This document shows, piece after piece, positions 1 through 64,000 of a stretch of DNA of 64,000 nucleotides. The notes beneath the pieces were generated by a model. The model worked only from the letters and a program-made list of their open reading frames with translations. It was not told the DNA's origin and did no database searches. Position numbers and translations under genes: made by a program. The number at the start of each line of letters is the position of its first letter. The stretch's first letter is position 1. The stretch is from a virus. Location of the stretch: the IMG/VR virus record IMGVR_UViG_3300043436_000583, positions 1 through 64,000 of that record. One strand, 5' to 3'.

Positions 1-186
1 ATATCCTGCTATTGAACCAACAGCAAAACCTGTTGCAGCACTTACCCTTAATACCCCACTAAAATTACTTGTACCAGTTACTTCTAATTTATAACTACCA
101 CTAGGTGCTGCTCCTATTCCTACGTTGTTAGATGCGTCAGTTAGTATTGCTAAAGGGATTGTACCCAGTTTTTGTGTAACACCCAT
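1..186 (-). CDS. Tail fibre-like protein, C-terminus cut by window edge
   Basis: The reading frame starts with ATG at 184-186 and runs off the left edge with no stop in 62 codons. The visible protein begins MGVTQKLGTIPLAI and continues with NNVGIGAAPSGSYKLEVTG, the 'valid, index, short beta-strand' pattern found in phage tail fibres and other trimeric adhesins of Bacteroidota phages. The start lies one base after the stop of the upstream S74-domain fibre gene, so it is the next gene of the same fibre operon. It probably encodes another host-binding fibre or a fibre tip. The function of the missing part cannot be judged. Confidence 0.6.
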   Translation of the reverse strand, partial: MGVTQKLGTIPLAILTDASNNVGIGAAPSGSYKLEVTGTSNFSGVLRVSAATGFAVGSIAGY

Positions 187-187
187 A

Positions 188-1318
188 TTATTTGTTTTTT
201 AACTCGTTTATTTGAGATTGTAATGATGTGATTAATGCTTGTTGCTCTTGTACTGCTTTAACTAAAGCTGATGTAATAGCTTGATAATCTAAACCAATAA
301 ATGTTTTATCGCCATTTATATTTTCACAATATGCTTGAGGAATAAAATCTTTTACTTCTTGTGCAATAAATCCTAAATGCTTATCAACAGATTCTTCTTC
401 ATCTATCATTCTATAAAGAGTAGGTTTTAAACCTAATATAGCAGAAAGTCCAATAGTAGATTGTTCAAAATCTTTCTTTTTATTTACATCAGATAAAGGA
501 GTAAAAACTCCAGTAGTAGGACTAATATTAGCTTTTGAAACACCTTGATAACCAAAATAAAAATTAGCATCTCCACCATTAACTAAATTCCATACTTGAT
601 TTCCTGTATTAATTAAAGAAAGTCCTTCATTATGACTATTTGCTGATTGTTTTATTTGTACTTGACCCCCACTTGTGATAACCATTCTATAAGCAGATGC
701 ATTATTATCATAAACTATAAATCCTAAAGTATCACTACCAATAATAAAGTTTCTAAAACTTGTTGGTGCAAAATTCATATAAGCATCAGTAGTACCACCT
801 ATTGATAATTTTGTAGTAGGACTTGTTGTACCAATACCTAAATTTCCTGATGCATTTATTGTAACTCTTGTAACATTATTTGTACCAAATCTTAATATAT
901 TATTTGCATTATCTCCTTCAATGTAATTATTACCACCTCCAAAACCTACATAACCAGTTGCAGATAATACTATACTATTACTAAATGTAGCTAAACCTGT
1001 TGAGGATATGGTCAATCTTCTTGAACCTCCAGCACCAAATACTAAATTACCAGATGCGTTATTATTCCAAATTGATAAACCATCTGCATCTCTGCCGTCA
1101 TAACCAATATCTCCTATTTGAGTACCTGCTGAGTTTCTAAATGCTATATAATTATCTACACCTGTTGGAGTTAATCTTAATACTTCTCCACTTCCAGTAA
1201 TAGTTGTAGTAGAACCATCATCTTGTATTAAGCTATTGCCTATGGTAGTTCCATTTGCTTTTAGTACATAGTTGGTGGTAGTCAAAGGTGCTGTGGCAAG
1301 TATGGTATTTAATGACAT
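188..1318 (-). CDS. Tail fibre with C-terminal S74 intramolecular chaperone
   Basis: 376 residues. The first ~270 residues are short beta-strand repeats rich in Gly, Asn and Thr (NLGIGTTSPTTKLSIGG, TIGNSLIQDDG), typical of trimeric fibre shafts. From about residue 276 the sequence matches the Peptidase_S74 / intramolecular chaperone pattern: SDVNKKKDF, then GLKPTLYRM, LGFIAQEVKDFIP, LDYQAITSALVKAVQEQQ and a coiled-coil tail. In this family the domain trimerises the fibre, helps it fold and then cuts itself off, using the Ser of the SD motif and a nearby Lys. Both are present here (S276 and a Lys run four residues on). The gene follows the giant collagen-like fibre gene by 11 bp and is probably co-transcribed. 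It likely acts at the virion surface in receptor binding. Confidence 0.85.
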   Translation of the reverse strand: MSLNTILATAPLTTTNYVLKANGTTIGNSLIQDDGSTTTITGSGEVLRLTPTGVDNYIAFRNSAGTQIGDIGYDGRDADGLSIWNNNASGNLVFGAGGSRRLTISSTGLATFSNSIVLSATGYVGFGGGNNYIEGDNANNILRFGTNNVTRVTINASGNLGIGTTSPTTKLSIGGTTDAYMNFAPTSFRNFIIGSDTLGFIVYDNNASAYRMVITSGGQVQIKQSANSHNEGLSLINTGNQVWNLVNGGDANFYFGYQGVSKANISPTTGVFTPLSDVNKKKDFEQSTIGLSAILGLKPTLYRMIDEEESVDKHLGFIAQEVKDFIPQAYCENINGDKTFIGLDYQAITSALVKAVQEQQALITSLQSQINELKNK

Positions 1319-1329
1319 TTTTTATTCTT

Positions 1330-4300
1330 TTATATTTGTTCTACAATTGGTTCAATTGTTTCAGCTGGTTCAGCTGGTTCAGTTGTTTCAGTTGGCTCAA
1401 TTGGTTTTAATGGTTCCACTATTACCTTACCATTTTCATCTGTTATATCTGTATCCATAATAAATTCGTCTTTTCTTTCACCTATTACCATCCAAGATAT
1501 TTCATCTGTTGAATTTGCATTTTGACTTTCTATGTAAATAATATTACCAATAACCTTTCCTTTGACTAAATCCCAACCACTTTCATTTGTTGTAAAACAT
1601 TGTACTTCTCTACATAATGCTTCAAATGTTCCATCAGTCATAGTAGATATTTCGTCTATATTAGCTTGAGCTTTACCGTTTACTAAGGTAAGTTTGCCTC
1701 TATAAATCAAATCTGCTTGAGGTGATTCAACACTAGTATGACGTAAATTATGTGTTTCTTTTAAATTTGAAAGGGGATGTGGAATTAAAAATGATTTTGA
1801 AGAAGCAGAGAAAGCACCTGCTACAACCACATTACCATTGTTAGCAATTGTCATTCTAGCACCAAAACCATCAGCATTGAAACTATAATATATAGTTCCT
1901 GCTGTAGCACCTGCTGAGCTTTGCCAACTAAATTTACCATTACCTGCATTGTAATCACTTGTTCCATATCCTGAAGTTCCCCATTGTATATTTCCTACAA
2001 AACCACTTGAACCTAAAATAAGTGTACCGTATGTTGTTGTATTTCCACTAGAGTCAATTTTTACTTTATCTGTACCTGCTATAGAAAGGTATATTTCTGA
2101 ACCGCCTATTGCTATTGGCTGATAAGACCCAAAAAAAGTATTATTTACACCGAATATAGTGCTTCTACCTGAACTAAAAGTTCCTCCATTATCTATTCTA
2201 ACTCCGTAAGCAGTTCCACCAAAAGCTGCTGAAGTACCATTTGCACTATTATATACTTGAAATTTTTGGCTTGGGCTGACACCAACACCAAACTGACCTG
2301 ATGAATTTATTCTTGCAGCCTCAACGAGAGTTTGTCTTGTACTACCTGAGCCTACTGATGGAGCTGTTGAAAATATAATATTAGATGTAGCACCATTACC
2401 TGTTCCTAAACCTGCACTTATATAAACAGCTCCACCTTCATTATTAGTACCTGTTGTAGAATCTGCACCTTTTAAAGTTAATGCAGGAGCACTACCTAAT
2501 GTACTTTGGTTCATACCAATAGTAGTAGCTGTATCCCCACCAAATGATAATCTAAAACTTGGAGCTGTTGTTCCAATTCCAATTAAACCATTACCTTGGA
2601 TTCTCATTATAGTGCTAGTAGTATGAGCACTATTATAAAACGAATGGAAATCCATATAAGTATATGGACTTGTAAATGACATTCCAATAGCACCTACTAC
2701 ATTACCACTATCGTGCCAAATAATATTTTTCTTGTAGTTTGCACTTCCACCCCAAGATGGCATCTCCATCTTAATATAGTTAACATCAGCACTAGTTGAT
2801 GGATAATATATACTTAAAGGAGAAGTTGCATTAGTTGTTCCAATACCAACATTCCCTGCAGTAGTTATTCTCATTCTTTCTACAGCTGTATTTAATGAAC
2901 TACCAGCAGTTCCAACAGGAGCAGTATAAAAAGTTAAATCACCACCAACTCCTGTTCCTGTACCTTGTCCTCCCTGTATTCTAAATTCAGCACCAGCTAT
3001 GTTTGTTCCACTACCATCTGTACCTTCTATTATTGCAGTTTGTGGGGTAGCTGATGACTGACCATTACCAATGAAAAGACTTGTACCATCATCATAAATT
3101 AAGCCATTACCAATTGTATTTGTTCCAGTAAATTTAGCGTGATAACCACTTGTACCACTACCACCAATACCACTATAAGCTCCTACTGAATAAGAGTAAG
3201 CATAAACTACTACTATATCATTTAATTGACAAGCTGTTGCTAATATTATACTTGTACCATTGGTTGCAGTATATTCTGATTGAGCTAGATTAGAACCATT
3301 ATAAAACACATCTATTAATCCTTGTGTATATGTTACTGTGAATGTTGTCTGAGCAGCTGTGGCTGTGAAGGTTGTTATTGTTCTTAGTGCATTGGTTGGT
3401 AAGAATGCAGTGAGGTAGTTATCAATTTCAACAATATTACCAGCAGCCAAAGGAGCTGTCATAACTACTGTTGTACCATCTGTTGCTGTATAATCTACAC
3501 CATTTACAAACTTAACACCATTCACAAATACATCTATCATTCCAAGGTTGTAACCATTGGTTACAGTGAATGTTGTTTGACTTGCTGTGGCAGTAAAAAC
3601 TTCAACACTTCTTGCTGAAGAGCTTGCAAATCCAGAAGATCCAGAAGACCCTGAAGATCCACTTGTTCCACTTGTACCTGATGATCCTGCAGTTCCTGTT
3701 CCACCTGCTGTTCCTGAAGAACCAGATGTTCCTGTTGCTCCACTTGAACCACTTGTTGCACTGGTACCACTTGATCCAGATGTGCCTGATGTAGCAGAAG
3801 TTCCAGATGAACCATCACTACCTGCTGTACCTGACGTACCTGCAGTGGCTGATGTTCCACTAGATCCAGAGGTGCCACTTGTTCCACTTGTTGCAGATGT
3901 GCCACTAGACCCATCTGTACCACTAGTTCCTGATGTTCCACTACTTGCTGATGTACCACTTGATGCTGATGTACCAGAACTTCCAGAAGTTCCACTAGAT
4001 CCATCAGTTCCAGACGAGCCATCTGTACCACTTGTTCCACTTGATGCAGAAGTTCCACTAGATGCAGATGTTCCACTGCTTCCAGAGGTTCCACTTGATC
4101 CATCAGTGCCAGATGAACCATCAGTACCAGATGATCCATTAGTTCCACTTGTTGCACTAGAACCACTAGAGCCACTTGTACCACTAGACCCATCCCCTCC
4201 ACTCGCACCATCTAAGTTAACAGACCAAGCAGAATAAGTTCCACTACCCACTGTTCTAGTTGGTGCTGCGAATGATAAAGAACCTGTTGCTGGATTATAA

Positions 4301-5925
4301 GCTGTAACCTCACACTCTTGGAAGTTATTAGCGTCATAAACCACAATGATAGATTGAGCTACTGTATATGCTAATTGAGTACCTACAGTTATTGTTCCTG
4401 CATTACCCAATGTAAATGTTGTTGTTGATGTTGTGGCATATCTGTCACCTGAAAGACCTGCTGTTCCACTAGATCCTGAAGTTCCACTTGATCCATCTGT
4501 ACCAGCTGTACCAGACGATCCACTTGTTCCAGAGCTAGCTGATGTTCCTGATGATCCATCAGTACCAGTAGTTCCACTCGTACCACTTGATGCACTTGTT
4601 CCAGAAGAACCATCTGTTCCACTAGTGCCACTAGAGGCTGATGTTCCTGAAGAGCCAGCTGTTCCATTTGTACCACTTGTTCCAGATGATCCGTCTGTAC
4701 CTGAACTACCATCAGTGCCACTAGAGCCATCTGTTCCAGATGTACCACTAGTTCCTGAAGAAGCACTTGTACCACTAGTTGCTGATGTACCTGAGCTACC
4801 ACTAGTTGCAGATGTTCCACTAGAACCTGATGTTCCAGAAGAAGCTGATGTACCAGATGAACCATCAGTTCCACTAGATCCACTTGATCCACTAGATGCT
4901 GAGGTTCCACTTGACCCACTTGTACCTGATCCACCAGATGTTCCAGAAGAGCCAGATGTACCAGCATCTCCTGATGTTCCACTTGACGCAGAGGTTCCAC
5001 TAGTTCCTGAAGAACCAGCAGTTCCAGATGAGCCAGATGTTCCACTAGAGCCACTAGCCCCTGCTGAGCTTTTAAGTAGGGCTACAGAGGGGCTAATTTT
5101 TATGTATACAGGAAGTATTCCTGTTAAAGGTTGTATGTCTGTTAAGTTTCCAGGTGCTGCTGGATCGAAGTATAATATATCTCCAACACTACCAACAGTG
5201 ATGTTTAAATCATTCACTATTCTTCCTAAAGGTCTAACTCTTAGATTTCCTTGTTCTGGTGTATTAACAGATGTCACTATACCAGCAATGCTCATTAAAT
5301 CATTTTCTGTAGTTCCTGTTACTTTGACAAACTGCCCACTAGAATTTATCTTAACAAAGTCTCCTTCATTGAAGGCTGCGTAAATAGTTGAATTAATGTC
5401 TAAAGAAAAGAAGTCTGTAAGATAGTTTCTGAAGCGAAATCTACCAGTGATGTCATTGAACCAGTTGGTTAAATCTCCTATTTGAGATCTAATCTGTTCT
5501 GTTGGTGTGATGATGGGAAGACCATCCAAGCCTATATTAAAGAACAATCCTGTAAAACCTTCCACAGGAAAGTTATTACCCATTCCTGAGTTGTCTGTAA
5601 CAAGATTGTAAAGATCAACATCCTCAATAACAATAGTGCATGATGTCCCTGCTGGGTTTACGCTTGTTATAGATTGAATTCTATAAGCGTAACCATTAGG
5701 AAGACCAAACCACATTCCTGCTACTAAGTTGCTAGCATTATAAAGAAGTTGGGGGGTTGTATCGTAAGAGCTGGTTTCTTGGGGTAGTACTGTAAGAGTA
5801 CAAGTAAAAATAAATGGAGAGCCATCCCAAGGGGACAACGCATTACTATACGTAGAAGTTGTGCTTGTAGACCCAAAGTTGATACTTGCAGGAATACAAA
5901 TTGGTGGGGTTATTAAACTCGCCAT
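1330..5925 (-). CDS. Giant collagen-like tail fibre protein
   Basis: 1,531 residues. An N-terminal domain of ~290 residues, with no homologue I recognise, is followed by two long Gly-X-Y tracts of the GSSGTSG type (about nt 5060-4450 and 4200-3640). Between them sits an ~85-residue beta domain starting GDRYATTSTTTFTLG (residues ~492-575). Then come repeated TATQTTFTVT-type strands and fibre repeats (NVGIGTT, LIGIGTTAPS). The C-terminal ~150 residues differ from S74: a motif SFLIPHPL, then ADLIYRGKLTLVNGKA, seen in other phage tail proteins, and last a Pro-Glu-Thr-rich tail. The collagen-like parts presumably form triple helices and the protein is a long trimeric host-contact fibre. The high-scoring antisense frames across the Gly tracts are compositional shadows. 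Confidence 0.85.
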   Translation of the reverse strand: MASLITPPICIPASINFGSTSTTSTYSNALSPWDGSPFIFTCTLTVLPQETSSYDTTPQLLYNASNLVAGMWFGLPNGYAYRIQSITSVNPAGTSCTIVIEDVDLYNLVTDNSGMGNNFPVEGFTGLFFNIGLDGLPIITPTEQIRSQIGDLTNWFNDITGRFRFRNYLTDFFSLDINSTIYAAFNEGDFVKINSSGQFVKVTGTTENDLMSIAGIVTSVNTPEQGNLRVRPLGRIVNDLNITVGSVGDILYFDPAAPGNLTDIQPLTGILPVYIKISPSVALLKSSAGASGSSGTSGSSGTAGSSGTSGTSASSGTSGDAGTSGSSGTSGGSGTSGSSGTSASSGSSGSSGTDGSSGTSASSGTSGSSGTSATSGSSGTSATSGTSASSGTSGTSGTDGSSGTDGSSGTDGSSGTSGTNGTAGSSGTSASSGTSGTDGSSGTSASSGTSGTTGTDGSSGTSASSGTSGSSGTAGTDGSSGTSGSSGTAGLSGDRYATTSTTTFTLGNAGTITVGTQLAYTVAQSIIVVYDANNFQECEVTAYNPATGSLSFAAPTRTVGSGTYSAWSVNLDGASGGDGSSGTSGSSGSSATSGTNGSSGTDGSSGTDGSSGTSGSSGTSASSGTSASSGTSGTDGSSGTDGSSGTSGSSGTSASSGTSASSGTSGTSGTDGSSGTSATSGTSGTSGSSGTSATAGTSGTAGSDGSSGTSATSGTSGSSGTSATSGSSGATGTSGSSGTAGGTGTAGSSGTSGTSGSSGSSGSSGFASSSARSVEVFTATASQTTFTVTNGYNLGMIDVFVNGVKFVNGVDYTATDGTTVVMTAPLAAGNIVEIDNYLTAFLPTNALRTITTFTATAAQTTFTVTYTQGLIDVFYNGSNLAQSEYTATNGTSIILATACQLNDIVVVYAYSYSVGAYSGIGGSGTSGYHAKFTGTNTIGNGLIYDDGTSLFIGNGQSSATPQTAIIEGTDGSGTNIAGAEFRIQGGQGTGTGVGGDLTFYTAPVGTAGSSLNTAVERMRITTAGNVGIGTTNATSPLSIYYPSTSADVNYIKMEMPSWGGSANYKKNIIWHDSGNVVGAIGMSFTSPYTYMDFHSFYNSAHTTSTIMRIQGNGLIGIGTTAPSFRLSFGGDTATTIGMNQSTLGSAPALTLKGADSTTGTNNEGGAVYISAGLGTGNGATSNIIFSTAPSVGSGSTRQTLVEAARINSSGQFGVGVSPSQKFQVYNSANGTSAAFGGTAYGVRIDNGGTFSSGRSTIFGVNNTFFGSYQPIAIGGSEIYLSIAGTDKVKIDSSGNTTTYGTLILGSSGFVGNIQWGTSGYGTSDYNAGNGKFSWQSSAGATAGTIYYSFNADGFGARMTIANNGNVVVAGAFSASSKSFLIPHPLSNLKETHNLRHTSVESPQADLIYRGKLTLVNGKAQANIDEISTMTDGTFEALCREVQCFTTNESGWDLVKGKVIGNIIYIESQNANSTDEISWMVIGERKDEFIMDTDITDENGKVIVEPLKPIEPTETTEPAEPAETIEPIVEQI

Positions 5926-5933
5926 GTTTCATT

Positions 5934-7295
5934 TTAAACTTTTGCTAAGAAATAAAGAGTCAGTGTGGAACTACCTGTTGAACTATATCCTGCATTTGTA
6001 GGATTCAAACTGTAGAAAGTCATTCCTGTATATGTGCTATTTTGGAACATTGAATAGTTACCTGTGGTATTTCCTACAAAAGTTCTTGTAAGCACTACAG
6101 TGTTATTTACACCACTTGTGTAAGCACCCACAATAACATTTCCTAATGGTTGTGTGATATCAAATATTGTTGCAGAAGTAACAGTGAATGCCCATCCTGG
6201 AGCACCAATCAAATTAGCTCCATTAGGATCTGTAGCACTAGCTACAGTAGATAACAATCCATTACTAGTATTAATTACAATAGTGTACACTTCTAATGTT
6301 CCTATTGCTGTAGCACCAGACGTACCAGATGATCCTGTTCCACCACTAGTACCTGTTGTACCAGCAGTTCCACTTGAACCATCAGTTCCAGTTGTACCAG
6401 CAGTACCACTAGACGCACTTGTACCAGCAGTTCCACTTGTACCTGCTGTTCCACTAGAGCCAGATGTGCCAGACGTACCACTTGATCCATCAGTACCATT
6501 GGTTCCACTAGAACCACTTGTTGCAGATGACCCACTAGTACCACTTGAACCATTGGTTCCAGAACTTCCTGAAGTACCTGAGCTACCGTCACCACCACTT
6601 GCACCATCTAGATTAATAACCCAAGAGCTATATGTTCCAGATCCTACAGTGCGTGTAGGAGCAGCAAATACTAACAATCCTGTAATACTATCATAACTTA
6701 CCACTTCACATTCTTGGAAGTTATTAACGTTATATGTAATGATGATAGACTGTACAGGAGTGTATGCAAGTCCTGTTCCTACAGTCATACTTCCACTATT
6801 ACCTAATGTAAAAGAGTTAGTTGATGTTGTTCTATATCTATCTCCTGAAAGACCACTAGATCCACTAGAGCCACTAGAAGCAGCTGTACCAGCTGTACCT
6901 GTAAGACCACTAGAGCCTGATGTACCTGCAGAACCACTTGTTCCTGTAGAACCAGAAGTTCCACTTGTACCCTTTACACCACTAGAACCAGAGCTTCCTG
7001 ATGTGCCACTAGTACCAGACCTACCACTAGATCCACTTGTACCACTAGCACCTGATGTGCCAGCAGTTCCAGATCTACCACTAGAGCCACTAGATCCTGA
7101 AGTTCCACTAGCACCAGATGTACCAGAAGAACCAAACAAACCTGCACCACATACAGCAGCATCAAGTTTCTCAATAATTGTTTCGAGATTGTCGTTGGTA
7201 TTAATACCAGAGCATATTAAGTTAGGGCCTTCGTAGAATACGCAGGTCGAATCCAATATAACTGGACAAGGGGTTGCAGAGCAAGTAACGTTCAT
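5934..7295 (-). CDS. Collagen-like tail fibre protein
   Basis: 453 residues. Residues ~17-53 (YEGPNLICSGINTNDNLET) form an N-terminal segment shared with two other surface proteins in the window, likely a virion docking module. Two GSSGTSG-type Gly-X-Y tracts (about residues 54-146 and 235-330) flank an ~85-residue beta domain beginning GDRYRTTSTNSFTLG that is closely similar to the one in the 1,531-residue fibre. The C-terminal ~120 residues look like a compact beta tip and lack an S74 chaperone. It is the first gene after a 152-bp non-coding gap with promoter-like elements, so it may head the fibre operon. A fibre or fibre adaptor is the likely role. Confidence 0.8.
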   Translation of the reverse strand: MNVTCSATPCPVILDSTCVFYEGPNLICSGINTNDNLETIIEKLDAAVCGAGLFGSSGTSGASGTSGSSGSSGRSGTAGTSGASGTSGSSGRSGTSGTSGSSGSSGVKGTSGTSGSTGTSGSAGTSGSSGLTGTAGTAASSGSSGSSGLSGDRYRTTSTNSFTLGNSGSMTVGTGLAYTPVQSIIITYNVNNFQECEVVSYDSITGLLVFAAPTRTVGSGTYSSWVINLDGASGGDGSSGTSGSSGTNGSSGTSGSSATSGSSGTNGTDGSSGTSGTSGSSGTAGTSGTAGTSASSGTAGTTGTDGSSGTAGTTGTSGGTGSSGTSGATAIGTLEVYTIVINTSNGLLSTVASATDPNGANLIGAPGWAFTVTSATIFDITQPLGNVIVGAYTSGVNNTVVLTRTFVGNTTGNYSMFQNSTYTGMTFYSLNPTNAGYSSTGSSTLTLYFLAKV

Positions 7296-7342
7296 AGTGA
7301 TAATGTGTTATGTGTAATCTATTGATATACAAAGAAGTGCAT

Positions 7343-7401
7343 CAAACTTATAGAATGTGCACTAATTGTAGCAAAAATAGTGAATTTAATTTATTTTCAA
7401 T
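7343..7401 (-). promoter_or_regulatory. Candidate tandem Bacteroidota promoters for fibre operon
   Basis: In the 152-bp gap 7296-7447 the minus strand reads TTTG (7372-7375), a 21-bp spacer, then TAAGTTTG (7343-7350), matching the TTTG / TAnnTTTG pattern of the Bacteroidota primary sigma factor. A second overlapping match is ATTG (7398-7401), 18 bp, TATTTTTG (7372-7379). The nearer TAnnTTTG box is flanked by an imperfect inverted repeat, AGTGCA...TGCACT (about 7336-7363), which could be an operator. The gap also holds a TATAGCAATAACT motif at 7428-7440. Spacings are at the edge of the consensus, so confidence is moderate. Confidence 0.45.
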
Positions 7402-7447
7402 GAGTTATAAAAATTATTCCTACATAATATAGCAATAACTATACTGT

Positions 7448-10400
7448 TTATTTACCAAATGGTTTAGCTTCAGATTGTGCTTTCATGCCAAGGTCTTTAG
7501 CTACATCTGGATAGAACATTAATAATATTGCATCCACCTGTGAAGCTATGGGGAATCCTTTTAATGCATACTTAATCACTTGGTTTTTCTTGGCTAGCTC
7601 TTCATCCCCTACACCTAGAGCATACATTTCTGTACCAAAGTTTAGGAATAGCTTCTTGAAGTTATCTAAGTAACTTATTGCTGGGAAGATACCTGATGTG
7701 GTTAGGCTTAAGAATGATGTTGGATTGTAGAAATAAGCAACCTCATCTCTAATCTTATCCATCACTCTAAGCATATACTTATATCTATTCTTTGTGGCTT
7801 TGTCATCATCATCATCATCTGGCTGTGCAACTTTAGCTCCTATGATTAATGTAGACAATGCAAGATAGAACATGAAATCTGTCATTTGATTACGTATGTT
7901 ACTACTAACCAATTCTACAAACTCACCTTCTGTCATCCTTAGTTCTTTACCTGTATCTTTTTCATAGTCAGATCTTTTTGATTCATAAAGTCTCTTTATT
8001 TGATCGACAAACTTTTGGTCATCTCCTTTTATAGAACTCATTAAGCTATCAACAGAACCCATAAAGTCTTCTGTTAGAAGTCTGAACATGTTTCTAGTTC
8101 TACCCCACTCATAAGCTTCTGTAGCTGAGTTATATTTTAAGTTACCAAATCTTACATCTACAAGTCTTGGTATCCAGTTCTTGAACACCATGAATGACTT
8201 ACCATATATATTTAAGTTAATCTTTCTAAGGTCATCCTCAGATAGATTACCTAATGCATCCTTAGTGATAGCCTGTACCTTTCTTCTAAGTTCAATCACA
8301 CTATCAGACTTTCTATCTAAGCCATCCACTACAAGCTCATTACCTTCAACTCTAGCTAGTTTTAAAAAGCCTTTCTCATCAATTAATCTCTTTACTTCTG
8401 TATCAAACTTTTCTTTTAATTGACTTCTTTCTTCAGCTGTACCTGTAAACATATTAGCAAACTCTGGCTGTTTCTTAAGATATTCTCTTACATTAAACAC
8501 CTTACCATCTTCTACAATAGAGTTCTCTAGATAACTAAAGAAGTTAATAGACTGCACATATTGATCTCCAGTTCTCATCAAAATCATTAAGAAGTCTTGT
8601 ATTCCTTCTTGACTAAACTTACTAACAGATAATTGCTTAGCAAGAATGTTGTTGTAGTTTTCTGTCAAAGGTTGAAAGTATTGAAGAGCTCCAACATATT
8701 TCTTAGAGTCTATTCCATTCATCTTTTGAGCCATCATAAACTCATTACGTACAAAGTCTGCCTTTGTGAAGAATTTACCAGCATTGATATAACTTTGGAA
8801 GCTACCTCCCAAGAAGTTTGATAATGCTGAGATAGGATTTAATCCTAATGTCTTCATTTGGAATACAGTATTTAACTGTGTGATTGTCTTGTTCAAAGAT
8901 ATCTGAGCATCATCATAGTCTTCAGTAAATATCTTTCTACCTAATACTTTGTTTGCTCTCTTACCAAAGTTTGCTATACCTCCTAATAACTGATCAAAGT
9001 TTTCACTCTCTACATACTTCTGACCATATACAATAGCTGCCATCATGTCTCTTACAAGCTTAGTGTTGTCAGAGTTGTCTGATGTAGTTTCAAGTGTACC
9101 ATCAGGTCTATATTTAGTTTTACCAAAGTAGGATGTCTTTATGGCTTCTTTGTTTGACTCAACCTTAATAATTACATTTAACTGGTGCTCAATGTTACTT
9201 AAATACTCATAACGAATGGCCATGTTATTTAACAGAGTCATGTTTCTGAACAAGTCTTCACTTGCTTCTTCTACAGTTTCTCTAGTGAAATATTTAGGAA
9301 TAGAATATACTGGCTCTTTAGTAATAGGATCTATCTCACCATAACCTACGTCTCCTTCTGTGATAGTTATGTTTCTTAACAAAGACTCACCAAGTTTATA
9401 CTCACCACCCATTACAATCTTCTCTGTAAGACTCTTTCTTACAAATGGTAAAAACACCCTAGCATCTCTACTATTAATATATTTGATTCCCACTAGATAT
9501 TCATTTCTACCTTTAATATAATCAAAGAACTCTTTAGCAGGTTTGTTCTCTGGTTTGTTAAGTTCTTTCCATGCTTCAGACTCCCATCTCTCCGCCTTGG
9601 GAAACTTACTAACAAACTCATACAATAACCAACCAGGAGAATCAGTTGTTGATGTATTGTATAAAGCATTAACATCAGCAACCTCTCTCTTCTTCTCTTT
9701 GTTTATACTTTCTTCATCACCAAATCTAGGTTTATCTTCTATTCTCTTAAATTCTTTTTCCTTCTGTTCTTTTAAGAATTCATTATACTTTGATACATCA
9801 ATGTTATCTCTAACCCATTGTGTATCTTTCTCAGCAATCTTACTCTTCAAAGTTTCGTAGAACTCAGAACTAAACTCATTTATTAATTCATTCTTGTTCT
9901 TCTTCTTGATAATATCAAAGTAGTTTTTGTTTGTAAGCCCCTTAGACTTAGCCCACTTATCATACTTCTCTTTAATAGCTAAAAGTTTGTTTCCTTGTTC
10001 TGACGTTTCAATAGACGCAAGACCAAAGGCTCTGTTAGCCATCTTATATAAAATCTCAGCAGACTTAAGCTGTATTACAGACGTAGAGTTAAATAACTTA
10101 CTAAATCCTTTAATAACCTTCTCAGGTTTTAATAAGTCCATAACGTTTACATCTTTTGCAATAACATTCTCAGCAAAGTCTTTTCTTACTTCTTCAAGAT
10201 CTGCTTCTAACTCATTTGCACTTTCTGCAGTGTCTCTAATGTCTTGCCACAATGCTTGATCTTTCTCAGACAAGTCTTTCTTGAACAAAGACTTTAAGTC
10301 TGTTGCCAAAGATGTATAAACCATCAGAGAGGTTTCATAAGATAGGATTCTATCAGATAGGTCATTCTTTTGTTTATCTGTAAATGCTCCTGGATCTTTA

Positions 10401-12454
10401 CCTTTCCACTCATTATTATATGTATCTATAACTCTTTGAACGTCAGCATTTAATAACTTAGCCTGTCTAATAAGGGGCTCAACATTCTCTCTCATTTGTA
10501 ATTGTCTAATAGACTCATACAATGAGTTTAATAATTCAGCTTTACTTCTTTTCTCTTCAGGACTAGCTTTCTTAGAAGATATAGTGTCATATATCTTATT
10601 AAGCTTTTCAATCAACGTATCTAGTTTCTTATTACTAGTCTTTTCAGTTTCTAAACCTACAGGTAGTAAGTATGCTAGTTCTTCTTTGTTTAAGTTTACA
10701 TCTCCTATCTGAACACCTGTCAACTGTGGTAGCACTCCTTCTTTAGGAATAGCTCCAGAATAAATTGCTCTGATAGGAATCATTCTTGTTTGTTCAAAGT
10801 CTTCTGGCTTAACACCATACCCCTTTTCTATAATAGACTTGTATTGTTTCATTTGTTGTCTCCAAGCACTTACCTTATACCAAGGAACATCTTTATATCT
10901 TTGAACATTAAGGTCCATAAACTTCCAGTCTAAAATGCTTACCTTTCCTTCAGGAGTAACAGCAATAAAGTCTATAGTACCAGCTACATCACGTGATGCA
11001 TTATATACAGTCATCTCAGCAAGAAACTTTGTATTAGCAGGGAATGTTTCCAAACGAGCTGCCATGTTTCTTTTAAGAATATTATACATATCCTTGTTCT
11101 TAGGATTCAACTGAGATATATATCCATTATCATCAGGTCTTTCATTCTCAGGTATTAATGTACCATCTTCATTTAAGAAATAGTTCTTAAGCATGTGCTC
11201 TATATCAGCATGTCCTGCTGTACCTTTTTCTTTCTTAAGATCATCTACAGCTTGGTCATACTCAGACTTAGTCAAATCTTTGTTAGCAAATCTTGTGCTG
11301 TACCAATCTTTAACAAAGTCAGTAACTCTTCTTTTGATTCTGTTACCATTAATCATATAACCAGTGTCATCTTTTGTAATTTGATTACTAGTTAATTTTA
11401 ACTTATCAATTATAAGTTGTTGAGTGTTAACGTTTTGTTGGAAGAATATTCCTTCTTTGTTTCTAATATCATCAGCAGTGCCAATCTCTTCACCAGATAA
11501 AACCATCATTGCTGCTTGGTCAAATCCAGACTTAACAAATAATCCTTTTATAAAGTCAACTATTGTATTCCACCAACCTTCCACCTTAGCTAATAGCTCA
11601 GGCTTCTCTGTAGAACCTTCATTCTTTCTAATGATAGTTTCAGCTAATATTTTACCAATAGCCTCCACCTTTAACTTTCTGATGTTAGGTTTGCCATCAG
11701 CAGTTTGATATTGTTTGTACTTACCATATGTAGCTAAGACATCAGAATACATTTTGTATCCATTGATTTCTCCTAGTAATCTATTAAATAACTGAGGATT
11801 CTTTTGCTCTAATATTTCTACAACAAAGTGCATAGCTTCTTCTGTAAGGGCTACATTCTCTTTACCTTCTACCACTTGTACAAGTTTCTGTACAATGTTT
11901 GCAACACCATTTACATCTTGCTTAACACCATCCACTTCTATAGCTTGTAGTGTTTTAATATCTACACCTATTCTATTTAACAAATCTTTAACAAGACTTA
12001 CAGTTTGAGGAGCTGCTTTAGAAGCAGGTATCTCTCCTGTTTGTAATAACACTGTGCTATCTCCATCAGAGTTAACACCAAATGTAGTATCGTTCTCAAG
12101 ATCTAATCTGTTAGCCTCAGGTATTTCAAGATCTAATTCAGCCAAAGCTTGTTCAAGCTCAGCTGCATCTTTTGCATTTAATGCATCCAACTGCTTAACT
12201 GTAGGAGCAATAATTACTCCCACCTTATCTGAATATTGTTTAGGATAGAATACCTTTCCTAGGGCAATTTCAGAATTGATTGCTTTGTTAAGAGTGTCTG
12301 CTACAGAACGAGATACTCCATAGAAGTTGTTAGAATTAACTTTCTCCTTAGGAGAGGTTCTAACTTCTATAAAATCCTTACCATCAAATCTTAAGTAAGG
12401 CTTGTTCTGTACATATTTCTCAACTGCAGTTTTTATACCTGTTTGACAACTCAT
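7448..12454 (-). CDS. Giant virion protein with PD-(D/E)XK nuclease domain
   Basis: 1,668 residues, starting on a TAATG overlap with the polymerase gene. A complete RecB/Cas4-type nuclease signature is visible: GTAGHADIEHML with H415, E480, GTID with D495, LDWK with D509 and K511, and the QxxxY motif at Q534-Y538. Upstream, TEEAMHFVVE (around residue 200) resembles an altered zincin HExxH motif with Glu in place of the first His. The long middle is helical and Lys/Glu-rich. The last ~180 residues contain hydrophobic segments (FMFYLALSTLIIGA) and an Asp run, a conserved-looking end for crAss-like giant proteins. By position it is a capsid cargo protein ejected with DNA. The nuclease may process phage ends or attack host or competitor DNA (inference). 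Confidence 0.8.
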   Translation of the reverse strand: MSCQTGIKTAVEKYVQNKPYLRFDGKDFIEVRTSPKEKVNSNNFYGVSRSVADTLNKAINSEIALGKVFYPKQYSDKVGVIIAPTVKQLDALNAKDAAELEQALAELDLEIPEANRLDLENDTTFGVNSDGDSTVLLQTGEIPASKAAPQTVSLVKDLLNRIGVDIKTLQAIEVDGVKQDVNGVANIVQKLVQVVEGKENVALTEEAMHFVVEILEQKNPQLFNRLLGEINGYKMYSDVLATYGKYKQYQTADGKPNIRKLKVEAIGKILAETIIRKNEGSTEKPELLAKVEGWWNTIVDFIKGLFVKSGFDQAAMMVLSGEEIGTADDIRNKEGIFFQQNVNTQQLIIDKLKLTSNQITKDDTGYMINGNRIKRRVTDFVKDWYSTRFANKDLTKSEYDQAVDDLKKEKGTAGHADIEHMLKNYFLNEDGTLIPENERPDDNGYISQLNPKNKDMYNILKRNMAARLETFPANTKFLAEMTVYNASRDVAGTIDFIAVTPEGKVSILDWKFMDLNVQRYKDVPWYKVSAWRQQMKQYKSIIEKGYGVKPEDFEQTRMIPIRAIYSGAIPKEGVLPQLTGVQIGDVNLNKEELAYLLPVGLETEKTSNKKLDTLIEKLNKIYDTISSKKASPEEKRSKAELLNSLYESIRQLQMRENVEPLIRQAKLLNADVQRVIDTYNNEWKGKDPGAFTDKQKNDLSDRILSYETSLMVYTSLATDLKSLFKKDLSEKDQALWQDIRDTAESANELEADLEEVRKDFAENVIAKDVNVMDLLKPEKVIKGFSKLFNSTSVIQLKSAEILYKMANRAFGLASIETSEQGNKLLAIKEKYDKWAKSKGLTNKNYFDIIKKKNKNELINEFSSEFYETLKSKIAEKDTQWVRDNIDVSKYNEFLKEQKEKEFKRIEDKPRFGDEESINKEKKREVADVNALYNTSTTDSPGWLLYEFVSKFPKAERWESEAWKELNKPENKPAKEFFDYIKGRNEYLVGIKYINSRDARVFLPFVRKSLTEKIVMGGEYKLGESLLRNITITEGDVGYGEIDPITKEPVYSIPKYFTRETVEEASEDLFRNMTLLNNMAIRYEYLSNIEHQLNVIIKVESNKEAIKTSYFGKTKYRPDGTLETTSDNSDNTKLVRDMMAAIVYGQKYVESENFDQLLGGIANFGKRANKVLGRKIFTEDYDDAQISLNKTITQLNTVFQMKTLGLNPISALSNFLGGSFQSYINAGKFFTKADFVRNEFMMAQKMNGIDSKKYVGALQYFQPLTENYNNILAKQLSVSKFSQEGIQDFLMILMRTGDQYVQSINFFSYLENSIVEDGKVFNVREYLKKQPEFANMFTGTAEERSQLKEKFDTEVKRLIDEKGFLKLARVEGNELVVDGLDRKSDSVIELRRKVQAITKDALGNLSEDDLRKINLNIYGKSFMVFKNWIPRLVDVRFGNLKYNSATEAYEWGRTRNMFRLLTEDFMGSVDSLMSSIKGDDQKFVDQIKRLYESKRSDYEKDTGKELRMTEGEFVELVSSNIRNQMTDFMFYLALSTLIIGAKVAQPDDDDDDKATKNRYKYMLRVMDKIRDEVAYFYNPTSFLSLTTSGIFPAISYLDNFKKLFLNFGTEMYALGVGDEELAKKNQVIKYALKGFPIASQVDAILLMFYPDVAKDLGMKAQSEAKPFGK

Positions 12455-15400
12455 TAGAATTTACATTTAAAGTCTTTAGTACTTAGATCTGTTTCTGTTT
12501 CAGGCTGTGAATTTACTTCATTTTCAACAATACCTGTAAAGTATTTTATAATCTCTGAATTAGGAATCTCATCAGTCACCTTACCTGTGTTATTATCTAA
12601 CTCAGAAGGTTTATTAAACTTATAGTATTCAGAAATAAATTGTCCATCACCATATAAGTTTACCATCTTGAATACAAACTTTCCTTGATATGTTCTCAAT
12701 GCTTCACCACTTATAAACTTAACTTTCTGATAACCAAACATTTGTCCAATTATAGGATCACCTTTGGCTTTTAATTCTGCATATCCTGCTCTTGTAATAG
12801 TCTTACCAGTCATGAAGTCAATCATCTCACCATACTTAGTGGTGATGATACGTGGAATTGTAATCATATCATAGCCAGCAGCTTTAGATCTTTCACCTAC
12901 AGATAGTACAAGTTTATCATTCTCACCTATACCAACCTCTGGGATTTCTACAAAGCCTGTAAACTTGTATTGAGAAACTATTTCATTCTTAAACTCACCA
13001 AGTTCTGTTATAGACTCTTCATCAATATAAGGAGCAATAGCAGGAGTGATATCTGGATTCTTCCAATTGTTTCTTTGGAACCAATTGTTCTTAGCAAACT
13101 CTTGAACGTTCGTATCTACCACAGCTGTGTTTACAATATCTTTTACTTCTGTAGAATAGTCTTCAATAGGAACAATGTTCTTAATAGATACAGCAGATTG
13201 ATAGGTACCTTGTATAATAGCTACTTTGATAAGATCTTTGAATAGTTGGTTAGTATTTGGATTGTCTCTCAACTCTCTCATCATACCAATATACATGTTC
13301 TCGTCATAAGCTTCTTTAGTATTAGCTTTAAGCTTAATAGTCTTAGGGCTATTTGGTCTTTCTGCAGACACTACAACTAAGTCTTGTAGTATTTGCACAT
13401 TAGGATATTTTTGTTTATCTTCTTCTAACTTCACTGCTACAGATCCTGGACCAAAAGATAACTCACTGATATTCAATGCGTTCTTTCTACCTGTTTGAAT
13501 AATATAATCAAGTAAGCTTGCTGTTGCTTTCTCAGCCACTCTATTAAATGTATCCTTAGCCATGTAAAACTTCTCAGCATATTGTTGAATAGTATTCTCA
13601 AGCACCCCTCTGAATTCAGGTTGGTTGAACTTAAGAATGGCACCTAGTGCTGAATTAGATTGATCTAACACAGTCTTTTCTGTACCTAAGAAAGAACTGT
13701 CTAACACTTTCTGTGGAGAGCTAATAGCTCCTTTATTTTGTGCACGATCAGTCATCATTTCTTTTCTGTAGAAGTCATCAGCATTTCTAAATGTACTGGT
13801 ATCATAATTGATAGCCTGTGTGAAATTGAAGTTCTCATCAGCTAGGGTAACATAAGATAAGAATTCATTCAATATCTTGTGTTGTTCAGCATTCTGAGTT
13901 TCATTCATTGTATCCTTAGCGTAAGAGGATATGTTATCCTCAAAGTTACCTTCAGCAACTGTAGCTGCTTGGATAGCTTTTGTACTTGCAGGGAAGTTTA
14001 TCTTAGCCTGTTTGATATAATCAGCATTGCTTATTGCATATCTAGGAGCACCATTAGCATCTAAGTTCTTAATGTGTTCTCTTATAATAGGCTGGTTCAT
14101 AAACATAGCCACTGTCTTCATAGGAACACCTGCACGCTCTAACAACATAAATGTACCTACAACTCTATTGCTGTATATAATCTTCATGATGTATGGGTCT
14201 TTAGCAATATCTACGAAAGCATTCGCATACATTGATAACTTATCAGAGATATACTTAGGTTCTTCTGACTGGTCTTTCATACCAGAAAGAGATATATGCT
14301 CAAATCCACCATCTTTAAACTTGTTGTGTGATAAAGCCATTTCTGTTTGTGGATTCTCTACAAACACATCTGTCTTTTGTGCAAGAGAATTACCTGTAAT
14401 GTTTACAGCAGCAATACCAATCCATCTCTTACCAGTCAAGAATGCATGTCTTTGATTAGTCATGTAGTTTCTATCTAACAATCTATTCTTGATATCACCT
14501 TCATCCTCTCCTCTTAATGTATCTAAATTACCAGCAATCTCTTTAAGAGTTGTATCTGTATTAGGAGAAGTCAATCTATCAAAGTTATCTGGTAGAGTTA
14601 GTAATGTTTCAAGAGATCTAAAGTATTCATTCTCAAGAGATTGTTTGTATAACTTGTCAGCTAATGTACCATAGTCATCAATTCTACTTCCAGATATCTC
14701 ACTATTGATATCTAACATTGCTTTGATATCTTCCTCAAAGATGAATTTCTTGATAGCCTCTTTAGCTTGATCTCCATATCCAAAGAATGGTACAGACTTG
14801 ATTTCTCCAGAAGGAGTTACATATATGTTCTTTAAGTATAGATTTAATTTATCTATGTCAAAGTCAGATCCAGCCTTTGTAGTGATTTCAGAAGGAACTA
14901 CAATTGTCTTACCCATAAACTCAGGTAAGAAACCTTTGATTCTAAATACCTCTGCAGAGTTTAATCCCTGTGTTGGAATACGAAATCCTATACCTTTTAA
15001 TATCTCTGAATCTTTCAATAACTCAATTAACTCTTCATCAGTTTTACCTTGAGGTAATTGTTTCTTAAACCATGCAGGAAGGTATACCTCCATGTATGGA
15101 TCTTCTTTACTGTAGAATTTAAGAGCAGACTTCTTTAATCCTTCTCCTCTAGACTCACCAGCTTTCTCCCACATTGTTACAGGAACCTGTACAGCAGGGA
15201 AACCATTTACCTTAGGAGATACAATAGACTTGTCTACAATTGAATACAAGATGCTCTTGATCTGGATGTAGTTTGTTGATGCTTCGAATGGAATATAAAA
15301 CTCTCCAATTTCTGGATCAATAGATATACTATCAATACCATTCTCAGACATTTTTCTCTTAAGCATCTCCTGTCTTAATGTATCAGCTACAACAGTCTTA

Positions 15401-18400
15401 TCTTTAACAACAAAGTTGTCACCTAGATCTTCAATACTAAGCTTTCTTAATAACTCTTGATATCCATTAAGTAACATCTCTTTCAACACCTCAGTGTTCT
15501 TTTCTACTGCCTTTTTAGCAGCTTCATTATTAGCTTTACCATCACTGTATAAGTCAACAGTGGCAAGCTTAGTTAACTGAGAACCAAGGGTTTGTTTGCT
15601 ATCTTTATCATAGCTATTCTCTACTTGAATACCATAAGCATCCCAGCCAACATTGATTGTATTGTTAAATGCTTCTTCATTAAAGTTACCATCTTCATTA
15701 TATAATTTGTGTAACTTCTCAGCACCCACCTTTCTACCAGAAACTACAACAGCATAGTCATAACCTTCTTTGAACATCTTCTCATAAAGCTTACCTAAAT
15801 TAGTTCCTTTGATAGCCTTATAATATAAAGGCATTTGAGAGAACTTATCTAATACAAGGTCAAAGTTTGTTTTACCAAACTTATTACCAGATACAATAGG
15901 TTTTAATTCCTCTATAAAATTCTTAGGCTCAGATTGTTCTATTAACGCTTCATCATGTTTACGAAGAGCTTCGCTTTTATATTTGTAGCCAGGAACATTC
16001 TGTCTTGTGTAAGCCATTTGCCATTGATGCCATACTTCAGCCTCATCAGACCATTGACCATTCTTTAACTTCACTTCTTTAAATGCACCATCCATAATCC
16101 AAGAAGCAGCATCTGCCTCATTTGTCTTAGGATAAAAACTGTCTGTCACTTCTACATCAGCAGCTGTGAATGTCTTAGCAAAGTTTTTATGCTCATGATA
16201 TCCATAGTCTTCTGATGTTAATTGAACACCAGCCACTGTGTTGTATTCACTATTGAATAAGTTATTAAACTCATCAGAGTTTACAGTGATTCTTCTTGGA
16301 GATAAGAAAGACTTAATACGCTTAGTCTCATCTAATTGATTGCCTTCAATCTTAAACTGATATGGATCACCAAACAATATCTTATGGAACTCCACGTTGT
16401 TAATCATGTAGTTAGCATTAGCAAACTTTATAACATTATTAACATCTTGATCTGCCAAAGCTAATTTATTCAAGCCAGCCTTTTCAGTGAATCTATTCTC
16501 TAGCTCAGGCATTAAGAAACTACCTGCTTGTTTACTAGCAATAACCTTTTGTGTTTCCACTAAGTTTTGTCTAGTCTTGGTAACAGTGTCATTTAATGAT
16601 TTTAGAATGCTTGAATCTAAACCTGGTTGTTCCTCTTTATCCTTACGATTCTTAGCAATGAAATTATTAATCTCTGCTTCTGATGCTCTCTTCTCAATAA
16701 GAGTATTTATCTTCTTTAACAAGTTAGCAGGAAGCATATCCTTTAAGAATCTAAGCTCTGTAGCTTTATCTCCTACGTTTCTAAGCTTAGCTCTGTTAGT
16801 GCTATCTTGAGCTAACTTAATCTCATCCTTTAAATATCCTAAGAATGTATCAGTGAATAGCTTATCTGCATTACCAGCAGCTACGTCTGTATAGGCAATT
16901 GTATTACCTAAGTTCATCATCCACTCTCTAGAACTATCTGCAGGGATTAATACATAATATCTACCATCTAGGTTTTGGTTCATTTCTGTAATGTACCTAT
17001 CGCCTATGCTTAGAGAAGATGTTGTCTTTCCTTCATTGTCTACAACATCCTTAACTCCCTGTATGTATTGTAACTTAATCTCAGCAATTCTATTACCTTC
17101 TTTATCAAAGAAGTTACCACCTAGTTTTAACACTTGGCTGTTTATAGAGAATACATCATTTAACTGAGGCATGTTCTGCTTCAATTCTTTTAACGTGTCA
17201 GAAGAGTTAAATACGTATTCTAATAAAGAAGGATAGTTTGCATCTGTGTCAGATTGTATTCTATTACCATCTACACCAAAGTATGTGCTGTCTTCTGCAG
17301 GAGAAGCAGCAACTGTATATAACTTAGCCAGCTCATTTAACTGTGTACGAATACCAAGCTTTCTACCACCAAAGCTCATCAACTCATCTGTCTTACTAAG
17401 ACCTATCTTAATACCACTTACAGCATCACCAAAAGCTTTCTTGTTCTTCACCTTATTGTACACAGCCATTGGAAACTCTATACCCAACTGTGCTAAGAAC
17501 TCTATCTTATCTTGTGGAAGCTTAATATTATAATCCTCTTTCTTAACTTTATATACTTTTCCATTAAAGCTAATGATAGAACCAGGCTGTTCAGCCTTAG
17601 TCTTCATGTTCTCTATCCACTCAGATCTTGTTGCAGCAATAGCAGAAGCTTGATTAGCAGGAGCAGTGTATACATTATTACCATCCATGAACATAGCTAA
17701 CGCATCAGGTCTTTGTTTTGTAAACACCTGATAGAAGTTAGTAAACAATCTAATGTCATGAGGTTTGTAAGAATTAAAGTCAATCTTACCAGTGGTTAGG
17801 TTACCACCTAAACGTTCAAACAATCTAATATAGTCACTGTTTTCTTTAGCTAATTCATGTAGCTTAGATACAAACTCAGGGATACTTCTTGTGTTAGAAA
17901 GTCTATTCATTAAAGTTGTAAACGCTTGATTAAAAGGCAATAACTTAAGTCCACCAATACTAGATGTATCAGCTTCACGACTCAAACCTTTTGTCTTAAT
18001 CAAAGTACCAATCAATAACTTAACAGCATATGGAGAAGACTTCTTGAAATTAACAGTGAACGCTTCAGCAGCATAGTCCTTTCTATTAGCTCCATCATCA
18101 TTAACTGTAACTCTACTATCTTCATCAAACTCAATTCTGTATGTCTTCAAGAACTCTTTAGTTCTTTCAACTAACTTAGCGTATTGATTCTCAGAGATTT
18201 GTGTTACTGGGTTGTCACCAATAACATTGTTCTGTATATATTTTTCTCTGATTCTATTAAATAAATCAAAAGCTGTAATATCTTCTATATTAAACAAAGA
18301 GCTATTGTTGGCAAATATCTCACCAAACACTCTAGCTGTAATGTCTTGTACAAACTCATTAGTTTGTTTAGCATTTACACCTTCAATCTTTCTATACTCA

Positions 18401-21400
18401 GCAGCTTGATTCTTAACAGTTTCAGGAAGTGTTCTATCTGCAAACTCACCTGTATTTATAGCTTTGAATAAGTCTTCTTTCAATGTAGGTTTATTTACAA
18501 ATGATTTGAAGAAGTCCATAATAGCTTTGAAGAAGTTCTTAATCTTTTCTGTAAGGTTTCTAGCAGGTAACTTACCAAGTCTAAACTCAGCAAAGTCATC
18601 AGCTATTCTTTCCTTAGCTTGTTGATCTGTAGCATTAGCATAATCTATTCTTCTACCAGACTCTCTGTCTAAGAAAGAACCTGTTTGAGCTTTGAACTCA
18701 TCAAGGATAGATTGTTGCTCTCCTTGAGATAAAAACCCTTTCCAGATACCTTCAAATATCTCATGGTATTCTGTACCTCTCTGAGCTCCCTTAAAAAACT
18801 TAGCTACACCATTCTCAAATGCTCCCCATGCTTTCTCTGTGTTATTAATCTTAATAACATTCTCTAACACTTGATAAGGAATGTTCTTAGCATTCTTAGC
18901 ATGCCATTCTTTAAACAATGCAAGCTCAGCATCACTTATTCTATCTACATCTGTTCTACCTATTCTTCTATATTCAGCATCACCAATATTAATGTTCTTA
19001 GGTTGTTCTGCTTGTTCAGCTTTCTCTTCAACAGGAGCTACTTCTACTCTATCTTTAACAAGCTTAGCTGTAATGAACTCAACAGCAAACTTAGCAGCAG
19101 TCTCAATAGGTTGATCTAACTCATCATACTTACCTAGGTCTTTAAGTTGTTGTGTAGCAACAGCCATTAATTGTGGGTTATCTACAATCTTCTGAATGTT
19201 TGGATTCTCACCAACTAACTCTACAGTGAAGTCACCTTTACTGTCTGTTGTAACTTTATATGTAATAGCTCCTACATTAGACTTATAAGTCTCCACTCCA
19301 GCTTCTGCAGGTTTAGCTACAGATTGTTTTGGAAGCTCTAAGCCATTTAGAATAATATACTTTTGTTTGTGTGTGTAAGGAACAGCCTCTGTAGGTTTAG
19401 CCACAGTGGTTGTTAAAGGAGCTATACGTCCAGATCCATCAGGATTCTTACTTGCTAACAAATAAGACTGATAGTTCTTCCAGCTTCTTTGTGCTAACTT
19501 ACCAGCAGCATCTACATAGAATTCTATAAAAGGTTCACCTAGTCCTAAGTTAACTGTGAAGCTATTTACATTATGGAACACTCCTTGTAAATCACTTATA
19601 ATAGGAATCTCTTGCTTTTCTATATTAGCAAAGTCATATGTGTTGCTTCCAATGTGCAATATAGATCCCTCTATATAAATACGATTGCCACTTCCTTCGC
19701 CTACACCTTTTGCTACAGCATCTGCATTAGTATAGAATGTAACTCCTTGTAAAAATCTTTTATATATCTCATTAAACTTAACTGGCTTCTTAGCAGCAAT
19801 TTGTTGCTTAGCTTCATTAGACATAGCTTTGAGTACATTATAAACTGCACTTGCTTGGTCTTTAGTTAAGTTAGAATTGTTTAAATATTCTAATGTGTCT
19901 TGGTTTTGGAATACAGGTCTGCCATTAGGAAATTTATAAGTTATACCATCTATATGGTCAATACCTTCTTTAGTCACAACAGTTAAGACTTGTTGTGTAG
20001 CAATCTGATTCTCAGGAATAAGAACACCACCTACAGACTTTTTAACATCATCTGTATTAGCAATACCTCTAGATGGAGTAAAGTTAAATATTGGATACTC
20101 TTCTTCAGCAGCCTCTCTTAAGTCTTTACGATATACTTCGTATGCAGCTAACTCTAATGCAGCTTGTTCTTCTTGACCAGCTCTGTTTCTAGGTTCACCT
20201 TTACTATTGTCTAGTTTAGCAGCAGGCATACCTGTAAACACCACCTTGTTTAATTCCACTTGCTCACCCACCTTACCAATAGGATTGCCATTCTTATCTA
20301 CAAATTGTCTTTCTCCTTTCTTATCTTCTACAAACACAAGACCAATGAAACCATAAATAGGATCATTCAATAAGGCTGTATCAAAGTTACCTTCTCTAAA
20401 AGATAGTTCACCAAGACCTGCTAGTCCTAATGCAGCTTCTTGTTTCTGAGTGACAACAATAGCTTTGATATTCTTCTTATTCTTAAAGGTCTTTACCTTG
20501 TTTATAAACTCATTGTAACGTGTAATGTTAGGAGCTAATACTTTCTCCCAGTCAACAGAGGCAGACGTAGAAGAGGTAAACAATATACTTGCATCTTTCT
20601 TAGGAGTCTCCTTAGGACTAGGTGTATTCATTAAGTCTTCATCATTGTTGCCTGTTGGGACAACTCCAGATGTAGCAGCAATATCAGTTTGTGCAGACTT
20701 AATCTTATCTGCTACAGCATTCATCTTCTCTCTATTAGCTTGAAGATCAGCTTGTTCTTTCAAATATGTTTCTGAAAGTGTATTGAACTCAGTCTCAACA
20801 GCATCAATTAATTGTGCATTGTCTAAAGAGTTAATATACACTAACTTATCTTCTCCCTCAGGAAGTGTAACACCTGCAAACTCAGGAGTAGATAATACAT
20901 TATCAATAGCAGCATCCATGATGTCTTTCAACTCTGGTGACGCTGCACCCTCATCTGCTAAGTCTATTGTTGCAAAATCTTCAGGAGTTAAGAAACGCAC
21001 ATCACCTCTAGGTAACTGCACTTCATATTCACCACCCAATGTTTGAGATAACACTTTAATCTTAGGAGCTAATGTAAGTGTATTGTCTTGCTTTCTAACA
21101 GGTTGTTTTAAGAAGTACTCCTTACCAACCTCTAGTTTTCTTTCTGTTTGTATAGGAAAGAACTCTCCTTCTGATGTTACATCTTCTTCTTCTTCTATCA
21201 CTGTTACAGGCACTTCTCCTGTAGCACCAAACTCTACGTCAGGCTTAAACTGAAAGTCTGTAGGTTTAGATTTAATAGCATCATATTCATCAATGAATAA
21301 CTTTCTACGTAAACCTAATTCAATGATATCAGACAATGCTGTCTTCAAGTCATCTTTAGTCTCAGAAGTTACATCCATCTCATTGATTTGTTTCAATGAT

Positions 21401-23454
21401 TCTTGTACAGCTTCTTTATTAGGTTTGTTTTCTTTAATGATACTTTGTAATATGTCTTGTGTATTAACCCCTGCTGTGAACAATAGATTATTTACCTCAG
21501 GAATACGTAAGTCATAACTACCCACCTTAGCTAAAGAATACACCATTTTATCTAAGATCTCTGATGTATAGCCAGGTTGATTACCATACTTTCTACCCAA
21601 TGAATCATATAGGTCATCAATATTTTTAGTAATCCTTGTAATGTTTGTAAGTCTCTTTAAGAAGTCTTCTCTAGTTTCACCAGCATTTACAATACCATTT
21701 GTAATTAACTCTTGGAATCCTTCTTCTGTAGATGACTGTTGAGAATAATAAGATAACTCTTCTCCAACAGATCCCACCTTACCATATTTAACTCTTGGCA
21801 TAATGTAAGATAGAGTAAAGTCATTCTCAAAATCTTTCTCTGAAACCTTATCATTATTTACAATAGCTTGTTGTCTAGCCTTTTGAGAACCAATACCAAT
21901 ACCAATATATCTAGCATAGTCTCCAAGTACATTTTCAATATTGCTTTGATTCAAAGCACCTAGAGCTATATCTGTATTAGCTCTTCTTTGACCACCTGTA
22001 CCTAATAGTCCTTGTTCTCTAATAGTTCCTCTTGCCTGTTGTAATCCACCAGACAAGCCACCAATTAAGATGCTCTCTAAACCTTCTTTAGTAGAGATGG
22101 CATCATCTACACCCTTACCAAGTACGTTACCCATAACACCACTTAAGCTAGTTAAGAAGTCTTGAGTTCCTTGTCTGTTTCTAAAGGCTCTGTTGAAGTA
22201 ATCATTTGTACCTACTTGGATGGCAAACTGTGCACCTTCTTCAAATGCTTCTGTAGGAGCAAAGAATAGTTTAGAAACATCCTTTGATCTTTGTAACACT
22301 TTTCCAAACTTAGTAGAGGGAACCACTTCTGTGAAAGCAGCACCTTGTCCTTTCTTTTCAATCTGATTAAGTAACAACTTATCAGCTCTGTTAGAAGAAC
22401 CTAATATCTTTGGAAGTTGAATATAGTTTGTACCAGTTAATAATAAAGTATTCATTCCCCAAGTGAAGTTACCAACATTGTTTGAGTAATCATCAATCTC
22501 ATCTAAGTCAGCACCTGTAGGATTCTTACCATATTTTTGAACATATTGTTCTATTGCCTTTTGTCTAAAGTCATTTGTATTTTGTAAAGCCTCCAAGGAA
22601 GCTTCACCAAACGTACCCATTGTAGAAGCAATGATTCTATCAGGGTCACTTAGTATTTTAGCTACAGGAGTCTTTAAATATTTCTGTGCTACAGAATTAA
22701 CTGCACCATCAAATGCAGCAAATTGATTTACCTTTGGTACAGCTACCATTGCTTCCTCAGCAGCAGTAACTGCTTCTAGTCCACGACCTGCTCTAACAAG
22801 AGTATTTGTCTTACCCATTACATTTAGTAACTTAGTCCAAGCCACACCACCCCCTATAGCACCCACTGTATATCCTAAGTTTTTTATCAACTTGTCTGAG
22901 AAGAAGTTAGCAGTCCATATATTATCAGGAGACCACCAATCAGCATCTCTTTCTTTAGCTGTGTAATAGTTAGGAGCAACATCTTCCAATCCTGTAATAA
23001 ACGTTTTATCCATGTCTCTAGTAACATCATTATTATAGAGATTAGAAAACTTACCATTCTTTATAGCAGAACCAGCACCATATAAAAATCCAGCAGTACC
23101 AGCAACAAAAGAAGCTGCAGCAGTGCCTGCCATTTTAATAGCACCATTCTTAAACTTATCTACACTAGACTGTTGTTGACCATACATCTCTTCAAGGTTT
23201 TCACCAGATCTAACAGCAGCATATCTCTCACCACTATAAATATTTGCTGATGGAATAGCTTCTCTACCCTTTGGTTTATCACCTGCATAAGCAGCTTGTA
23301 AAAATAAATCAGTTACAGAAGGAGTAGGTAGTTTAGCTGTCTTTACAGCACCCCCATCACCAAGTACAGGTGTAGTTGGAAAACCTTCAATTGTACCACC
23401 AAGGTTGACAATCTTTGGCTTTGGTCCAAATGTATCTAATGTATTATCTTCCAT
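12454..23454 (-). CDS. Giant virion RNA polymerase (crAss-like single-chain type)
   Basis: 3,666 residues. The decisive feature is GSDFDIDKLN, with D2864, D2866 and D2868 forming the DxDxD metal-binding motif of the two-barrel RNA polymerase. The same DFDID motif is established for the crAss-like virion polymerase studied in Cellulophaga phage phi14:2. Residues ~106-130 are a Gly/Ala-rich hydrophobic segment that could help cross the host membrane. At residue 1564 the motif GTEYHEIFEG looks like a zincin metallopeptidase domain in which the second His of HExxH is Glu, so it may be inactive. In this family the polymerase is packaged, ejected with the DNA and transcribes early genes. It is longer than the ~2,180-residue phi14:2 protein, so extra domains are fused. 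The downstream gene overlaps it by TAATG. Confidence 0.92.
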   Translation of the reverse strand: MEDNTLDTFGPKPKIVNLGGTIEGFPTTPVLGDGGAVKTAKLPTPSVTDLFLQAAYAGDKPKGREAIPSANIYSGERYAAVRSGENLEEMYGQQQSSVDKFKNGAIKMAGTAAASFVAGTAGFLYGAGSAIKNGKFSNLYNNDVTRDMDKTFITGLEDVAPNYYTAKERDADWWSPDNIWTANFFSDKLIKNLGYTVGAIGGGVAWTKLLNVMGKTNTLVRAGRGLEAVTAAEEAMVAVPKVNQFAAFDGAVNSVAQKYLKTPVAKILSDPDRIIASTMGTFGEASLEALQNTNDFRQKAIEQYVQKYGKNPTGADLDEIDDYSNNVGNFTWGMNTLLLTGTNYIQLPKILGSSNRADKLLLNQIEKKGQGAAFTEVVPSTKFGKVLQRSKDVSKLFFAPTEAFEEGAQFAIQVGTNDYFNRAFRNRQGTQDFLTSLSGVMGNVLGKGVDDAISTKEGLESILIGGLSGGLQQARGTIREQGLLGTGGQRRANTDIALGALNQSNIENVLGDYARYIGIGIGSQKARQQAIVNNDKVSEKDFENDFTLSYIMPRVKYGKVGSVGEELSYYSQQSSTEEGFQELITNGIVNAGETREDFLKRLTNITRITKNIDDLYDSLGRKYGNQPGYTSEILDKMVYSLAKVGSYDLRIPEVNNLLFTAGVNTQDILQSIIKENKPNKEAVQESLKQINEMDVTSETKDDLKTALSDIIELGLRRKLFIDEYDAIKSKPTDFQFKPDVEFGATGEVPVTVIEEEEDVTSEGEFFPIQTERKLEVGKEYFLKQPVRKQDNTLTLAPKIKVLSQTLGGEYEVQLPRGDVRFLTPEDFATIDLADEGAASPELKDIMDAAIDNVLSTPEFAGVTLPEGEDKLVYINSLDNAQLIDAVETEFNTLSETYLKEQADLQANREKMNAVADKIKSAQTDIAATSGVVPTGNNDEDLMNTPSPKETPKKDASILFTSSTSASVDWEKVLAPNITRYNEFINKVKTFKNKKNIKAIVVTQKQEAALGLAGLGELSFREGNFDTALLNDPIYGFIGLVFVEDKKGERQFVDKNGNPIGKVGEQVELNKVVFTGMPAAKLDNSKGEPRNRAGQEEQAALELAAYEVYRKDLREAAEEEYPIFNFTPSRGIANTDDVKKSVGGVLIPENQIATQQVLTVVTKEGIDHIDGITYKFPNGRPVFQNQDTLEYLNNSNLTKDQASAVYNVLKAMSNEAKQQIAAKKPVKFNEIYKRFLQGVTFYTNADAVAKGVGEGSGNRIYIEGSILHIGSNTYDFANIEKQEIPIISDLQGVFHNVNSFTVNLGLGEPFIEFYVDAAGKLAQRSWKNYQSYLLASKNPDGSGRIAPLTTTVAKPTEAVPYTHKQKYIILNGLELPKQSVAKPAEAGVETYKSNVGAITYKVTTDSKGDFTVELVGENPNIQKIVDNPQLMAVATQQLKDLGKYDELDQPIETAAKFAVEFITAKLVKDRVEVAPVEEKAEQAEQPKNINIGDAEYRRIGRTDVDRISDAELALFKEWHAKNAKNIPYQVLENVIKINNTEKAWGAFENGVAKFFKGAQRGTEYHEIFEGIWKGFLSQGEQQSILDEFKAQTGSFLDRESGRRIDYANATDQQAKERIADDFAEFRLGKLPARNLTEKIKNFFKAIMDFFKSFVNKPTLKEDLFKAINTGEFADRTLPETVKNQAAEYRKIEGVNAKQTNEFVQDITARVFGEIFANNSSLFNIEDITAFDLFNRIREKYIQNNVIGDNPVTQISENQYAKLVERTKEFLKTYRIEFDEDSRVTVNDDGANRKDYAAEAFTVNFKKSSPYAVKLLIGTLIKTKGLSREADTSSIGGLKLLPFNQAFTTLMNRLSNTRSIPEFVSKLHELAKENSDYIRLFERLGGNLTTGKIDFNSYKPHDIRLFTNFYQVFTKQRPDALAMFMDGNNVYTAPANQASAIAATRSEWIENMKTKAEQPGSIISFNGKVYKVKKEDYNIKLPQDKIEFLAQLGIEFPMAVYNKVKNKKAFGDAVSGIKIGLSKTDELMSFGGRKLGIRTQLNELAKLYTVAASPAEDSTYFGVDGNRIQSDTDANYPSLLEYVFNSSDTLKELKQNMPQLNDVFSINSQVLKLGGNFFDKEGNRIAEIKLQYIQGVKDVVDNEGKTTSSLSIGDRYITEMNQNLDGRYYVLIPADSSREWMMNLGNTIAYTDVAAGNADKLFTDTFLGYLKDEIKLAQDSTNRAKLRNVGDKATELRFLKDMLPANLLKKINTLIEKRASEAEINNFIAKNRKDKEEQPGLDSSILKSLNDTVTKTRQNLVETQKVIASKQAGSFLMPELENRFTEKAGLNKLALADQDVNNVIKFANANYMINNVEFHKILFGDPYQFKIEGNQLDETKRIKSFLSPRRITVNSDEFNNLFNSEYNTVAGVQLTSEDYGYHEHKNFAKTFTAADVEVTDSFYPKTNEADAASWIMDGAFKEVKLKNGQWSDEAEVWHQWQMAYTRQNVPGYKYKSEALRKHDEALIEQSEPKNFIEELKPIVSGNKFGKTNFDLVLDKFSQMPLYYKAIKGTNLGKLYEKMFKEGYDYAVVVSGRKVGAEKLHKLYNEDGNFNEEAFNNTINVGWDAYGIQVENSYDKDSKQTLGSQLTKLATVDLYSDGKANNEAAKKAVEKNTEVLKEMLLNGYQELLRKLSIEDLGDNFVVKDKTVVADTLRQEMLKRKMSENGIDSISIDPEIGEFYIPFEASTNYIQIKSILYSIVDKSIVSPKVNGFPAVQVPVTMWEKAGESRGEGLKKSALKFYSKEDPYMEVYLPAWFKKQLPQGKTDEELIELLKDSEILKGIGFRIPTQGLNSAEVFRIKGFLPEFMGKTIVVPSEITTKAGSDFDIDKLNLYLKNIYVTPSGEIKSVPFFGYGDQAKEAIKKFIFEEDIKAMLDINSEISGSRIDDYGTLADKLYKQSLENEYFRSLETLLTLPDNFDRLTSPNTDTTLKEIAGNLDTLRGEDEGDIKNRLLDRNYMTNQRHAFLTGKRWIGIAAVNITGNSLAQKTDVFVENPQTEMALSHNKFKDGGFEHISLSGMKDQSEEPKYISDKLSMYANAFVDIAKDPYIMKIIYSNRVVGTFMLLERAGVPMKTVAMFMNQPIIREHIKNLDANGAPRYAISNADYIKQAKINFPASTKAIQAATVAEGNFEDNISSYAKDTMNETQNAEQHKILNEFLSYVTLADENFNFTQAINYDTSTFRNADDFYRKEMMTDRAQNKGAISSPQKVLDSSFLGTEKTVLDQSNSALGAILKFNQPEFRGVLENTIQQYAEKFYMAKDTFNRVAEKATASLLDYIIQTGRKNALNISELSFGPGSVAVKLEEDKQKYPNVQILQDLVVVSAERPNSPKTIKLKANTKEAYDENMYIGMMRELRDNPNTNQLFKDLIKVAIIQGTYQSAVSIKNIVPIEDYSTEVKDIVNTAVVDTNVQEFAKNNWFQRNNWKNPDITPAIAPYIDEESITELGEFKNEIVSQYKFTGFVEIPEVGIGENDKLVLSVGERSKAAGYDMITIPRIITTKYGEMIDFMTGKTITRAGYAELKAKGDPIIGQMFGYQKVKFISGEALRTYQGKFVFKMVNLYGDGQFISEYYKFNKPSELDNNTGKVTDEIPNSEIIKYFTGIVENEVNSQPETETDLSTKDFKCKF

Positions 23455-23459
23455 TTATA

Positions 23460-26234
23460 TTATTGTTGAGTTAAGAGAGCTTGGATAAACTGTGGATTTA
23501 CACCATTAAATCCATTGATAATTGTTCTTATATCTGGCATACCAGGTAAGTTCTTTATACCTGAGTTTACACCATCAGTAACAAAAATGTGTGGATAGTA
23601 CAATCCATTTTTATATGAGATGTTAGCTTTTGCATCATACACACTGTTCTTACTTAAATTTTTAAAACTATTTTTTTCAAAGTAAGCATCACCACTTAAG
23701 TATGTTTGCTTTTCTTTAGGATCACCAATAGAAGTTTTATCACCAGTTGCTTGAATATACATTTTAAGATTTGTAATATCTTGTGGTTCAAATAAAGTAG
23801 AATAGTCAATGTTAAGTCTAGTTGCTTCATTTTGAGATATAACCATACCTCCTAATCTACTCACACCATCTCCACCATATGCTACAATTTCTACCATAGG
23901 TTTGTCTCCTGACATTGGACTAATTTGTGCTTCATAAGTAACATCTTTACCACCAACGTTGCTAACAAACCCATTAAAGTCAGCAGAAGAGTTTTTTCCC
24001 TTTGTATTATAATCACCAGCAAATCTTACTAAATTATCCACTGTAACTTTATCATCACCAGCATCTCCAGTTATCAATCCTTTCTTAAGACTTGGTCTTT
24101 CATAATAATACTTTTTAAGAGCCTCTGCTTGTAATTTTAATGTTGAACCATAATCATCTCCAAATTTATTAACTATCTTATTTACTTGAGACAAATCAAT
24201 TTTTGGTATTGCACCAACTCCTGGAACTCCTGGTATTCCACCAAGTGAGTTAACTGCTATGTTACCATACATCTTTGCAGATCTTGTAAGACCAGTTGCT
24301 AAATCAGGAGCATCTCCATATTGTAACAACGCAAGAGAAAGTAAATCACCTTTACCTTTTTCATTTAATCTAGTCTCAGCTCTCTTTGCTGCTTCTCTTG
24401 CAGTTTTATCATTTAAGAAACCAAGTGAAGAAGAGTTACCTTTTAAATAAACTGCTATATCATAAAGATCATCTGGAGTGGCTACAACTGGTTTACCATT
24501 AACAATACCACCTACAGATTTTATACCATCTAATAAAAACTCTTGACTTACATTTTTATTAGGTGACTTAGCTTGTGCATCTTGAAGAGCTTTTGATTTT
24601 ACAGCATTCAATACACTGTAGTTTGTCTTTGTAGCTTTATATAATTCATATGCATCTTGAAGATCAGGATTGTTCTCCCTTTCTTTAGCATTCATATTAT
24701 TATAAGCAATGTCAGTTTTGTTACCAAACCTAGCTCTAAACGCTTCAGGAGTTTCTTTAGTTTTAGCTGCTAAAGTATCAATTATAGTTTTAATAGCTTC
24801 ATCTGGATTACGACCATTTGCTAACATTGAATTATAAGTAGCTTGATTTGCAGGTACTTTAGATAGAGCTGCACTCCAAATAAAGTTATCAGATGCATTT
24901 ATATAGTTATTTGCAGCATCACCTAACTCTGATTCAAAGCCATAAACTATATCACGATCTCCTGGTTTATCAGCTTCTTCAAATCCATCATCTGTAATAA
25001 CAGTTCCATCACTACTCACTCTTGTACCTTTACCACCTTTTGATTTACTAAGAAGAACTTGTAAAGCTCTATCCTTTGCCTTCTCCTCAACACTTGTTTT
25101 TAATGATGTCATTTTAAAGTTCATCTCAGTAACAAAGTTTCTTTGATCTTGAGCTTCTTGTTGAAGTTTAAAATTATATTCAGCACCTGGATTGGCCATT
25201 GATAGTTCCTTAGTTTTCATCTCACCAAACATTGTGGTGAATCTACTTTTAACATCATCCTTATATAATAAAGATCTGACAGCATCTGGATTATCCTGAG
25301 CTACAGAAACTATTTCATCATATTGACTTCTTACATTATTCTTCTTTAATTCAAGTTGATCTATTTGAGCTTGGACATTCTTACCTGTACCTTTTTGTAA
25401 AGCTAATTCCTCAATTGCATTATCATACTTAGAAATAATGTTTTCTTTTTGTAAGTTGATTTTTTGAGTTAGCATCTCTGGAGAATAACCTCTATATTCA
25501 TATTGACCTGATATATCTAATTGCTGACTCACTCTACTATCAGAAAAGATTTGTTCTATAGTTTGTTTTACCTTCTCTGGAAATCTACCTTCCTGCTCTA
25601 GTCTTTTCATCACTGGAGAATAGATAGGTTTACCTTTTTCATCAACTTTTATATTACCATTTGCATCTGTTTCATAAACCATATCTGTTGTAAAATTATC
25701 AGGCTTTATAGAATCAAATGTTTCTTTAGCAAACTTCTGTACATCAAAATAAGGGATATAACCTGCTGAAAACTTTTGACCAGCTTTATCAGAAGACAAC
25801 CAACTGTTAGCTTTCTTATTGAAATAATCAACATTAGCTGGACTTGACTTACCTTCATCTACATCCTTTTGTAACTTAGATAGTTCTTTTCTATAATTGG
25901 CTGTAGAGTATACAGCATTCTGAACTGTAGGGTCTTTGATAACTTGAGTAGCCATACCTCCCACAGAGTTAACTAATTGCTGATTAGAGAAGTCTCCTGC
26001 TGCAACAGTCTTTAATCTACTACCCAAGTCATTTAGCTTGGACTGTAGATACTTTTTGTCAGCATCATTGACAACGTCCATGCCAGCAATATTATCTACA
26101 TATCCCTGAATTTTTTGCACACCTTGGTCATACTGTTGTTGCTTTTGAGTGCCAACAGTGACCATTGCTTCTATCAAAGGGGCCTTTGATACGTATGGGT
26201 TAAAGGTTGATATTTGATCTGTAAACGATGCCAT
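23460..26234 (-). CDS. Capsid cargo / ejection protein
   Basis: 924 residues, soluble and rich in Lys, Asp and Asn, largely helical in its first half. The N-terminal block FNPYVSKAPLIEAM, then DKKYLQSKLNDLGS, and VAAGDFSNQQLVNSVGGMA match my memory of a conserved family encoded just before the giant proteins in crAss-like phages, where proteins in this place are packaged inside the head or tail and ejected. The second half is Gly/Asp-rich and probably beta. The gene follows a 76-bp gap that contains a candidate promoter lying almost on the start codon and two inverted repeats. The stop lies 5 bp before the polymerase start, so it is co-transcribed with the two giants. No enzymatic motif seen. 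Confidence 0.7.
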   Translation of the reverse strand: MASFTDQISTFNPYVSKAPLIEAMVTVGTQKQQQYDQGVQKIQGYVDNIAGMDVVNDADKKYLQSKLNDLGSRLKTVAAGDFSNQQLVNSVGGMATQVIKDPTVQNAVYSTANYRKELSKLQKDVDEGKSSPANVDYFNKKANSWLSSDKAGQKFSAGYIPYFDVQKFAKETFDSIKPDNFTTDMVYETDANGNIKVDEKGKPIYSPVMKRLEQEGRFPEKVKQTIEQIFSDSRVSQQLDISGQYEYRGYSPEMLTQKINLQKENIISKYDNAIEELALQKGTGKNVQAQIDQLELKKNNVRSQYDEIVSVAQDNPDAVRSLLYKDDVKSRFTTMFGEMKTKELSMANPGAEYNFKLQQEAQDQRNFVTEMNFKMTSLKTSVEEKAKDRALQVLLSKSKGGKGTRVSSDGTVITDDGFEEADKPGDRDIVYGFESELGDAANNYINASDNFIWSAALSKVPANQATYNSMLANGRNPDEAIKTIIDTLAAKTKETPEAFRARFGNKTDIAYNNMNAKERENNPDLQDAYELYKATKTNYSVLNAVKSKALQDAQAKSPNKNVSQEFLLDGIKSVGGIVNGKPVVATPDDLYDIAVYLKGNSSSLGFLNDKTAREAAKRAETRLNEKGKGDLLSLALLQYGDAPDLATGLTRSAKMYGNIAVNSLGGIPGVPGVGAIPKIDLSQVNKIVNKFGDDYGSTLKLQAEALKKYYYERPSLKKGLITGDAGDDKVTVDNLVRFAGDYNTKGKNSSADFNGFVSNVGGKDVTYEAQISPMSGDKPMVEIVAYGGDGVSRLGGMVISQNEATRLNIDYSTLFEPQDITNLKMYIQATGDKTSIGDPKEKQTYLSGDAYFEKNSFKNLSKNSVYDAKANISYKNGLYYPHIFVTDGVNSGIKNLPGMPDIRTIINGFNGVNPQFIQALLTQQ

Positions 26235-26238
26235 AATA

Positions 26239-26270
26239 CAAAATTAATTTAAAATATTAGAATTACCAAG
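26239..26270 (-). promoter_or_regulatory. Candidate promoter for cargo/polymerase genes, near-leaderless
   Basis: On the minus strand CTTG (26267-26270), a 20-bp spacer and TAATTTTG (26239-26246) fit TTG / TAnnTTTG. The box ends only 4 bp before the ATG at 26232-26234, so transcription would begin at or inside the start codon. Either the message is leaderless or the match is fortuitous. The -33 side overlaps a 7-bp inverted repeat, TTACCAA (26263-26269) and TTGGTAA (26285-26291). Confidence 0.4.
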
Positions 26271-26295
26271 AGTAATAACATTTTTTGGTAAATCA

Positions 26296-26316
26296 CTATA
26301 ACTTAATTAGTTATAG
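26296..26316. promoter_or_regulatory. 17-bp palindrome copy 1 (ATAACT-N5-AGTTAT)
   Basis: Arms CTATAACT and AGTTATAG are separated by TAATT, overlapping the stop codon of the 1,003-residue cargo gene. The core ATAACT-N5-AGTTAT occurs twice more, at 40771-40787 and 60425-60441, each time upstream of a minus-strand promoter match. This suggests a repressor or activator operator. A hairpin role at the mRNA end is the alternative. Confidence 0.5.
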
Positions 26317-29300
26317 ATTTTTTAAAGCTTGAACAATAGAACCATTTCTGCTTGTCTTAGAAGTTCTGGTTCTTTCCTTACTTCCTGTAATATTGCCAGT
26401 TTTATCTCTACTAACAATTCTCTCATATAGGTCTTTTATTTTACTTTTATCTAAGTTTGATAAACCTTCTATGCCAACTCCTTCAGGTATATTAAACTGA
26501 GCAGGAGCATTAGTGTTGTAAGCTACACCACTTGGAGAGAATCTGTAGTTGTACATGTTCTCATAAACGTTAAGTGTTTGATTCTCAAGCTTGTTCTGAG
26601 CAGTTTTATTAGCAATAGATTTAAGAGCTTCAAGAGCTTGAGCTCTAGTGTTAGATTTAGCTTGGGCCTGTCTAACGTATTGTTGATCAAGGATTTGTAA
26701 GTTTTTCAACTGAGCATCATTTAACAAAGCTCTGTTTCTATTGTAAGTACTCATCTTGTTAGCTTGATTGACTCTGCTTTGTTCTCCCAATACTCTGTTC
26801 TTAGCTTCTAATGACTGAGCCATAATCTGTGCTTGGGCTGCTGGATTTGAACCTGCAGCTCTGATGGCAGCTCTAGACTGAGAGTCAATAGCATTAATCT
26901 GATCATTAAAAGAAATGTCATATGGAGTATCTAACATTGGCTGGAAGGTTTGAGCCTGTACAGGTTCTAACTGATTGGTAGCCATTGCATAATATTCAGG
27001 ATATATCTCTTCAGGGTCAAGACCTAATTTAGTTCTAGGTCTTAAGAATGGAGCAATGTTTGACAAAGCCATTTGACCTAACCCTTTCCAATCAAAACCT
27101 TTTCCTTTGTCTGCAGCTTCTTCAGCTACATCAGGAAGTAAGTTATTACTTGTACTTAACTTATCACCAGTCACTGTAACTGTAGGAAGAGTTGTATTCA
27201 TTGAACTATATCCTGGTTGATAAGGTATTTGAGTATATTCATCTCTTGTAGGAACTCCACTTAATGCTGAAGACACAACATTGTTTACAATATCTCTTCC
27301 TGTAGGGCCAGGATATAAATCAGGAGCATCTGAAAATGGTGTACCACTATATGGAACATTAGTTCCTTTTTGTGCTATCATACGAGGATCTTTTTCTTTT
27401 ACTAATTTGCCTTGTGCTAACTCATCACTTTTAACACCTAACTCACTAGCTGTATCAAGAATAGCATTCTGAACAGCTGCTAAGTTTTGTTTTAAAATAG
27501 CTGCACTTCTTAATTTCATGTTGGCTCCCATAAGTTGAGCTTGACTTGTATTCATTTTCAATTGATCAAACCCACTATTTCCTGTAGTCATATCAGCTCT
27601 TTCTGTAGCTTTTTCTATTAGCTTATTTTGTTTCTTTTCTACATTGCTTATATCTGTAGCAACATGTTTAAACTTCTTACCTTTTGCATCTGCTATACCA
27701 AACTCATCAGCAGCCATTTGTGATAATTTCATATTACCAAATACCACCATGCTGCTATCACGTCCACCATCTTTTAACTTAACTGCTGGTTCACCACCTT
27801 CAACTTCTACACCATTCTCACCAAAGTTAATAGGGATACCACCATTATCATGTGATCTACCTTTGAACATAACTGTCTCACCACCATCTGGTAAGAAAGG
27901 ATTATAAGAAATAGTTTCTGCTTTACCACCTTCAATTACTTCTAAGTCACCATTCATATCTGATGCTTTACCATTTTTAGCTCTAGGATATTTGTCTGTA
28001 TCAAACATCATATTAGTAGATGTCATACGTCCACCATTGTCAAACATTCCACTAGTTACTGCACTTTTTAATTTATTAGCCTGTTTACTATTTTGAACTG
28101 TATCTATTATACCTTTGTTTAACATACCCATGGCTAATCCTGCAAAAGCTTTAGGCATATCTGGTCTACCAGTGTATAATGCTGACGCACTAGGAGGAGT
28201 GTAAGGTACTTGTGCAAGATGACCACCACTTCTTAACATATCTGCATCATAAGGAGGCTTTAACAAATCTTTAACATTGTATTCACCAAACTTAGCAATC
28301 ACTTGTGGATTGTATTCAGGATTCATATATCCACCATGTTCCATAGACTTACTAAACTGACCACTTTGCAATTGATTTTGCCATGCTGCTTGTTGACTAT
28401 TAAGAGCAGATTGATCTTGATACTTTTTTAATTCTCTAGCATCTTTAGCACCACCTAATAAGTTACCTCCAACTTGACCTATTATTTTACCAGCCATACC
28501 ACCAAGAGGACCACCTAACATAGTACCTATAGCTTCACCTGCAGCACCACCAATTTGTGCTTGACCAGAATCTTGGAAGTACTCTCCAAACTCTGCTTTG
28601 GGCATCTTACCACCTTTCTTGTATTGTTTTATATTCTTAGATTCAATTGGTTCATATCCACCATCTGTATAAATATCACCAGGATTGTATGTATTTTGAA
28701 TCTCTGTAGGATTGCCACCAATCATTGTACCATTCTGAGCTGCTAAATAGTTTGTACCTGTACCATAGGGATTACCTAATTGTCCAGGTTGTACTAAAGA
28801 ATCTTCAGGTCTTACATACTTACGCTCAACTTTTTCTCTTGTAGTAGCAGCTTGGCTAGCAAGTCCTGCTAGTTGAGCTGATTGATTAGCCTTCTTGATA
28901 TTTTTCTTTTGTTGACCTATTGCTTGTGCACCACCTATAATTGCTGGTATAGCATTAAGACCAGCCATAGCTGCACCTGCTGCATCAAATCCACCACCAG
29001 CAGCTTTTGCACTACCAAATCCTTCAGGAGGAGGAGTTGCTCCATAACCTGCAGCCATTGTATCATACTGACTTACAGACTTTCCACTCATAGGCATTTG
29101 AAACATTCCTGTATTAGGATTAACTGAACTACCATATTGAGCAATAGGAGGATTACCAAAGTCAGTTAACTGATGTAATTGATCATTAACCATTTTACTA
29201 CCCATAGCAGCTTTCTTAAATGCTTTACCATGAGCTTTCATAAATGCTTTCTCTGATGGATATTTCTTGTAGAATTCCTTCTCAGATTTAACTTTAGCCA

Positions 29301-29322
29301 TCTTTAACATTTGGTCTTTCAT
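26311..29322 (-). CDS. Capsid cargo / ejection protein with glycine-zipper segments
   Basis: 1,003 residues. The first ~50 residues are basic and helical. Residues ~114-136 and ~258-291 are Gly/Ala-rich with regular GxxxG spacing (GGPLGGMAGKIIGQVGG), as in membrane-inserting glycine zippers. The middle has the motif GRSHDNGGIPINFGENGVEVEGGE-like block (residues ~500-525), followed by KLKDGG and VVFGN. I recall this block from internal virion proteins of crAss-like phages. The C-terminal third is Gln/Asn/Ala-rich helix. By position it is a cargo protein that may form a conduit through the host envelope during ejection (inference). It is preceded by an 18-bp gap and runs with the same operon. 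Confidence 0.65.
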   Translation of the reverse strand: MKDQMLKMAKVKSEKEFYKKYPSEKAFMKAHGKAFKKAAMGSKMVNDQLHQLTDFGNPPIAQYGSSVNPNTGMFQMPMSGKSVSQYDTMAAGYGATPPPEGFGSAKAAGGGFDAAGAAMAGLNAIPAIIGGAQAIGQQKKNIKKANQSAQLAGLASQAATTREKVERKYVRPEDSLVQPGQLGNPYGTGTNYLAAQNGTMIGGNPTEIQNTYNPGDIYTDGGYEPIESKNIKQYKKGGKMPKAEFGEYFQDSGQAQIGGAAGEAIGTMLGGPLGGMAGKIIGQVGGNLLGGAKDARELKKYQDQSALNSQQAAWQNQLQSGQFSKSMEHGGYMNPEYNPQVIAKFGEYNVKDLLKPPYDADMLRSGGHLAQVPYTPPSASALYTGRPDMPKAFAGLAMGMLNKGIIDTVQNSKQANKLKSAVTSGMFDNGGRMTSTNMMFDTDKYPRAKNGKASDMNGDLEVIEGGKAETISYNPFLPDGGETVMFKGRSHDNGGIPINFGENGVEVEGGEPAVKLKDGGRDSSMVVFGNMKLSQMAADEFGIADAKGKKFKHVATDISNVEKKQNKLIEKATERADMTTGNSGFDQLKMNTSQAQLMGANMKLRSAAILKQNLAAVQNAILDTASELGVKSDELAQGKLVKEKDPRMIAQKGTNVPYSGTPFSDAPDLYPGPTGRDIVNNVVSSALSGVPTRDEYTQIPYQPGYSSMNTTLPTVTVTGDKLSTSNNLLPDVAEEAADKGKGFDWKGLGQMALSNIAPFLRPRTKLGLDPEEIYPEYYAMATNQLEPVQAQTFQPMLDTPYDISFNDQINAIDSQSRAAIRAAGSNPAAQAQIMAQSLEAKNRVLGEQSRVNQANKMSTYNRNRALLNDAQLKNLQILDQQYVRQAQAKSNTRAQALEALKSIANKTAQNKLENQTLNVYENMYNYRFSPSGVAYNTNAPAQFNIPEGVGIEGLSNLDKSKIKDLYERIVSRDKTGNITGSKERTRTSKTSRNGSIVQALKNL

Positions 29323-29340
29323 ATTATACTATTGTATGAT

Positions 29341-30780
29341 TTATTTATATTTGTTTAACCAGCCACCATTTTTATCTTTAGATAATCTAGGTTCCATTCC
29401 TTTAGGAATATCTCTTGAAGCATTTGGATTACCTATAGGATTATTTAAATATGTTTCAGGATTAAAGTTTGGATTTTCTTTTTTATATTTAGGGTCATCC
29501 CACCAATTGATAGGTCCTCTTGTAACTTGTTGTGTACTAGTTGGTTTAGGAACTTCTTTATATCCTTTTAACCAATCTTGTTTGTAAAGTTTAATTCCTG
29601 AATTTTCTATAGATATTGGTACTTTAGATTGAGCCATATTTGTTGTTGGAAATGAAGATATAGGATGGTTTAATTCTTGACCTGTTAGTTCTGCCATGTA
29701 AGGTCCCTTATAACCAATTCCTCCTATAGGTTCACCAGATTTTGTAACATATCCATAATTTCTACCATCCCAAGGATGTTTCATACTAAAATAAACATCA
29801 TTAAATTCTTGAGATTTTAATCCACCTTTTCCTGGATTAGCTCTAATAGCACCACTTTCTAAAATATCTTCATATCCTTCTTTACCTAACATTCTATAAT
29901 AAGCTTCAGGATTTGCTTTGAATGCCAAAGGATTTAACTTATAAGCATTCTTTAAAGCTGTTTCTTCTGTAAGATATTTACCTGCAGCTTTAGCACCTTT
30001 ACCAACAAGCTTACTTGCTGCCAATCCACCTTCCATTATCATTGCTGCTTCTATAGCATCCTGCATATTTTCAGCACCTTGACTAGCAGCCATTCTATTT
30101 AGTGGAGCATTATCTTCAGCTATTCTTTGTAACTTCTGTTTATCAAACTTAGCTTGTTCTCCTGGTTTAGGAGTGTATTGAGACATTGTAGGTCTATTAG
30201 CATTTCTTCTAGCTATGGTTTCTTCAGCTTCTTTCTTTAGTTTTTTGTTAATATCCCCACCATCTTGAAACTTATCTAACCAACCACCTTCTTGCATCAT
30301 TGGATATTCTGTAACCTTCTCACCATCAAATTTATAATCTTGATCAGGATACATCATCTTTGTATCACCTGTATCAGATACACCAAGTACAGGATAGTCA
30401 ACTCCCTGCATAGTGATGTCATTAGAATTGATCTCTGTTATCTCACCTGGGTAAGCCCATTGACCTCTGTCATCTTTGATTACAGAGCCATTCTGAGCAC
30501 TTGCTTTTGTCTTCTTAGTATACTTACCATTAGCAGGAGCTGAGCCAGCTGTGCGTGCGTATGTGAATCCTACAGCACCTGGTAAAGCACCACCCATAGC
30601 AAATCGTCCACCCCATGCAGGAGAATAGTCCCTACCCTTGGTATTATATCCAAGTCCTACAAAGTCTGGACCTACAGATGCTTTTGCATCATTGTAGTTA
30701 CTTTGTTTGCCATAGTTATCCTTAGTCTTTTTCTTTAAGACTAAGCCACCTTGTTCATATTTGTCTAACCAATTTGCCAT
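29341..30780 (-). CDS. Putative cargo protein with ADP-ribosyltransferase-like C-terminus
   Basis: 479 residues. A short motif WLDKYEQGG occurs at residues 4-12, again as GGWLDKFQDGG at ~165-175 and as GGWLNKYK at the very end, suggesting repeated contact sites with another virion part. Residues ~293-375 resemble an ADP-ribosyltransferase: YYRMLG with R296, GYEDILESGAIR, then DVYFS at ~329-332 and YMAEL with E364, i.e. an R...S...E order. T4 Alt is a precedent for a packaged enzyme of this kind, but similarity here is from pattern only. The gene lies among cargo genes, 9 bp after the preceding ORF, so injection with the DNA is plausible. Plain structural function is the alternative. Confidence 0.5.
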   Translation of the reverse strand: MANWLDKYEQGGLVLKKKTKDNYGKQSNYNDAKASVGPDFVGLGYNTKGRDYSPAWGGRFAMGGALPGAVGFTYARTAGSAPANGKYTKKTKASAQNGSVIKDDRGQWAYPGEITEINSNDITMQGVDYPVLGVSDTGDTKMMYPDQDYKFDGEKVTEYPMMQEGGWLDKFQDGGDINKKLKKEAEETIARRNANRPTMSQYTPKPGEQAKFDKQKLQRIAEDNAPLNRMAASQGAENMQDAIEAAMIMEGGLAASKLVGKGAKAAGKYLTEETALKNAYKLNPLAFKANPEAYYRMLGKEGYEDILESGAIRANPGKGGLKSQEFNDVYFSMKHPWDGRNYGYVTKSGEPIGGIGYKGPYMAELTGQELNHPISSFPTTNMAQSKVPISIENSGIKLYKQDWLKGYKEVPKPTSTQQVTRGPINWWDDPKYKKENPNFNPETYLNNPIGNPNASRDIPKGMEPRLSKDKNGGWLNKYK

Positions 30781-30789
30781 TACTTGTAA

Positions 30790-31656
30790 TTATTTATAAC
30801 TAATCATTGATGGTGCAACAATGAATTGAGAAACAATGTGAGCTGTAGAACTGTTATCTAAGATGTGTCTCACCTTAAGATCTTTAGCTCTTAGTGGTTC
30901 TTTCTTAAATGATCTTTTTCCATAATCCATATTCACTTGATTTACAACCTTATCTATTGATAAAGATTCACAACTTGTTGTAAATAAAGGTAATGCTTTA
31001 TTTTTAATTAATCCCCAGAAAGTATTATATTGATAGAAATTATCTGACTTAGTATAAGTGATAGTTTTACTTTCAGTATTATAGATTGGGTAGGTTAAGT
31101 ATTGTTGTAGGTTGTGCATTGGCTTTGGTACCAATTCTAACACACCTGTAGACTGTTGACTATTGTAAAGAACAGCTTTGTTAAACCATTGATTATCAAC
31201 ACTTATCTGAGCATTATCATTAAACACACCATCAACAATAGGTAAGTAGTTAAACACCTTACTGTAGTCTTTTATATTCTGAAGAATCTCATCATAGGTT
31301 TGATAAGCAAATGGATACTCTATTATGTAAGGTTCTACGTTACCATAGTATTTATTGTAGTTAACTACATCAGTTAAGTGTCTCCATAAAGAACCTGTAT
31401 TACATTCTGTGTAAGGCAATGCAGCAAGTTGTTCTATAGTGGCAGTGCCAATAGTAACTTGTAAAACTGTATGGCATTTACCTGTAGATGTTATAGTAAT
31501 TGTAGTGACAGAATTATCCACACTAACAGTATACCCATCAATAAGATTTTGTTTGGTTATATCAGTGCCCAAGACAGTCCCTAAGTTATCAGAGATATCA
31601 AAGGGTCCAGTTCTACCACCTGAACACGTTAATCTTATTATTACTGTTTTAGCCAT
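30790..31656 (-). CDS. Detached C-terminal segment of tail muzzle protein
   Basis: 288 residues in two parts. Residues ~1-72 form a module (TGPFDISDN, TKQNLIDGYTVSV, STGKC) that is clearly related to the N-terminus of the protein at 40866-41429. From ~85 on, the sequence (EYPFAYQTYDEILQNIKDY, FNKAVLYNSQQSTG, SIDKVVNQVNMDYGKRSF, HILDNSS...VSQFI) resembles what I remember as the C-terminal part of the large tail ('muzzle') protein in other crAss-like phages. The preceding gene encodes the rest of that protein and lacks this part. The two probably assemble into one tail structure. It starts 10 bp after the muzzle stop. Confidence 0.6.
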   Translation of the reverse strand: MAKTVIIRLTCSGGRTGPFDISDNLGTVLGTDITKQNLIDGYTVSVDNSVTTITITSTGKCHTVLQVTIGTATIEQLAALPYTECNTGSLWRHLTDVVNYNKYYGNVEPYIIEYPFAYQTYDEILQNIKDYSKVFNYLPIVDGVFNDNAQISVDNQWFNKAVLYNSQQSTGVLELVPKPMHNLQQYLTYPIYNTESKTITYTKSDNFYQYNTFWGLIKNKALPLFTTSCESLSIDKVVNQVNMDYGKRSFKKEPLRAKDLKVRHILDNSSTAHIVSQFIVAPSMISYK

Positions 31657-31666
31657 TTATTATTTT

Positions 31667-34600
31667 TTAAAGACATGGTACTCCAGCACAAGATGTTACT
31701 GGTGTTGAAAATAAACCAACTGATCCTTGAATTCTTCTATATCCATTAGCTGCACCTCCATAGTAACCAGCAGGAGCAGGTATAGTTAAAAACTGATCTA
31801 CATACATAACTGACGCATTGTCAAAATATGGAACACCATTATCATCTACCCAGAATTGAGTCACTAAGGTATATCCTGATGGTACAGGAACTATTGGAAG
31901 TTCTGAAAATATAAATGCACCAAAACTATCTACATATATTAACTTTTGTATACAACAAATACCAGTGTTAGCAGCATCTGTTTCATTATAACCAATAGCA
32001 CTTGCATCAATAGCTACATATGTAGGTGCTGGTGGTAATGTAGTAGTAGTGGTTGTAGTTAATGTTCCACATTCAGCTACACCTGTTATTTCACCATAAA
32101 ATCCTGTTACTTCATAAGTACATATTCCCAAGCTACATGGTCTAGCATAGAACCCAGCAGGAGCAGGATTTGCAACACTAGTTGTAGTATATAAATGATC
32201 TCCTAATCCAATAGGAACTTCAACTACTAATACATATACAGTTGTATGCACATTAAGTTCCCAATTATCACAAGCTTGGTTTGGATCAACTGCATTAAAA
32301 CCATATGTTAGAGTTGTCCATTCATATTGTGTTGTACTAGTACTTGTAGTAGTTGTTATATCACCACATTGACCAACTTGACTTATAATAGCTAAACTGC
32401 CTTCTAAAACATTAGGTGAATAACCATCACATAAACATGCACTTCCTGATTCACCTTCATTTAATACTGAACTTTGATTATTACCATTACAATCTGTCCA
32501 CTGTACTATTGCACCTGTTGCACCTGCTGTAAAGTCCCAATTAAAACAACCAGCCCCTGCACCAATTGATTGACAATAAGTTGTAGTGGTGGTACTAGTG
32601 GTACTAGTGGTACTTGTGCTTGTACTTGTAGTTGTACTTGTACTTGAACTTGTAGTAGTAGTAGTGGTTGGTGGTGGAACATATGTAGCTGTACCATTTA
32701 AAGCACACTCTAATGGAACTGGTGTAGTAGTAGTTGTAGTAGTTGGAGAAGCTATCTCTGTAACAGCTACTGCTGATAATTCACATCCTTCATTTAATCC
32801 AGAATAGAAGAAGTTGTTTTCTCCTATGTAGAAATTAGGTATGTACGTGTGGAAACTTACCCAAGCTTTAGTGTTTAAGTTAAATGATACAGTCCATGAC
32901 TTATTACAGAAGTATTCTACATCTGTTAGGTTTACATATCTTTTAACTGACGTATTACCAGCCACTGGTTGATTTATATAAAACTTCTGTAAAGCTTCAT
33001 CATAGTATATTTGCTTAGTAGGTTGAGGAATATAATCTAACTTAGTTATGATTATTCTTTCAAACTTGCTGTCGAATACACCATGTAAACCAAGGCCATT
33101 GAAATGATTATCTGTGTTTGCTGTAGGGAAGTATCTTAATATTTCAAATGCTAAATGGTCTGTAAAGAATCTGTTTAAACCACTACCAAATCCTGAGATG
33201 TCTATTGCTTGGGTAGCATTAGCTATCATAAATACTTGACCTCTCTTAGCATCTATTGTTATTTGTCCATTAGGTATCTTAAGTAAGAACTTGTTTTGAG
33301 ATCCTACATAACCTAAGTCAGTTTCAGCATAATCAATTGCAGGAGCTGATGTGAACAATGTAGGGTTACCTAAGAAAGCTGCCTGAGGATTACTTGTGTT
33401 CATTGTCAATAAGTTACCATAAAGCAATGACTTGTTTTCAAATCTAGCTAGGGTAGCTTTATTCTGTATACCATCTAGTGATACTAACTTACCATAGTTC
33501 TGAGGGAAGTCAAAGAAACTTATTGGACGATATATCAACCAATTGTTAATTCTATTATCAGAATAACTTTCTTGTGGATCAGAGTATATAGCTCTGAATG
33601 GGAAGTATGTAAAGCAAAGTTGCTTTATCCAGTCTGAAGGTAAATGAGAGAAAAAGTTCTCTGTGTTTTGTTTAGAGAAAGTGGTATTGTAATAGTAGGT
33701 GTTATCAAGTGCAATAGGAACTCTGCTTTCTTGGAACCAAGTATCAGGAATACCTGAGCTCACGTGTGGGTAGAAATCACCCTCTAGGTTATTAAATGCC
33801 TGACGTAAGTCTACATTAATAGAACTCTCTACATAGAAATAAGGAATACCATAAGCAAATAGATACATCTTACCATCATAGATATAGTTTTGTGAACCAG
33901 CTAATACAGTACCTGGAGCAGGAGTTGTAGAAGAGGTAGTGGTAGTTGTACTAATATTATCCACTATATAATCATTAGGACAGTCTAAATAATGAGCTTT
34001 GGTAGAAATGATATTCTTCATTAAAGTACCACCTACAAAGTAATCAGATAATTCAGATCTAGCAGAATACCAATATTGTGGATAGGCTACATTACCTAAC
34101 TCATCATAGTAAATGTCACTATCATCAGGAGCTCCCACTCTATTATCAATAAAGAAAGGAAGCTTAGTTTTGAATCCAAACTTACCAATATATGTATCAC
34201 CACCAAATATTACTTCAGTGGCTGGAAGAGAACTAAATATTCTTTGGAATCCTGTATCAATTGTTTGATAAGAATATATTTGTCCCCATTGATTATTATT
34301 AATAGCCTTTATTGAAGCATAATAAGATACAACTTTTATATCTTCTTGCTGTTCAGGAGCACTACAGTTATTTGCTTGAGAAATAGTAAATCTTGAATCA
34401 TCAGATATCTGACTTACACCTGCTATGTATAAAGAAGGAGTTTGATTAGGGAATGGTAGAGGATTTACAACTACTCCTGATCTAGCTTCAATAGTTTTAG
34501 TATATATTGAAGACTCTCTATTAAAGTTATTAAGATCATGATTATCACCTACATTCTGTACACCTGGGAATACATATTGACACTTATCAAGTTGTCTTTG

Positions 34601-37261
34601 TTTAACTCCTTGATCATTTGGAATATCTGCACTATAGTCATAGCTAGAGACAGAGTTAAATGATTGTGCAAAGTTCTTTCTACTAATACCATTTAGGTAG
34701 ATTTGTAAGTAAGTTTGATATGCTGTAAAGAATGCCACAGCACTAAATCCTCCTAGGTCAGCAATCTTCTTGCTAGAGTTTAAGGCATCTATTTGAGTTT
34801 GTCTGGTAAGAAGCTTGTACATAGAATGCTTCTGTACCTCAACAAAATGAGATCTTCCACCACCAAACAATACACTTTCTAATTTAAGAACATTACCTAA
34901 TGTAGGTTGTCCAAAAGAAGTTTCTGGTGAATTAAATACTTGTCTATATTTAGATTCAATACTACTAAATCCATCTAAGTTATTTGGAAAACAATTAATA
35001 TTTACTTTACTATTTTCCACTATAGTGAAACGATCACATCCTGATACAAATGTAGGAGCACCTATTGAATTAACTGTCACTGATGTATTAAATGGTACAG
35101 TGATAGTTTGTAAAGCTCCAGTTATAGGATCTAAATAATTAAATACAGGTGCTGAAAAAGTTACACATTTATAAGTTGAAGAGATTATATAAGTGCTAGA
35201 TGTAATGTTTGTAAATGTAGCTGCTCCTGTATTTACAACAGGAAGTGTAAGAGAACATATTTCAGTGGTAGCTGTAGTAAAATTTTGACTTGATACAGTG
35301 CCTGTATAACAATCTGTATATTGTAATGCACCATCAACTGTAGCTGTCACTTGGAAAGTATCACATTGAGACATGTAAGAATTACTCTTCTCAAGTAAGA
35401 ATGGATCTTTAGCAAGGTCATTATATGGATAGTTAGGATAGTAAAAGTTTGTACCTTCTCTATTGTACTTACCTACATTTCTCAATATACCTTTAGCAAT
35501 AATAGATTTGTTTGCACTTCTATTTCCTCTCACTATTTTAAATCCAACAATTGAAGCTTTTTCTTCAGTTGTTAAAGTAGATGTTTGAATTAAGAACGCT
35601 ACCTGTTGTACATCTATTTTTACACCTATTGGATAGATGGCATTAGAAGTTTGCATGATTGGTTCTATCTGACCACCTGAATATGTAATAGGAGGAGTCT
35701 CAAAGTAAGGAGAAACTAATACATCAGGAAATTTGTGATGTCTAATTTTCTGACCAGCAAGTTCTCCCCATACATCTACATTACAAGGATATTCTTCATC
35801 TTGAGCTTCCCAATAGGCAAATTCTCCAGATTGATATGGATATGCTTGTCCTATATTTTCAGTGCTAGAAACAGGATATGTAGTGGATACAGTGGCAGTG
35901 TTATATATCTTCCAATAAGGTTGAGGAGCTCCATCTCCTATGTAATCTGCATTAGCTGTTGTTACATCTGGCTGAGATAACTCCTGAGCATTTTTAACTC
36001 TACCAGGAATATGGAAGCCATCTGTTTGTTTACCATTATCTAATAAAAATACTATCTCAAATGCATATATCTCATCTCTTAAATATCCTCTTAGATTAGC
36101 TGTATAGAAAGGATCTGCATAGCTATTACCTGCTGGTAACTTATAAGTTTCCCATTCTAATGTTATTTTACTAGCAATTGATTGATAGTTAATTCTATCA
36201 ACAGAAGTAAGATTATCCCAAACGATATAGTCTTGCACACTTGTAACATCTTGTGCAATATCATAATAAGGGAACTTCTCTAATATGTCACCTAAACTTA
36301 AAGGTATTTGTGTTTGGTTTTGACCTGAATAAGTGGCTGTTGTTATCTTGTCTTGAATCTTAAAAGTTCCTACAAGTTCTACACTGGTACCATTATTAAT
36401 AGTCTTAATAACAGCTAAATTAAAATATTGGAAGTATCCTGTAATATCTACATTACCAATACTTAATAATATAGACTTTCCTACAGAGTATTGAAAATCA
36501 GGAGTAGTTATCTCTGTATTTGCAATAGATGTAGGATTGGTTACAGAATAATAGGATGTGTATCCATCTCCTGAAGCATTACAATATTGAACAGCAAACT
36601 GATATGTACCTGCTTGTAAATCTCCACCTACAGCTGTTCCAGTAATATCTATGCTAGGAATAGAGAAGTTAGGTTGTACTTTTAACTTATTACAGTCAAG
36701 TACAGGAGTGACAATTGGATCACAACTTGAAGAACCTACATAAGTTGAAATATAGGGAACTTGTTCAATGTTTATATATCTTCTTGGATTTAATCCATCA
36801 GTCCAATATACCTCAGTGGTACAGTTTGTAATCTTATGTACAGCCTTATGAATAGGATAGTTTATATCAAAGTTTAAGCATTCAGAGTTAGCACATACAG
36901 TGATTTCTAAATCAGGGTATTCTGTACATAGTGTATGATATTCACAATCATTGTTATCCATATATCCAATTTCACTTCCTCCTGTTTCAGGATTAGCTAA
37001 AAAGAATATGTGTTTGTTTTTCTCTTGAATGAAATGAGTTCCAATTAAATGATAGCCTTCAGGAAACTCTAAACAAGCTTCATTACTTGGCTCATTTTGA
37101 TAACTTACAGAATTAGCATCAAAGTTTTCTAATGCTCCATTTAGGGCATAAGAAAGTTTACCCTTCTGTATTTGGTTTACAGAAGAATCCATATCTAGTC
37201 CAACTCTGCCAAGATTATACTCTTGTCTTATGTTAGATATTCCTTCTTGGTTATCTGCCAT
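31667..37261 (-). CDS. Giant tail muzzle / tube protein with Thr-linked domain array
   Basis: 1,864 residues from the chosen start. An in-frame ATG at 37312 exists, but starting there would overlap the previous gene by 62 bp. ATG at 37259-37261 gives MADNQEGISNIRQEYN and an 11-bp overlap, usual for this operon. Residues 1 to ~1,505 are a beta-rich body ending in WVSFHTYIPNFYIGENNFFYSGLN, typical of the large crAss-like tail protein that closes the tail tip. After this comes an array of small Cys-containing domains joined by Thr/Ser runs (at nt ~32745, ~32640-32580, ~32340, ~32050). Two of these domains end alike with PAPAGFY/PAPAGYY. The expected C-terminal part is found in the next gene. Such surface domains probably bind glycans or protein on the host. 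Confidence 0.75.
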   Translation of the reverse strand: MADNQEGISNIRQEYNLGRVGLDMDSSVNQIQKGKLSYALNGALENFDANSVSYQNEPSNEACLEFPEGYHLIGTHFIQEKNKHIFFLANPETGGSEIGYMDNNDCEYHTLCTEYPDLEITVCANSECLNFDINYPIHKAVHKITNCTTEVYWTDGLNPRRYINIEQVPYISTYVGSSSCDPIVTPVLDCNKLKVQPNFSIPSIDITGTAVGGDLQAGTYQFAVQYCNASGDGYTSYYSVTNPTSIANTEITTPDFQYSVGKSILLSIGNVDITGYFQYFNLAVIKTINNGTSVELVGTFKIQDKITTATYSGQNQTQIPLSLGDILEKFPYYDIAQDVTSVQDYIVWDNLTSVDRINYQSIASKITLEWETYKLPAGNSYADPFYTANLRGYLRDEIYAFEIVFLLDNGKQTDGFHIPGRVKNAQELSQPDVTTANADYIGDGAPQPYWKIYNTATVSTTYPVSSTENIGQAYPYQSGEFAYWEAQDEEYPCNVDVWGELAGQKIRHHKFPDVLVSPYFETPPITYSGGQIEPIMQTSNAIYPIGVKIDVQQVAFLIQTSTLTTEEKASIVGFKIVRGNRSANKSIIAKGILRNVGKYNREGTNFYYPNYPYNDLAKDPFLLEKSNSYMSQCDTFQVTATVDGALQYTDCYTGTVSSQNFTTATTEICSLTLPVVNTGAATFTNITSSTYIISSTYKCVTFSAPVFNYLDPITGALQTITVPFNTSVTVNSIGAPTFVSGCDRFTIVENSKVNINCFPNNLDGFSSIESKYRQVFNSPETSFGQPTLGNVLKLESVLFGGGRSHFVEVQKHSMYKLLTRQTQIDALNSSKKIADLGGFSAVAFFTAYQTYLQIYLNGISRKNFAQSFNSVSSYDYSADIPNDQGVKQRQLDKCQYVFPGVQNVGDNHDLNNFNRESSIYTKTIEARSGVVVNPLPFPNQTPSLYIAGVSQISDDSRFTISQANNCSAPEQQEDIKVVSYYASIKAINNNQWGQIYSYQTIDTGFQRIFSSLPATEVIFGGDTYIGKFGFKTKLPFFIDNRVGAPDDSDIYYDELGNVAYPQYWYSARSELSDYFVGGTLMKNIISTKAHYLDCPNDYIVDNISTTTTTSSTTPAPGTVLAGSQNYIYDGKMYLFAYGIPYFYVESSINVDLRQAFNNLEGDFYPHVSSGIPDTWFQESRVPIALDNTYYYNTTFSKQNTENFFSHLPSDWIKQLCFTYFPFRAIYSDPQESYSDNRINNWLIYRPISFFDFPQNYGKLVSLDGIQNKATLARFENKSLLYGNLLTMNTSNPQAAFLGNPTLFTSAPAIDYAETDLGYVGSQNKFLLKIPNGQITIDAKRGQVFMIANATQAIDISGFGSGLNRFFTDHLAFEILRYFPTANTDNHFNGLGLHGVFDSKFERIIITKLDYIPQPTKQIYYDEALQKFYINQPVAGNTSVKRYVNLTDVEYFCNKSWTVSFNLNTKAWVSFHTYIPNFYIGENNFFYSGLNEGCELSAVAVTEIASPTTTTTTTPVPLECALNGTATYVPPPTTTTTTSSSTSTTTSTSTSTTSTTSTTTTTYCQSIGAGAGCFNWDFTAGATGAIVQWTDCNGNNQSSVLNEGESGSACLCDGYSPNVLEGSLAIISQVGQCGDITTTTSTSTTQYEWTTLTYGFNAVDPNQACDNWELNVHTTVYVLVVEVPIGLGDHLYTTTSVANPAPAGFYARPCSLGICTYEVTGFYGEITGVAECGTLTTTTTTTLPPAPTYVAIDASAIGYNETDAANTGICCIQKLIYVDSFGAFIFSELPIVPVPSGYTLVTQFWVDDNGVPYFDNASVMYVDQFLTIPAPAGYYGGAANGYRRIQGSVGLFSTPVTSCAGVPCL

Positions 37262-38207
37262 ATCTTGAGCTTCTGTTTGGTAATTCATATTGTGCAAAGC
37301 GTTGTAAATCATTTCTTACTCTTCTTTGCTTAGTCCATACATCTTGTTTCTTAATCTCAGTGTAAGCCATAATAAAGGCTTCTTCTGAAAGTTGCTTATA
37401 GTAAACTAACTTAGCTTGTATTTGGTTGAATGTCTCATCATTGATTTGGTTAGATAAGGTTTCAAAAACTTTATATTTAATAAAGGCTTCTACGTATTCT
37501 CTTATACGATAGTTATCAGGAATCAATTGATTACCTGTAGCATCATAGTCTGTAGCATAGAAAATCATATGAACAACACCACAGCTGAAGTTGGTAACAA
37601 ATTTGTTATCTCTAATATCAAAGCTATCATAACCAGCACTTCCTGGAGTGAACTCGTGCACAGGGGGTGCATTTGTATAAAACTGCCAAGCATCTGTATA
37701 GCTTACATCACATTTACCTTGGCAAGATATATTGCCTGGTTTTAATAAATACTCTTTTCTTATACCTCTAGCTATCTGTTGATTGGTTTTATATACAGCT
37801 TGGATGATATCAGGCATACACGTAGGACATCCTGTTGTACATTGTGGATTAGTACATGGTACTCCACCACTAATAACAGGAGAGACTTGTATAGTTGTTT
37901 GGCTAGCTGCCTGAGAATAGAATGAGTTAGCTGTTTGATATGGAAGCTGAGGAATCTCTGTACACATCCAAGCTTCTCTAACAGCAAAGAAGTTGTCAGG
38001 AAGTCTAGCCTCATATCCAGAAATATCTAATGTCTGTTCAGCAATGACATAACTTGATCTACCCATCTTTTGTAGACACTTGTCTAAATAGGTGGGGAAC
38101 ATTAAATCATCAACTGCTCCTGTGTCAAAGTAAGATTTTAACTCTTCTTTAACAATTGAATAGATTGGCTCAGGAGAGACAAAGTTGTATCTGTAATAGT
38201 ATGCCAT
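37251..38207 (-). CDS. Tail ring / tubular protein candidate (P22 gp4-like position)
   Basis: 318 residues. The N-terminus (YIVKEELKSYF-like helix, FPTYLDKCLQKMG) and the middle with a Cys cluster (NPQCTTGCPTCMP, CQGKC) fit a family found directly before the muzzle gene in crAss-like phages, where ring proteins link portal and muzzle. The C-terminal half is helical (REYVEAFIKYKVFETLSNQ, QAKLVYYKQLSEEAF) and ends in an Arg-rich tail. The Cys cluster may bind metal. It is separated by 11 bp from the preceding IHF-like gene and overlaps the muzzle start by 11 bp. The ring assignment rests on position and general character. Confidence 0.6.
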   Translation of the reverse strand: MAYYYRYNFVSPEPIYSIVKEELKSYFDTGAVDDLMFPTYLDKCLQKMGRSSYVIAEQTLDISGYEARLPDNFFAVREAWMCTEIPQLPYQTANSFYSQAASQTTIQVSPVISGGVPCTNPQCTTGCPTCMPDIIQAVYKTNQQIARGIRKEYLLKPGNISCQGKCDVSYTDAWQFYTNAPPVHEFTPGSAGYDSFDIRDNKFVTNFSCGVVHMIFYATDYDATGNQLIPDNYRIREYVEAFIKYKVFETLSNQINDETFNQIQAKLVYYKQLSEEAFIMAYTEIKKQDVWTKQRRVRNDLQRFAQYELPNRSSRYGR

Positions 38208-38218
38208 GTTATGTTATT

Positions 38219-38695
38219 TTATTTTTTCCATTCTCTATACAAATGCTGGTATTTGTCATCTGTTTTTATGTAATGTGACAGCAATCTAGAAGTAGAACGA
38301 GAAGGTTTGAAGTACCATAAGTTGATGTTACGAATTCTTGTAGACTCTTTAAACCACATCCAACCAAAGAAGAATCCTTCTGTATGGAAGTTAAAGTTAT
38401 AAATGATCTTACCCTTTTGTTTTGTCTTTTGCCAATCAACTGGTAGGTTAACCATCTCCTTACCATCAACTGTTTTCATCTTCTTTCTCTTCTTTTTATT
38501 GATAGAGAATTCACCAAAGCCAAAAGGAAGTCTTGCTTTCTCTCCTGTTTCTAGAATGTAGTTTTTGAAATGTTCATTATATTGATATATAATGTTTCTC
38601 CACTCATCAAATGTAACTTTTATGGTGGGATTTTTTCTGCAGAAATTGTTGTAGTTTTCTTTACTGGAGCTTCTCCAGTCAATCTTGGTTCGCAT
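38219..38695 (-). CDS. HU/IHF-like small structural protein (IHF_54-like position)
   Basis: 158 residues, strongly basic. After an N-terminal helical part, the block ILETGEKARLPFGFGEFSINKKKRKK resembles the beta-arm entry of HU/IHF proteins, in which a short helix is followed by a GFG-F strand and basic residues. Crassvirales genomes carry an IHF-related gene among the tail ring genes, and this gene is in that place, between two ring candidates. The C-terminal half (Trp/Phe-rich, then basic) has no counterpart in HU, so it may be a tail ring built on that fold and need not bind DNA. Its ATG overlaps the stop of the upstream gene (TAATG type). Confidence 0.5.
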   Translation of the reverse strand: MRTKIDWRSSSKENYNNFCRKNPTIKVTFDEWRNIIYQYNEHFKNYILETGEKARLPFGFGEFSINKKKRKKMKTVDGKEMVNLPVDWQKTKQKGKIIYNFNFHTEGFFFGWMWFKESTRIRNINLWYFKPSRSTSRLLSHYIKTDDKYQHLYREWKK

Positions 38696-39432
38696 TAACT
38701 AGTTGGTTTAGCATTAGGAGCCTGACCATCTATACCATCAAATGTCATGTCAGTCTTAATGCTAAAGTAAGTAGATAATAGTTTTTGAGAAGTTAACTCT
38801 AATACTTGCTTTTCTAAATAACCAGGACATCCAAACTCCTTATCCAATGGATTCATACAGTATTCTTCATCGCTCACTGTAGGAGTTGGGCCACATGCAC
38901 AGTCTGATGGGTATAGTATCTCATTAGGAACATCTTCTTCAAAGAATGCAGAAATTCTCACTGAGTGCAAATTAGGATTATTAATGTATAAATATCCTCC
39001 ATTTGCTATCCAGTAATATTGTTCAGCTCTAATGATAGGTAGCTTTAATAAATTTAAGTATCTGTTAATTGTAATCTCTTTAAATCTTTTTCCTTTACCA
39101 CCCATAGCGTTGATAGAATAAACACCTTGTATTAGATATTGATAGTTTCCTTCACTGATGCGAGGAAGTTTGAATCTGCTTCTTGCCACTTGACAAGGAT
39201 CAACATACTCACAGCAATCAGAAATAGGAACCTCTATCATCTCTAAACAAGGAAGCGTTTGGAATACAGTGTCTGTAGCCCAAAGCTTTCTGAGATTTGT
39301 TTCTCTCTTTACTAGTAAAAATGTATTGTTTCTAACCTCAGACGCAACAACCCTATCAGTGATAAGGTTATCTGTTGTTAATAGTTTGTGCATTGCACGA
39401 ACATCTGAGACCATTTTTCTTAATGTAGCCAT
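38695..39432 (-). CDS. Tail ring / adaptor protein candidate
   Basis: 245 residues. An N-terminal helix (TLRKMVSDVRAMHKLLTTDNLITDR) is followed by a beta-rich middle with the Cys pairs DCCEYVDPC and DCACGP. It fits the size and style of the dodecameric adaptor/ring proteins stacked below the portal in crAss-like phages. A short C-terminal helix (LEKQVLELTSQKLLSTYFSI) resembles the helices that dock on the portal in podovirus adaptors. It overlaps the phosphoesterase stop by 1 bp and is followed by the IHF-like gene with the same overlap, so the three are tightly co-expressed. No enzymatic motif seen. Confidence 0.55.
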   Translation of the reverse strand: MATLRKMVSDVRAMHKLLTTDNLITDRVVASEVRNNTFLLVKRETNLRKLWATDTVFQTLPCLEMIEVPISDCCEYVDPCQVARSRFKLPRISEGNYQYLIQGVYSINAMGGKGKRFKEITINRYLNLLKLPIIRAEQYYWIANGGYLYINNPNLHSVRISAFFEEDVPNEILYPSDCACGPTPTVSDEEYCMNPLDKEFGCPGYLEKQVLELTSQKLLSTYFSIKTDMTFDGIDGQAPNAKPTS

Positions 39433-40682
39433 TATAAATACTGTTTGAATATATTTGTTATTCCTTCATCATAATCAATTAGGAATCCTGTAACTTCTGC
39501 TTTAGACATTGTGTGACCATTCTTATCATCCCATAGACTCTTAGCATTTGAGAATGCTGGGATCTGGTAAAATTTAATACCATTGAAATCATGACTCACT
39601 TCATGGTGTTTGTCTCCTGTAAATATATAGAACTTATCATGGTAAGACCACCCTGCTCTATATTCTATTGGAAACAATGCAGCAAGCTTTGCAGGTTTAA
39701 TAGCATCTCCATGATTAAACATCAATGCTGATTGACCATAGCTTACATACTTTCTATACTTAGGAGAACAATCAAATGTTACTCTCTCTGTATTTCTAAA
39801 GTAAGTTTGTAACCAATTAACCATATGCCATCCTACAAACTCATCATGATTACCTGCTACATATACTACCTTCACTTCATGACCATACTGTAATAACATT
39901 GTAATCATTAAGATCTCATGTCCACAGATATACTCAAAAGAAGTATGATATGTGTGAGTGTTTGTTTGAGGAGTTCCTTTTGTAGTCATACCAGTGTATT
40001 CACTATTGAACTCATCAGACCCAATGATATATGTAATTTGTTCTAAGTTGTTTGAAAGCTGAGCTTGGTTAGCTATCAACTCCACCTTGTACATGATATG
40101 AGCTAGTCTATTAGTAACATCATTGTTACCATCTATGTCATATTTGTTCAAGTGAGAGTCTTGTTTGTTGATGACTAACATACCTTTTGGTTTGTCAAAG
40201 TCAACTTTAGGACTCATAACCTCTTGACTTACAGGCTTATATGAAGCTAAAAAGTCTACAAACGCATCTTGAAAAACTTGTTCTGTAGACTTCTTCCCTA
40301 ACCAGGCTTTGACTTGCCAATGTGGATTCCCACCATTTCCCCAGTAGTTCTGTACGTACTTGGTGATTTCCCATTTGTCTGTGTCAATCTTACACTTTAC
40401 TATGAGCTCATCTAAGCTCTTAATTTCATCTTTTGTATTGAAGACAATCTCTCCTGTTCCTTTAGCAATATCCTCTTCAAATCTTACTATTGTTTCCTCT
40501 AGCTCAGAAACATAGTTACCTACCTCTGCCACTTCTTCAACAAGTTCTCTATTTCTTAACTCTATTAACAACTCATCAACCTCTGATTCTGTAATTCCAA
40601 GCTTGTCAGCGTAGAACTTTTTACTCTTTTTCCAATGTAGGATTTCTTCTAGCTGGTTTAGTAATGCTTGATTCTCAGGCAT
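39432..40682 (-). CDS. Calcineurin-like metallophosphoesterase with N-terminal helix-turn-helix
   Basis: 416 residues. All five metal-site blocks of the family are present in order: D175-S-H177, GSDEFN, GNHD at 277-280, NHGD, and GDKHH. This points to a two-metal nuclease or phosphatase; Mre11/SbcD-like exonucleases and phage 2',3'-phosphodiesterases belong to the same fold. The first ~60 residues (KSKKFYADKLGITESEVDELLIELRNRELVEE) read as a winged helix-turn-helix, suggesting DNA or RNA binding. It heads a transcription unit: a promoter match lies 29 bp upstream and a terminator of the previous unit lies further up. A late-transcribed enzyme in the tail cluster may be packaged or may act in DNA processing during assembly. 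Confidence 0.85.
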   Translation of the reverse strand: MPENQALLNQLEEILHWKKSKKFYADKLGITESEVDELLIELRNRELVEEVAEVGNYVSELEETIVRFEEDIAKGTGEIVFNTKDEIKSLDELIVKCKIDTDKWEITKYVQNYWGNGGNPHWQVKAWLGKKSTEQVFQDAFVDFLASYKPVSQEVMSPKVDFDKPKGMLVINKQDSHLNKYDIDGNNDVTNRLAHIMYKVELIANQAQLSNNLEQITYIIGSDEFNSEYTGMTTKGTPQTNTHTYHTSFEYICGHEILMITMLLQYGHEVKVVYVAGNHDEFVGWHMVNWLQTYFRNTERVTFDCSPKYRKYVSYGQSALMFNHGDAIKPAKLAALFPIEYRAGWSYHDKFYIFTGDKHHEVSHDFNGIKFYQIPAFSNAKSLWDDKNGHTMSKAEVTGFLIDYDEGITNIFKQYL

Positions 40683-40710
40683 ATGTAGTTTATTTTGGTT
40701 AAAATTATTG

Positions 40711-40742
40711 TAAAGATAGGAACTATTTCTGAATTTCCCAAA
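40711..40742 (-). promoter_or_regulatory. Bacteroidota-type promoter of phosphoesterase/tail unit
   Basis: Minus strand TTTG (40739-40742), 20-bp spacer, TATCTTTA (40711-40718), one mismatch from TAnnTTTG. The leader to the ATG at 40682 would be about 22-25 nt and is A-rich without a Shine-Dalgarno. It lies just after the terminator at 40792-40825, which supports a new transcription start here. Confidence 0.65.
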
Positions 40743-40769
40743 AATAAACTAACTATTTTGGTTATATGG

Positions 40770-40787
40770 AATAACTTTTTTAGTTAT
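40770..40787. promoter_or_regulatory. 17-bp palindrome copy 2 (ATAACT-N5-AGTTAT)
   Basis: The core ATAACT-TTTTT-AGTTAT (40771-40787) lies about 28 bp upstream of the -33 element of the phosphoesterase promoter. A degenerate relative, TAACTATTTTGGTTAT, sits between it and the promoter. It matches copies at 26298-26314 and 60425-60441, so operator function is plausible. Confidence 0.5.
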
Positions 40788-40791
40788 AGTT

Positions 40792-40825
40792 AAAACAAAA
40801 ACTCCCAGGGTAGAAACCCCAGGAG
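40792..40825 (-). terminator. Intrinsic terminator after the adhesin cluster
   Basis: As minus-strand RNA, CUCCUGGGG pairs fully with CCCUGGGAG (two G-U pairs) around a UUUCUA loop and is followed by UUUUUGUUUU. On the plus strand those two positions would be mismatches, so the structure belongs to minus transcripts. A second small stem (CCTGT/ACAGG, 40831-40850) precedes it. Confidence 0.85.
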
Positions 40826-40865
40826 AACTTCCTGTAAACCAACAAACAGGATTTTTAAAATTGTA

Positions 40866-41429
40866 TTAGCATTGGAACTCATAATATTCAAAGGTGCCAC
40901 TTATAAGCTTCCAAGATATATTCTCTGAATCATAGAATAAAGCAGTGATAGGAGCACCTACAGCGTTTCTAGCAATTGCTGTACATGTTATAGAACTGCC
41001 TCCTCCTAGGCCTGCAAATGAATCACCATTGGCTACAAATAAGGCATAGTCAGAAGCATCTAAGAATATTCTTAAAATTGAACCTGTAGGACATCCATCA
41101 TATCCAGCATAACGTCCTATATCAGCTAAATATAATTCATTTGGATTAGGGGTTGTAGATGTAGAGGTTGTGCTTGTGCTACTTGTAGAAGTGGTGGTAG
41201 TTGTTGGAGCTCCAGATACAATTAAGTAAAGGTCTCTTTGACAAACTCCTGTAGATCTTACAAGAACTTCTGTAGTTCCATCTGGAGCTAGGCTTGAAGT
41301 ATATCCAGCAATAAGAGCTGCTCTAGAAATACCAGTTTCAAATGCTGTTGTGTAACCATCTGCATTTGAGTATAAGTTGAATGGACCTGTATCAGATCCT
41401 GCTAGGGTAAGTGTTATTAATACTGTCAT
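40866..41429 (-). CDS. Small modular surface protein with Thr/Ser linker
   Basis: 187 residues. Residues ~1-75 (TGPFNLYSN, SRAALIAGYTSSL, VRSTGVCQ) form a module related to the N-terminus of the detached muzzle segment at 30790-31656. A Thr/Ser run (TTTTTSTSSTSTTSTSTT) links it to a C-terminal Cys-containing beta domain that begins PNPNELYLADI, like the end of the propeller protein at 41933-43483. It is the last gene before the terminator at 40.8 kb. Likely a virion surface protein assembled from exchangeable parts; whether it sits on the tail or head is unknown. Confidence 0.6.
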   Translation of the reverse strand: MTVLITLTLAGSDTGPFNLYSNADGYTTAFETGISRAALIAGYTSSLAPDGTTEVLVRSTGVCQRDLYLIVSGAPTTTTTSTSSTSTTSTSTTPNPNELYLADIGRYAGYDGCPTGSILRIFLDASDYALFVANGDSFAGLGGGSSITCTAIARNAVGAPITALFYDSENISWKLISGTFEYYEFQC

Positions 41430-41443
41430 ATTGGTTTATTTTA

Positions 41444-41917
41444 TTAAGTAGGGACAACTGTCACTGAAGTTATTGTTAAACATGGATTTATACATCCACA
41501 GTTACTAAACCAGCTAACAACAGTATCTCCTATATAGAAGTTATAGTTTCCACCACTAGCATCATCATATACAACAGCTAGATAACCTGCTGATGTTGCA
41601 GCTGTATTAAATACCACTGTGTAGTTTCTTTGAGTTTCATATTCTCCAGGACAACAAAAACATTCTCCTGCAAAAGTGTCACTGTATCCATAAGACTGAA
41701 TTGTAGTTGGTACACCAGCTGAAACAATATCTTGATATCTAGGACATCTATTACTAGGATAGTTTATATAAGGAACACTAGTTGTACTTGTGTAATAGTA
41801 AGTATTTATATCTCCTTTAGTAACTATTTTGTTACCTGTAGGAGCACTTCCTCCAATAAGAGTAAGTCCCATAGTGTTTAACTCATTCCAAGTAACTAAA
41901 GCGTTGTTTGTTAGCAT
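41444..41917 (-). CDS. Small Cys-rich surface protein, docking-type N-terminus
   Basis: 157 residues. The N-terminal ~65 residues (NNALVTWNELNTMG, IVTKGDINTYYY, then SVPYINYPSN) follow the same pattern as the start of the Asp-box propeller protein encoded upstream (SNQTVSCNNLQDG, QITKTEASSYV, SYPSF), so they look like a common attachment module. The rest contains several Cys pairs (GECFCCPG, NCGCINPC) in a beta-rich domain. Gaps to neighbours are 14-15 bp and it belongs to the adhesin cluster. No function can be named beyond a probable virion surface component. Confidence 0.55.
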   Translation of the reverse strand: MLTNNALVTWNELNTMGLTLIGGSAPTGNKIVTKGDINTYYYTSTTSVPYINYPSNRCPRYQDIVSAGVPTTIQSYGYSDTFAGECFCCPGEYETQRNYTVVFNTAATSAGYLAVVYDDASGGNYNFYIGDTVVSWFSNCGCINPCLTITSVTVVPT

Positions 41918-41932
41918 TTAACTATAATTGAT

Positions 41933-43483
41933 TTATAATGAACAAGCTCCATTACAAGTTGTGGCAGATGGAAGAGTAAGTAATACTGCAGGACTACCTG
42001 GACTAGTTGATTGTGTTATTTGATAAACGAATCCACTAAAGCTTGCATCTGCATAGAATCTATTTATTATAACAGAAGTTCCAGTTGGAAACGCAACTAA
42101 TACATTTGTACTTGTTATATTACAACCTGAACAATTATATTCATCTGCTAAATAATAATCATAATTTGGATTTGCTGTGGTAGATGTTGTAGTTGTAGTG
42201 GGACCAGGAGCACTAAAAGATCTTGACTTACTTAATCCTCCAAAAGTATAAGCTGTTGGAATAGATACTGTTGTCCAAGTTAACCAGTTAGTTGTAGTAG
42301 TTATTTGAGCACTGTCTATATATGTTATCAATGCATAAGTTCCATCTGAGTTAACAAATACTCCTCCTGGTGTTTGTCCTATTCCTGGAACTGGTAAATT
42401 AGTATTAAAATAATCAGCAAAATCAGAACCATAATTTGTAGAGTAGCGAAATTGATTTAATGTATTATTAGTATTGATTAATGCTACTAGCATGTATTGT
42501 CCATCCTGAGACATATCACAATACAAAGCTCTAAAGTCCTCATTATAATGCTTTTCAATAAATGATCCACCATAGTTAGAAGATGTATATATCCTTCCTT
42601 CTCCATTTACGTTACCTGTACCAAATGAAGATTGTTGTGATAATAATTGATATTGTCCTGAAGTATTTATGGCTACATCTGTCCAGTAACTGTTAGCAAA
42701 ATTATTAACACTAAATGATGCTCCATAATTAGAAGACTTAAATATTCTAGATCCCCAAGCAAAGCTTCCAGTTTGTAAGTTTCCAATAGCTGTAACATAT
42801 ATACCATCTCCAGAACATGCTATTTTTGGATAAGGAAGTTGTGTTAGTTGACCAAAACCAGTAACAGGAAAATAGTAAATATTAGTCCAAGTAACTCCAT
42901 AATCAGATGATTTGCATATAGTAAATGCTGAGGCACTAAATGCAACTATATACATATATTGCCCACTATCTGAAACACATGTTCCAGGCATATCATAAAC
43001 TGAACCTGGTGTTAATGACATTGTACATGAACGTGAAACAAATGTCACCCCATAATCACTTGATACTTTTATATCATTAGTTTGTGTACCTGATAATACG
43101 TATTGTCCTGCACCACTTCTAGAAACACTATATCCAGCAGAAATAGGATTTGACCATGTTGAACCTAAGTCATTTGAATATATTACAGTTCCATATGTTG
43201 GTGCACCTGGTGGAGTGTAAGGATTTGTATCATCAATTGCATATATTCTATTAGAATATGAAAGAGGTTGCAAATCATTTTTAACAACTAATTGATTAGC
43301 AGATTTACTAGAAAAGCTTGGATAGGAAGTATCTATGGCAACATAAGATGATGCCTCAGTTTTAGTTATTTGTTTTTGACTTACAGGAATAGTGGAAAGA
43401 GGAATAAATACACCAGTAGTTACTCCATCCTGAAGATTATTACAAGAAACTGTTTGATTACTTGCTATACCTGACCAACTCAT
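41933..43483 (-). CDS. Asp-box beta-propeller surface protein (sialidase-like fold)
   Basis: 516 residues. After an N-terminal docking-type segment, repeats of the Asp-box form S-x-D-x-G-x-T-W recur: SNDLGSTW, SSDYGVTF, SSDYGVTW, SSNYGASF, SSNYGGSF, STNYGSDF. Such repeats mark the turns of beta-propeller blades in sialidases and related proteins. The Arg triad and other catalytic residues of sialidases were not recognised, so binding to glycans is more likely than cleavage. A Thr/Ser run then joins a C-terminal Cys domain starting PNYDYYLADEY. The start overlaps the stop of the collagen-like fibre gene by one base. A host-receptor-binding role at the tail or head surface is the best reading. 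Confidence 0.75.
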   Translation of the reverse strand: MSWSGIASNQTVSCNNLQDGVTTGVFIPLSTIPVSQKQITKTEASSYVAIDTSYPSFSSKSANQLVVKNDLQPLSYSNRIYAIDDTNPYTPPGAPTYGTVIYSNDLGSTWSNPISAGYSVSRSGAGQYVLSGTQTNDIKVSSDYGVTFVSRSCTMSLTPGSVYDMPGTCVSDSGQYMYIVAFSASAFTICKSSDYGVTWTNIYYFPVTGFGQLTQLPYPKIACSGDGIYVTAIGNLQTGSFAWGSRIFKSSNYGASFSVNNFANSYWTDVAINTSGQYQLLSQQSSFGTGNVNGEGRIYTSSNYGGSFIEKHYNEDFRALYCDMSQDGQYMLVALINTNNTLNQFRYSTNYGSDFADYFNTNLPVPGIGQTPGGVFVNSDGTYALITYIDSAQITTTTNWLTWTTVSIPTAYTFGGLSKSRSFSAPGPTTTTTSTTANPNYDYYLADEYNCSGCNITSTNVLVAFPTGTSVIINRFYADASFSGFVYQITQSTSPGSPAVLLTLPSATTCNGACSL

Positions 43484-45165
43484 TATTTATTTAATTTAGC
43501 TTCTAACTCAGCAATACGTTTTTCTAGTTGAGCAATCTTCCAACTATGTACTTGTGTATAATCCACTACTAAGAAACCATCTTGTTTTTCTTCTACAGCA
43601 TCAGGTAATACATTCTGTACTTCTTGAGCAATATATCCCCAATGAGTTTTATTATCTCTTTCTTCATCTTTCCAAGTGAATGCTACAGTTTCTACATTGT
43701 TTGATGGAATAGCTGTAATTATATCTTTAAGTCTTAAGTCAGAGTTTTGGAAGAAAGAATCTGCATATATTGAACTACCACTTACAAACACACTTGAGTT
43801 TGTAAATCCAGAGTTTGCGTTAGTACATATAACTATTGCTCCTGCAGTTGCTGGAGAGATAGTTGTAAATCCAGGACCTGTTGGGCCAGTAGGGCCAGTT
43901 GGACCTATAGGACCAGGGCCACCAGGAGTACCTGGACTACCTGTTGGTCCAGGACCACCAGGAGTACCTGCTGGACCTGTTGGGCCTGGATTACCTGTAA
44001 GTCCTGTTGGACCTATACCTCCTGTTGGGCCTGTAGGACCAGTAGGTCCAGCAGCTCCACTAGTTCCACTAGAACCATTGCTACCAGGGCTACCAGGAGT
44101 TCCACTACCACCAGAAGTACCACTTGTACCTGTACTAGTTCCACTAGAAGCAGATGTACCTGCACTAGCTGATGTACCAGCTGTAGCTGAAGAACCTGAG
44201 GTTCCATTAGTACCAGCTGTGCCAGCTGTTCCTGATGAACCAGAACTTGCAGATGTTCCTGATGAAGCACTAGATCCACTAGTTCCTGCAGTTGCAGATG
44301 TACCTGATGAACCAGAGGTACCACTTGATCCGTTACCACCAGCAGCTCCAAATAAGTTTACAGTCCAAACTGCATATGTTCCTGAACCTGTTGTTGATGC
44401 TACATTAACAACCATAACACCTGTAAGGCTATCATAGCTTGTAACAGAACCTTGCATTGTATTAGATACATCATATGTCAAAAGCACTGTCTGAACAATA
44501 CTATAAGCTAATCCTGTATCAATAGTTAAAGTTTGAGTTCCAGTTCCTATTGTTAAAGATGTGACAGAAGATGATAGATATCTATCTCCATCTATACCAG
44601 CTGTACCTGATGTACCTGCTGGTCCTATTGAACCTGATGTACCAGACGTACCCATTGTACCATCTGCAGCAGATGTTCCTGAACTTCCTGAACTTCCAGA
44701 AAGACCAGAAGAAGCAGATGTACCAGCAGTTCCAGAAAGACCAGCAGAACCTGATGTACCATTAGAACCTTCTCTACCAGAACTTCCAGAGGTTCCACTA
44801 GAACCAGTTTCACCACTTGTGCCAGATGAACCAGCAGCACCACTAGCACCTGAGCTACCTGAAGTGCCAGATGAACCACCAGGTCCTGTAGCACCTGAAC
44901 TACCAGATGTTCCAGAGCTTCCTGTTATACCACTAGAACCAGAAGTTCCAGAAGTACCATTAATACCAACAACACCATTACAAAGAGCATCATCTATTTT
45001 TGATAGAGCACAGTCTAAGTTATCTCCAGTGTGAATTCCTGAACAAGGAAGGTTGGGTCCATTATATATAACATGAGCTGCTGTAGTTTCACAAAGAAGT
45101 GAACCACAGTTTTGACTAGGTTGATAATATGCGTTGTAACAAGGATCTCCAGGATTGCAAGCCAT
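43483..45165 (-). CDS. Collagen-like fibre with S74 chaperone domain
   Basis: 560 residues. Residues ~27-62 ([23 protein letters not shown]) are the shared N-terminal docking module. GSSGTSG-type repeats, an ~85-residue beta domain from ~188 to ~272 ([15 protein letters not shown]) and further repeats follow. The third tract is true collagen-like ([20 protein letters not shown]). The end is an S74 intramolecular chaperone: SDLRLKDII, then [17 protein letters not shown] and [25 protein letters not shown] coiled coil. The family trimerises fibres and self-cleaves. Together these make a trimeric host-contact fibre with a removable chaperone. Confidence 0.85.
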
Positions 45166-45186
45166 TTTATAATTAGTTTAATAAGA

Positions 45187-46275
45187 TTAAGGAATGTACA
45201 TAATATAATATGAAGCTATGACAGGTTGAATATTTGCGTGAGCTGCCCCACCACCTGCATTAGCATTTGTAACACTTGTGCTTACGTCAACAGTAAGACT
45301 AACACTACTTGTAGTTTTAATATTTGATGAACTTTGACTACCAATTACATTTGAACCATCTCCAGCACCTTTATTTAAATAACTAATAGTATGACTATGA
45401 GGATTAGGAGTTATTGACGCAGTAGATGTAGCAGTTGCACTATGTGAGTGAGAAGGCATCTGTGATGCAATAAGCGTCACTGTATTTGCTCCAGCTGTAT
45501 TAAATATTGCATAGTTTGGATTACCAGGATTTGCAGGATTAACTGCAGCATCTAATGGACCACCTGGAACATTTTGAATAGCTCCAACAGCAACACGTCC
45601 TCTTCTATCAGGAGTACCATTTAAGCCATTGCATAGATTTACCTTATAGAAACCAGCAGAATTTAAGCCTGCACCTGTTCCATCAAAGTTAGTTAATGGT
45701 CCATAGTATTCATATGCTACATATGGAACCATTTTTAAATTTTGTTGGTTTGAACTACCACCTTGACTAGCTATATAAGCTGCAATCAAAGCATCTAAGT
45801 CTGCTAGCTTAACATAGTTTGTATCTACATCAAGTGTAAGAGCAGCAAGATCAGTGACAGTTAGACAAAGCTTATTTATAATAGCTTGGACAATAGCATG
45901 AGTGTCAGAAGAAGCTGTTACTCCTGTAAGACAATCTATTGTGTAATTAGCATTAAGTATAGTTAATATATCATCAATAGTAAATATTTGTGCTTGTAAG
46001 CTACATATAGCTGATACTGTAGCAGTAAATAACTCTTGAGTGTTTGGTGTATGAGCAGGTAAATATAAATCAACTATAGGACAAGATATATTTAATGCAA
46101 TAGCATCTCCTTCTCCTGATAATAAAGGAACCAAAGCATTCATTATGGCTTGTTCAACAGAAACTAAATTGTCTCCTGTTTCAACACCTAGTGCCTCATA
46201 GTTTATACCTGTATATCTAACACATTCATCAGATACTGTCTGAACACATCCATTATAACAACTTTCGCAAGACAT
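45187..46275 (-). CDS. Tail-collar-type fibre protein
   Basis: 362 residues. The N-terminus (MSCESCYNGCVQTV, RYTGINYEALGVETGDNL) carries Cys pairs and a weaker version of the docking module seen in the two collagen-like fibres. A helical middle follows. The C-terminal ~170 residues are a phage tail-collar domain: NGTPDRRGRVAVGA, MPSHSHSATATS, PHSHTISY and the closing GGGAAHANIQPVIASYYIMYI. In this family the His-x-His residues bind metal in a trimeric receptor-binding tip, as in T4 gp12. A short tail fibre or head fibre binding the host surface is likely. Confidence 0.8.
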   Translation of the reverse strand: MSCESCYNGCVQTVSDECVRYTGINYEALGVETGDNLVSVEQAIMNALVPLLSGEGDAIALNISCPIVDLYLPAHTPNTQELFTATVSAICSLQAQIFTIDDILTILNANYTIDCLTGVTASSDTHAIVQAIINKLCLTVTDLAALTLDVDTNYVKLADLDALIAAYIASQGGSSNQQNLKMVPYVAYEYYGPLTNFDGTGAGLNSAGFYKVNLCNGLNGTPDRRGRVAVGAIQNVPGGPLDAAVNPANPGNPNYAIFNTAGANTVTLIASQMPSHSHSATATSTASITPNPHSHTISYLNKGAGDGSNVIGSQSSSNIKTTSSVSLTVDVSTSVTNANAGGGAAHANIQPVIASYYIMYIP

Positions 46276-46283
46276 GGTTTAAT

Positions 46284-46559
46284 TTATTTATGAATTAACA
46301 CTTTAACTCTACTCACCACCTGAGAGGTAGTGGGAAGTCCACACACCATAGCATAGGTGGGAGTACAAAGTCTATATGTTAATATTTGTTTGTAATGTAA
46401 TAAATCATCAATTATCTCTCCAGGAATATAATTGTTCATGGAGAAGATAATATTATTATACTGGCGATTTGCCCAGTAAGTTAATCTTTCATCAATTTGT
46501 AATAGTGTAGCAGGGATGCTAGCATCAACTACACAATCTGTTAATCTTGGTGATAACAT
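46284..46559 (-). CDS. Small virion-cluster protein, unknown function
   Basis: 91 residues, mostly helical (LLQIDERLTYWANRQYNNIIF, DDLLHYKQILTYRLC) with three Cys. I do not recognise the family. Its first 35 bp overlap the end of the zinc-ribbon gene in another frame, and its stop lies 8 bp from the tail-collar gene, which is typical packing for a real gene. It could be an assembly chaperone or an adaptor for the tail-collar protein. Confidence 0.6.
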   Translation of the reverse strand: MLSPRLTDCVVDASIPATLLQIDERLTYWANRQYNNIIFSMNNYIPGEIIDDLLHYKQILTYRLCTPTYAMVCGLPTTSQVVSRVKVLIHK

Positions 46560-46671
46560 CTTTTATTCTTTTTGTAGCGTTTTTAAGTTTGTTGTTGCAT
46601 GCTGAGCATAGGCCATTAATCAATTGACAGCCACAGCCCACCTTCATACCACATCCTCTACAGTTTGCCAT
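46525..46671 (-). CDS. 48-residue Cys-rich zinc-ribbon-like protein
   Basis: The frame from ATG at 46669-46671 to TGA at 46525-46527 gives 48 residues beginning MANCRGCGMKVGCGCQL. Cys residues lie at 4, 7, 13, 15, 22, 25 and 47, in two CxxC pairs around a CGC motif, followed by a Lys-rich helix. It starts one base after the stop of the 185-residue gene and overlaps the next gene by 35 bp, filling what would otherwise be a 113-bp hole in a packed operon. Small proteins of this pattern occur in Bacteroidota phages. Function unknown; metal binding is inferred from the Cys spacing. Confidence 0.7.
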   Translation of the reverse strand: MANCRGCGMKVGCGCQLINGLCSACNNKLKNATKRIKDVITKINRLCS

Positions 46672-46672
46672 A

Positions 46673-47230
46673 TTAAGGGAAATTAATTACATAGTTGTTT
46701 CCTGTACAACCACATTGGTTTGCAATAAAATAATCCAATTGTCTATTGGCTTGGACATATAATTTATTGGCTGTATCAATAGCACAGTTATTAGCTGCTG
46801 CTATAGAGCCTTGAATCATATACCAAATACTATTCAATACTACTTTTGACTGGGTTCTTATAGCTGAATCACATTCCATCATGTCAAGCTTCATAAATGC
46901 ACTATCAAACTTTTCTTGAATAAGTTCAGTACGCATAATGTTCTTCTCTACATAATTTACATTAGCAGGAGCAACTGAATATTTCATGAAATAAATTCCA
47001 TCAGGCAATGGTGTCACTGCTGGGAATGGACTTAATCCTAAAATAATTGAGTTGTAAACATTAAAGCTATTCACATTGAATGGAATAGAAACAGGTGTAG
47101 TAAAACCAGGAACAGTAATTTGCATAGTAGGAGCACTCACATTAGGTGGATCTGTATCATAAACAGATATATCAGCCACACCAAGTGTTTGTGTGTTATA
47201 TGTGTTGATTACTAAAAAATCTAATATCAT
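46673..47230 (-). CDS. Conserved-looking virion protein, unknown role
   Basis: 185 residues. The N-terminal half is beta-rich (TLGVADISVYDTD, PTMQITVPGF, PLPDGIYFMKYSV), the C-terminal half helical (FDSAFMKLDMMECDSAIR, SIAAANNCAIDTANKLYVQANRQLDYF) and ends in a Cys pair (CGC). I recall this architecture from structural gene clusters of Bacteroidota phages but cannot name a function. It is the first gene after the terminator at 47.2 kb and heads the adhesin cluster, so it may anchor the fibres that follow. The start is only about 10 bp from the terminator and no promoter is visible between them, so its expression probably relies on read-through. Confidence 0.6.
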   Translation of the reverse strand: MILDFLVINTYNTQTLGVADISVYDTDPPNVSAPTMQITVPGFTTPVSIPFNVNSFNVYNSIILGLSPFPAVTPLPDGIYFMKYSVAPANVNYVEKNIMRTELIQEKFDSAFMKLDMMECDSAIRTQSKVVLNSIWYMIQGSIAAANNCAIDTANKLYVQANRQLDYFIANQCGCTGNNYVINFP

Positions 47231-47240
47231 GGTTTTTGAT

Positions 47241-47285
47241 AATAAAAATGCCAGAGGATTTGAGATATCCTCTCACCCTCTGGCA
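47241..47285 (-). terminator. Intrinsic terminator after capsid-associated genes
   Basis: Arms TGCCAGAGG and CCTCTGGCA (9 bp, perfect; 47249-47257 and 47277-47285) are followed on the minus strand by TTTTTATT. The loop contains a smaller stem, GAGA/TCTC. It separates the head-protein unit from the adhesin cluster and likely lowers expression of the latter. Confidence 0.85.
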
Positions 47286-47312
47286 TAGGTTAATATGATG
47301 CTACTTTTATTC

Positions 47313-48473
47313 TTAAGGAATCAAAGTAGTTGTTGTTGAAGTACTAGGCCATACAGTAGTTGTAGTGCTAGTAGTTGTGATACAAGCAGTATCTCCAGCC
47401 ACAGCTCCTAAACCAGCTACTAATATAGCTTCAATTGCAGATGTTTGGTTCTCAGGAACAGCAATGATTACCATGCTATCTTCCATAATATAGTCACCCC
47501 ATTGGTAAGCACTCTTATCATACTCATTGAATTTGATATAGTACAAATCATAGATCTGACCATCAGTTACCCAAGACTCAAAGTTCTCGTTGTAACCATT
47601 CATTCTGTAAAGATGCTTCAAGTAACCAGCTTGGTAACTATAGAAGTTCTTCTCTAATTGTTGAACCTCAGCAGAAGTACCAACAGCATAGTTAGAACGT
47701 TGTGTGATTACTGGAGTAGCAACTCTATTACAAGGATCGTCAACAATGAAGTCAGCAGTTGTAGCTGGACCAGAGAAGATGAAAGTTCTAAAGTAGAATC
47801 TGTCATACTCAAAAGGGAATGCAGCAACGTCACAAGGTTGTCCATAAGCAGTCAAAGGTTTACCACTGATACGTAATAATGCACTTTGATCATCACCAAT
47901 TCTTTGGAATTGATAGAACTGAGTCAAATAAATGTTGTCTGGGTTGTCACCAGGTGCACGAGATTCTAACTTTAAGATTAATTCATCAATTAAAGCAGGA
48001 ACATCAACGTCTGTACAAGGATCATCACCACATCCAAGACATGGAGCATTAACTGTTACAGAACGAGTGAAACCATTGAAATACAATGTGTTTAAGTAGC
48101 TAGAGAAACCACGTAAAGTTAATGTTACAATCTCACCAGGTTTTACTGTGAAGTCAACTACATCAGTTACTTGATTCACTGGAGTAGGACAACCTAAAGA
48201 TTTGTACCATTCAGTTACGTTTGTTTTACAAGAGTTACCACTAGGACATCCAGCAATTTTGTCTGAACGCTTAGAACCTTGTAAGTAGGTGTTAACTCTA
48301 CCTTGAGCTACATAAAAATAAGGGGCAGCAGCAATGTTACCAGCTGTGGCAACGCTATAGTCATTTAGGAATATTCCTACTTGACCTGCTGTTAAGTCTT
48401 GTGTTGATCCAGAGCTAGGTAATGTGTTTCCTACTGGTACAACAAAGAGGGTGGTTAGGGAAAAATCAGCCAT
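47313..48473 (-). CDS. Abundant capsid-associated protein candidate
   Basis: 386 residues. The N-terminus (FSLTTLFVVPVG, then TAGQVGIFLNDYSV) and the domain structure match a protein encoded a few genes after the major capsid protein in crAss-like phages, where auxiliary capsid and head-surface proteins lie. Two pairs of Cys (AGCPSGNSCK, CLGCGDDPC) may bind metal. A Thr/Ser-rich C-terminal tail (TTSTTTTVWPSTSTTTT) resembles the linkers used by the surface proteins further on. Codon choice is less AT-biased than neighbours, as in the capsid gene, which hints at high expression. It is followed by the terminator at 47.2 kb. Confidence 0.6.
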   Translation of the reverse strand: MADFSLTTLFVVPVGNTLPSSGSTQDLTAGQVGIFLNDYSVATAGNIAAAPYFYVAQGRVNTYLQGSKRSDKIAGCPSGNSCKTNVTEWYKSLGCPTPVNQVTDVVDFTVKPGEIVTLTLRGFSSYLNTLYFNGFTRSVTVNAPCLGCGDDPCTDVDVPALIDELILKLESRAPGDNPDNIYLTQFYQFQRIGDDQSALLRISGKPLTAYGQPCDVAAFPFEYDRFYFRTFIFSGPATTADFIVDDPCNRVATPVITQRSNYAVGTSAEVQQLEKNFYSYQAGYLKHLYRMNGYNENFESWVTDGQIYDLYYIKFNEYDKSAYQWGDYIMEDSMVIIAVPENQTSAIEAILVAGLGAVAGDTACITTTSTTTTVWPSTSTTTTLIP

Positions 48474-48499
48474 TTTGCTTTATATTTAATTGTTAAAAA

Positions 48500-49231
48500 T
48501 TATTCGTTTGTTTGTATTCTGTAAATTGAGCTTTGAACAGCACTTTGGTTTTCTGTATACATAGCCAAGTTTTGTACTGTAAGATCTAATAGTTCATCTT
48601 CTAGGTATAGTTCAAGTTCGCAATCCTGATCGAATGATGGTAATCCATCAAGCATGATATATCCTGCCTTATTTATATATTGAGGATATCTCATGTAAGA
48701 CATATATATATCCTTAGGTATAAACGTACCATCTGTAAATATAGAGATCTCATCAGAAGATATAAAGTTGAATGTCTCTTGATATTCAAAAGAGGGTCTA
48801 TAGTGAGTGTTGTTTAAGCAAAACTGTAAGTCACCATGCTTAGCCAAGTCTCTATTAATCCATATCTTTCTATCTGTACATCTTCCTTTGTCAGCTAATA
48901 TATAACTATCTATGTAGAACATGTACTGAGGTACAAGGAGATGAACGTTTGCAAACCATTGATTTAGTTCAGCATTCTTCAATGCTAGGGTAAGTGGTTG
49001 GTGATTGTAAGGCTGTACAAGACTTTGTAAGTCTTCATAACGCTTCTTAAACGCATCCATACCTAATCCAGAAACTGTACTAAACCCATCAACTTTTTGC
49101 TTTATCAATTTGATTTGAGCTTCATTCAATGCTAGAATTTTATCTTCTACAGGAATTTCTTGATGCTCGTTAGTGGATAGTTTATTTAGTTTCTGATCAA
49201 TCTTATATAATAAACTATCTACTGGGATCAT
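48500..49231 (-). CDS. Head-tail ring / adaptor protein candidate
   Basis: 243 residues. A helical N-terminal ~75 residues (LLYKIDQKLNKLS, KILALNEAQIKLIKQKVDG) precedes a beta-rich body (QYMFYIDSYILADKGRC, ISIFTDGTFIPKDIYMSYMRYPQYI) and a C-terminal helix (DDLLDLTVQNLAMYTENQ-like). The arrangement fits connector proteins that sit below the portal. The ATG overlaps the stop of the previous gene by four bases (ATGA), so translation is coupled. The assignment rests on position and fold style only. Confidence 0.55.
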   Translation of the reverse strand: MIPVDSLLYKIDQKLNKLSTNEHQEIPVEDKILALNEAQIKLIKQKVDGFSTVSGLGMDAFKKRYEDLQSLVQPYNHQPLTLALKNAELNQWFANVHLLVPQYMFYIDSYILADKGRCTDRKIWINRDLAKHGDLQFCLNNTHYRPSFEYQETFNFISSDEISIFTDGTFIPKDIYMSYMRYPQYINKAGYIMLDGLPSFDQDCELELYLEDELLDLTVQNLAMYTENQSAVQSSIYRIQTNE

Positions 49232-50193
49232 ATTGCAGCTATTTTTTTACCTTTCAATTTACCTTCTAAAATTAATAATTGGTCTTGGTTATCTTCATCT
49301 GCTAAGAACTTCACTAAATCATCTTCATCTTTAGCTATTTCAAACTCACCTTCATAAATCTTACCATTAGGTTTAGCTCTATATACTGAGTGAGCAACAG
49401 CTTGTTTAACCAAGTCTTTAATATGGAGTAAGTTTTCTTTCATATCTGCAAATCTGTTGAATACCTCAATTGGATTCAAACCTTGATATCTGCCATTCTT
49501 GAATTCAGTTTGTTTCAATAGGTTATCCACCTGATTGTAAACTGCTTCTTCTTTGGAATCATCTGACACTGGAAGACCAAGTAGACGAGCCACTTTCTTC
49601 TTCTTCTCAGGAGTCATACTATCAAACTTGACAATTGCTTTGTTGATAAGTTGTTTCTTCTTAAACATTACCTTGTTCTCAATATCATCATCAGCAACAT
49701 AGTACTGAACATCAGCAGGGAATTCACCTCTCTCCCAAGCTTGGTAGCTAGAAGCAATTGTTGGATGAACTCTTAACCATGAGAATGCTAATTCTTGTAA
49801 TGGTAATGTAAAGTCAAAATAGTTATCACCATCTAGTAACTTTACTGGTTGAACGTGCAAAGAATCATCAACAGAAGTTGATAAGCCATAGTTCCAGAAT
49901 TGAGAACGAGGACTTAAGTCAGCATTTAAAGCTGCTTGAAGTTTATCTCTTAACTCTGTTACTCTTTCAATCTCCATCTCCTTTTCTAAAGGATCTTGGA
50001 TTCTTTTGATGTAACTAGCGTTAGGATCTAAGCCTGTTCTATACTGACCATCTAATTCTTTGTAAGGATATTTAAAAACTCCTGTACCAGGAATTCTTGT
50101 GTATCCTCTTGCTGCAAGTCCACCTTGCATCGTTTGCAATTGCGAGTTGTTGTACTCTTTCTTAATAGTAGAGATTTTTCCTATCTTACCCAT
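49228..50193 (-). CDS. Protein downstream of capsid gene (auxiliary head protein candidate)
   Basis: 321 residues, charged and mainly helical. The first part (KISTIKKEYNNSQLQTMQGGL, GYTRIPGTGVFKYPYKE) is basic. The middle has LSPRSQFWNYGLSTSVDDSLHVQPVK and a block PEKKKKVARLLGLP. A gene of this type follows the major capsid gene in crAss-like phages, so an auxiliary or vertex role is plausible. It is preceded by a 192-bp non-coding stretch full of stem-loops, then an A-rich leader. It ends in an ATGA overlap with the next gene. Confidence 0.55.
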   Translation of the reverse strand: MGKIGKISTIKKEYNNSQLQTMQGGLAARGYTRIPGTGVFKYPYKELDGQYRTGLDPNASYIKRIQDPLEKEMEIERVTELRDKLQAALNADLSPRSQFWNYGLSTSVDDSLHVQPVKLLDGDNYFDFTLPLQELAFSWLRVHPTIASSYQAWERGEFPADVQYYVADDDIENKVMFKKKQLINKAIVKFDSMTPEKKKKVARLLGLPVSDDSKEEAVYNQVDNLLKQTEFKNGRYQGLNPIEVFNRFADMKENLLHIKDLVKQAVAHSVYRAKPNGKIYEGEFEIAKDEDDLVKFLADEDNQDQLLILEGKLKGKKIAAI

Positions 50194-50221
50194 AATGTAG
50201 TTGTTTTGTTTGGTTTATTTG

Positions 50222-50373
50222 CAGATGGTTCCCATCGAAGGGAACACTGTACAGCATTTACTTGTACATGTCCATCTGTGATTTAGAAGACTCCCCCACT
50301 GGGAGAGTGGGGGGAATGTCTTCTTAGTTTTTTGCGAAACACCATTGGTGTCAGTCTAAGGATACTATCCTTA
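50222..50373. ncRNA. Structured intergenic RNA: three-way junction plus hairpins
   Basis: Between capsid gene and next gene. (a) 50222-50278: closing stem CAGATG/CATCTG encloses two hairpins, GTTCCC/GGGAAC (loop ATCGAA) and TGTACA/TGTACA (9-nt loop), a three-way junction. (b) 50285-50324: ~16-bp hairpin AGAAGAC-TCCCCCACT / AGTGGGGGGA-AT-GTCTTCT. (c) 50339-50351: ACACC/GGTGT. (d) 50357-50373: TAAGGAT/ATCCTTA. On the plus strand (b) is followed by TAGTTTTTTG, so an independent plus-strand RNA ending there is possible. On the minus strand the whole set would lie in the capsid mRNA. No ORF fits. Role unknown. Confidence 0.6.
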
Positions 50374-50385
50374 AAGGGGCATTTA

Positions 50386-51939
50386 TTAGAATTGAGGAAT
50401 CTCTTCAATCAATACTGTACGAGATAAATCTTCGATAAATACATCACAACGATCTTTCATCCAAATCTCATATCCAGGGAATTTATTTGCAGAACTCATA
50501 CCTTGAGACTTAGCAAAGCCTAAGTGGTGACGAGTACCATCGATATAACCCCAAGTCATAGAAGGTGCACCCTTCATACGTACTTCACGAATATTATTGA
50601 TCATAGAACCATCAGACATTGGAGATACATCAAACACCATAAATACTGGAGTTGATTTCTTGTTTTGTCCAAATTCTAAATTTGTTTGAGGTAAGTCTAA
50701 TTCTTTCAAGTGAATTAATTCAACACGACCAGTCTCACGAGTTACCATTGCATCGAATGCAAAGTTGTAAGTGATATGTTGACCTTCACCTTGCATGTAT
50801 CTGTTACCAGAATCAGCCATGAAAGTAAGACCAGAATTCAAAGCATCTGTTTTTAAAGCTTGTTGGAATACATCAAAGCCAGCTTCATTAGTGTACATTT
50901 TAACACGTCTGTCTTTAACATCCACACGTCTGTAGAATAAGTCACCAAATACAGAACGAATTAAGTTCGCAGTGAACTCACCTCTGTTGTACTGCACTAA
51001 GTTACCATTGTTACGCATTCTGTGGTATACACCAGCAGATGTACGCTTTAAGTTTTGTTGAGAACCATTAGTTTTTACAGTTCCAGGACGAGCCCAGATC
51101 ATACGCTTAACTTTTAATTCTAACATAGACTTACGCATCCAGAACTCAATAAATGGTTCCCACTTAACATCATTACGAGTTAAAGGTAATTGGTTACGTC
51201 TTTGAGGAGCATATACTAAGATATCTAAAGGTTTGCCAGAAGCATCTCTCATCATCTTGTCATCAGCCCACTCAGTGATTTTGTGCTCATAACCATATGC
51301 AGAACCTAAAGATTCAAACATAGTGATTTGCTCACCTAAACGAGGAAGACCTAATAAGTCTTGGTCGAATTCACCAATCGCAGCATCAACTAACTCTAAT
51401 TCCACACCCACTTGCAAGAAGATAGGGCTTACGAAATCTACAGTTGGGTTGTCACTCACTAAAGTGAAAGTGTATAAGAAACCTACGTTCCAAGGAACTG
51501 GATCTTTTACTACGTAAAAACGAGGACCATATTGACGTGTACCTACAGAAATAATTGCGTTCTTAGAAAATTCATTAGTATCAAGAATTACTTGAAACTC
51601 TTGTCCATCAATACCAGGCTTGTTTAATTCCTGTGTAGAAGTTGGAACATCAATAAATTTTGGGAACTTGTAAGGTACTTGCACTTGCCATTTCCAAGCA
51701 TCACTATTATTATCGATATAGTAAGGAGTAGACTTGTTAATCATGTCTAAGAAGTCATTACTATAAAGAGAACTCTGAGTGTATAAGCTGATGATTTTCT
51801 TATCATAGTCAGCAGGCTCAGTTGAGTGAAAGCTCTCTAAATGGTTTGCGTCAGTCAATTTACCTACAGCACGCTTGTCCATAGAAGCTACTCTAGCATA
51901 GGTAAAACCAGTTAAACCTGGGATTGTTTGAATTGCCAT
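50386..51939 (-). CDS. Major capsid protein
   Basis: 517 residues, the usual size for the HK97-fold capsid protein of crAss-like phages. It lies directly after the scaffold gene and starts FTYARVASMDKRAVGKLTD. The middle contains long beta segments (FEPIEFWMRKSMLELKVKRM-like) and the C-terminal part (GYIDGTRHHLGFAKSQGM, YEIWMKDRCDVFIEDLSRTVLIEE) is compact. Codon choice is cleaner and less AT-biased than in neighbouring genes, consistent with the most abundant protein. The N-terminal region has no visible protease delta domain. The scaffold/capsid unit has its own promoter match at 53.3 kb, and structured RNA follows the stop. Confidence 0.85.
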   Translation of the reverse strand: MAIQTIPGLTGFTYARVASMDKRAVGKLTDANHLESFHSTEPADYDKKIISLYTQSSLYSNDFLDMINKSTPYYIDNNSDAWKWQVQVPYKFPKFIDVPTSTQELNKPGIDGQEFQVILDTNEFSKNAIISVGTRQYGPRFYVVKDPVPWNVGFLYTFTLVSDNPTVDFVSPIFLQVGVELELVDAAIGEFDQDLLGLPRLGEQITMFESLGSAYGYEHKITEWADDKMMRDASGKPLDILVYAPQRRNQLPLTRNDVKWEPFIEFWMRKSMLELKVKRMIWARPGTVKTNGSQQNLKRTSAGVYHRMRNNGNLVQYNRGEFTANLIRSVFGDLFYRRVDVKDRRVKMYTNEAGFDVFQQALKTDALNSGLTFMADSGNRYMQGEGQHITYNFAFDAMVTRETGRVELIHLKELDLPQTNLEFGQNKKSTPVFMVFDVSPMSDGSMINNIREVRMKGAPSMTWGYIDGTRHHLGFAKSQGMSSANKFPGYEIWMKDRCDVFIEDLSRTVLIEEIPQF

Positions 51940-51975
51940 TTGTTATTCTTTTTTAATTTTTGTTATATAAATTGT

Positions 51976-53256
51976 TTATTTAAACCAAGAAGTGGATTGT
52001 GTAACTGGTTTAGATTTCACTGAACTCTTCTGGGCTTGTCTGGCAACTTCACCAAATAATTCATTAGACTTTTTGGTGATACCTGTCTTTTGAATAGTTG
52101 ATAATGTAGGATCTTTCTCCATTATCTTCATTAGCAACGCAAGCTTTACTTTTGTTGCATGATTCTCAGGACGTTTCAGCTCCAGAATTGTACGATCAAA
52201 ATCAGTGAGAGTCTCACCTGAATTTGTTTTGTACTTGTCTGTTACTAGGAAATCTTGTAGTTCACCAGCTAATTTAGTGTTAATTGGTATGCCATCAAAT
52301 TCTTTAGCTTTTATTTTCTCTTGTAAAACATTGTTTACATTTTGATAATATTGCTGTTTGATAGCTTGTTGTTGTTGTAATTGGGCCTCTCTTTCTTGCT
52401 CCATTTGTTGGAGCTTTTGGCCTTCTTTCTTTATTAGGACTTTATGGTGTTTCGTAGCAACACTTTCTAGGTCACCATAATTTTTTAATCTTTCAACTTC
52501 TGTTGTAACATCTTCAGGCTCAAATCCTTGATCAGTCAAAGCTTGTCTAATGACAGCTACTTGATTGTTCTCTTGAGTTAAGTCCATATCAGAGAAAGAT
52601 TTGATTTGGTTAAATGCACCAAAGTAATCTTCAGGTTTTACACCTTTTACATATATGGCATCAAATGCTTTTTGATAATCTTCTCCAAACTGACCAATGA
52701 AATTATCTACAATTTCAATAGCTCCTTTCTTCTTCTCTGCTTGGAACTTTTCCAAGAAAGCTTCAGGAGTATCTATTGTAGCGTCTTCTTCATCTTCTTC
52801 TTTTGAAAATACACCTAGTTTGAAAAGATCTCTTGACAATGCAGTGAATTGACTTGTAGGAGTTTCTTCACCTTCTTCATTATCAGCATCTTTACTATCT
52901 TCTTGATTATCAGCGTTTTGTACAGCTTTCTTAGCTGGTGCAGCTGCTGGTTCATCATTTGTTTCTTCCTCGCTTTCTTCATCATCCTCACCATATAAGA
53001 AACTTTGAATATCCTTTGTAGGATTTTCATCTTTCTTTTCAGGTTCTGGTTCTGAAGCAGCTGGTTGTTTAGAAGTAGTTTTCTTTGTTGGAGCAGGAGC
53101 AGGTTCATTCTTAATGTCCTGAATATCATCAGGGCTAGAAGTTGCACTTTCAGGGGACAATAAGTCATTTAATAACTCTTGACTACCCATTCCCATGTCC
53201 ATAGTATCTTGAATACTAAAGTTGCCCATTTGGGGCATATCTAGATTTTCAGCCAT
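51976..53256 (-). CDS. Capsid scaffolding protein
   Basis: 426 residues. The first ~150 are acidic and low in complexity (EDDEESEEETNDEPAAAP, EDEEDATIDTPE) with Lys/Pro/Ala stretches. A helical segment rich in Gln (QKLQQMEQEREAQLQQQQAI) then forms a likely coiled coil. The last ~60 residues are basic (KSSVKSKPVTQSTSW). An acidic disordered N-terminus, coiled coil and basic C-terminus just upstream of the capsid gene is the usual pattern of a phage scaffold, whose C-terminus binds the capsid protein. No protease motif is seen. Confidence 0.75.
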   Translation of the reverse strand: MAENLDMPQMGNFSIQDTMDMGMGSQELLNDLLSPESATSSPDDIQDIKNEPAPAPTKKTTSKQPAASEPEPEKKDENPTKDIQSFLYGEDDEESEEETNDEPAAAPAKKAVQNADNQEDSKDADNEEGEETPTSQFTALSRDLFKLGVFSKEEDEEDATIDTPEAFLEKFQAEKKKGAIEIVDNFIGQFGEDYQKAFDAIYVKGVKPEDYFGAFNQIKSFSDMDLTQENNQVAVIRQALTDQGFEPEDVTTEVERLKNYGDLESVATKHHKVLIKKEGQKLQQMEQEREAQLQQQQAIKQQYYQNVNNVLQEKIKAKEFDGIPINTKLAGELQDFLVTDKYKTNSGETLTDFDRTILELKRPENHATKVKLALLMKIMEKDPTLSTIQKTGITKKSNELFGEVARQAQKSSVKSKPVTQSTSWFK

Positions 53257-53285
53257 ATGTAGTTGTATTTATTTGGTTTTCAATG

Positions 53286-53316
53286 TAAAAGTATATCAAG
53301 TTAAATTAACAGCAAA
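53286..53316 (-). promoter_or_regulatory. Bacteroidota-type promoter of scaffold/capsid genes
   Basis: Minus strand TTTG (53313-53316), 19-bp spacer, TACTTTTA (53286-53293), one mismatch from TAnnTTTG. The predicted leader to the ATG at 53256 is ~25 nt and A-rich. The gap also holds a TATAGCATTAATG motif (53353-53365) further upstream, in plus orientation. Confidence 0.6.
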
Positions 53317-53374
53317 GAGACAAGGCTCTATATAGATCATTATTCAATATAATATAGCATTAATGTTTTTTACT

Positions 53375-53905
53375 CTAATCTAATTTGTTAGTAAAATTGT
53401 CATTTATAAGTCTAAAGCTTCTGATTGGAGCCAAGTCAGTAAGGGTAACTTGTTGAACCTCAACTCCCCACTTCCTAGCTTCCACCCTAACCTTCTTTGT
53501 CAAAGTGTTGTCAAGTTCTGAATCTGTACATTCATCCATTGTCATAGACATAATGACATTTTTGATGATGCTTTGAGACATATCTGACAGAGCATCCTGG
53601 GCATCAAATACCTCAAGAAGAAATATCTTGACATCAGCTATCTTATATTTAATGACTCCTTTCACTACAATGTTCTGCTTGTCTTTAGTATATAAAGATT
53701 GGGCATCTAAACTGAGAGTTGTGACAACCACATGTTGGTCAATCACTTCATCAAATAGAGGCATCTTGAAATGTATTCCAGGTTTGAGTACTCTTTTAAA
53801 GATACCAAACCTGAGTAATACTGCTTCTTCATAGTCTCTAATAATGATAGCTGGTGTGAGTTGTAACCACCAATTGGTGATTATCTCTATCAGTTTATCA
53901 AACAT
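53375..53905 (-). CDS. SPFH / band-7 domain protein
   Basis: 176 residues. The segment AIIIRDYEEAVLLRFGIFKRVLKPGIHFKMPLFDEV (residues ~18-53, shown in part as LKPGIHFKMPLFD) is a clear SPFH/band-7 start, followed by LDAQSLYTKDKQNIVVKGVIKYKI and the conserved EARKWGVEV/TLTDLAP ending. Family members (stomatin, prohibitin, HflK/HflC) form oligomers on membranes, and HflKC controls the FtsH protease. The N-terminal 15 residues are hydrophobic and amphipathic with two Trp and could be the membrane anchor. It sits between portal and scaffold, 2 bp after the portal stop, so it is expressed with head genes. A host-membrane or protease-modulating role, or a structural use of the fold, are open options. 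Confidence 0.85.
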   Translation of the reverse strand: MFDKLIEIITNWWLQLTPAIIIRDYEEAVLLRFGIFKRVLKPGIHFKMPLFDEVIDQHVVVTTLSLDAQSLYTKDKQNIVVKGVIKYKIADVKIFLLEVFDAQDALSDMSQSIIKNVIMSMTMDECTDSELDNTLTKKVRVEARKWGVEVQQVTLTDLAPIRSFRLINDNFTNKLD

Positions 53906-53907
53906 AT

Positions 53908-56490
53908 TTATTTAGTTTTCTTAGCTCTGCCCTTGGCATTCTCCTTGGCCACAGCTAAATCATTTGCTTGGTTTTCTCTAGCTATCTTTAACTTCTCTCT
54001 TTCTATTTCTAGTTTTTGAGAAGCTAATTGATTTTTACTTTGTACATCCATCATCTTAGCCTGATAGTCTCTTTCAGCTTTTGATTGAGCTAGGGCTAGT
54101 TTATCTATTTCTAAAACATCAGGGGTACCACTTGCGTCAATATCTGATAAAGGACCTGCTTTAGATTCAGCTGCAATAAGAGCAATCTCTTTCTTGTTGA
54201 TTCTATCAAGCTCTGCTTGGTAGTTTTCATTAGCTATTTTCTCTTCAGATTGTTGTTGAGCTAATTGAATTTGAGCTTGAGCTTGTTGTTGTTGTTGCTC
54301 AAGTTCTTGTTGTTTTTGTTGTAACTGAGCATTCTGTAAAGCTTCTTGTCTATCTTTCAACTTCTTAAAGACTTGCTTCATTTGTCTCATTGAGTTAGTA
54401 CTGTAAAGCTCAATCACATCATGTAAGCTACCACCATTTTGGATGACAGCTTGAGATAATCCTCTAATCTCACTAAACATTTGTCTGTCTTCTGGTCTAT
54501 TAGTTAAGAATACTTTAAGATCTCTGAAACGTAAATCTGTACCATTTACAGAAACAAACGCAGATTCTCCTTCATTAGTAATATAAGAAATAGTAGATTG
54601 TGGTTTAGCACTTTCTATATATAAAGCTGCGTCAATAATTGCTTGATACAATTGACCTAGTACATATTCATGAGCTACAAATAAAGGTTCTGTCTGAGCG
54701 TAAGATTGTGTAATAGCTGCATTAGTACCTGTAGCTGATTCACTAGCTTGTACAGATCCAAGTCTTTGTCTTGACATACCAATTAATTCCCAGCACTCAT
54801 TCTTTATTTGTTGTGCTAGAGTATATCTTGCTTGGATTTCCTGTGTACGTGTAAGGTCAAGACTTGTAAATTGGTTGAAGCTAGATGGACTCTTTAAGTT
54901 CTCAGGACTATCATCAACAAATACTACACCTCTATTACGTGCTTCCATTTCCCAGATATCTAATGCATCTTGAGCATCACCATCTTTAGGAATAGGAATA
55001 TGTCTTATAGACATTAACTGCACCTTACCTACTTCTTTCTCTAATAACTTATAAAGTTGATTCATACAAACATTATAAATTACTTGGAAAGGTTTCATCA
55101 TATCCACTAAGCTCTTAGCTTCTGTGTTCTTAACTTCAAATGTTTGTCCAATGATTGGGCAATAAGGTAATAACTTATAAGGTTTAATATGATAGATGTC
55201 TGGACCAATCTTAATACCTTGGTACCATTGGTTAATCCATCCCCACTCTAATGAAATTTGTGTAGGAATATTATTAGACTTATAGTCTTCATCAACTAAC
55301 ATAGACTGTTCGTTGCCCATCTCATCTGTATATATAACTTTACCAATCTTCTTTTTACTAATCCAATATGCTCTTACCACCACATACTTATAACCAAATG
55401 AGCTTACATTAGATGTAAGTCCTAAGAAGTCTTTAAGACCATCATTGTTTTCTTTCATCTCAGACTCAATGATCATTCTAGTTTGTAGAACAAGAGGATC
55501 GTATGTATCATATTGAATAGAGTCATTACCTGGAACAGCATTAGGATTACCTAAGTTAGATTCACGTACATTGATTAATCCATAGTCTTGTAATGAACTA
55601 CGTAAGTGATCAATCTCATCTTTAGTTAAGTCAGGAACTGATTCAATAATCTCAGATAGTTCTAATACCTGTACAGTACCAGCAGCATATGCTCCTTGAT
55701 TTCTACCTGTAGGATCTGAAATATATTTTCTATCAGGAGTAGTTAAGAACCAAGTATTTTTAGGGTTAGCTACCTCAATGTTAAAACCAGTTTTAGAATT
55801 GTCTTCGTATACATGGAAGAACTCTCTAGAAGAAATTAAAAGATCTCTAAATGCATCTTCAGATTTCTCCTTTAATACAAACTCAGCTTTCTCAGCAGTC
55901 AATACATGGTTTGCCCATTTCTCTGCTACAGATGTATAATTGTCAAGTTCATCTTTTACTTGTTGTAATGTTTTCTCTTGTAACTCTTCATCTGTAATCT
56001 CCACTCCATCAAATGAAGCTTTTTCTAATATCTTTCTTTGTGCTTGAGAAACAACATAGTCTTGTAATAGTTGAGTTTTAAACTCTAACTCTTCAGACTT
56101 ACTATCATCATCAAATGCTTTGACACGAAATGCATCAGGTCTTTTACTGATCTCTCCCACTAATTCATTAATAGGAGTGGTCATTATAGAATAATGTTTT
56201 ACATAAGCAGGAAGTTCAAGGTCTGCTGTAAGCACATCTGTAAAGCTTCTTACTTCTGGTTCTACAAAGAAATCTTCTCTTCTTAAAATACCCTTTACAA
56301 GATCATAGTTCTTTACAAATGTATCTCTAGCTTTAACATATTCAGCATATGCCTTATTGGCAAAGTAATCCATTGAATTCTTTATCCAGCTCTCATCCAT
56401 CTTTTCCTTCTCAGTTTTAAACTGATCAGGGAAGATATTTAGATAAGCATATCTTATAGTTGCGTCTTTCGTGTATCTTATAATTGCCAT
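53908..56490 (-). CDS. Portal protein
   Basis: 860 residues, starting on a TAATG overlap with the terminase stop, the usual place of the portal gene in crAss-like phages. The body contains long helices and the pattern EARNRGVVFVDDSPENLKS and ARYTLAQQIKNECWELIGMSRQRLG, where a portal wing/stem region is expected. The C-terminal ~170 residues are a Gln/Glu-rich coiled coil (LQQKQQELEQQQQQAQAQI) ending in a Lys-rich tail, like the barrel or crown extensions of large portals. It forms the dodecameric DNA channel at one vertex and binds the terminase. Size fits crAss-like portals (~800 residues). Confidence 0.85.
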   Translation of the reverse strand: MAIIRYTKDATIRYAYLNIFPDQFKTEKEKMDESWIKNSMDYFANKAYAEYVKARDTFVKNYDLVKGILRREDFFVEPEVRSFTDVLTADLELPAYVKHYSIMTTPINELVGEISKRPDAFRVKAFDDDSKSEELEFKTQLLQDYVVSQAQRKILEKASFDGVEITDEELQEKTLQQVKDELDNYTSVAEKWANHVLTAEKAEFVLKEKSEDAFRDLLISSREFFHVYEDNSKTGFNIEVANPKNTWFLTTPDRKYISDPTGRNQGAYAAGTVQVLELSEIIESVPDLTKDEIDHLRSSLQDYGLINVRESNLGNPNAVPGNDSIQYDTYDPLVLQTRMIIESEMKENNDGLKDFLGLTSNVSSFGYKYVVVRAYWISKKKIGKVIYTDEMGNEQSMLVDEDYKSNNIPTQISLEWGWINQWYQGIKIGPDIYHIKPYKLLPYCPIIGQTFEVKNTEAKSLVDMMKPFQVIYNVCMNQLYKLLEKEVGKVQLMSIRHIPIPKDGDAQDALDIWEMEARNRGVVFVDDSPENLKSPSSFNQFTSLDLTRTQEIQARYTLAQQIKNECWELIGMSRQRLGSVQASESATGTNAAITQSYAQTEPLFVAHEYVLGQLYQAIIDAALYIESAKPQSTISYITNEGESAFVSVNGTDLRFRDLKVFLTNRPEDRQMFSEIRGLSQAVIQNGGSLHDVIELYSTNSMRQMKQVFKKLKDRQEALQNAQLQQKQQELEQQQQQAQAQIQLAQQQSEEKIANENYQAELDRINKKEIALIAAESKAGPLSDIDASGTPDVLEIDKLALAQSKAERDYQAKMMDVQSKNQLASQKLEIEREKLKIARENQANDLAVAKENAKGRAKKTK

Positions 56491-58529
56491 TATGAAAACA
56501 ATTTATTGCGTTTATATTTATTTTTTGTTTGTCCAAACATATTATTCCTAGAGTCAGTGAAGAGTATGTTTCCTTTCCTCTTCTTAAACATAGAAGCAAC
56601 TCTCTCATCTGATGTTCCACCTATCCTACCCATAATTGGGTCCATCTTTAAAGCTTGTGCTATGGCTAACTCTGCAGCTACAATTCTATCGAAGTTACCT
56701 GAATCATTGTATTGAATGATTTCTTCAAGTAATACAGGATCAAATATCTTACTTACACCTAGCACTTCTCTTATCACTTCACCTGCTTCATTTGTTTCTT
56801 TAAAGATTGCAGCTTCCATATACTTCTTTAAACAAGTGTGAAGGTAGTCAATTATCTTTGCAGCTGAACGATGTATACCAAAGTCTCTTTTTACAGTGGT
56901 GTTTGGTACAATCTCTTTTAACCATTCAGGTTGTTTTTCTAGATAATGAGCATCTCCTTTACTCTTCATATATTCAATAAAGGATATATCATCATTCTCA
57001 CAAAGAGCTCGTGCATTATAATACTTTATAAGAAGTCTAGCTTGTTCTTCCCAAGTTTCTTTCTTATCAGGTCTAGCACAATACGAAGCTACGAACATAT
57101 CTTGATATTTCTCACCACTAATTTCATGCATCCTTTTATATATGTATACAGATCCAAGTGAAGTTGAATATGCAGACTTACCTTGTCTATATGGATCGAC
57201 TCCTGCTACATACAATCCATAAGGTGGATTATCTATAGGGAATTCATATATAACTATAGGTGCTTCTTTTAGGTCTGAGTTCTTTAGAGGGAAGTTAGAG
57301 ATGGGTAGTTTATCTGTAAACTCATGAGCTATCTTCTCTCCATCATTAAACAATACAACAGGAGTTCCTGTTCTTTCTTGTTGTAACAATCTAGCTTTCT
57401 GTCTCTTAGCACTCTCAATATCAAATATATTTGTATCCTCATTCAAGAAGATATCATCCACTTCCTGAGGATAGTACATCTTTTCTTTTAGATAGGCTAT
57501 ACGATCACCAGCTTTCTTAAGTCTTTCTAAATCTCTATTAGTAATTTCTGTAGCCTTATTCTCATCACTTACAAGCATCTTAACGTTATGTAAGTCTGAT
57601 TTAGATGGCTCATTTAAATATGCTCCTAGTGTAGATTCATCTTTAGCCTCCATCCTATACTTATGTGAGATGAACAAACCATGTATACGTTTATCATCTT
57701 TAGCATTGTTATATGTAAGGAAGTTAAAGTTATCTACGTCAAACATCAAGCTTTTAGCATCCATGAATTTCTTCATGTCACCACCAGTCCCAGTAAGAAT
57801 GGGGCTACATCCCCAGCCATAGGGTGTAGTGAAACCAGGAATAGCTGCCTGTAAGCCTCGAAGGAAATTTCCTTTACCAATCTCATCTATAATTAATTTA
57901 CGTGGTTTTGTACCTGCAATAGCCTCTTCATTATTACCTTCATCAAGGTTACGTATTAGAATGGAAGAGAATGGGATACGTTCACCAGACTTGGTCTTTA
58001 TACCTAGAGTCACTTGGTTCTTCCAGTTATCCTCAATTCTCTGCCATCTCCAATACTCAGGAATGAAATTCAATCCTTTGTCAATCTTATCAGTAATCAG
58101 TTTAATATCTGGGGCATTTAAGCCTGCTATGATATTCTGACTGTTTTCATCAAAGGTTGCACCCCATGCAATATAGGATGCTTCAAGAACAGACTTGGCA
58201 AAACGTCTAATACCTAGAATGACTAAGCCCCTCTTTTCTTGTTGAGCTCTGTCAATTTCGTTCGTCACAAGCCATTCATTATCTCTCAATAGGGGATTAG
58301 CATATTTCTGTGCAATCCTCCCATAATCATCTATTATATCTACTTCTGTATGCCATATGTTAAGGTGCCAATATAAAAATGGGTTGATATATGTACCACC
58401 CATCATAGCTCCATTTAAACATAACTCTCTGTGAAAGTCAAAGAATGGCTTACACTCCTGAGAGTCTTTATCAGGAATACGCTTCTGATTTATAAACCAG
58501 TCTTTGTAGTCTATACTTTGTAGTTCCAT
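56490..58529 (-). CDS. terL: Terminase large subunit
   Basis: 679 residues. The ATPase has a Walker A variant GIRRFAKS (G106 to S113), Walker B KLIIDE (D215, E216), and a TGTGGD motif near 246-251 typical of the coupling motif. The nuclease domain shows VAGVDPYRQGKS with D445, and ALCEND with E511. These are the two acidic ends of an RNase H-like terminase nuclease. The protein pumps DNA into the procapsid through the portal and cuts concatemers. Its ATG overlaps the stop of the small upstream gene (candidate small subunit), and its stop overlaps the portal start. Confidence 0.92.
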   Translation of the reverse strand: MELQSIDYKDWFINQKRIPDKDSQECKPFFDFHRELCLNGAMMGGTYINPFLYWHLNIWHTEVDIIDDYGRIAQKYANPLLRDNEWLVTNEIDRAQQEKRGLVILGIRRFAKSVLEASYIAWGATFDENSQNIIAGLNAPDIKLITDKIDKGLNFIPEYWRWQRIEDNWKNQVTLGIKTKSGERIPFSSILIRNLDEGNNEEAIAGTKPRKLIIDEIGKGNFLRGLQAAIPGFTTPYGWGCSPILTGTGGDMKKFMDAKSLMFDVDNFNFLTYNNAKDDKRIHGLFISHKYRMEAKDESTLGAYLNEPSKSDLHNVKMLVSDENKATEITNRDLERLKKAGDRIAYLKEKMYYPQEVDDIFLNEDTNIFDIESAKRQKARLLQQERTGTPVVLFNDGEKIAHEFTDKLPISNFPLKNSDLKEAPIVIYEFPIDNPPYGLYVAGVDPYRQGKSAYSTSLGSVYIYKRMHEISGEKYQDMFVASYCARPDKKETWEEQARLLIKYYNARALCENDDISFIEYMKSKGDAHYLEKQPEWLKEIVPNTTVKRDFGIHRSAAKIIDYLHTCLKKYMEAAIFKETNEAGEVIREVLGVSKIFDPVLLEEIIQYNDSGNFDRIVAAELAIAQALKMDPIMGRIGGTSDERVASMFKKRKGNILFTDSRNNMFGQTKNKYKRNKLFS

Positions 58530-58861
58530 TATTTTCTATTTGCTAAGAACTCAGCAGCAGCTCCTGATAACTCACCTTTACCTCTCACTTCCACCTTTGC
58601 TTCTTCCATACTTCTTAGCTTGTCAACCACCTCTATTAATGCTAAATAGTTTTTCATTGTCTCTTGGACAAATTTACCTTGAGCTTCAATACTAGCAATT
58701 ACCATTGGTAACATGCCACCTTTAGCTGTAGGTTTCCACTCAATTCTATCCTTTAGTTCATGTAGTGGATTAGCATTTACATAAGCTTTCCATGAAACGA
58801 GTTGTGACTCAGCCCATTCAAGCTCTGTATTTACATATGTAGTTTTCTTAATAGTCGCCAT
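58529..58861 (-). CDS. Small protein before terL, candidate small terminase
   Basis: 110 residues, helical and charged (LEWAESQLVSWKAYVNANPL, FVQETMKNYLALIEVVDKLRSMEE), with a C-terminal short tail. It directly precedes terL with TAATG-type coupling, the usual place of a small terminase subunit, but no DNA-binding helix-turn-helix stands out. Small terminase is therefore an inference from position and size. It overlaps the upstream gene by 14 bp. Confidence 0.5.
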   Translation of the reverse strand: MATIKKTTYVNTELEWAESQLVSWKAYVNANPLHELKDRIEWKPTAKGGMLPMVIASIEAQGKFVQETMKNYLALIEVVDKLRSMEEAKVEVRGKGELSGAAAEFLANRK

Positions 58862-59132
58862 CTTCTTCCTCCTCCTTGAGGATGTTATCGAGGTCCATGC
58901 CCTCTTTGATTATTTTTTCTAGTTCAGATTCATCTGTATGTGGAACATCCATTTCTATTTCAGACTTATATTTGCTAAGAGCAAATGCAAGTTCTTTATC
59001 TGTTAGTCCCCAAATATCACCATAATCTGCAAGAGCTGTAGCTAGGTGTCTTCCAATGTTATACGTTGGAAAGTCCTTATGTAGTTCTTGTAATATATCA
59101 ATCACTTCTGTATAGTGAGTCTTTTTACTCAT
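58848..59132 (-). CDS. Small conserved-looking protein, unknown
   Basis: 94 residues, acidic, with one likely folded helical domain (YTEVIDILQELHKDFPTYN, GRHLATALADYGDIWGLTDKELAFALSKYK) and an acidic tail (LKEEEEDGDY). The GLTDKELAFAL stretch could be a helix-turn-helix-like element. It lies in the tightly packed leader of the packaging operon, separated by 5 bp from the gene before and overlapping the gene after by 14 bp. Function not recognised. Confidence 0.55.
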   Translation of the reverse strand: MSKKTHYTEVIDILQELHKDFPTYNIGRHLATALADYGDIWGLTDKELAFALSKYKSEIEMDVPHTDESELEKIIKEGMDLDNILKEEEEDGDY

Positions 59133-59137
59133 TAGTC

Positions 59138-59392
59138 TTATATTAATTCATTTAAATCATCATCTGTTAACTTCTCAGTTCTGATCTCCACTTCTAGATC
59201 AACACCTTCAAAGTTCTTTCTTCCCTGATCTGTCATATATTCTCCAGTGAAGGCTATGCCCATTCTATCAAACTCTTTGCCAGGAACTCCCACTACATCA
59301 ATGTAATCTATACCCTTGTTATATAGGTCAACAAGTGTATCAATTAACTTGTCCAGTGGAATCTTCTCTATTTTTACTTCCCTCTTTGCCAT
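59138..59392 (-). CDS. Small protein, unknown function
   Basis: 84 residues, starting MAKREVKIEKIPLDKLIDTLVDLYNKGIDYIDVVG and ending with an acidic TDDDLNELI. Alternating charged and hydrophobic residues suggest a small alpha/beta fold. Its first 53 bp overlap the end of the zinc-finger gene in another frame, longer than other overlaps here, but both frames are well formed. Not recognised. Confidence 0.55.
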   Translation of the reverse strand: MAKREVKIEKIPLDKLIDTLVDLYNKGIDYIDVVGVPGKEFDRMGIAFTGEYMTDQGRKNFEGVDLEVEIRTEKLTDDDLNELI

Positions 59393-59687
59393 ATATTGTT
59401 TCTATTAATTGATTTTCATCATCCCTAGATTCTATTTCTGCAACCCATTTTTCTATGGGACAAGCACAAGACAAACACTTAGTTTTGGCTGAGAGAACAC
59501 ATCCACAATGTGTACAATGTTTATCAAACCTACGAGGTTTCTTAGGCTTGTTTTCAGAGCACCATTCACATGCATCACAGATAGCCATACGTTCTTGACT
59601 CACCTGTCTTATATGTTCCTTCATGTCGTCTGCTGGAAAGAGGTTATTCTTCCACCCCTCGTAAATCTGAGAGAAGTTGATCTTCAT
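59340..59687 (-). CDS. Zinc-finger protein, multiple Cys pairs
   Basis: 115 residues. The middle carries CDACEWCSEN, then RFDKHCTHCGCVLSAKTKC and LSCACPIEKW, giving eight to ten Cys arranged as two CxxC-type metal sites. The pattern with CGC...AKT...CP..KW is widespread in small phage proteins of unknown role. The N-terminus (MKINFSQIYEGWKNNLFP) overlaps the HU/IHF-like gene by 44 bp. DNA or protein binding is possible. It is one of three small Cys-rich proteins in the window. Confidence 0.65.
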   Translation of the reverse strand: MKINFSQIYEGWKNNLFPADDMKEHIRQVSQERMAICDACEWCSENKPKKPRRFDKHCTHCGCVLSAKTKCLSCACPIEKWVAEIESRDDENQLIETIYGKEGSKNREDSTGQVN

Positions 59688-60030
59688 AGATAGTTTTTGT
59701 TTTTAACAAATTGATCAGAGCTTCTGTTTTTTCTAGTGTCACTTGAGACGAACGTCTCTTTTGTTCAGATGTCGTTTCATCTGATATTATCTTTTCCATT
59801 GCCTGCTTCTTAGCATTCAATTGTCCAAGTCGTTTTGTAGCCTTCTTTTCATTGAAATAGAACTTACCAAAGCCAGATATCTCTAGGCTATTGTTAAGAT
59901 CCATCGCTTCGTTTGCAGACTGAAACTGGTGGTTTATTACAGTCTCAATTGTCTTCTCACTTGTCAACATCTTCACTGCCAGAGTTCTAATTAGGTAGTC
60001 TTTGACAGACATGCTTATAGGCTTATCCAT
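59644..60030 (-). CDS. HU/IHF-like DNA-binding protein
   Basis: 128 residues. The first ~65 residues follow the HU/IHF layout: two helices (MSVKDYLIRTLAVKMLTSE, TIETVINHQFQSANEAMD), then LNNSLEISGFGKFYFNEKKATKRL, which matches the strand motif GFG-F and the start of the basic DNA-binding arm. The Pro at the arm tip is not visible, and a Lys/Glu helical tail replaces the arm return. The family bends DNA, and IHF aids DNA packaging in phage lambda, which fits its place near terL. It overlaps the winged-helix gene by 8 bp. Confidence 0.6.
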   Translation of the reverse strand: MDKPISMSVKDYLIRTLAVKMLTSEKTIETVINHQFQSANEAMDLNNSLEISGFGKFYFNEKKATKRLGQLNAKKQAMEKIISDETTSEQKRRSSQVTLEKTEALINLLKTKTIYEDQLLSDLRGVEE

Positions 60031-60382
60031 GTATTAGACTTATTTGCAATATGATGTCCTTCTCGAAGTTCAGCAGAATAAGAGGATTGACCTTCACCTT
60101 TGTCCCATCCTTTACAAACACCCCCATCTTCTTCAGCTTACTAATGATGTTATTAATAGCAGCAGATGTGCTGTCATATGTCTGGCAAAACTCCTGTCTA
60201 ATATTAGCATAGGAGATGTTACCCTTTATAGCAGCAAACGCAATTAATTGCACTTCCCTATTGGTCAGCTTAAGGTCATTGATGGCTGACAATATTCTAT
60301 AATACTTCTCAGCCAAGGCAATATCATCCTTCACTGATTTTTTCAGTCGCTGTACAATGGGAGATTTTGGTTTGGTTTCCAT
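60023..60382 (-). CDS. Winged helix-turn-helix protein heading the packaging operon
   Basis: 119 residues. LTNREVQLIAFAAIKGNISYANIRQEF forms a two-helix start, SAAINNIISKLKKMGVFV a recognition helix, and DGTKVKVNPLIL the wing. This MarR-like fold suggests a transcriptional regulator or DNA-binding assembly factor. A perfect TTTG-N19-TAnnTTTG promoter lies only 12 bp before the ATG, together with a copy of the recurring 17-bp palindrome, so this protein could regulate that palindrome (inference). The leader would be only a few nucleotides long. Confidence 0.65.
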   Translation of the reverse strand: METKPKSPIVQRLKKSVKDDIALAEKYYRILSAINDLKLTNREVQLIAFAAIKGNISYANIRQEFCQTYDSTSAAINNIISKLKKMGVFVKDGTKVKVNPLILLNFEKDIILQISLIHG

Positions 60383-60394
60383 AATTAGTTAACA

Positions 60395-60425
60395 CAAAGG
60401 TATGTATATTCCATTGATTGTCAAA
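60395..60425 (-). promoter_or_regulatory. Consensus Bacteroidota promoter of packaging operon
   Basis: Minus strand TTTG (60422-60425), exactly 19 bp, TACCTTTG (60395-60402): a full match to the Bacteroidota primary promoter. The ATG at 60380-60382 is 12 nt past the box, so the transcript would have a leader of roughly 5-8 nt or none. Confidence 0.8.
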
Positions 60426-60442
60426 TAACTATTTTAGTTATT
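60424..60442. promoter_or_regulatory. 17-bp palindrome copy 3, at the -33 element
   Basis: Perfect 8-bp arms AATAACTA and TAGTTATT around TTT. The core ATAACT-N5-AGTTAT (60425-60441) matches copies at 26298 and 40771. It touches the -33 box of the packaging promoter, a good position for control by a DNA-binding protein. Confidence 0.6.
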
Positions 60443-60460
60443 ATAAAAGTTAATGCTATA

Positions 60461-60706
60461 TTATGCACCAAATCTCCTGAACAGGAAAATAACACTGAAT
60501 ATAAGCAAGCCTATTCTAAGCTCTTGCTCTAGTCCACCATCGTCTGTAACGTAGTTTCTATTAGATATTCCTAGTTCAAAACTATTGTAATCCTTAGGGA
60601 GAAACTCTATACCAAATTCCCATTCTTCAAAATTGGCAAACCCCCATATCACTACAGCTATCATAAGGACAGCCACTATTGTTAACAACACATTTAATAC
60701 TACCAT
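60461..60706 (-). CDS. Small membrane protein with two hydrophobic segments
   Basis: 81 residues. An N-terminal membrane helix (LNVLLTIVAVLMIAVVIWGF, residues ~4-23) and a C-terminal hydrophobic stretch (LRIGLLIFSVIFLFRRF) flank an acidic middle. It is the first minus-strand gene from the divergent region and has its own promoter match at 60763-60795. A two-helix protein of this size could be a holin, a superinfection-exclusion factor or an unrelated membrane protein; nothing decides among these. Confidence 0.6.
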   Translation of the reverse strand: MVVLNVLLTIVAVLMIAVVIWGFANFEEWEFGIEFLPKDYNSFELGISNRNYVTDDGGLEQELRIGLLIFSVIFLFRRFGA

Positions 60707-61119
60707 ATATCTAAGCTTTGTTTAATGAGGAGGTATTAGCAGGGCCCCCCCTAAATCCCCCCCAAAGATACTGCTAAATAAATTTACCAGCCAAATTTAT
60801 TTTTAATGGGTTATAAAAAGGACAACCTATAAGTTGACATGTCCCTTATAAGACACATTAAGTAAAGCTATAGCTTGACTAAACATCCCCCACAGTCAAG
60901 CTATCCCTTGACAATCCCCCTGCATGAAACTTTGGAAAAATTCATGCAAACGTTCCATATGGAACTATCCCCTGCTTAGGCAACAAAATTTTCTATGGCC
61001 CCCACCCCCCTTTGTATGTATGGGAGGGTAGCCTTCTCCATATCACAACCCCCCCTACAAATTGGGGGATCGACACATCCCCCCATCATTAATCATTTCA
61101 CAATTTAAAACGAAAACAG
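60707..61119. other. Divergent non-coding region with serial stem-loops (possible origin)
   Basis: 413 bp without a gene, between the two opposed gene blocks. Perfect inverted repeats: TTAGCAG/CTGCTAA (60736-60777), AAATAAATTT/AAATTTATTT (60776-60802), ATAGCTTGACT/AGTCAAGCTAT (60870-60904), TGCATGAA/TTCATGCA (60921-60948), GTTCCAT/ATGGAAC (60952-60965), CCCCC/GGGGG (61051-61068). C runs in ATCCCC-type contexts recur in loops and between stems (near 60757, 60886, 60914, 60968, 61079), very unlike the AT-rich surroundings. Possible roles are replication origin, structured RNA, or a control region for both transcription directions. Confidence 0.6.
60763..60795 (-). promoter_or_regulatory. Promoter for the small membrane protein gene
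   Basis: Minus strand TTTG (60792-60795), 21-bp spacer, TATCTTTG (60763-60770). The initially transcribed sequence has two runs of seven G (60757-60763 and 60745-60751). Both boxes lie within stem-loop arms or loops (60736-60777 and 60776-60802), so structure or a bound dimer could control it. Confidence 0.6.
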
Positions 61120-61533
61120 ATGCAAAAAAACATCTCAATGACAGACATTACCTCAGGTACTTGGTCTGCAGCAGGCAACTTCACAGGTAAGGACATTACA
61201 GGTGAGCGAATCTTTATTGGCAAAGACCTAATGGCATCATTAGGCTACAGTGCAGGTGACGTAGCTTCAGGCTTCTCTTGTGCTTACAGAACTAATTTGA
61301 TTGGCCAACTTGATGAGAAAGGCAATCCAAAGGTTGACACAACTACAGGCGAACCTATTAAGGTGGCTCGTGTTGAAGCAACTGCATTGTTTGAATCAAC
61401 AGATGCAATGCACGAAGCGTTTGCGTCTCGTGAGAGTCATTCATTCAAAGTACAAGCAAAGGTACAAGCTTCAGCTAAGTCTGCAGGCTTAACAGAATCT
61501 GCAATCAACAACTTGTTGAGCGTAGCATTCTAA
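61120..61533 (+). CDS. First early-side gene, unknown function
   Basis: 137 residues (or 131 from the second Met at residue 7). Small and Ala/Ser/Thr-rich, with SAAGNFTGKDITGERIFIGKDL and a C-terminal half (ESHSFKVQAKVQASAKSAGLT) that could be a short strand-helix. I do not recognise the family. The codons look cleaner and less AT-biased than those of neighbours, suggesting strong expression. It is the first plus-strand gene after the divergent region, has the A-rich leader ACAATTTAAAACGAAAAC, and is followed at once by its own terminator, so it is a single-gene unit. Confidence 0.7.
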   Translation: MQKNISMTDITSGTWSAAGNFTGKDITGERIFIGKDLMASLGYSAGDVASGFSCAYRTNLIGQLDEKGNPKVDTTTGEPIKVARVEATALFESTDAMHEAFASRESHSFKVQAKVQASAKSAGLTESAINNLLSVAF

Positions 61534-61540
61534 ACTAATA

Positions 61541-61574
61541 GAGAGTAGTGTTCCTTAATTGGGACATTACTCTC
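61541..61574 (+). terminator. Intrinsic terminator of the first early gene
   Basis: A 14-bp stem (61541-61554 with 61561-61574) around TTAATT, with two G-U pairs when read as plus-strand RNA, followed by TTATTATATAT. The U tract is broken, so it may be leaky. The gap to 61765 also holds two GGGTGGG runs, a 7-bp stem ATTCTCA/TGAGAAT and a TATAGCATTAACT motif (61745-61757). Confidence 0.65.
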
Positions 61575-61765
61575 TTATTATATATAAGGGTGGGTGTGAT
61601 GAACACATTTGGGTGGGTTTATTGCTAATTAACCTATTGATTCTCAACATTTTATCTATGAGAATGAGAATAGGTGTGTGCTCTATTCCCACATATTGGC
61701 ACATTTTGACACATCATTAATAACAGCTATACAATACAATATATATAGCATTAACTAACATTTAT

Positions 61766-61948
61766 ATGACAATTACAATAAGAGATATATCTAATGGTTT
61801 AAATATTATTACATTAGATCTTAAACATATTCCTAGTAGGGAAGATGATATAATTATAGATAAGATATGGTATAAGGTTGATGGAATCATTTGGAACTTT
61901 GATAATAATGATTATACACTCTACGTTGTACCTAGTAAAACTATATAA
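61766..61948 (+). CDS. Small early protein, unknown function
   Basis: 60 residues. The sequence alternates strands (TIRDISNGLNIITLDLKHIP, IIIDKIWYKVDGIIWNFDN, YTLYVVP) like a small beta-barrel or SH3-type fold. I do not recognise a family. It follows a TATAGCATTAACT motif by 8 bp, with an AT-rich leader. The frame on the other strand across it is treated as a shadow. Confidence 0.55.
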   Translation: MTITIRDISNGLNIITLDLKHIPSREDDIIIDKIWYKVDGIIWNFDNNDYTLYVVPSKTI

Positions 61949-62074
61949 TGTACCATTTCTATTTCCCAAGGATAGACAGATGTAATACAATTTATGCAAT
62001 ACAGTATGTTAAACTCGATATGATACTCACTAATCATAAAGGTTTATAACAATTAACAGAGACATTGCAATAGA

Positions 62075-62165
62075 GAAAGGTTGTTCCTTTCAGCATTACA
62101 TCTGAGTACAGAGGGATATATATATCTTTGTCATTAGCCTTTAGCGTACCAAAGGTGATATATAT
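62075..62165 (+). promoter_or_regulatory. Structured leader / possible promoter upstream of membrane gene
   Basis: The 258-bp gap 61949-62206 contains GAAAGG/CCTTTC (62075-62091, loop TTGTT) and a larger hairpin, ATATATATC/GATATATAT (62118-62126 with 62157-62165), holding CCTTT/AAAGG inside. TATCTTTG at 62123-62130 matches the TAnnTTTG box but only TCTG is found 18 bp upstream, so a promoter is possible, not firm. Confidence 0.35.
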
Positions 62166-62206
62166 TATATAACACATTATTAATCAATCATTTAACACAT
62201 TAACAC

Positions 62207-62425
62207 ATGAAACTAATCAAACACGTCATTAACATTATGTTCCTATGGAGCATACCTCACATTCTTTTAGCATTTGTTTTGCTAATTACAGGTCTTATAT
62301 ATAACTATCATGAAGCTGTTACATCAGAGATATGGATAGTTGTTATGTTCTTCTATTTCATTATTACAGCTATTATGTATGCTGTAAGCTCAGGAGAAGA
62401 AGACGAAATGAAAATACTCAAATAA
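62207..62425 (+). CDS. Small membrane protein with two hydrophobic helices
   Basis: 72 residues. Two membrane segments (~8-30: INIMFLWSIPHILLAFVLL; ~41-60: EIWIVVMFFYFIITAIMYAV) are joined by a short polar loop, with a basic N-terminus and an acidic C-terminus. Early-side position argues against a lysis role; inhibition of superinfection or a membrane-modifying function is possible. It ends 85 bp before a strong terminator. Confidence 0.6.
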   Translation: MKLIKHVINIMFLWSIPHILLAFVLLITGLIYNYHEAVTSEIWIVVMFFYFIITAIMYAVSSGEEDEMKILK

Positions 62426-62510
62426 ACATCACATTATCAATTAGTTATTACACAACACAACTACAGCTATAAAAAACATTGGCTAGTTGGTAATATGTGT
62501 GTTAGATTTA

Positions 62511-62542
62511 GGACTCTGCTTCCCCTAGCAGGGTCCTTTTTT
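62511..62542 (+). terminator. Strong intrinsic terminator
   Basis: A 10-bp stem GGACTCTGCT / AGCAGGGTCC (one G-U pair) around TCCCCT, followed by TTTTTT at 62537-62542. It ends the membrane-protein unit. The next gene starts 24 bp later, so its promoter must lie at or before the terminator, or it relies on read-through. Confidence 0.85.
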
Positions 62543-62565
62543 ACTAATCATCAAAAACAAACAAT

Positions 62566-63162
62566 ATGCTTATATTAGCAAAACTTGTATTTAAATCATA
62601 TATGCCCAAGCAATTGGAGATAGGTATGTGGTTTAAGAAAGATCACAGTGATGTGGTCTATGGTAAGATATATAACTATATCACCATATATGAACTAAAA
62701 GAGTTGCCACGTAATATGGAGGAATACATATCCATTAATGGTGCACCTGTTGAGCCTTATATTATACAGCCAATGACTAATCCAGATGATCCAGAAGAAA
62801 TACTGGTGATATCTGATTTTGTAGGTTGGTGGGAGTCTGATGAAGGCTGGGAGGATGATGATGGTAATTGGATAGAGAATATACAGCTAGAAGACCTATC
62901 GCCTAAGATTATCAATGAATGGATATATGGTGAGAATGGAGACAATGATGGTCTCATAGCTCTTGAAGTCAATGATGACAGAGAAGCCATTACATATCTT
63001 GATGATGAAGGCAATGATACAGGCAAGGTTATCATCAAACAATCTGATTATGTAAATGAAGATGATGACTATGATACAATAGAAGAAGAGTATCTTGAGG
63101 ATGAAGAAGATTGGGATGATATGGATGATGAGCCTGAATTTGAATTAGGTGGATCTGAATAA
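62566..63162 (+). CDS. Highly acidic early protein
   Basis: 198 residues from the first ATG; a start at residue 13 (MPKQLEIGMWFKKDH) is also possible. The first ~90 residues form a basic-to-neutral domain (VVYGKIYNYITIYELKELP). From ~75 on it becomes strongly acidic with Trp (FVGWWESDEGWEDDDGNW), ending in EDDDYDTIEEEYLEDEEDWDDMDDE. The C-terminal half is extreme in Asp/Glu. A DNA-mimic anti-restriction role, as for Ocr-type proteins, is one idea, but no homology is claimed. It starts 24 bp after a terminator. Confidence 0.65.
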   Translation: MLILAKLVFKSYMPKQLEIGMWFKKDHSDVVYGKIYNYITIYELKELPRNMEEYISINGAPVEPYIIQPMTNPDDPEEILVISDFVGWWESDEGWEDDDGNWIENIQLEDLSPKIINEWIYGENGDNDGLIALEVNDDREAITYLDDEGNDTGKVIIKQSDYVNEDDDYDTIEEEYLEDEEDWDDMDDEPEFELGGSE

Positions 63163-63185
63163 AATAACAATTTAAAAACAAAACT

Positions 63186-63362
63186 ATGGCTATTTCAACA
63201 TGCTGTGGAGCACACACCACAATGCCAGAATATGACATTTGTCCTGATTGCAGAGAACATTGTGATTGGGAAGATGATGAACTTGAAGAAGATAGAACAT
63301 TATCTCATTTACAATATAATCTAAATAGAGATAAAATGGCTGAAAATGAAAAACATGAATAA
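63186..63362 (+). CDS. 58-residue Cys/His zinc-binding-like protein
   Basis: 58 residues. The frame ATG GCT ATT to TAA at 63360-63362 gives MAISTCCGAHTTMPEYDICP followed by DCREHCDWEDD. Pattern: CC, then CPxC, then HC, a compact zinc-knuckle layout seen in many small phage proteins. The remainder is acidic. Its leader ACAATTTAAAAACAAAAC is nearly the same as that of the first early gene. It overlaps the next gene by 17 bp. Confidence 0.7.
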   Translation: MAISTCCGAHTTMPEYDICPDCREHCDWEDDELEEDRTLSHLQYNLNRDKMAENEKHE

Positions 63363-63537
63363 CTCATTAAAAACCAAAGAGATGAAGAAGCTATATGAAA
63401 TTTTATTTGAAGGCAAAAAGCCTGAAGAACAGCCATTAAAGCTTGAGATAAAGCTTAAATCTACTGCTACACCACAAGAGCAGCTAGAAATAAATGAATG
63501 GTATAGACATATTAATAACTCATTACAAAGAAATTAG
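63346..63537 (+). CDS. Small charged early protein
   Basis: 63 residues, Lys/Glu-rich (KKLYEILFEGKKPEEQPLKLEIKLKS, QEQLEINEWYRHINNSLQ), probably helical. Either the first ATG at 63346, overlapping the zinc-binding gene by 17 bp, or the ATG at 63355 could be used. No family recognised. It is followed by a strong terminator 32 bp after its stop, which ends the unit begun at 62566. Confidence 0.5.
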   Translation: MKNMNNSLKTKEMKKLYEILFEGKKPEEQPLKLEIKLKSTATPQEQLEINEWYRHINNSLQRN

Positions 63538-63568
63538 GTTAGATGTGTGTGTGGTTAGTAAGTAAACA

Positions 63569-63596
63569 AAGCCCTGCAGAAATGTGGGGCTTTTTT
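63569..63596 (+). terminator. Strong intrinsic terminator with GAAA tetraloop
   Basis: Stem AAGCCCTGCA / TGTGGGGCTT (10 bp, two G-U pairs in plus-strand RNA) around a GAAA loop, then TTTT to 63596. The G-U pairs fit plus-strand transcripts. Confidence 0.85.
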
Positions 63597-63662
63597 ATGA
63601 ACTCATAAGAATCAATACCACAAAGCATTACAGAAGAAAGTCCTAACATAATAGAAGAGAAT

Positions 63663-63992
63663 ATGATAATTAAAGGAAATAGAAAACGTACAAGGTTGAC
63701 GAATGGTAAGGAACCACTCAGAGATACTGATTTGAGTGTTGACACTGGTTATATGAGTTACCAAACTGTACCTTTACCCCTAAAGAAGGATAAGAAATTT
63801 ACTCAAGCATGGGATTATCTACCTAAAGATGATATACCAAAGCAAATATTAAGACAAAAAGGTCTTGCAAAGACTAATAAGCAGAAGTTAAAACATATTA
63901 AATCACATCAAAAACAAAAACATGAAAAGCAAAGGTCAAACCAACTATTCCAGCAAGGAATTAAAATCAATCAAACAAATGGTAGCTACTAA
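63663..63992 (+). CDS. Basic early protein, unknown function
   Basis: 109 residues, strongly basic, with a C-terminal Lys/Gln/His-rich helix (KQKLKHIKSHQKQKHEKQRSN). The N-terminal part has RKRTRLTNGKEPLRDTDLS and FTQAWDYLPKDDIPKQIL. Nucleic-acid binding is possible from charge alone. It follows a terminator by 66 bp and is complete, with a TAA at 63990-63992 near the window end. Confidence 0.55.
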   Translation: MIIKGNRKRTRLTNGKEPLRDTDLSVDTGYMSYQTVPLPLKKDKKFTQAWDYLPKDDIPKQILRQKGLAKTNKQKLKHIKSHQKQKHEKQRSNQLFQQGIKINQTNGSY

Positions 63993-64000
63993 CAAAAATA

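Follow-up and report, generated by a model that had tools for sequence, protein, structure and literature searches.

The window that we analyzed comprises 64,000 nucleotides (positions 1 to 64,000) of a 115,851-bp virus record, IMGVR_UViG_3300043436_000583. Positions 50194-50385 form a 192-bp gap between the major capsid protein gene on one side and the next late gene on the other, both on the minus strand (Table 1). The capsid protein matched the Pfam family Crass_capsid (PF23898; 94.5 bits against a cut-off of 27) and also phrog_11589, a major head protein. Portal (phrog_6547) and terminase (phrog_6681) genes lie upstream of the capsid gene in the same direction, as in the capsid operon layout of Crassvirales. 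The capsid family and this gene order therefore point to a crAss-like phage, probably of the order Crassvirales to judge by the capsid, portal and terminase matches, and the likeness to that order suggests hosts among the Bacteroidota. A tblastn search with the capsid protein retrieved only one named phage, at 26% identity, and its 64-nt gap has no structure of the kind described below. No DNA similarity to named phages was found for the capsid gene and the next gene, and a Pfam search with the 321-aa product of the latter gave no match. A protein with an SPFH/Band 7 domain is encoded between the portal and capsid genes (53375-53905, minus strand), an unusual neighbor for head genes. Also on the minus strand are a reading frame with a collagen-like translation rich in SGTSG/GPTGP (43483-45165) and one with a Pfam Collagen match (1330-5925).

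Along the capsid-sense strand, the capsid stop codon is followed by two small hairpins, a long hairpin, a 6-nt spacer, a three-way junction, a single C, an A-rich leader and the ATG of the next gene, which lies 28 nt from the end of the junction. The initial annotation of this DNA had described a compact three-way junction and perfect or near-perfect stems within 50222-50373, and the junction and all of these stems are present. The long hairpin is near-perfect rather than perfect because its 16 bp on the plus strand enclose a 3-nt bulge and its 15 bp on the minus strand an internal loop. The T6 that was said to follow the 16-bp hairpin on the plus strand is likewise there, at 50328-50333. Folding of the 152 nt gave -55.7 kcal/mol for the minus strand (z -5.01; none of 200 shuffles equally good) and -56.6 kcal/mol for the plus strand (z -4.18; 1 of 200), and among 421 tiles of this length an equally good fold was reached by only 2 on the minus strand and by 1 on the plus strand.

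Table 1. Features of the capsid gene gap and its flanks, in capsid-sense order.
Feature	Position	Strand	Remark
Major capsid protein gene, 517 aa	50386..51939	-	Upstream of the element, late operon
Small hairpin behind capsid stop	50357..50373	-	Variable; by eye, relatives often have a hairpin of other sequence here
Second small hairpin	50339..50351	-	By eye, present in a minority of relatives
Long GC-rich hairpin	50285..50324	-	15 bp with internal loop; proposed 3'-end protector of capsid mRNA
Single-stranded spacer, 6 nt	50279..50284	-	Between hairpin and tRNA-like element; 3' tail after the putative cut
tRNA-like three-way junction	50222..50278	-	R1 covariance model, covariation
P1 ("acceptor")	50272-50278 with 50222-50228	-	7 bp
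P2 arm	50245-50271	-	In place of the D and anticodon arms
P3 ("T arm")	50240-50244 with 50229-50233	-	6-nt loop 50234-50239
T-loop-like hexaloop UUCGAU of P3	50234..50239	-	Most frequent loop of the family
C at discriminator position (N73)	50221..50221	-	C in 91/107 distinct elements
A-rich leader AACCAA..ACTACAT of next gene	50194..50220	-	Motif also before ATGs at 40680 and 53254
Next late gene, 321 aa	49228..50193	-	phrog_16383

The leader motif, AACCAA-N-ACTACAT, precedes three starts on the minus strand (40683-40700, 50195-50215 and 53257-53278), where 0.09 occurrences would be expected by chance. Its absence from those element-less loci that were read first suggested that it was part of the element. 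Because two other genes of the same phage carry it, it is not specific to the element, and it is perhaps a translation start signal of this phage group.

Relatives were collected by capsid-protein searches. These comprised the best 80 close loci, one MAG contig and the best 80 loci around that contig, the best 80 loci obtained via a distant three-protein alignment, and further sets, one of them again a best 80, with many repeats. From 206 loci we obtained 151 distinct gap strings, a few of which were truncated because a gene start had been misjudged. Visual comparison showed the same layout recurring among these gaps while the sequence varied. The loci are related and partly identical, so that the counts given here are not independent events.

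Since a MAFFT alignment of whole gaps was too gappy, we used an alignment of 74 distinct elements (A2), selected by a parse that required P1, P3 and a U-rich loop start. In A2, 92.0% of 1545 cells were paired, a value that for P1 and P3, as for the first loop letters, is partly circular because the parse demanded them. Of P2 the parse demanded only a length, and there 86.9% of cells were paired, with double changes at 10 of 10 pairs. Compensatory changes occurred in all three stems of the junction and double changes at 19 of its 21 pairs. The cells with double changes numbered 314, compared to a mean of 86.9 in shuffles (none of 500 as high) and 44-104 when the partners were slid. Nucleotides outside the stems were conserved too, such as the GC before P3. 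The long hairpin was aligned from 32 distinct relatives (A3), hand-picked for similar length from the 80 hairpins found, of which 70 were listed. All 456 cells (100%) were paired, double changes were present at 11 of 15 pairs, and the 89 double-change cells compare to 29.6 in shuffles, with those of the outer helix inflated by a one-base register shift; further pair types were fewer than in shuffles. The initial annotation had named a lack of covariation in relatives as grounds for refutation, and covariation was found in junction and hairpin alike.

A long hairpin of at least 12 bp was present in 119 of 123 distinct gaps, and the spacer between it and the junction measured 3-7 nt in 99 of the 123. 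For this count and for the count of distances in 107 elements given below, loci misplaced on the long hairpin or on coding sequence were dropped by judgement. Nineteen names were dropped from both counts and four more, which had no parse, from the distance count; several of the dropped loci carry the element according to the covariance model described next. In two loci (L074 and L075), extra inserts separate the long hairpin from the junction, and the short spacer is thus not absolute.

We made a covariance model, R1, from A2. It matched 50222..50278 with 76.3 bits, the sole good match in the window and in the whole 115,851-bp record, near-identical sequences being among those that built the model. 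At E up to 0.01, R1 found 81 of 100 loci in one set and 92 of 94 in another, with one match in each, always on the capsid-sense strand and, by the coordinates of the capsid match, downstream of the capsid ORF. In total, 173 of 194 loci have a single copy at this site; the loci are related, in some cases identical, and include 74 sequences used for the model. The 19 misses among the 100 consisted of eight loci without the element (L132-L136, L165, L172 and L177) and of loci with a diverged or other element by parse or by eye (L083, L103, L137, L138, L140, L144, L150-L152, L154 and L163). One of these, L083 (JACIXZ010000023.1), is a crAss-like contig filed under a Tissierellales MAG, possibly through a binning error; its tRNA-like element is diverged. 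In a search of 23 whole records, 19 had one match with E<1e-5 at the site, and the remaining matches had E values of 0.02 to 1.

The strand was assessed from wobble pairs in the junction. G-U occupied 70 cells in 16 of 21 columns, compared to 29 cells in 7 of 21 columns for C-A, the combination that reads as G-U on the opposite strand. This bias marks the minus strand, that of the capsid mRNA, as the functional one by sequence criteria. We regard it as practically certain that the locus encodes a conserved, structured RNA in the capsid sense. The initial annotation had offered two readings, and the covariation and sense-strand bias favor its minus-strand one, an RNA behind the capsid ORF that could stabilize or process that mRNA.

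The initial annotation made no mention of the likeness of the junction to a tRNA. The T loop of a tRNA reads UUCRANY, its T stem adjoins the acceptor's 3' strand, and the T loop is 12 nt from the end of the acceptor strand, or 13 nt when the acceptor has 8 bp. An acceptor of 7 bp is usual, with 8 bp in tRNA-His and tRNA-Sec (PMC11143913). In the phage element, P1 (6-9 bp) resembles an acceptor stem, and P3, whose loop is of the UUCR type, resembles a T arm and directly abuts the 3' strand of P1. With a parse blind to the loop letters, the four commonest loops were UUCGAU, UUCGGU, UUUGAU and UUCAAU, together 63 of 129 distinct best parses. A strict test of the T-arm-plus-acceptor pattern (UUYRA, P3 of at least 3 bp, P1 of at least 6 bp, 11-13 nt) within 180 nt behind the capsid stop was positive in 113 of 162 distinct post-capsid stretches, compared to 12 of 1620 shuffles, 3 of 162 antisense stretches and 27 of 972 stretches from other parts of the loci. 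By eye, the 49 failures mostly had A58 replaced (UUCGGU, UUCAGU, UUCGCU etc.) in junctions that were normal in other respects, lay beyond 180 nt or came from element-less loci.

Among 107 distinct elements, the distance from the end of the T loop to the end of P1 was 12 nt in 54, 13 nt in 39, 11 nt in 11, 10 nt in 2 and 14 nt in 1. The stacked length was therefore 12-13 nt in 93 of the 107 despite a P1 of 6-9 bp, close to the approximately 12 bp of a tRNA. The lengths of P1 and P3 compensated each other (sd 0.72 compared to 1.27 when dealt at random), an effect that is partly built in, since both lengths are taken from one strand and P1 is capped at 9 bp. The loop conformed to UUYRA in 80 of 107 elements and had 6 nt in 101 and 7 nt in 6, A58 not being universal. 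The first pair was C-G in 79 and G-C in 5 of the 107, and the C that usually follows P1 was itself followed, by eye, mostly by AAA or UAA. As a rule, the elements lack the G at +1 and the 3' RCCA of a canonical bacterial RNase P substrate.

P2 was the most variable arm. It was very short in L213, L237 and L211 (the minimum-energy fold of L237 being another structure), was reduced to an insert of 12-15 nt in some relatives, and in L144, where the loop is UUCAAAU, was replaced by a 13-nt linker. A contact between D loop and T loop through a conserved bulged G in P2 was also considered and was dropped, as covariation, judged by eye, did not support it. At the other extreme, ARAGORN reported in L163 (4646-4716) a cloverleaf pseudo-tRNA with a 6-nt anticodon loop and an unassigned anticodon. 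It stands in the element's place, with the usual CAAAT and leader directly after it and the long hairpin about 60 nt upstream. The Rfam tRNA model did not report this cloverleaf at E up to 5, so the case for its tRNA ancestry is one of shape and of a D-arm side that seems to resemble that of tRNA-Glu. Across eight loci, the Rfam tRNA model matched only two genes, both tRNA-Met(CAT)-like, directly behind the junction and without an encoded CCA (L068:4720-4791 and L075:4728-4802). Inserts beginning with ACTACAT-ATGGG were seen between element and gene in L040, L046, L057, L058, L078, L183, L189, L192 and L217. The one in L046 (4723-5031) encodes 102 aa with an HNH-like CVDCGN..LEFDH motif and had no Pfam match. 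Taken together, the loop sequence, stacked length and stem arrangement indicate that the junction probably mimics the T-arm/acceptor half of a tRNA.

Some relatives lack the element. Four of them, with 89-91% capsid identity (L165, L172, L177 and L204), have a hairpin with a U-rich tail instead, and the element is thus not essential. The gaps of a more distant group (L132-L135 and L294) contain just a hairpin that ends in a U-rich tail. L136 has another hairpin. In the gap behind the window's capsid gene, no intrinsic terminator was found in the capsid sense, and the tail of the long hairpin on that strand reads AAATCA. Sense terminator-like sites were present in 9 of 10 element-less gaps, which were hand-listed from the parse and represent about four lineages, compared to 14 of 156 other distinct gaps from loci with at least 70% capsid identity, which were not individually checked for the element. 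Of 10 named phages, crAss001, DAC17 and cr118_1 carry, by our criterion, a terminator-like hairpin in this position, cr4_1, cr53_1, cr130_1 and cr7_1 have a hairpin there without enough U, and FpV4, cr1_1 and Lbo-JY46 have neither. By these counts element and sense terminator appear largely mutually exclusive, from which we infer that the element may do the job of a terminator by another route.

We propose that the junction is a phage t-element, that is, a site at which the transcript is processed by host RNase P and/or RNase Z, with a probability of about 0.5. The proposal draws on the structure with its strand and conserved place, the 12-13-nt stack, the T-loop-like sequence, the hairpin with its spacer and the scarcity of sense terminators. 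A single polycistronic late mRNA would carry the junction behind the capsid gene and so offer the acceptor-stem/T-arm half of a tRNA to the host enzymes. RNase P would cleave at the junction's 5' edge (about 50279/50278), and RNase Z perhaps at its 3' edge (about 50221/50220). After the 5' cut, the long hairpin, 6 nt upstream, would protect the capsid mRNA at its 3' end; across relatives the cut would leave a hairpin with a tail of 3-7 nt in the 99 of 123 distinct gaps noted above. The 3' cut would let the downstream genes begin with a clean A-rich leader. Capsid mRNA could in this way build up separately from its operon neighbors, and cleavage here would be a possible counterpart of the terminator-like hairpin in relatives without the element.

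Minimal RNase P substrates commonly carry a 3' RCCA and G at +1, and neither is the rule in the phage family. Model hairpins and EGS hairpins made of the acceptor stem, T stem and T loop suffice for cleavage by RNase P, which in bacteria is guided by the G at +1 and whose known targets include some phage RNAs and mRNAs (PMC11143913). Against a t-element stand the C-G first pair, the missing RCCA, the imperfect T loop, the dispensability of the element and the distance of the long hairpin from it in L163, L074 and L075. ARAGORN found no tRNA in the window, and no cloverleaf with an anticodon arm was detected there; Rfam reported no tRNA in the window either, and its tRNA model missed even L163.

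The hairpin and junction might also remain uncut and passively block exonucleases from both sides, stabilizing the 3' end of the capsid message and the 5' end of the downstream one. The strong conserved hairpin close behind the capsid ORF would suit this, as would the post-capsid hairpins without a tRNA-like element in crAss001, DAC17 and five cr phages. However, it leaves unexplained the UUCR-type loop, the near-constant 12-13 nt and the cloverleaf of L163, and we consider it unlikely. Somewhat unlikelier still, in our estimate, is control of translation of the 321-aa gene through a protein of phage or host origin, such as a head protein or a tRNA-binding host protein, that binds the fold. 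The junction lies 28 nt from the ATG, and nucleotides besides the stems are kept, such as the GC before P3. In some relatives, however, inserted tRNAs or HNH-like ORFs separate the junction from the gene, so that their spacing is not kept, and the adjoining leader motif is common to other genes.

The compact junction with its conserved nucleotides between P2 and P3 could instead belong to a self-cleaving ribozyme or another catalytic or ligand-binding RNA, and ribozymes have been reported next to phage tRNAs (PMC10879173). No Rfam family reached its gathering cut-off in the 64-kb window. The gap searched at E up to 10 gave two chance-level matches alone, one preQ1-like and one snoRNA-like. No ribozyme or riboswitch reached threshold, and the weak preQ1 match fell far below its cut-off. 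Such an RNA would need P2 for part of its core, yet some relatives keep no more than a 12-15-nt insert in its place, and we consider this reading improbable. The L163 pseudo-tRNA and the neighboring tRNAs suggest that tRNA genes do enter this slot, and the element could be the decaying, functionless remnant of one; yet the compensatory changes of all three stems, together with a single copy at a constant site in 173 of 194 loci, make this very improbable. The plus-strand reading of the initial annotation, a small noncoding RNA with its own terminator antisense to the late operon, took up the 16-bp hairpin and T6 in the window. However, a U-rich 8-mer on the antisense side occurred in 20 of 123 distinct gaps and terminator-like sites on the antisense strand in 43 of 156. 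Because the T-run is thus not general, a terminated antisense RNA is unsupported; the wobble pairs favor the minus strand, and a promoter-like match on the plus strand (50169-50196) belongs to a set of 14 found in 5 kb, compared to 17.5 in shuffles. This reading is hardly credible.

The proposed t-element resembles a natural system. The t-elements of plant mitochondria are tRNA-like, non-decoding structures at mRNA ends that RNase P and RNase Z recognize and cut, thereby defining those ends (PMC11658184). They are homologous to tRNA genes, which invites comparison with L163; they are organellar and keep a typical tRNA-like secondary structure (PMC11658184). In contrast, the phage element mostly comprises the T-arm/acceptor half plus one variable arm, stands in a late operon and is a putative processing site. 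Some natural phage RNAs other than tRNAs are processed by the host tRNA machinery. M3 RNA, C4 antisense RNA and the T4 gene 32 mRNA are non-tRNA substrates of RNase P listed in PMC11143913, C4 being RF01695 (PMC2864571). These differ from the present element in genes and structures, and the window had no Rfam match at threshold.

In mitochondria, tRNA-shaped units part the messages of one long polycistronic transcript; here each phage would have a single degenerate unit, located after the capsid gene. T7 has a terminator behind gene 10. The terminator-like hairpin of crAss001 and DAC17 occupies the same position as the element and could likewise set the capsid mRNA apart, but it is of the U-tailed terminator type and has no tRNA-like part. 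The phi29 packaging RNA has a three-way junction at another place in its genome and is, to our knowledge, not known for a T-arm/acceptor half. The initial annotation had claimed no link to it, in keeping with the absence of any Rfam family at gathering score in the window.

In the main texts of the open-access journal literature searched, no paper joined crAss-like phages and tRNA-like structures. Searches on structured RNA in crAss phages and on late transcription in crAss-like phages yielded nothing on such an element. The same was true, among the matches listed, of searches on phage tRNA-like RNAs, RNase P, mRNA processing or punctuation, and on phage noncoding RNA discovery. In two surveys of structured RNAs, the word "capsid" does not occur in the main text. 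Processing sites of tRNA-like form are known in principle, and their use behind a phage capsid gene appears to be new.

A conserved tRNA-like processing site, if real, would explain for one clade how crAss-like phages make much capsid protein from long late operons and would carry tRNA punctuation from organelles to phages. More tentatively, as a possibility held at less than even odds, a clade of crAss-like phages may have swapped its capsid terminator for a degenerate tRNA cut by both RNase P and RNase Z; the released RNA of about 57 nt would possibly be CCA-tailed and act further. The RNA family captured by R1 is outside Rfam and directly testable, and the natural series from a full cloverleaf to a minimal T-arm/acceptor hairpin should be useful for defining what RNase P and RNase Z require. 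Elsewhere in the late operon, a terminator-like hairpin with a U-run was seen by eye at about 40795-40830 on the minus strand, within the 183-bp gap 40683-40865; the shared leader comes next, and this is maybe a second 3'-end site.
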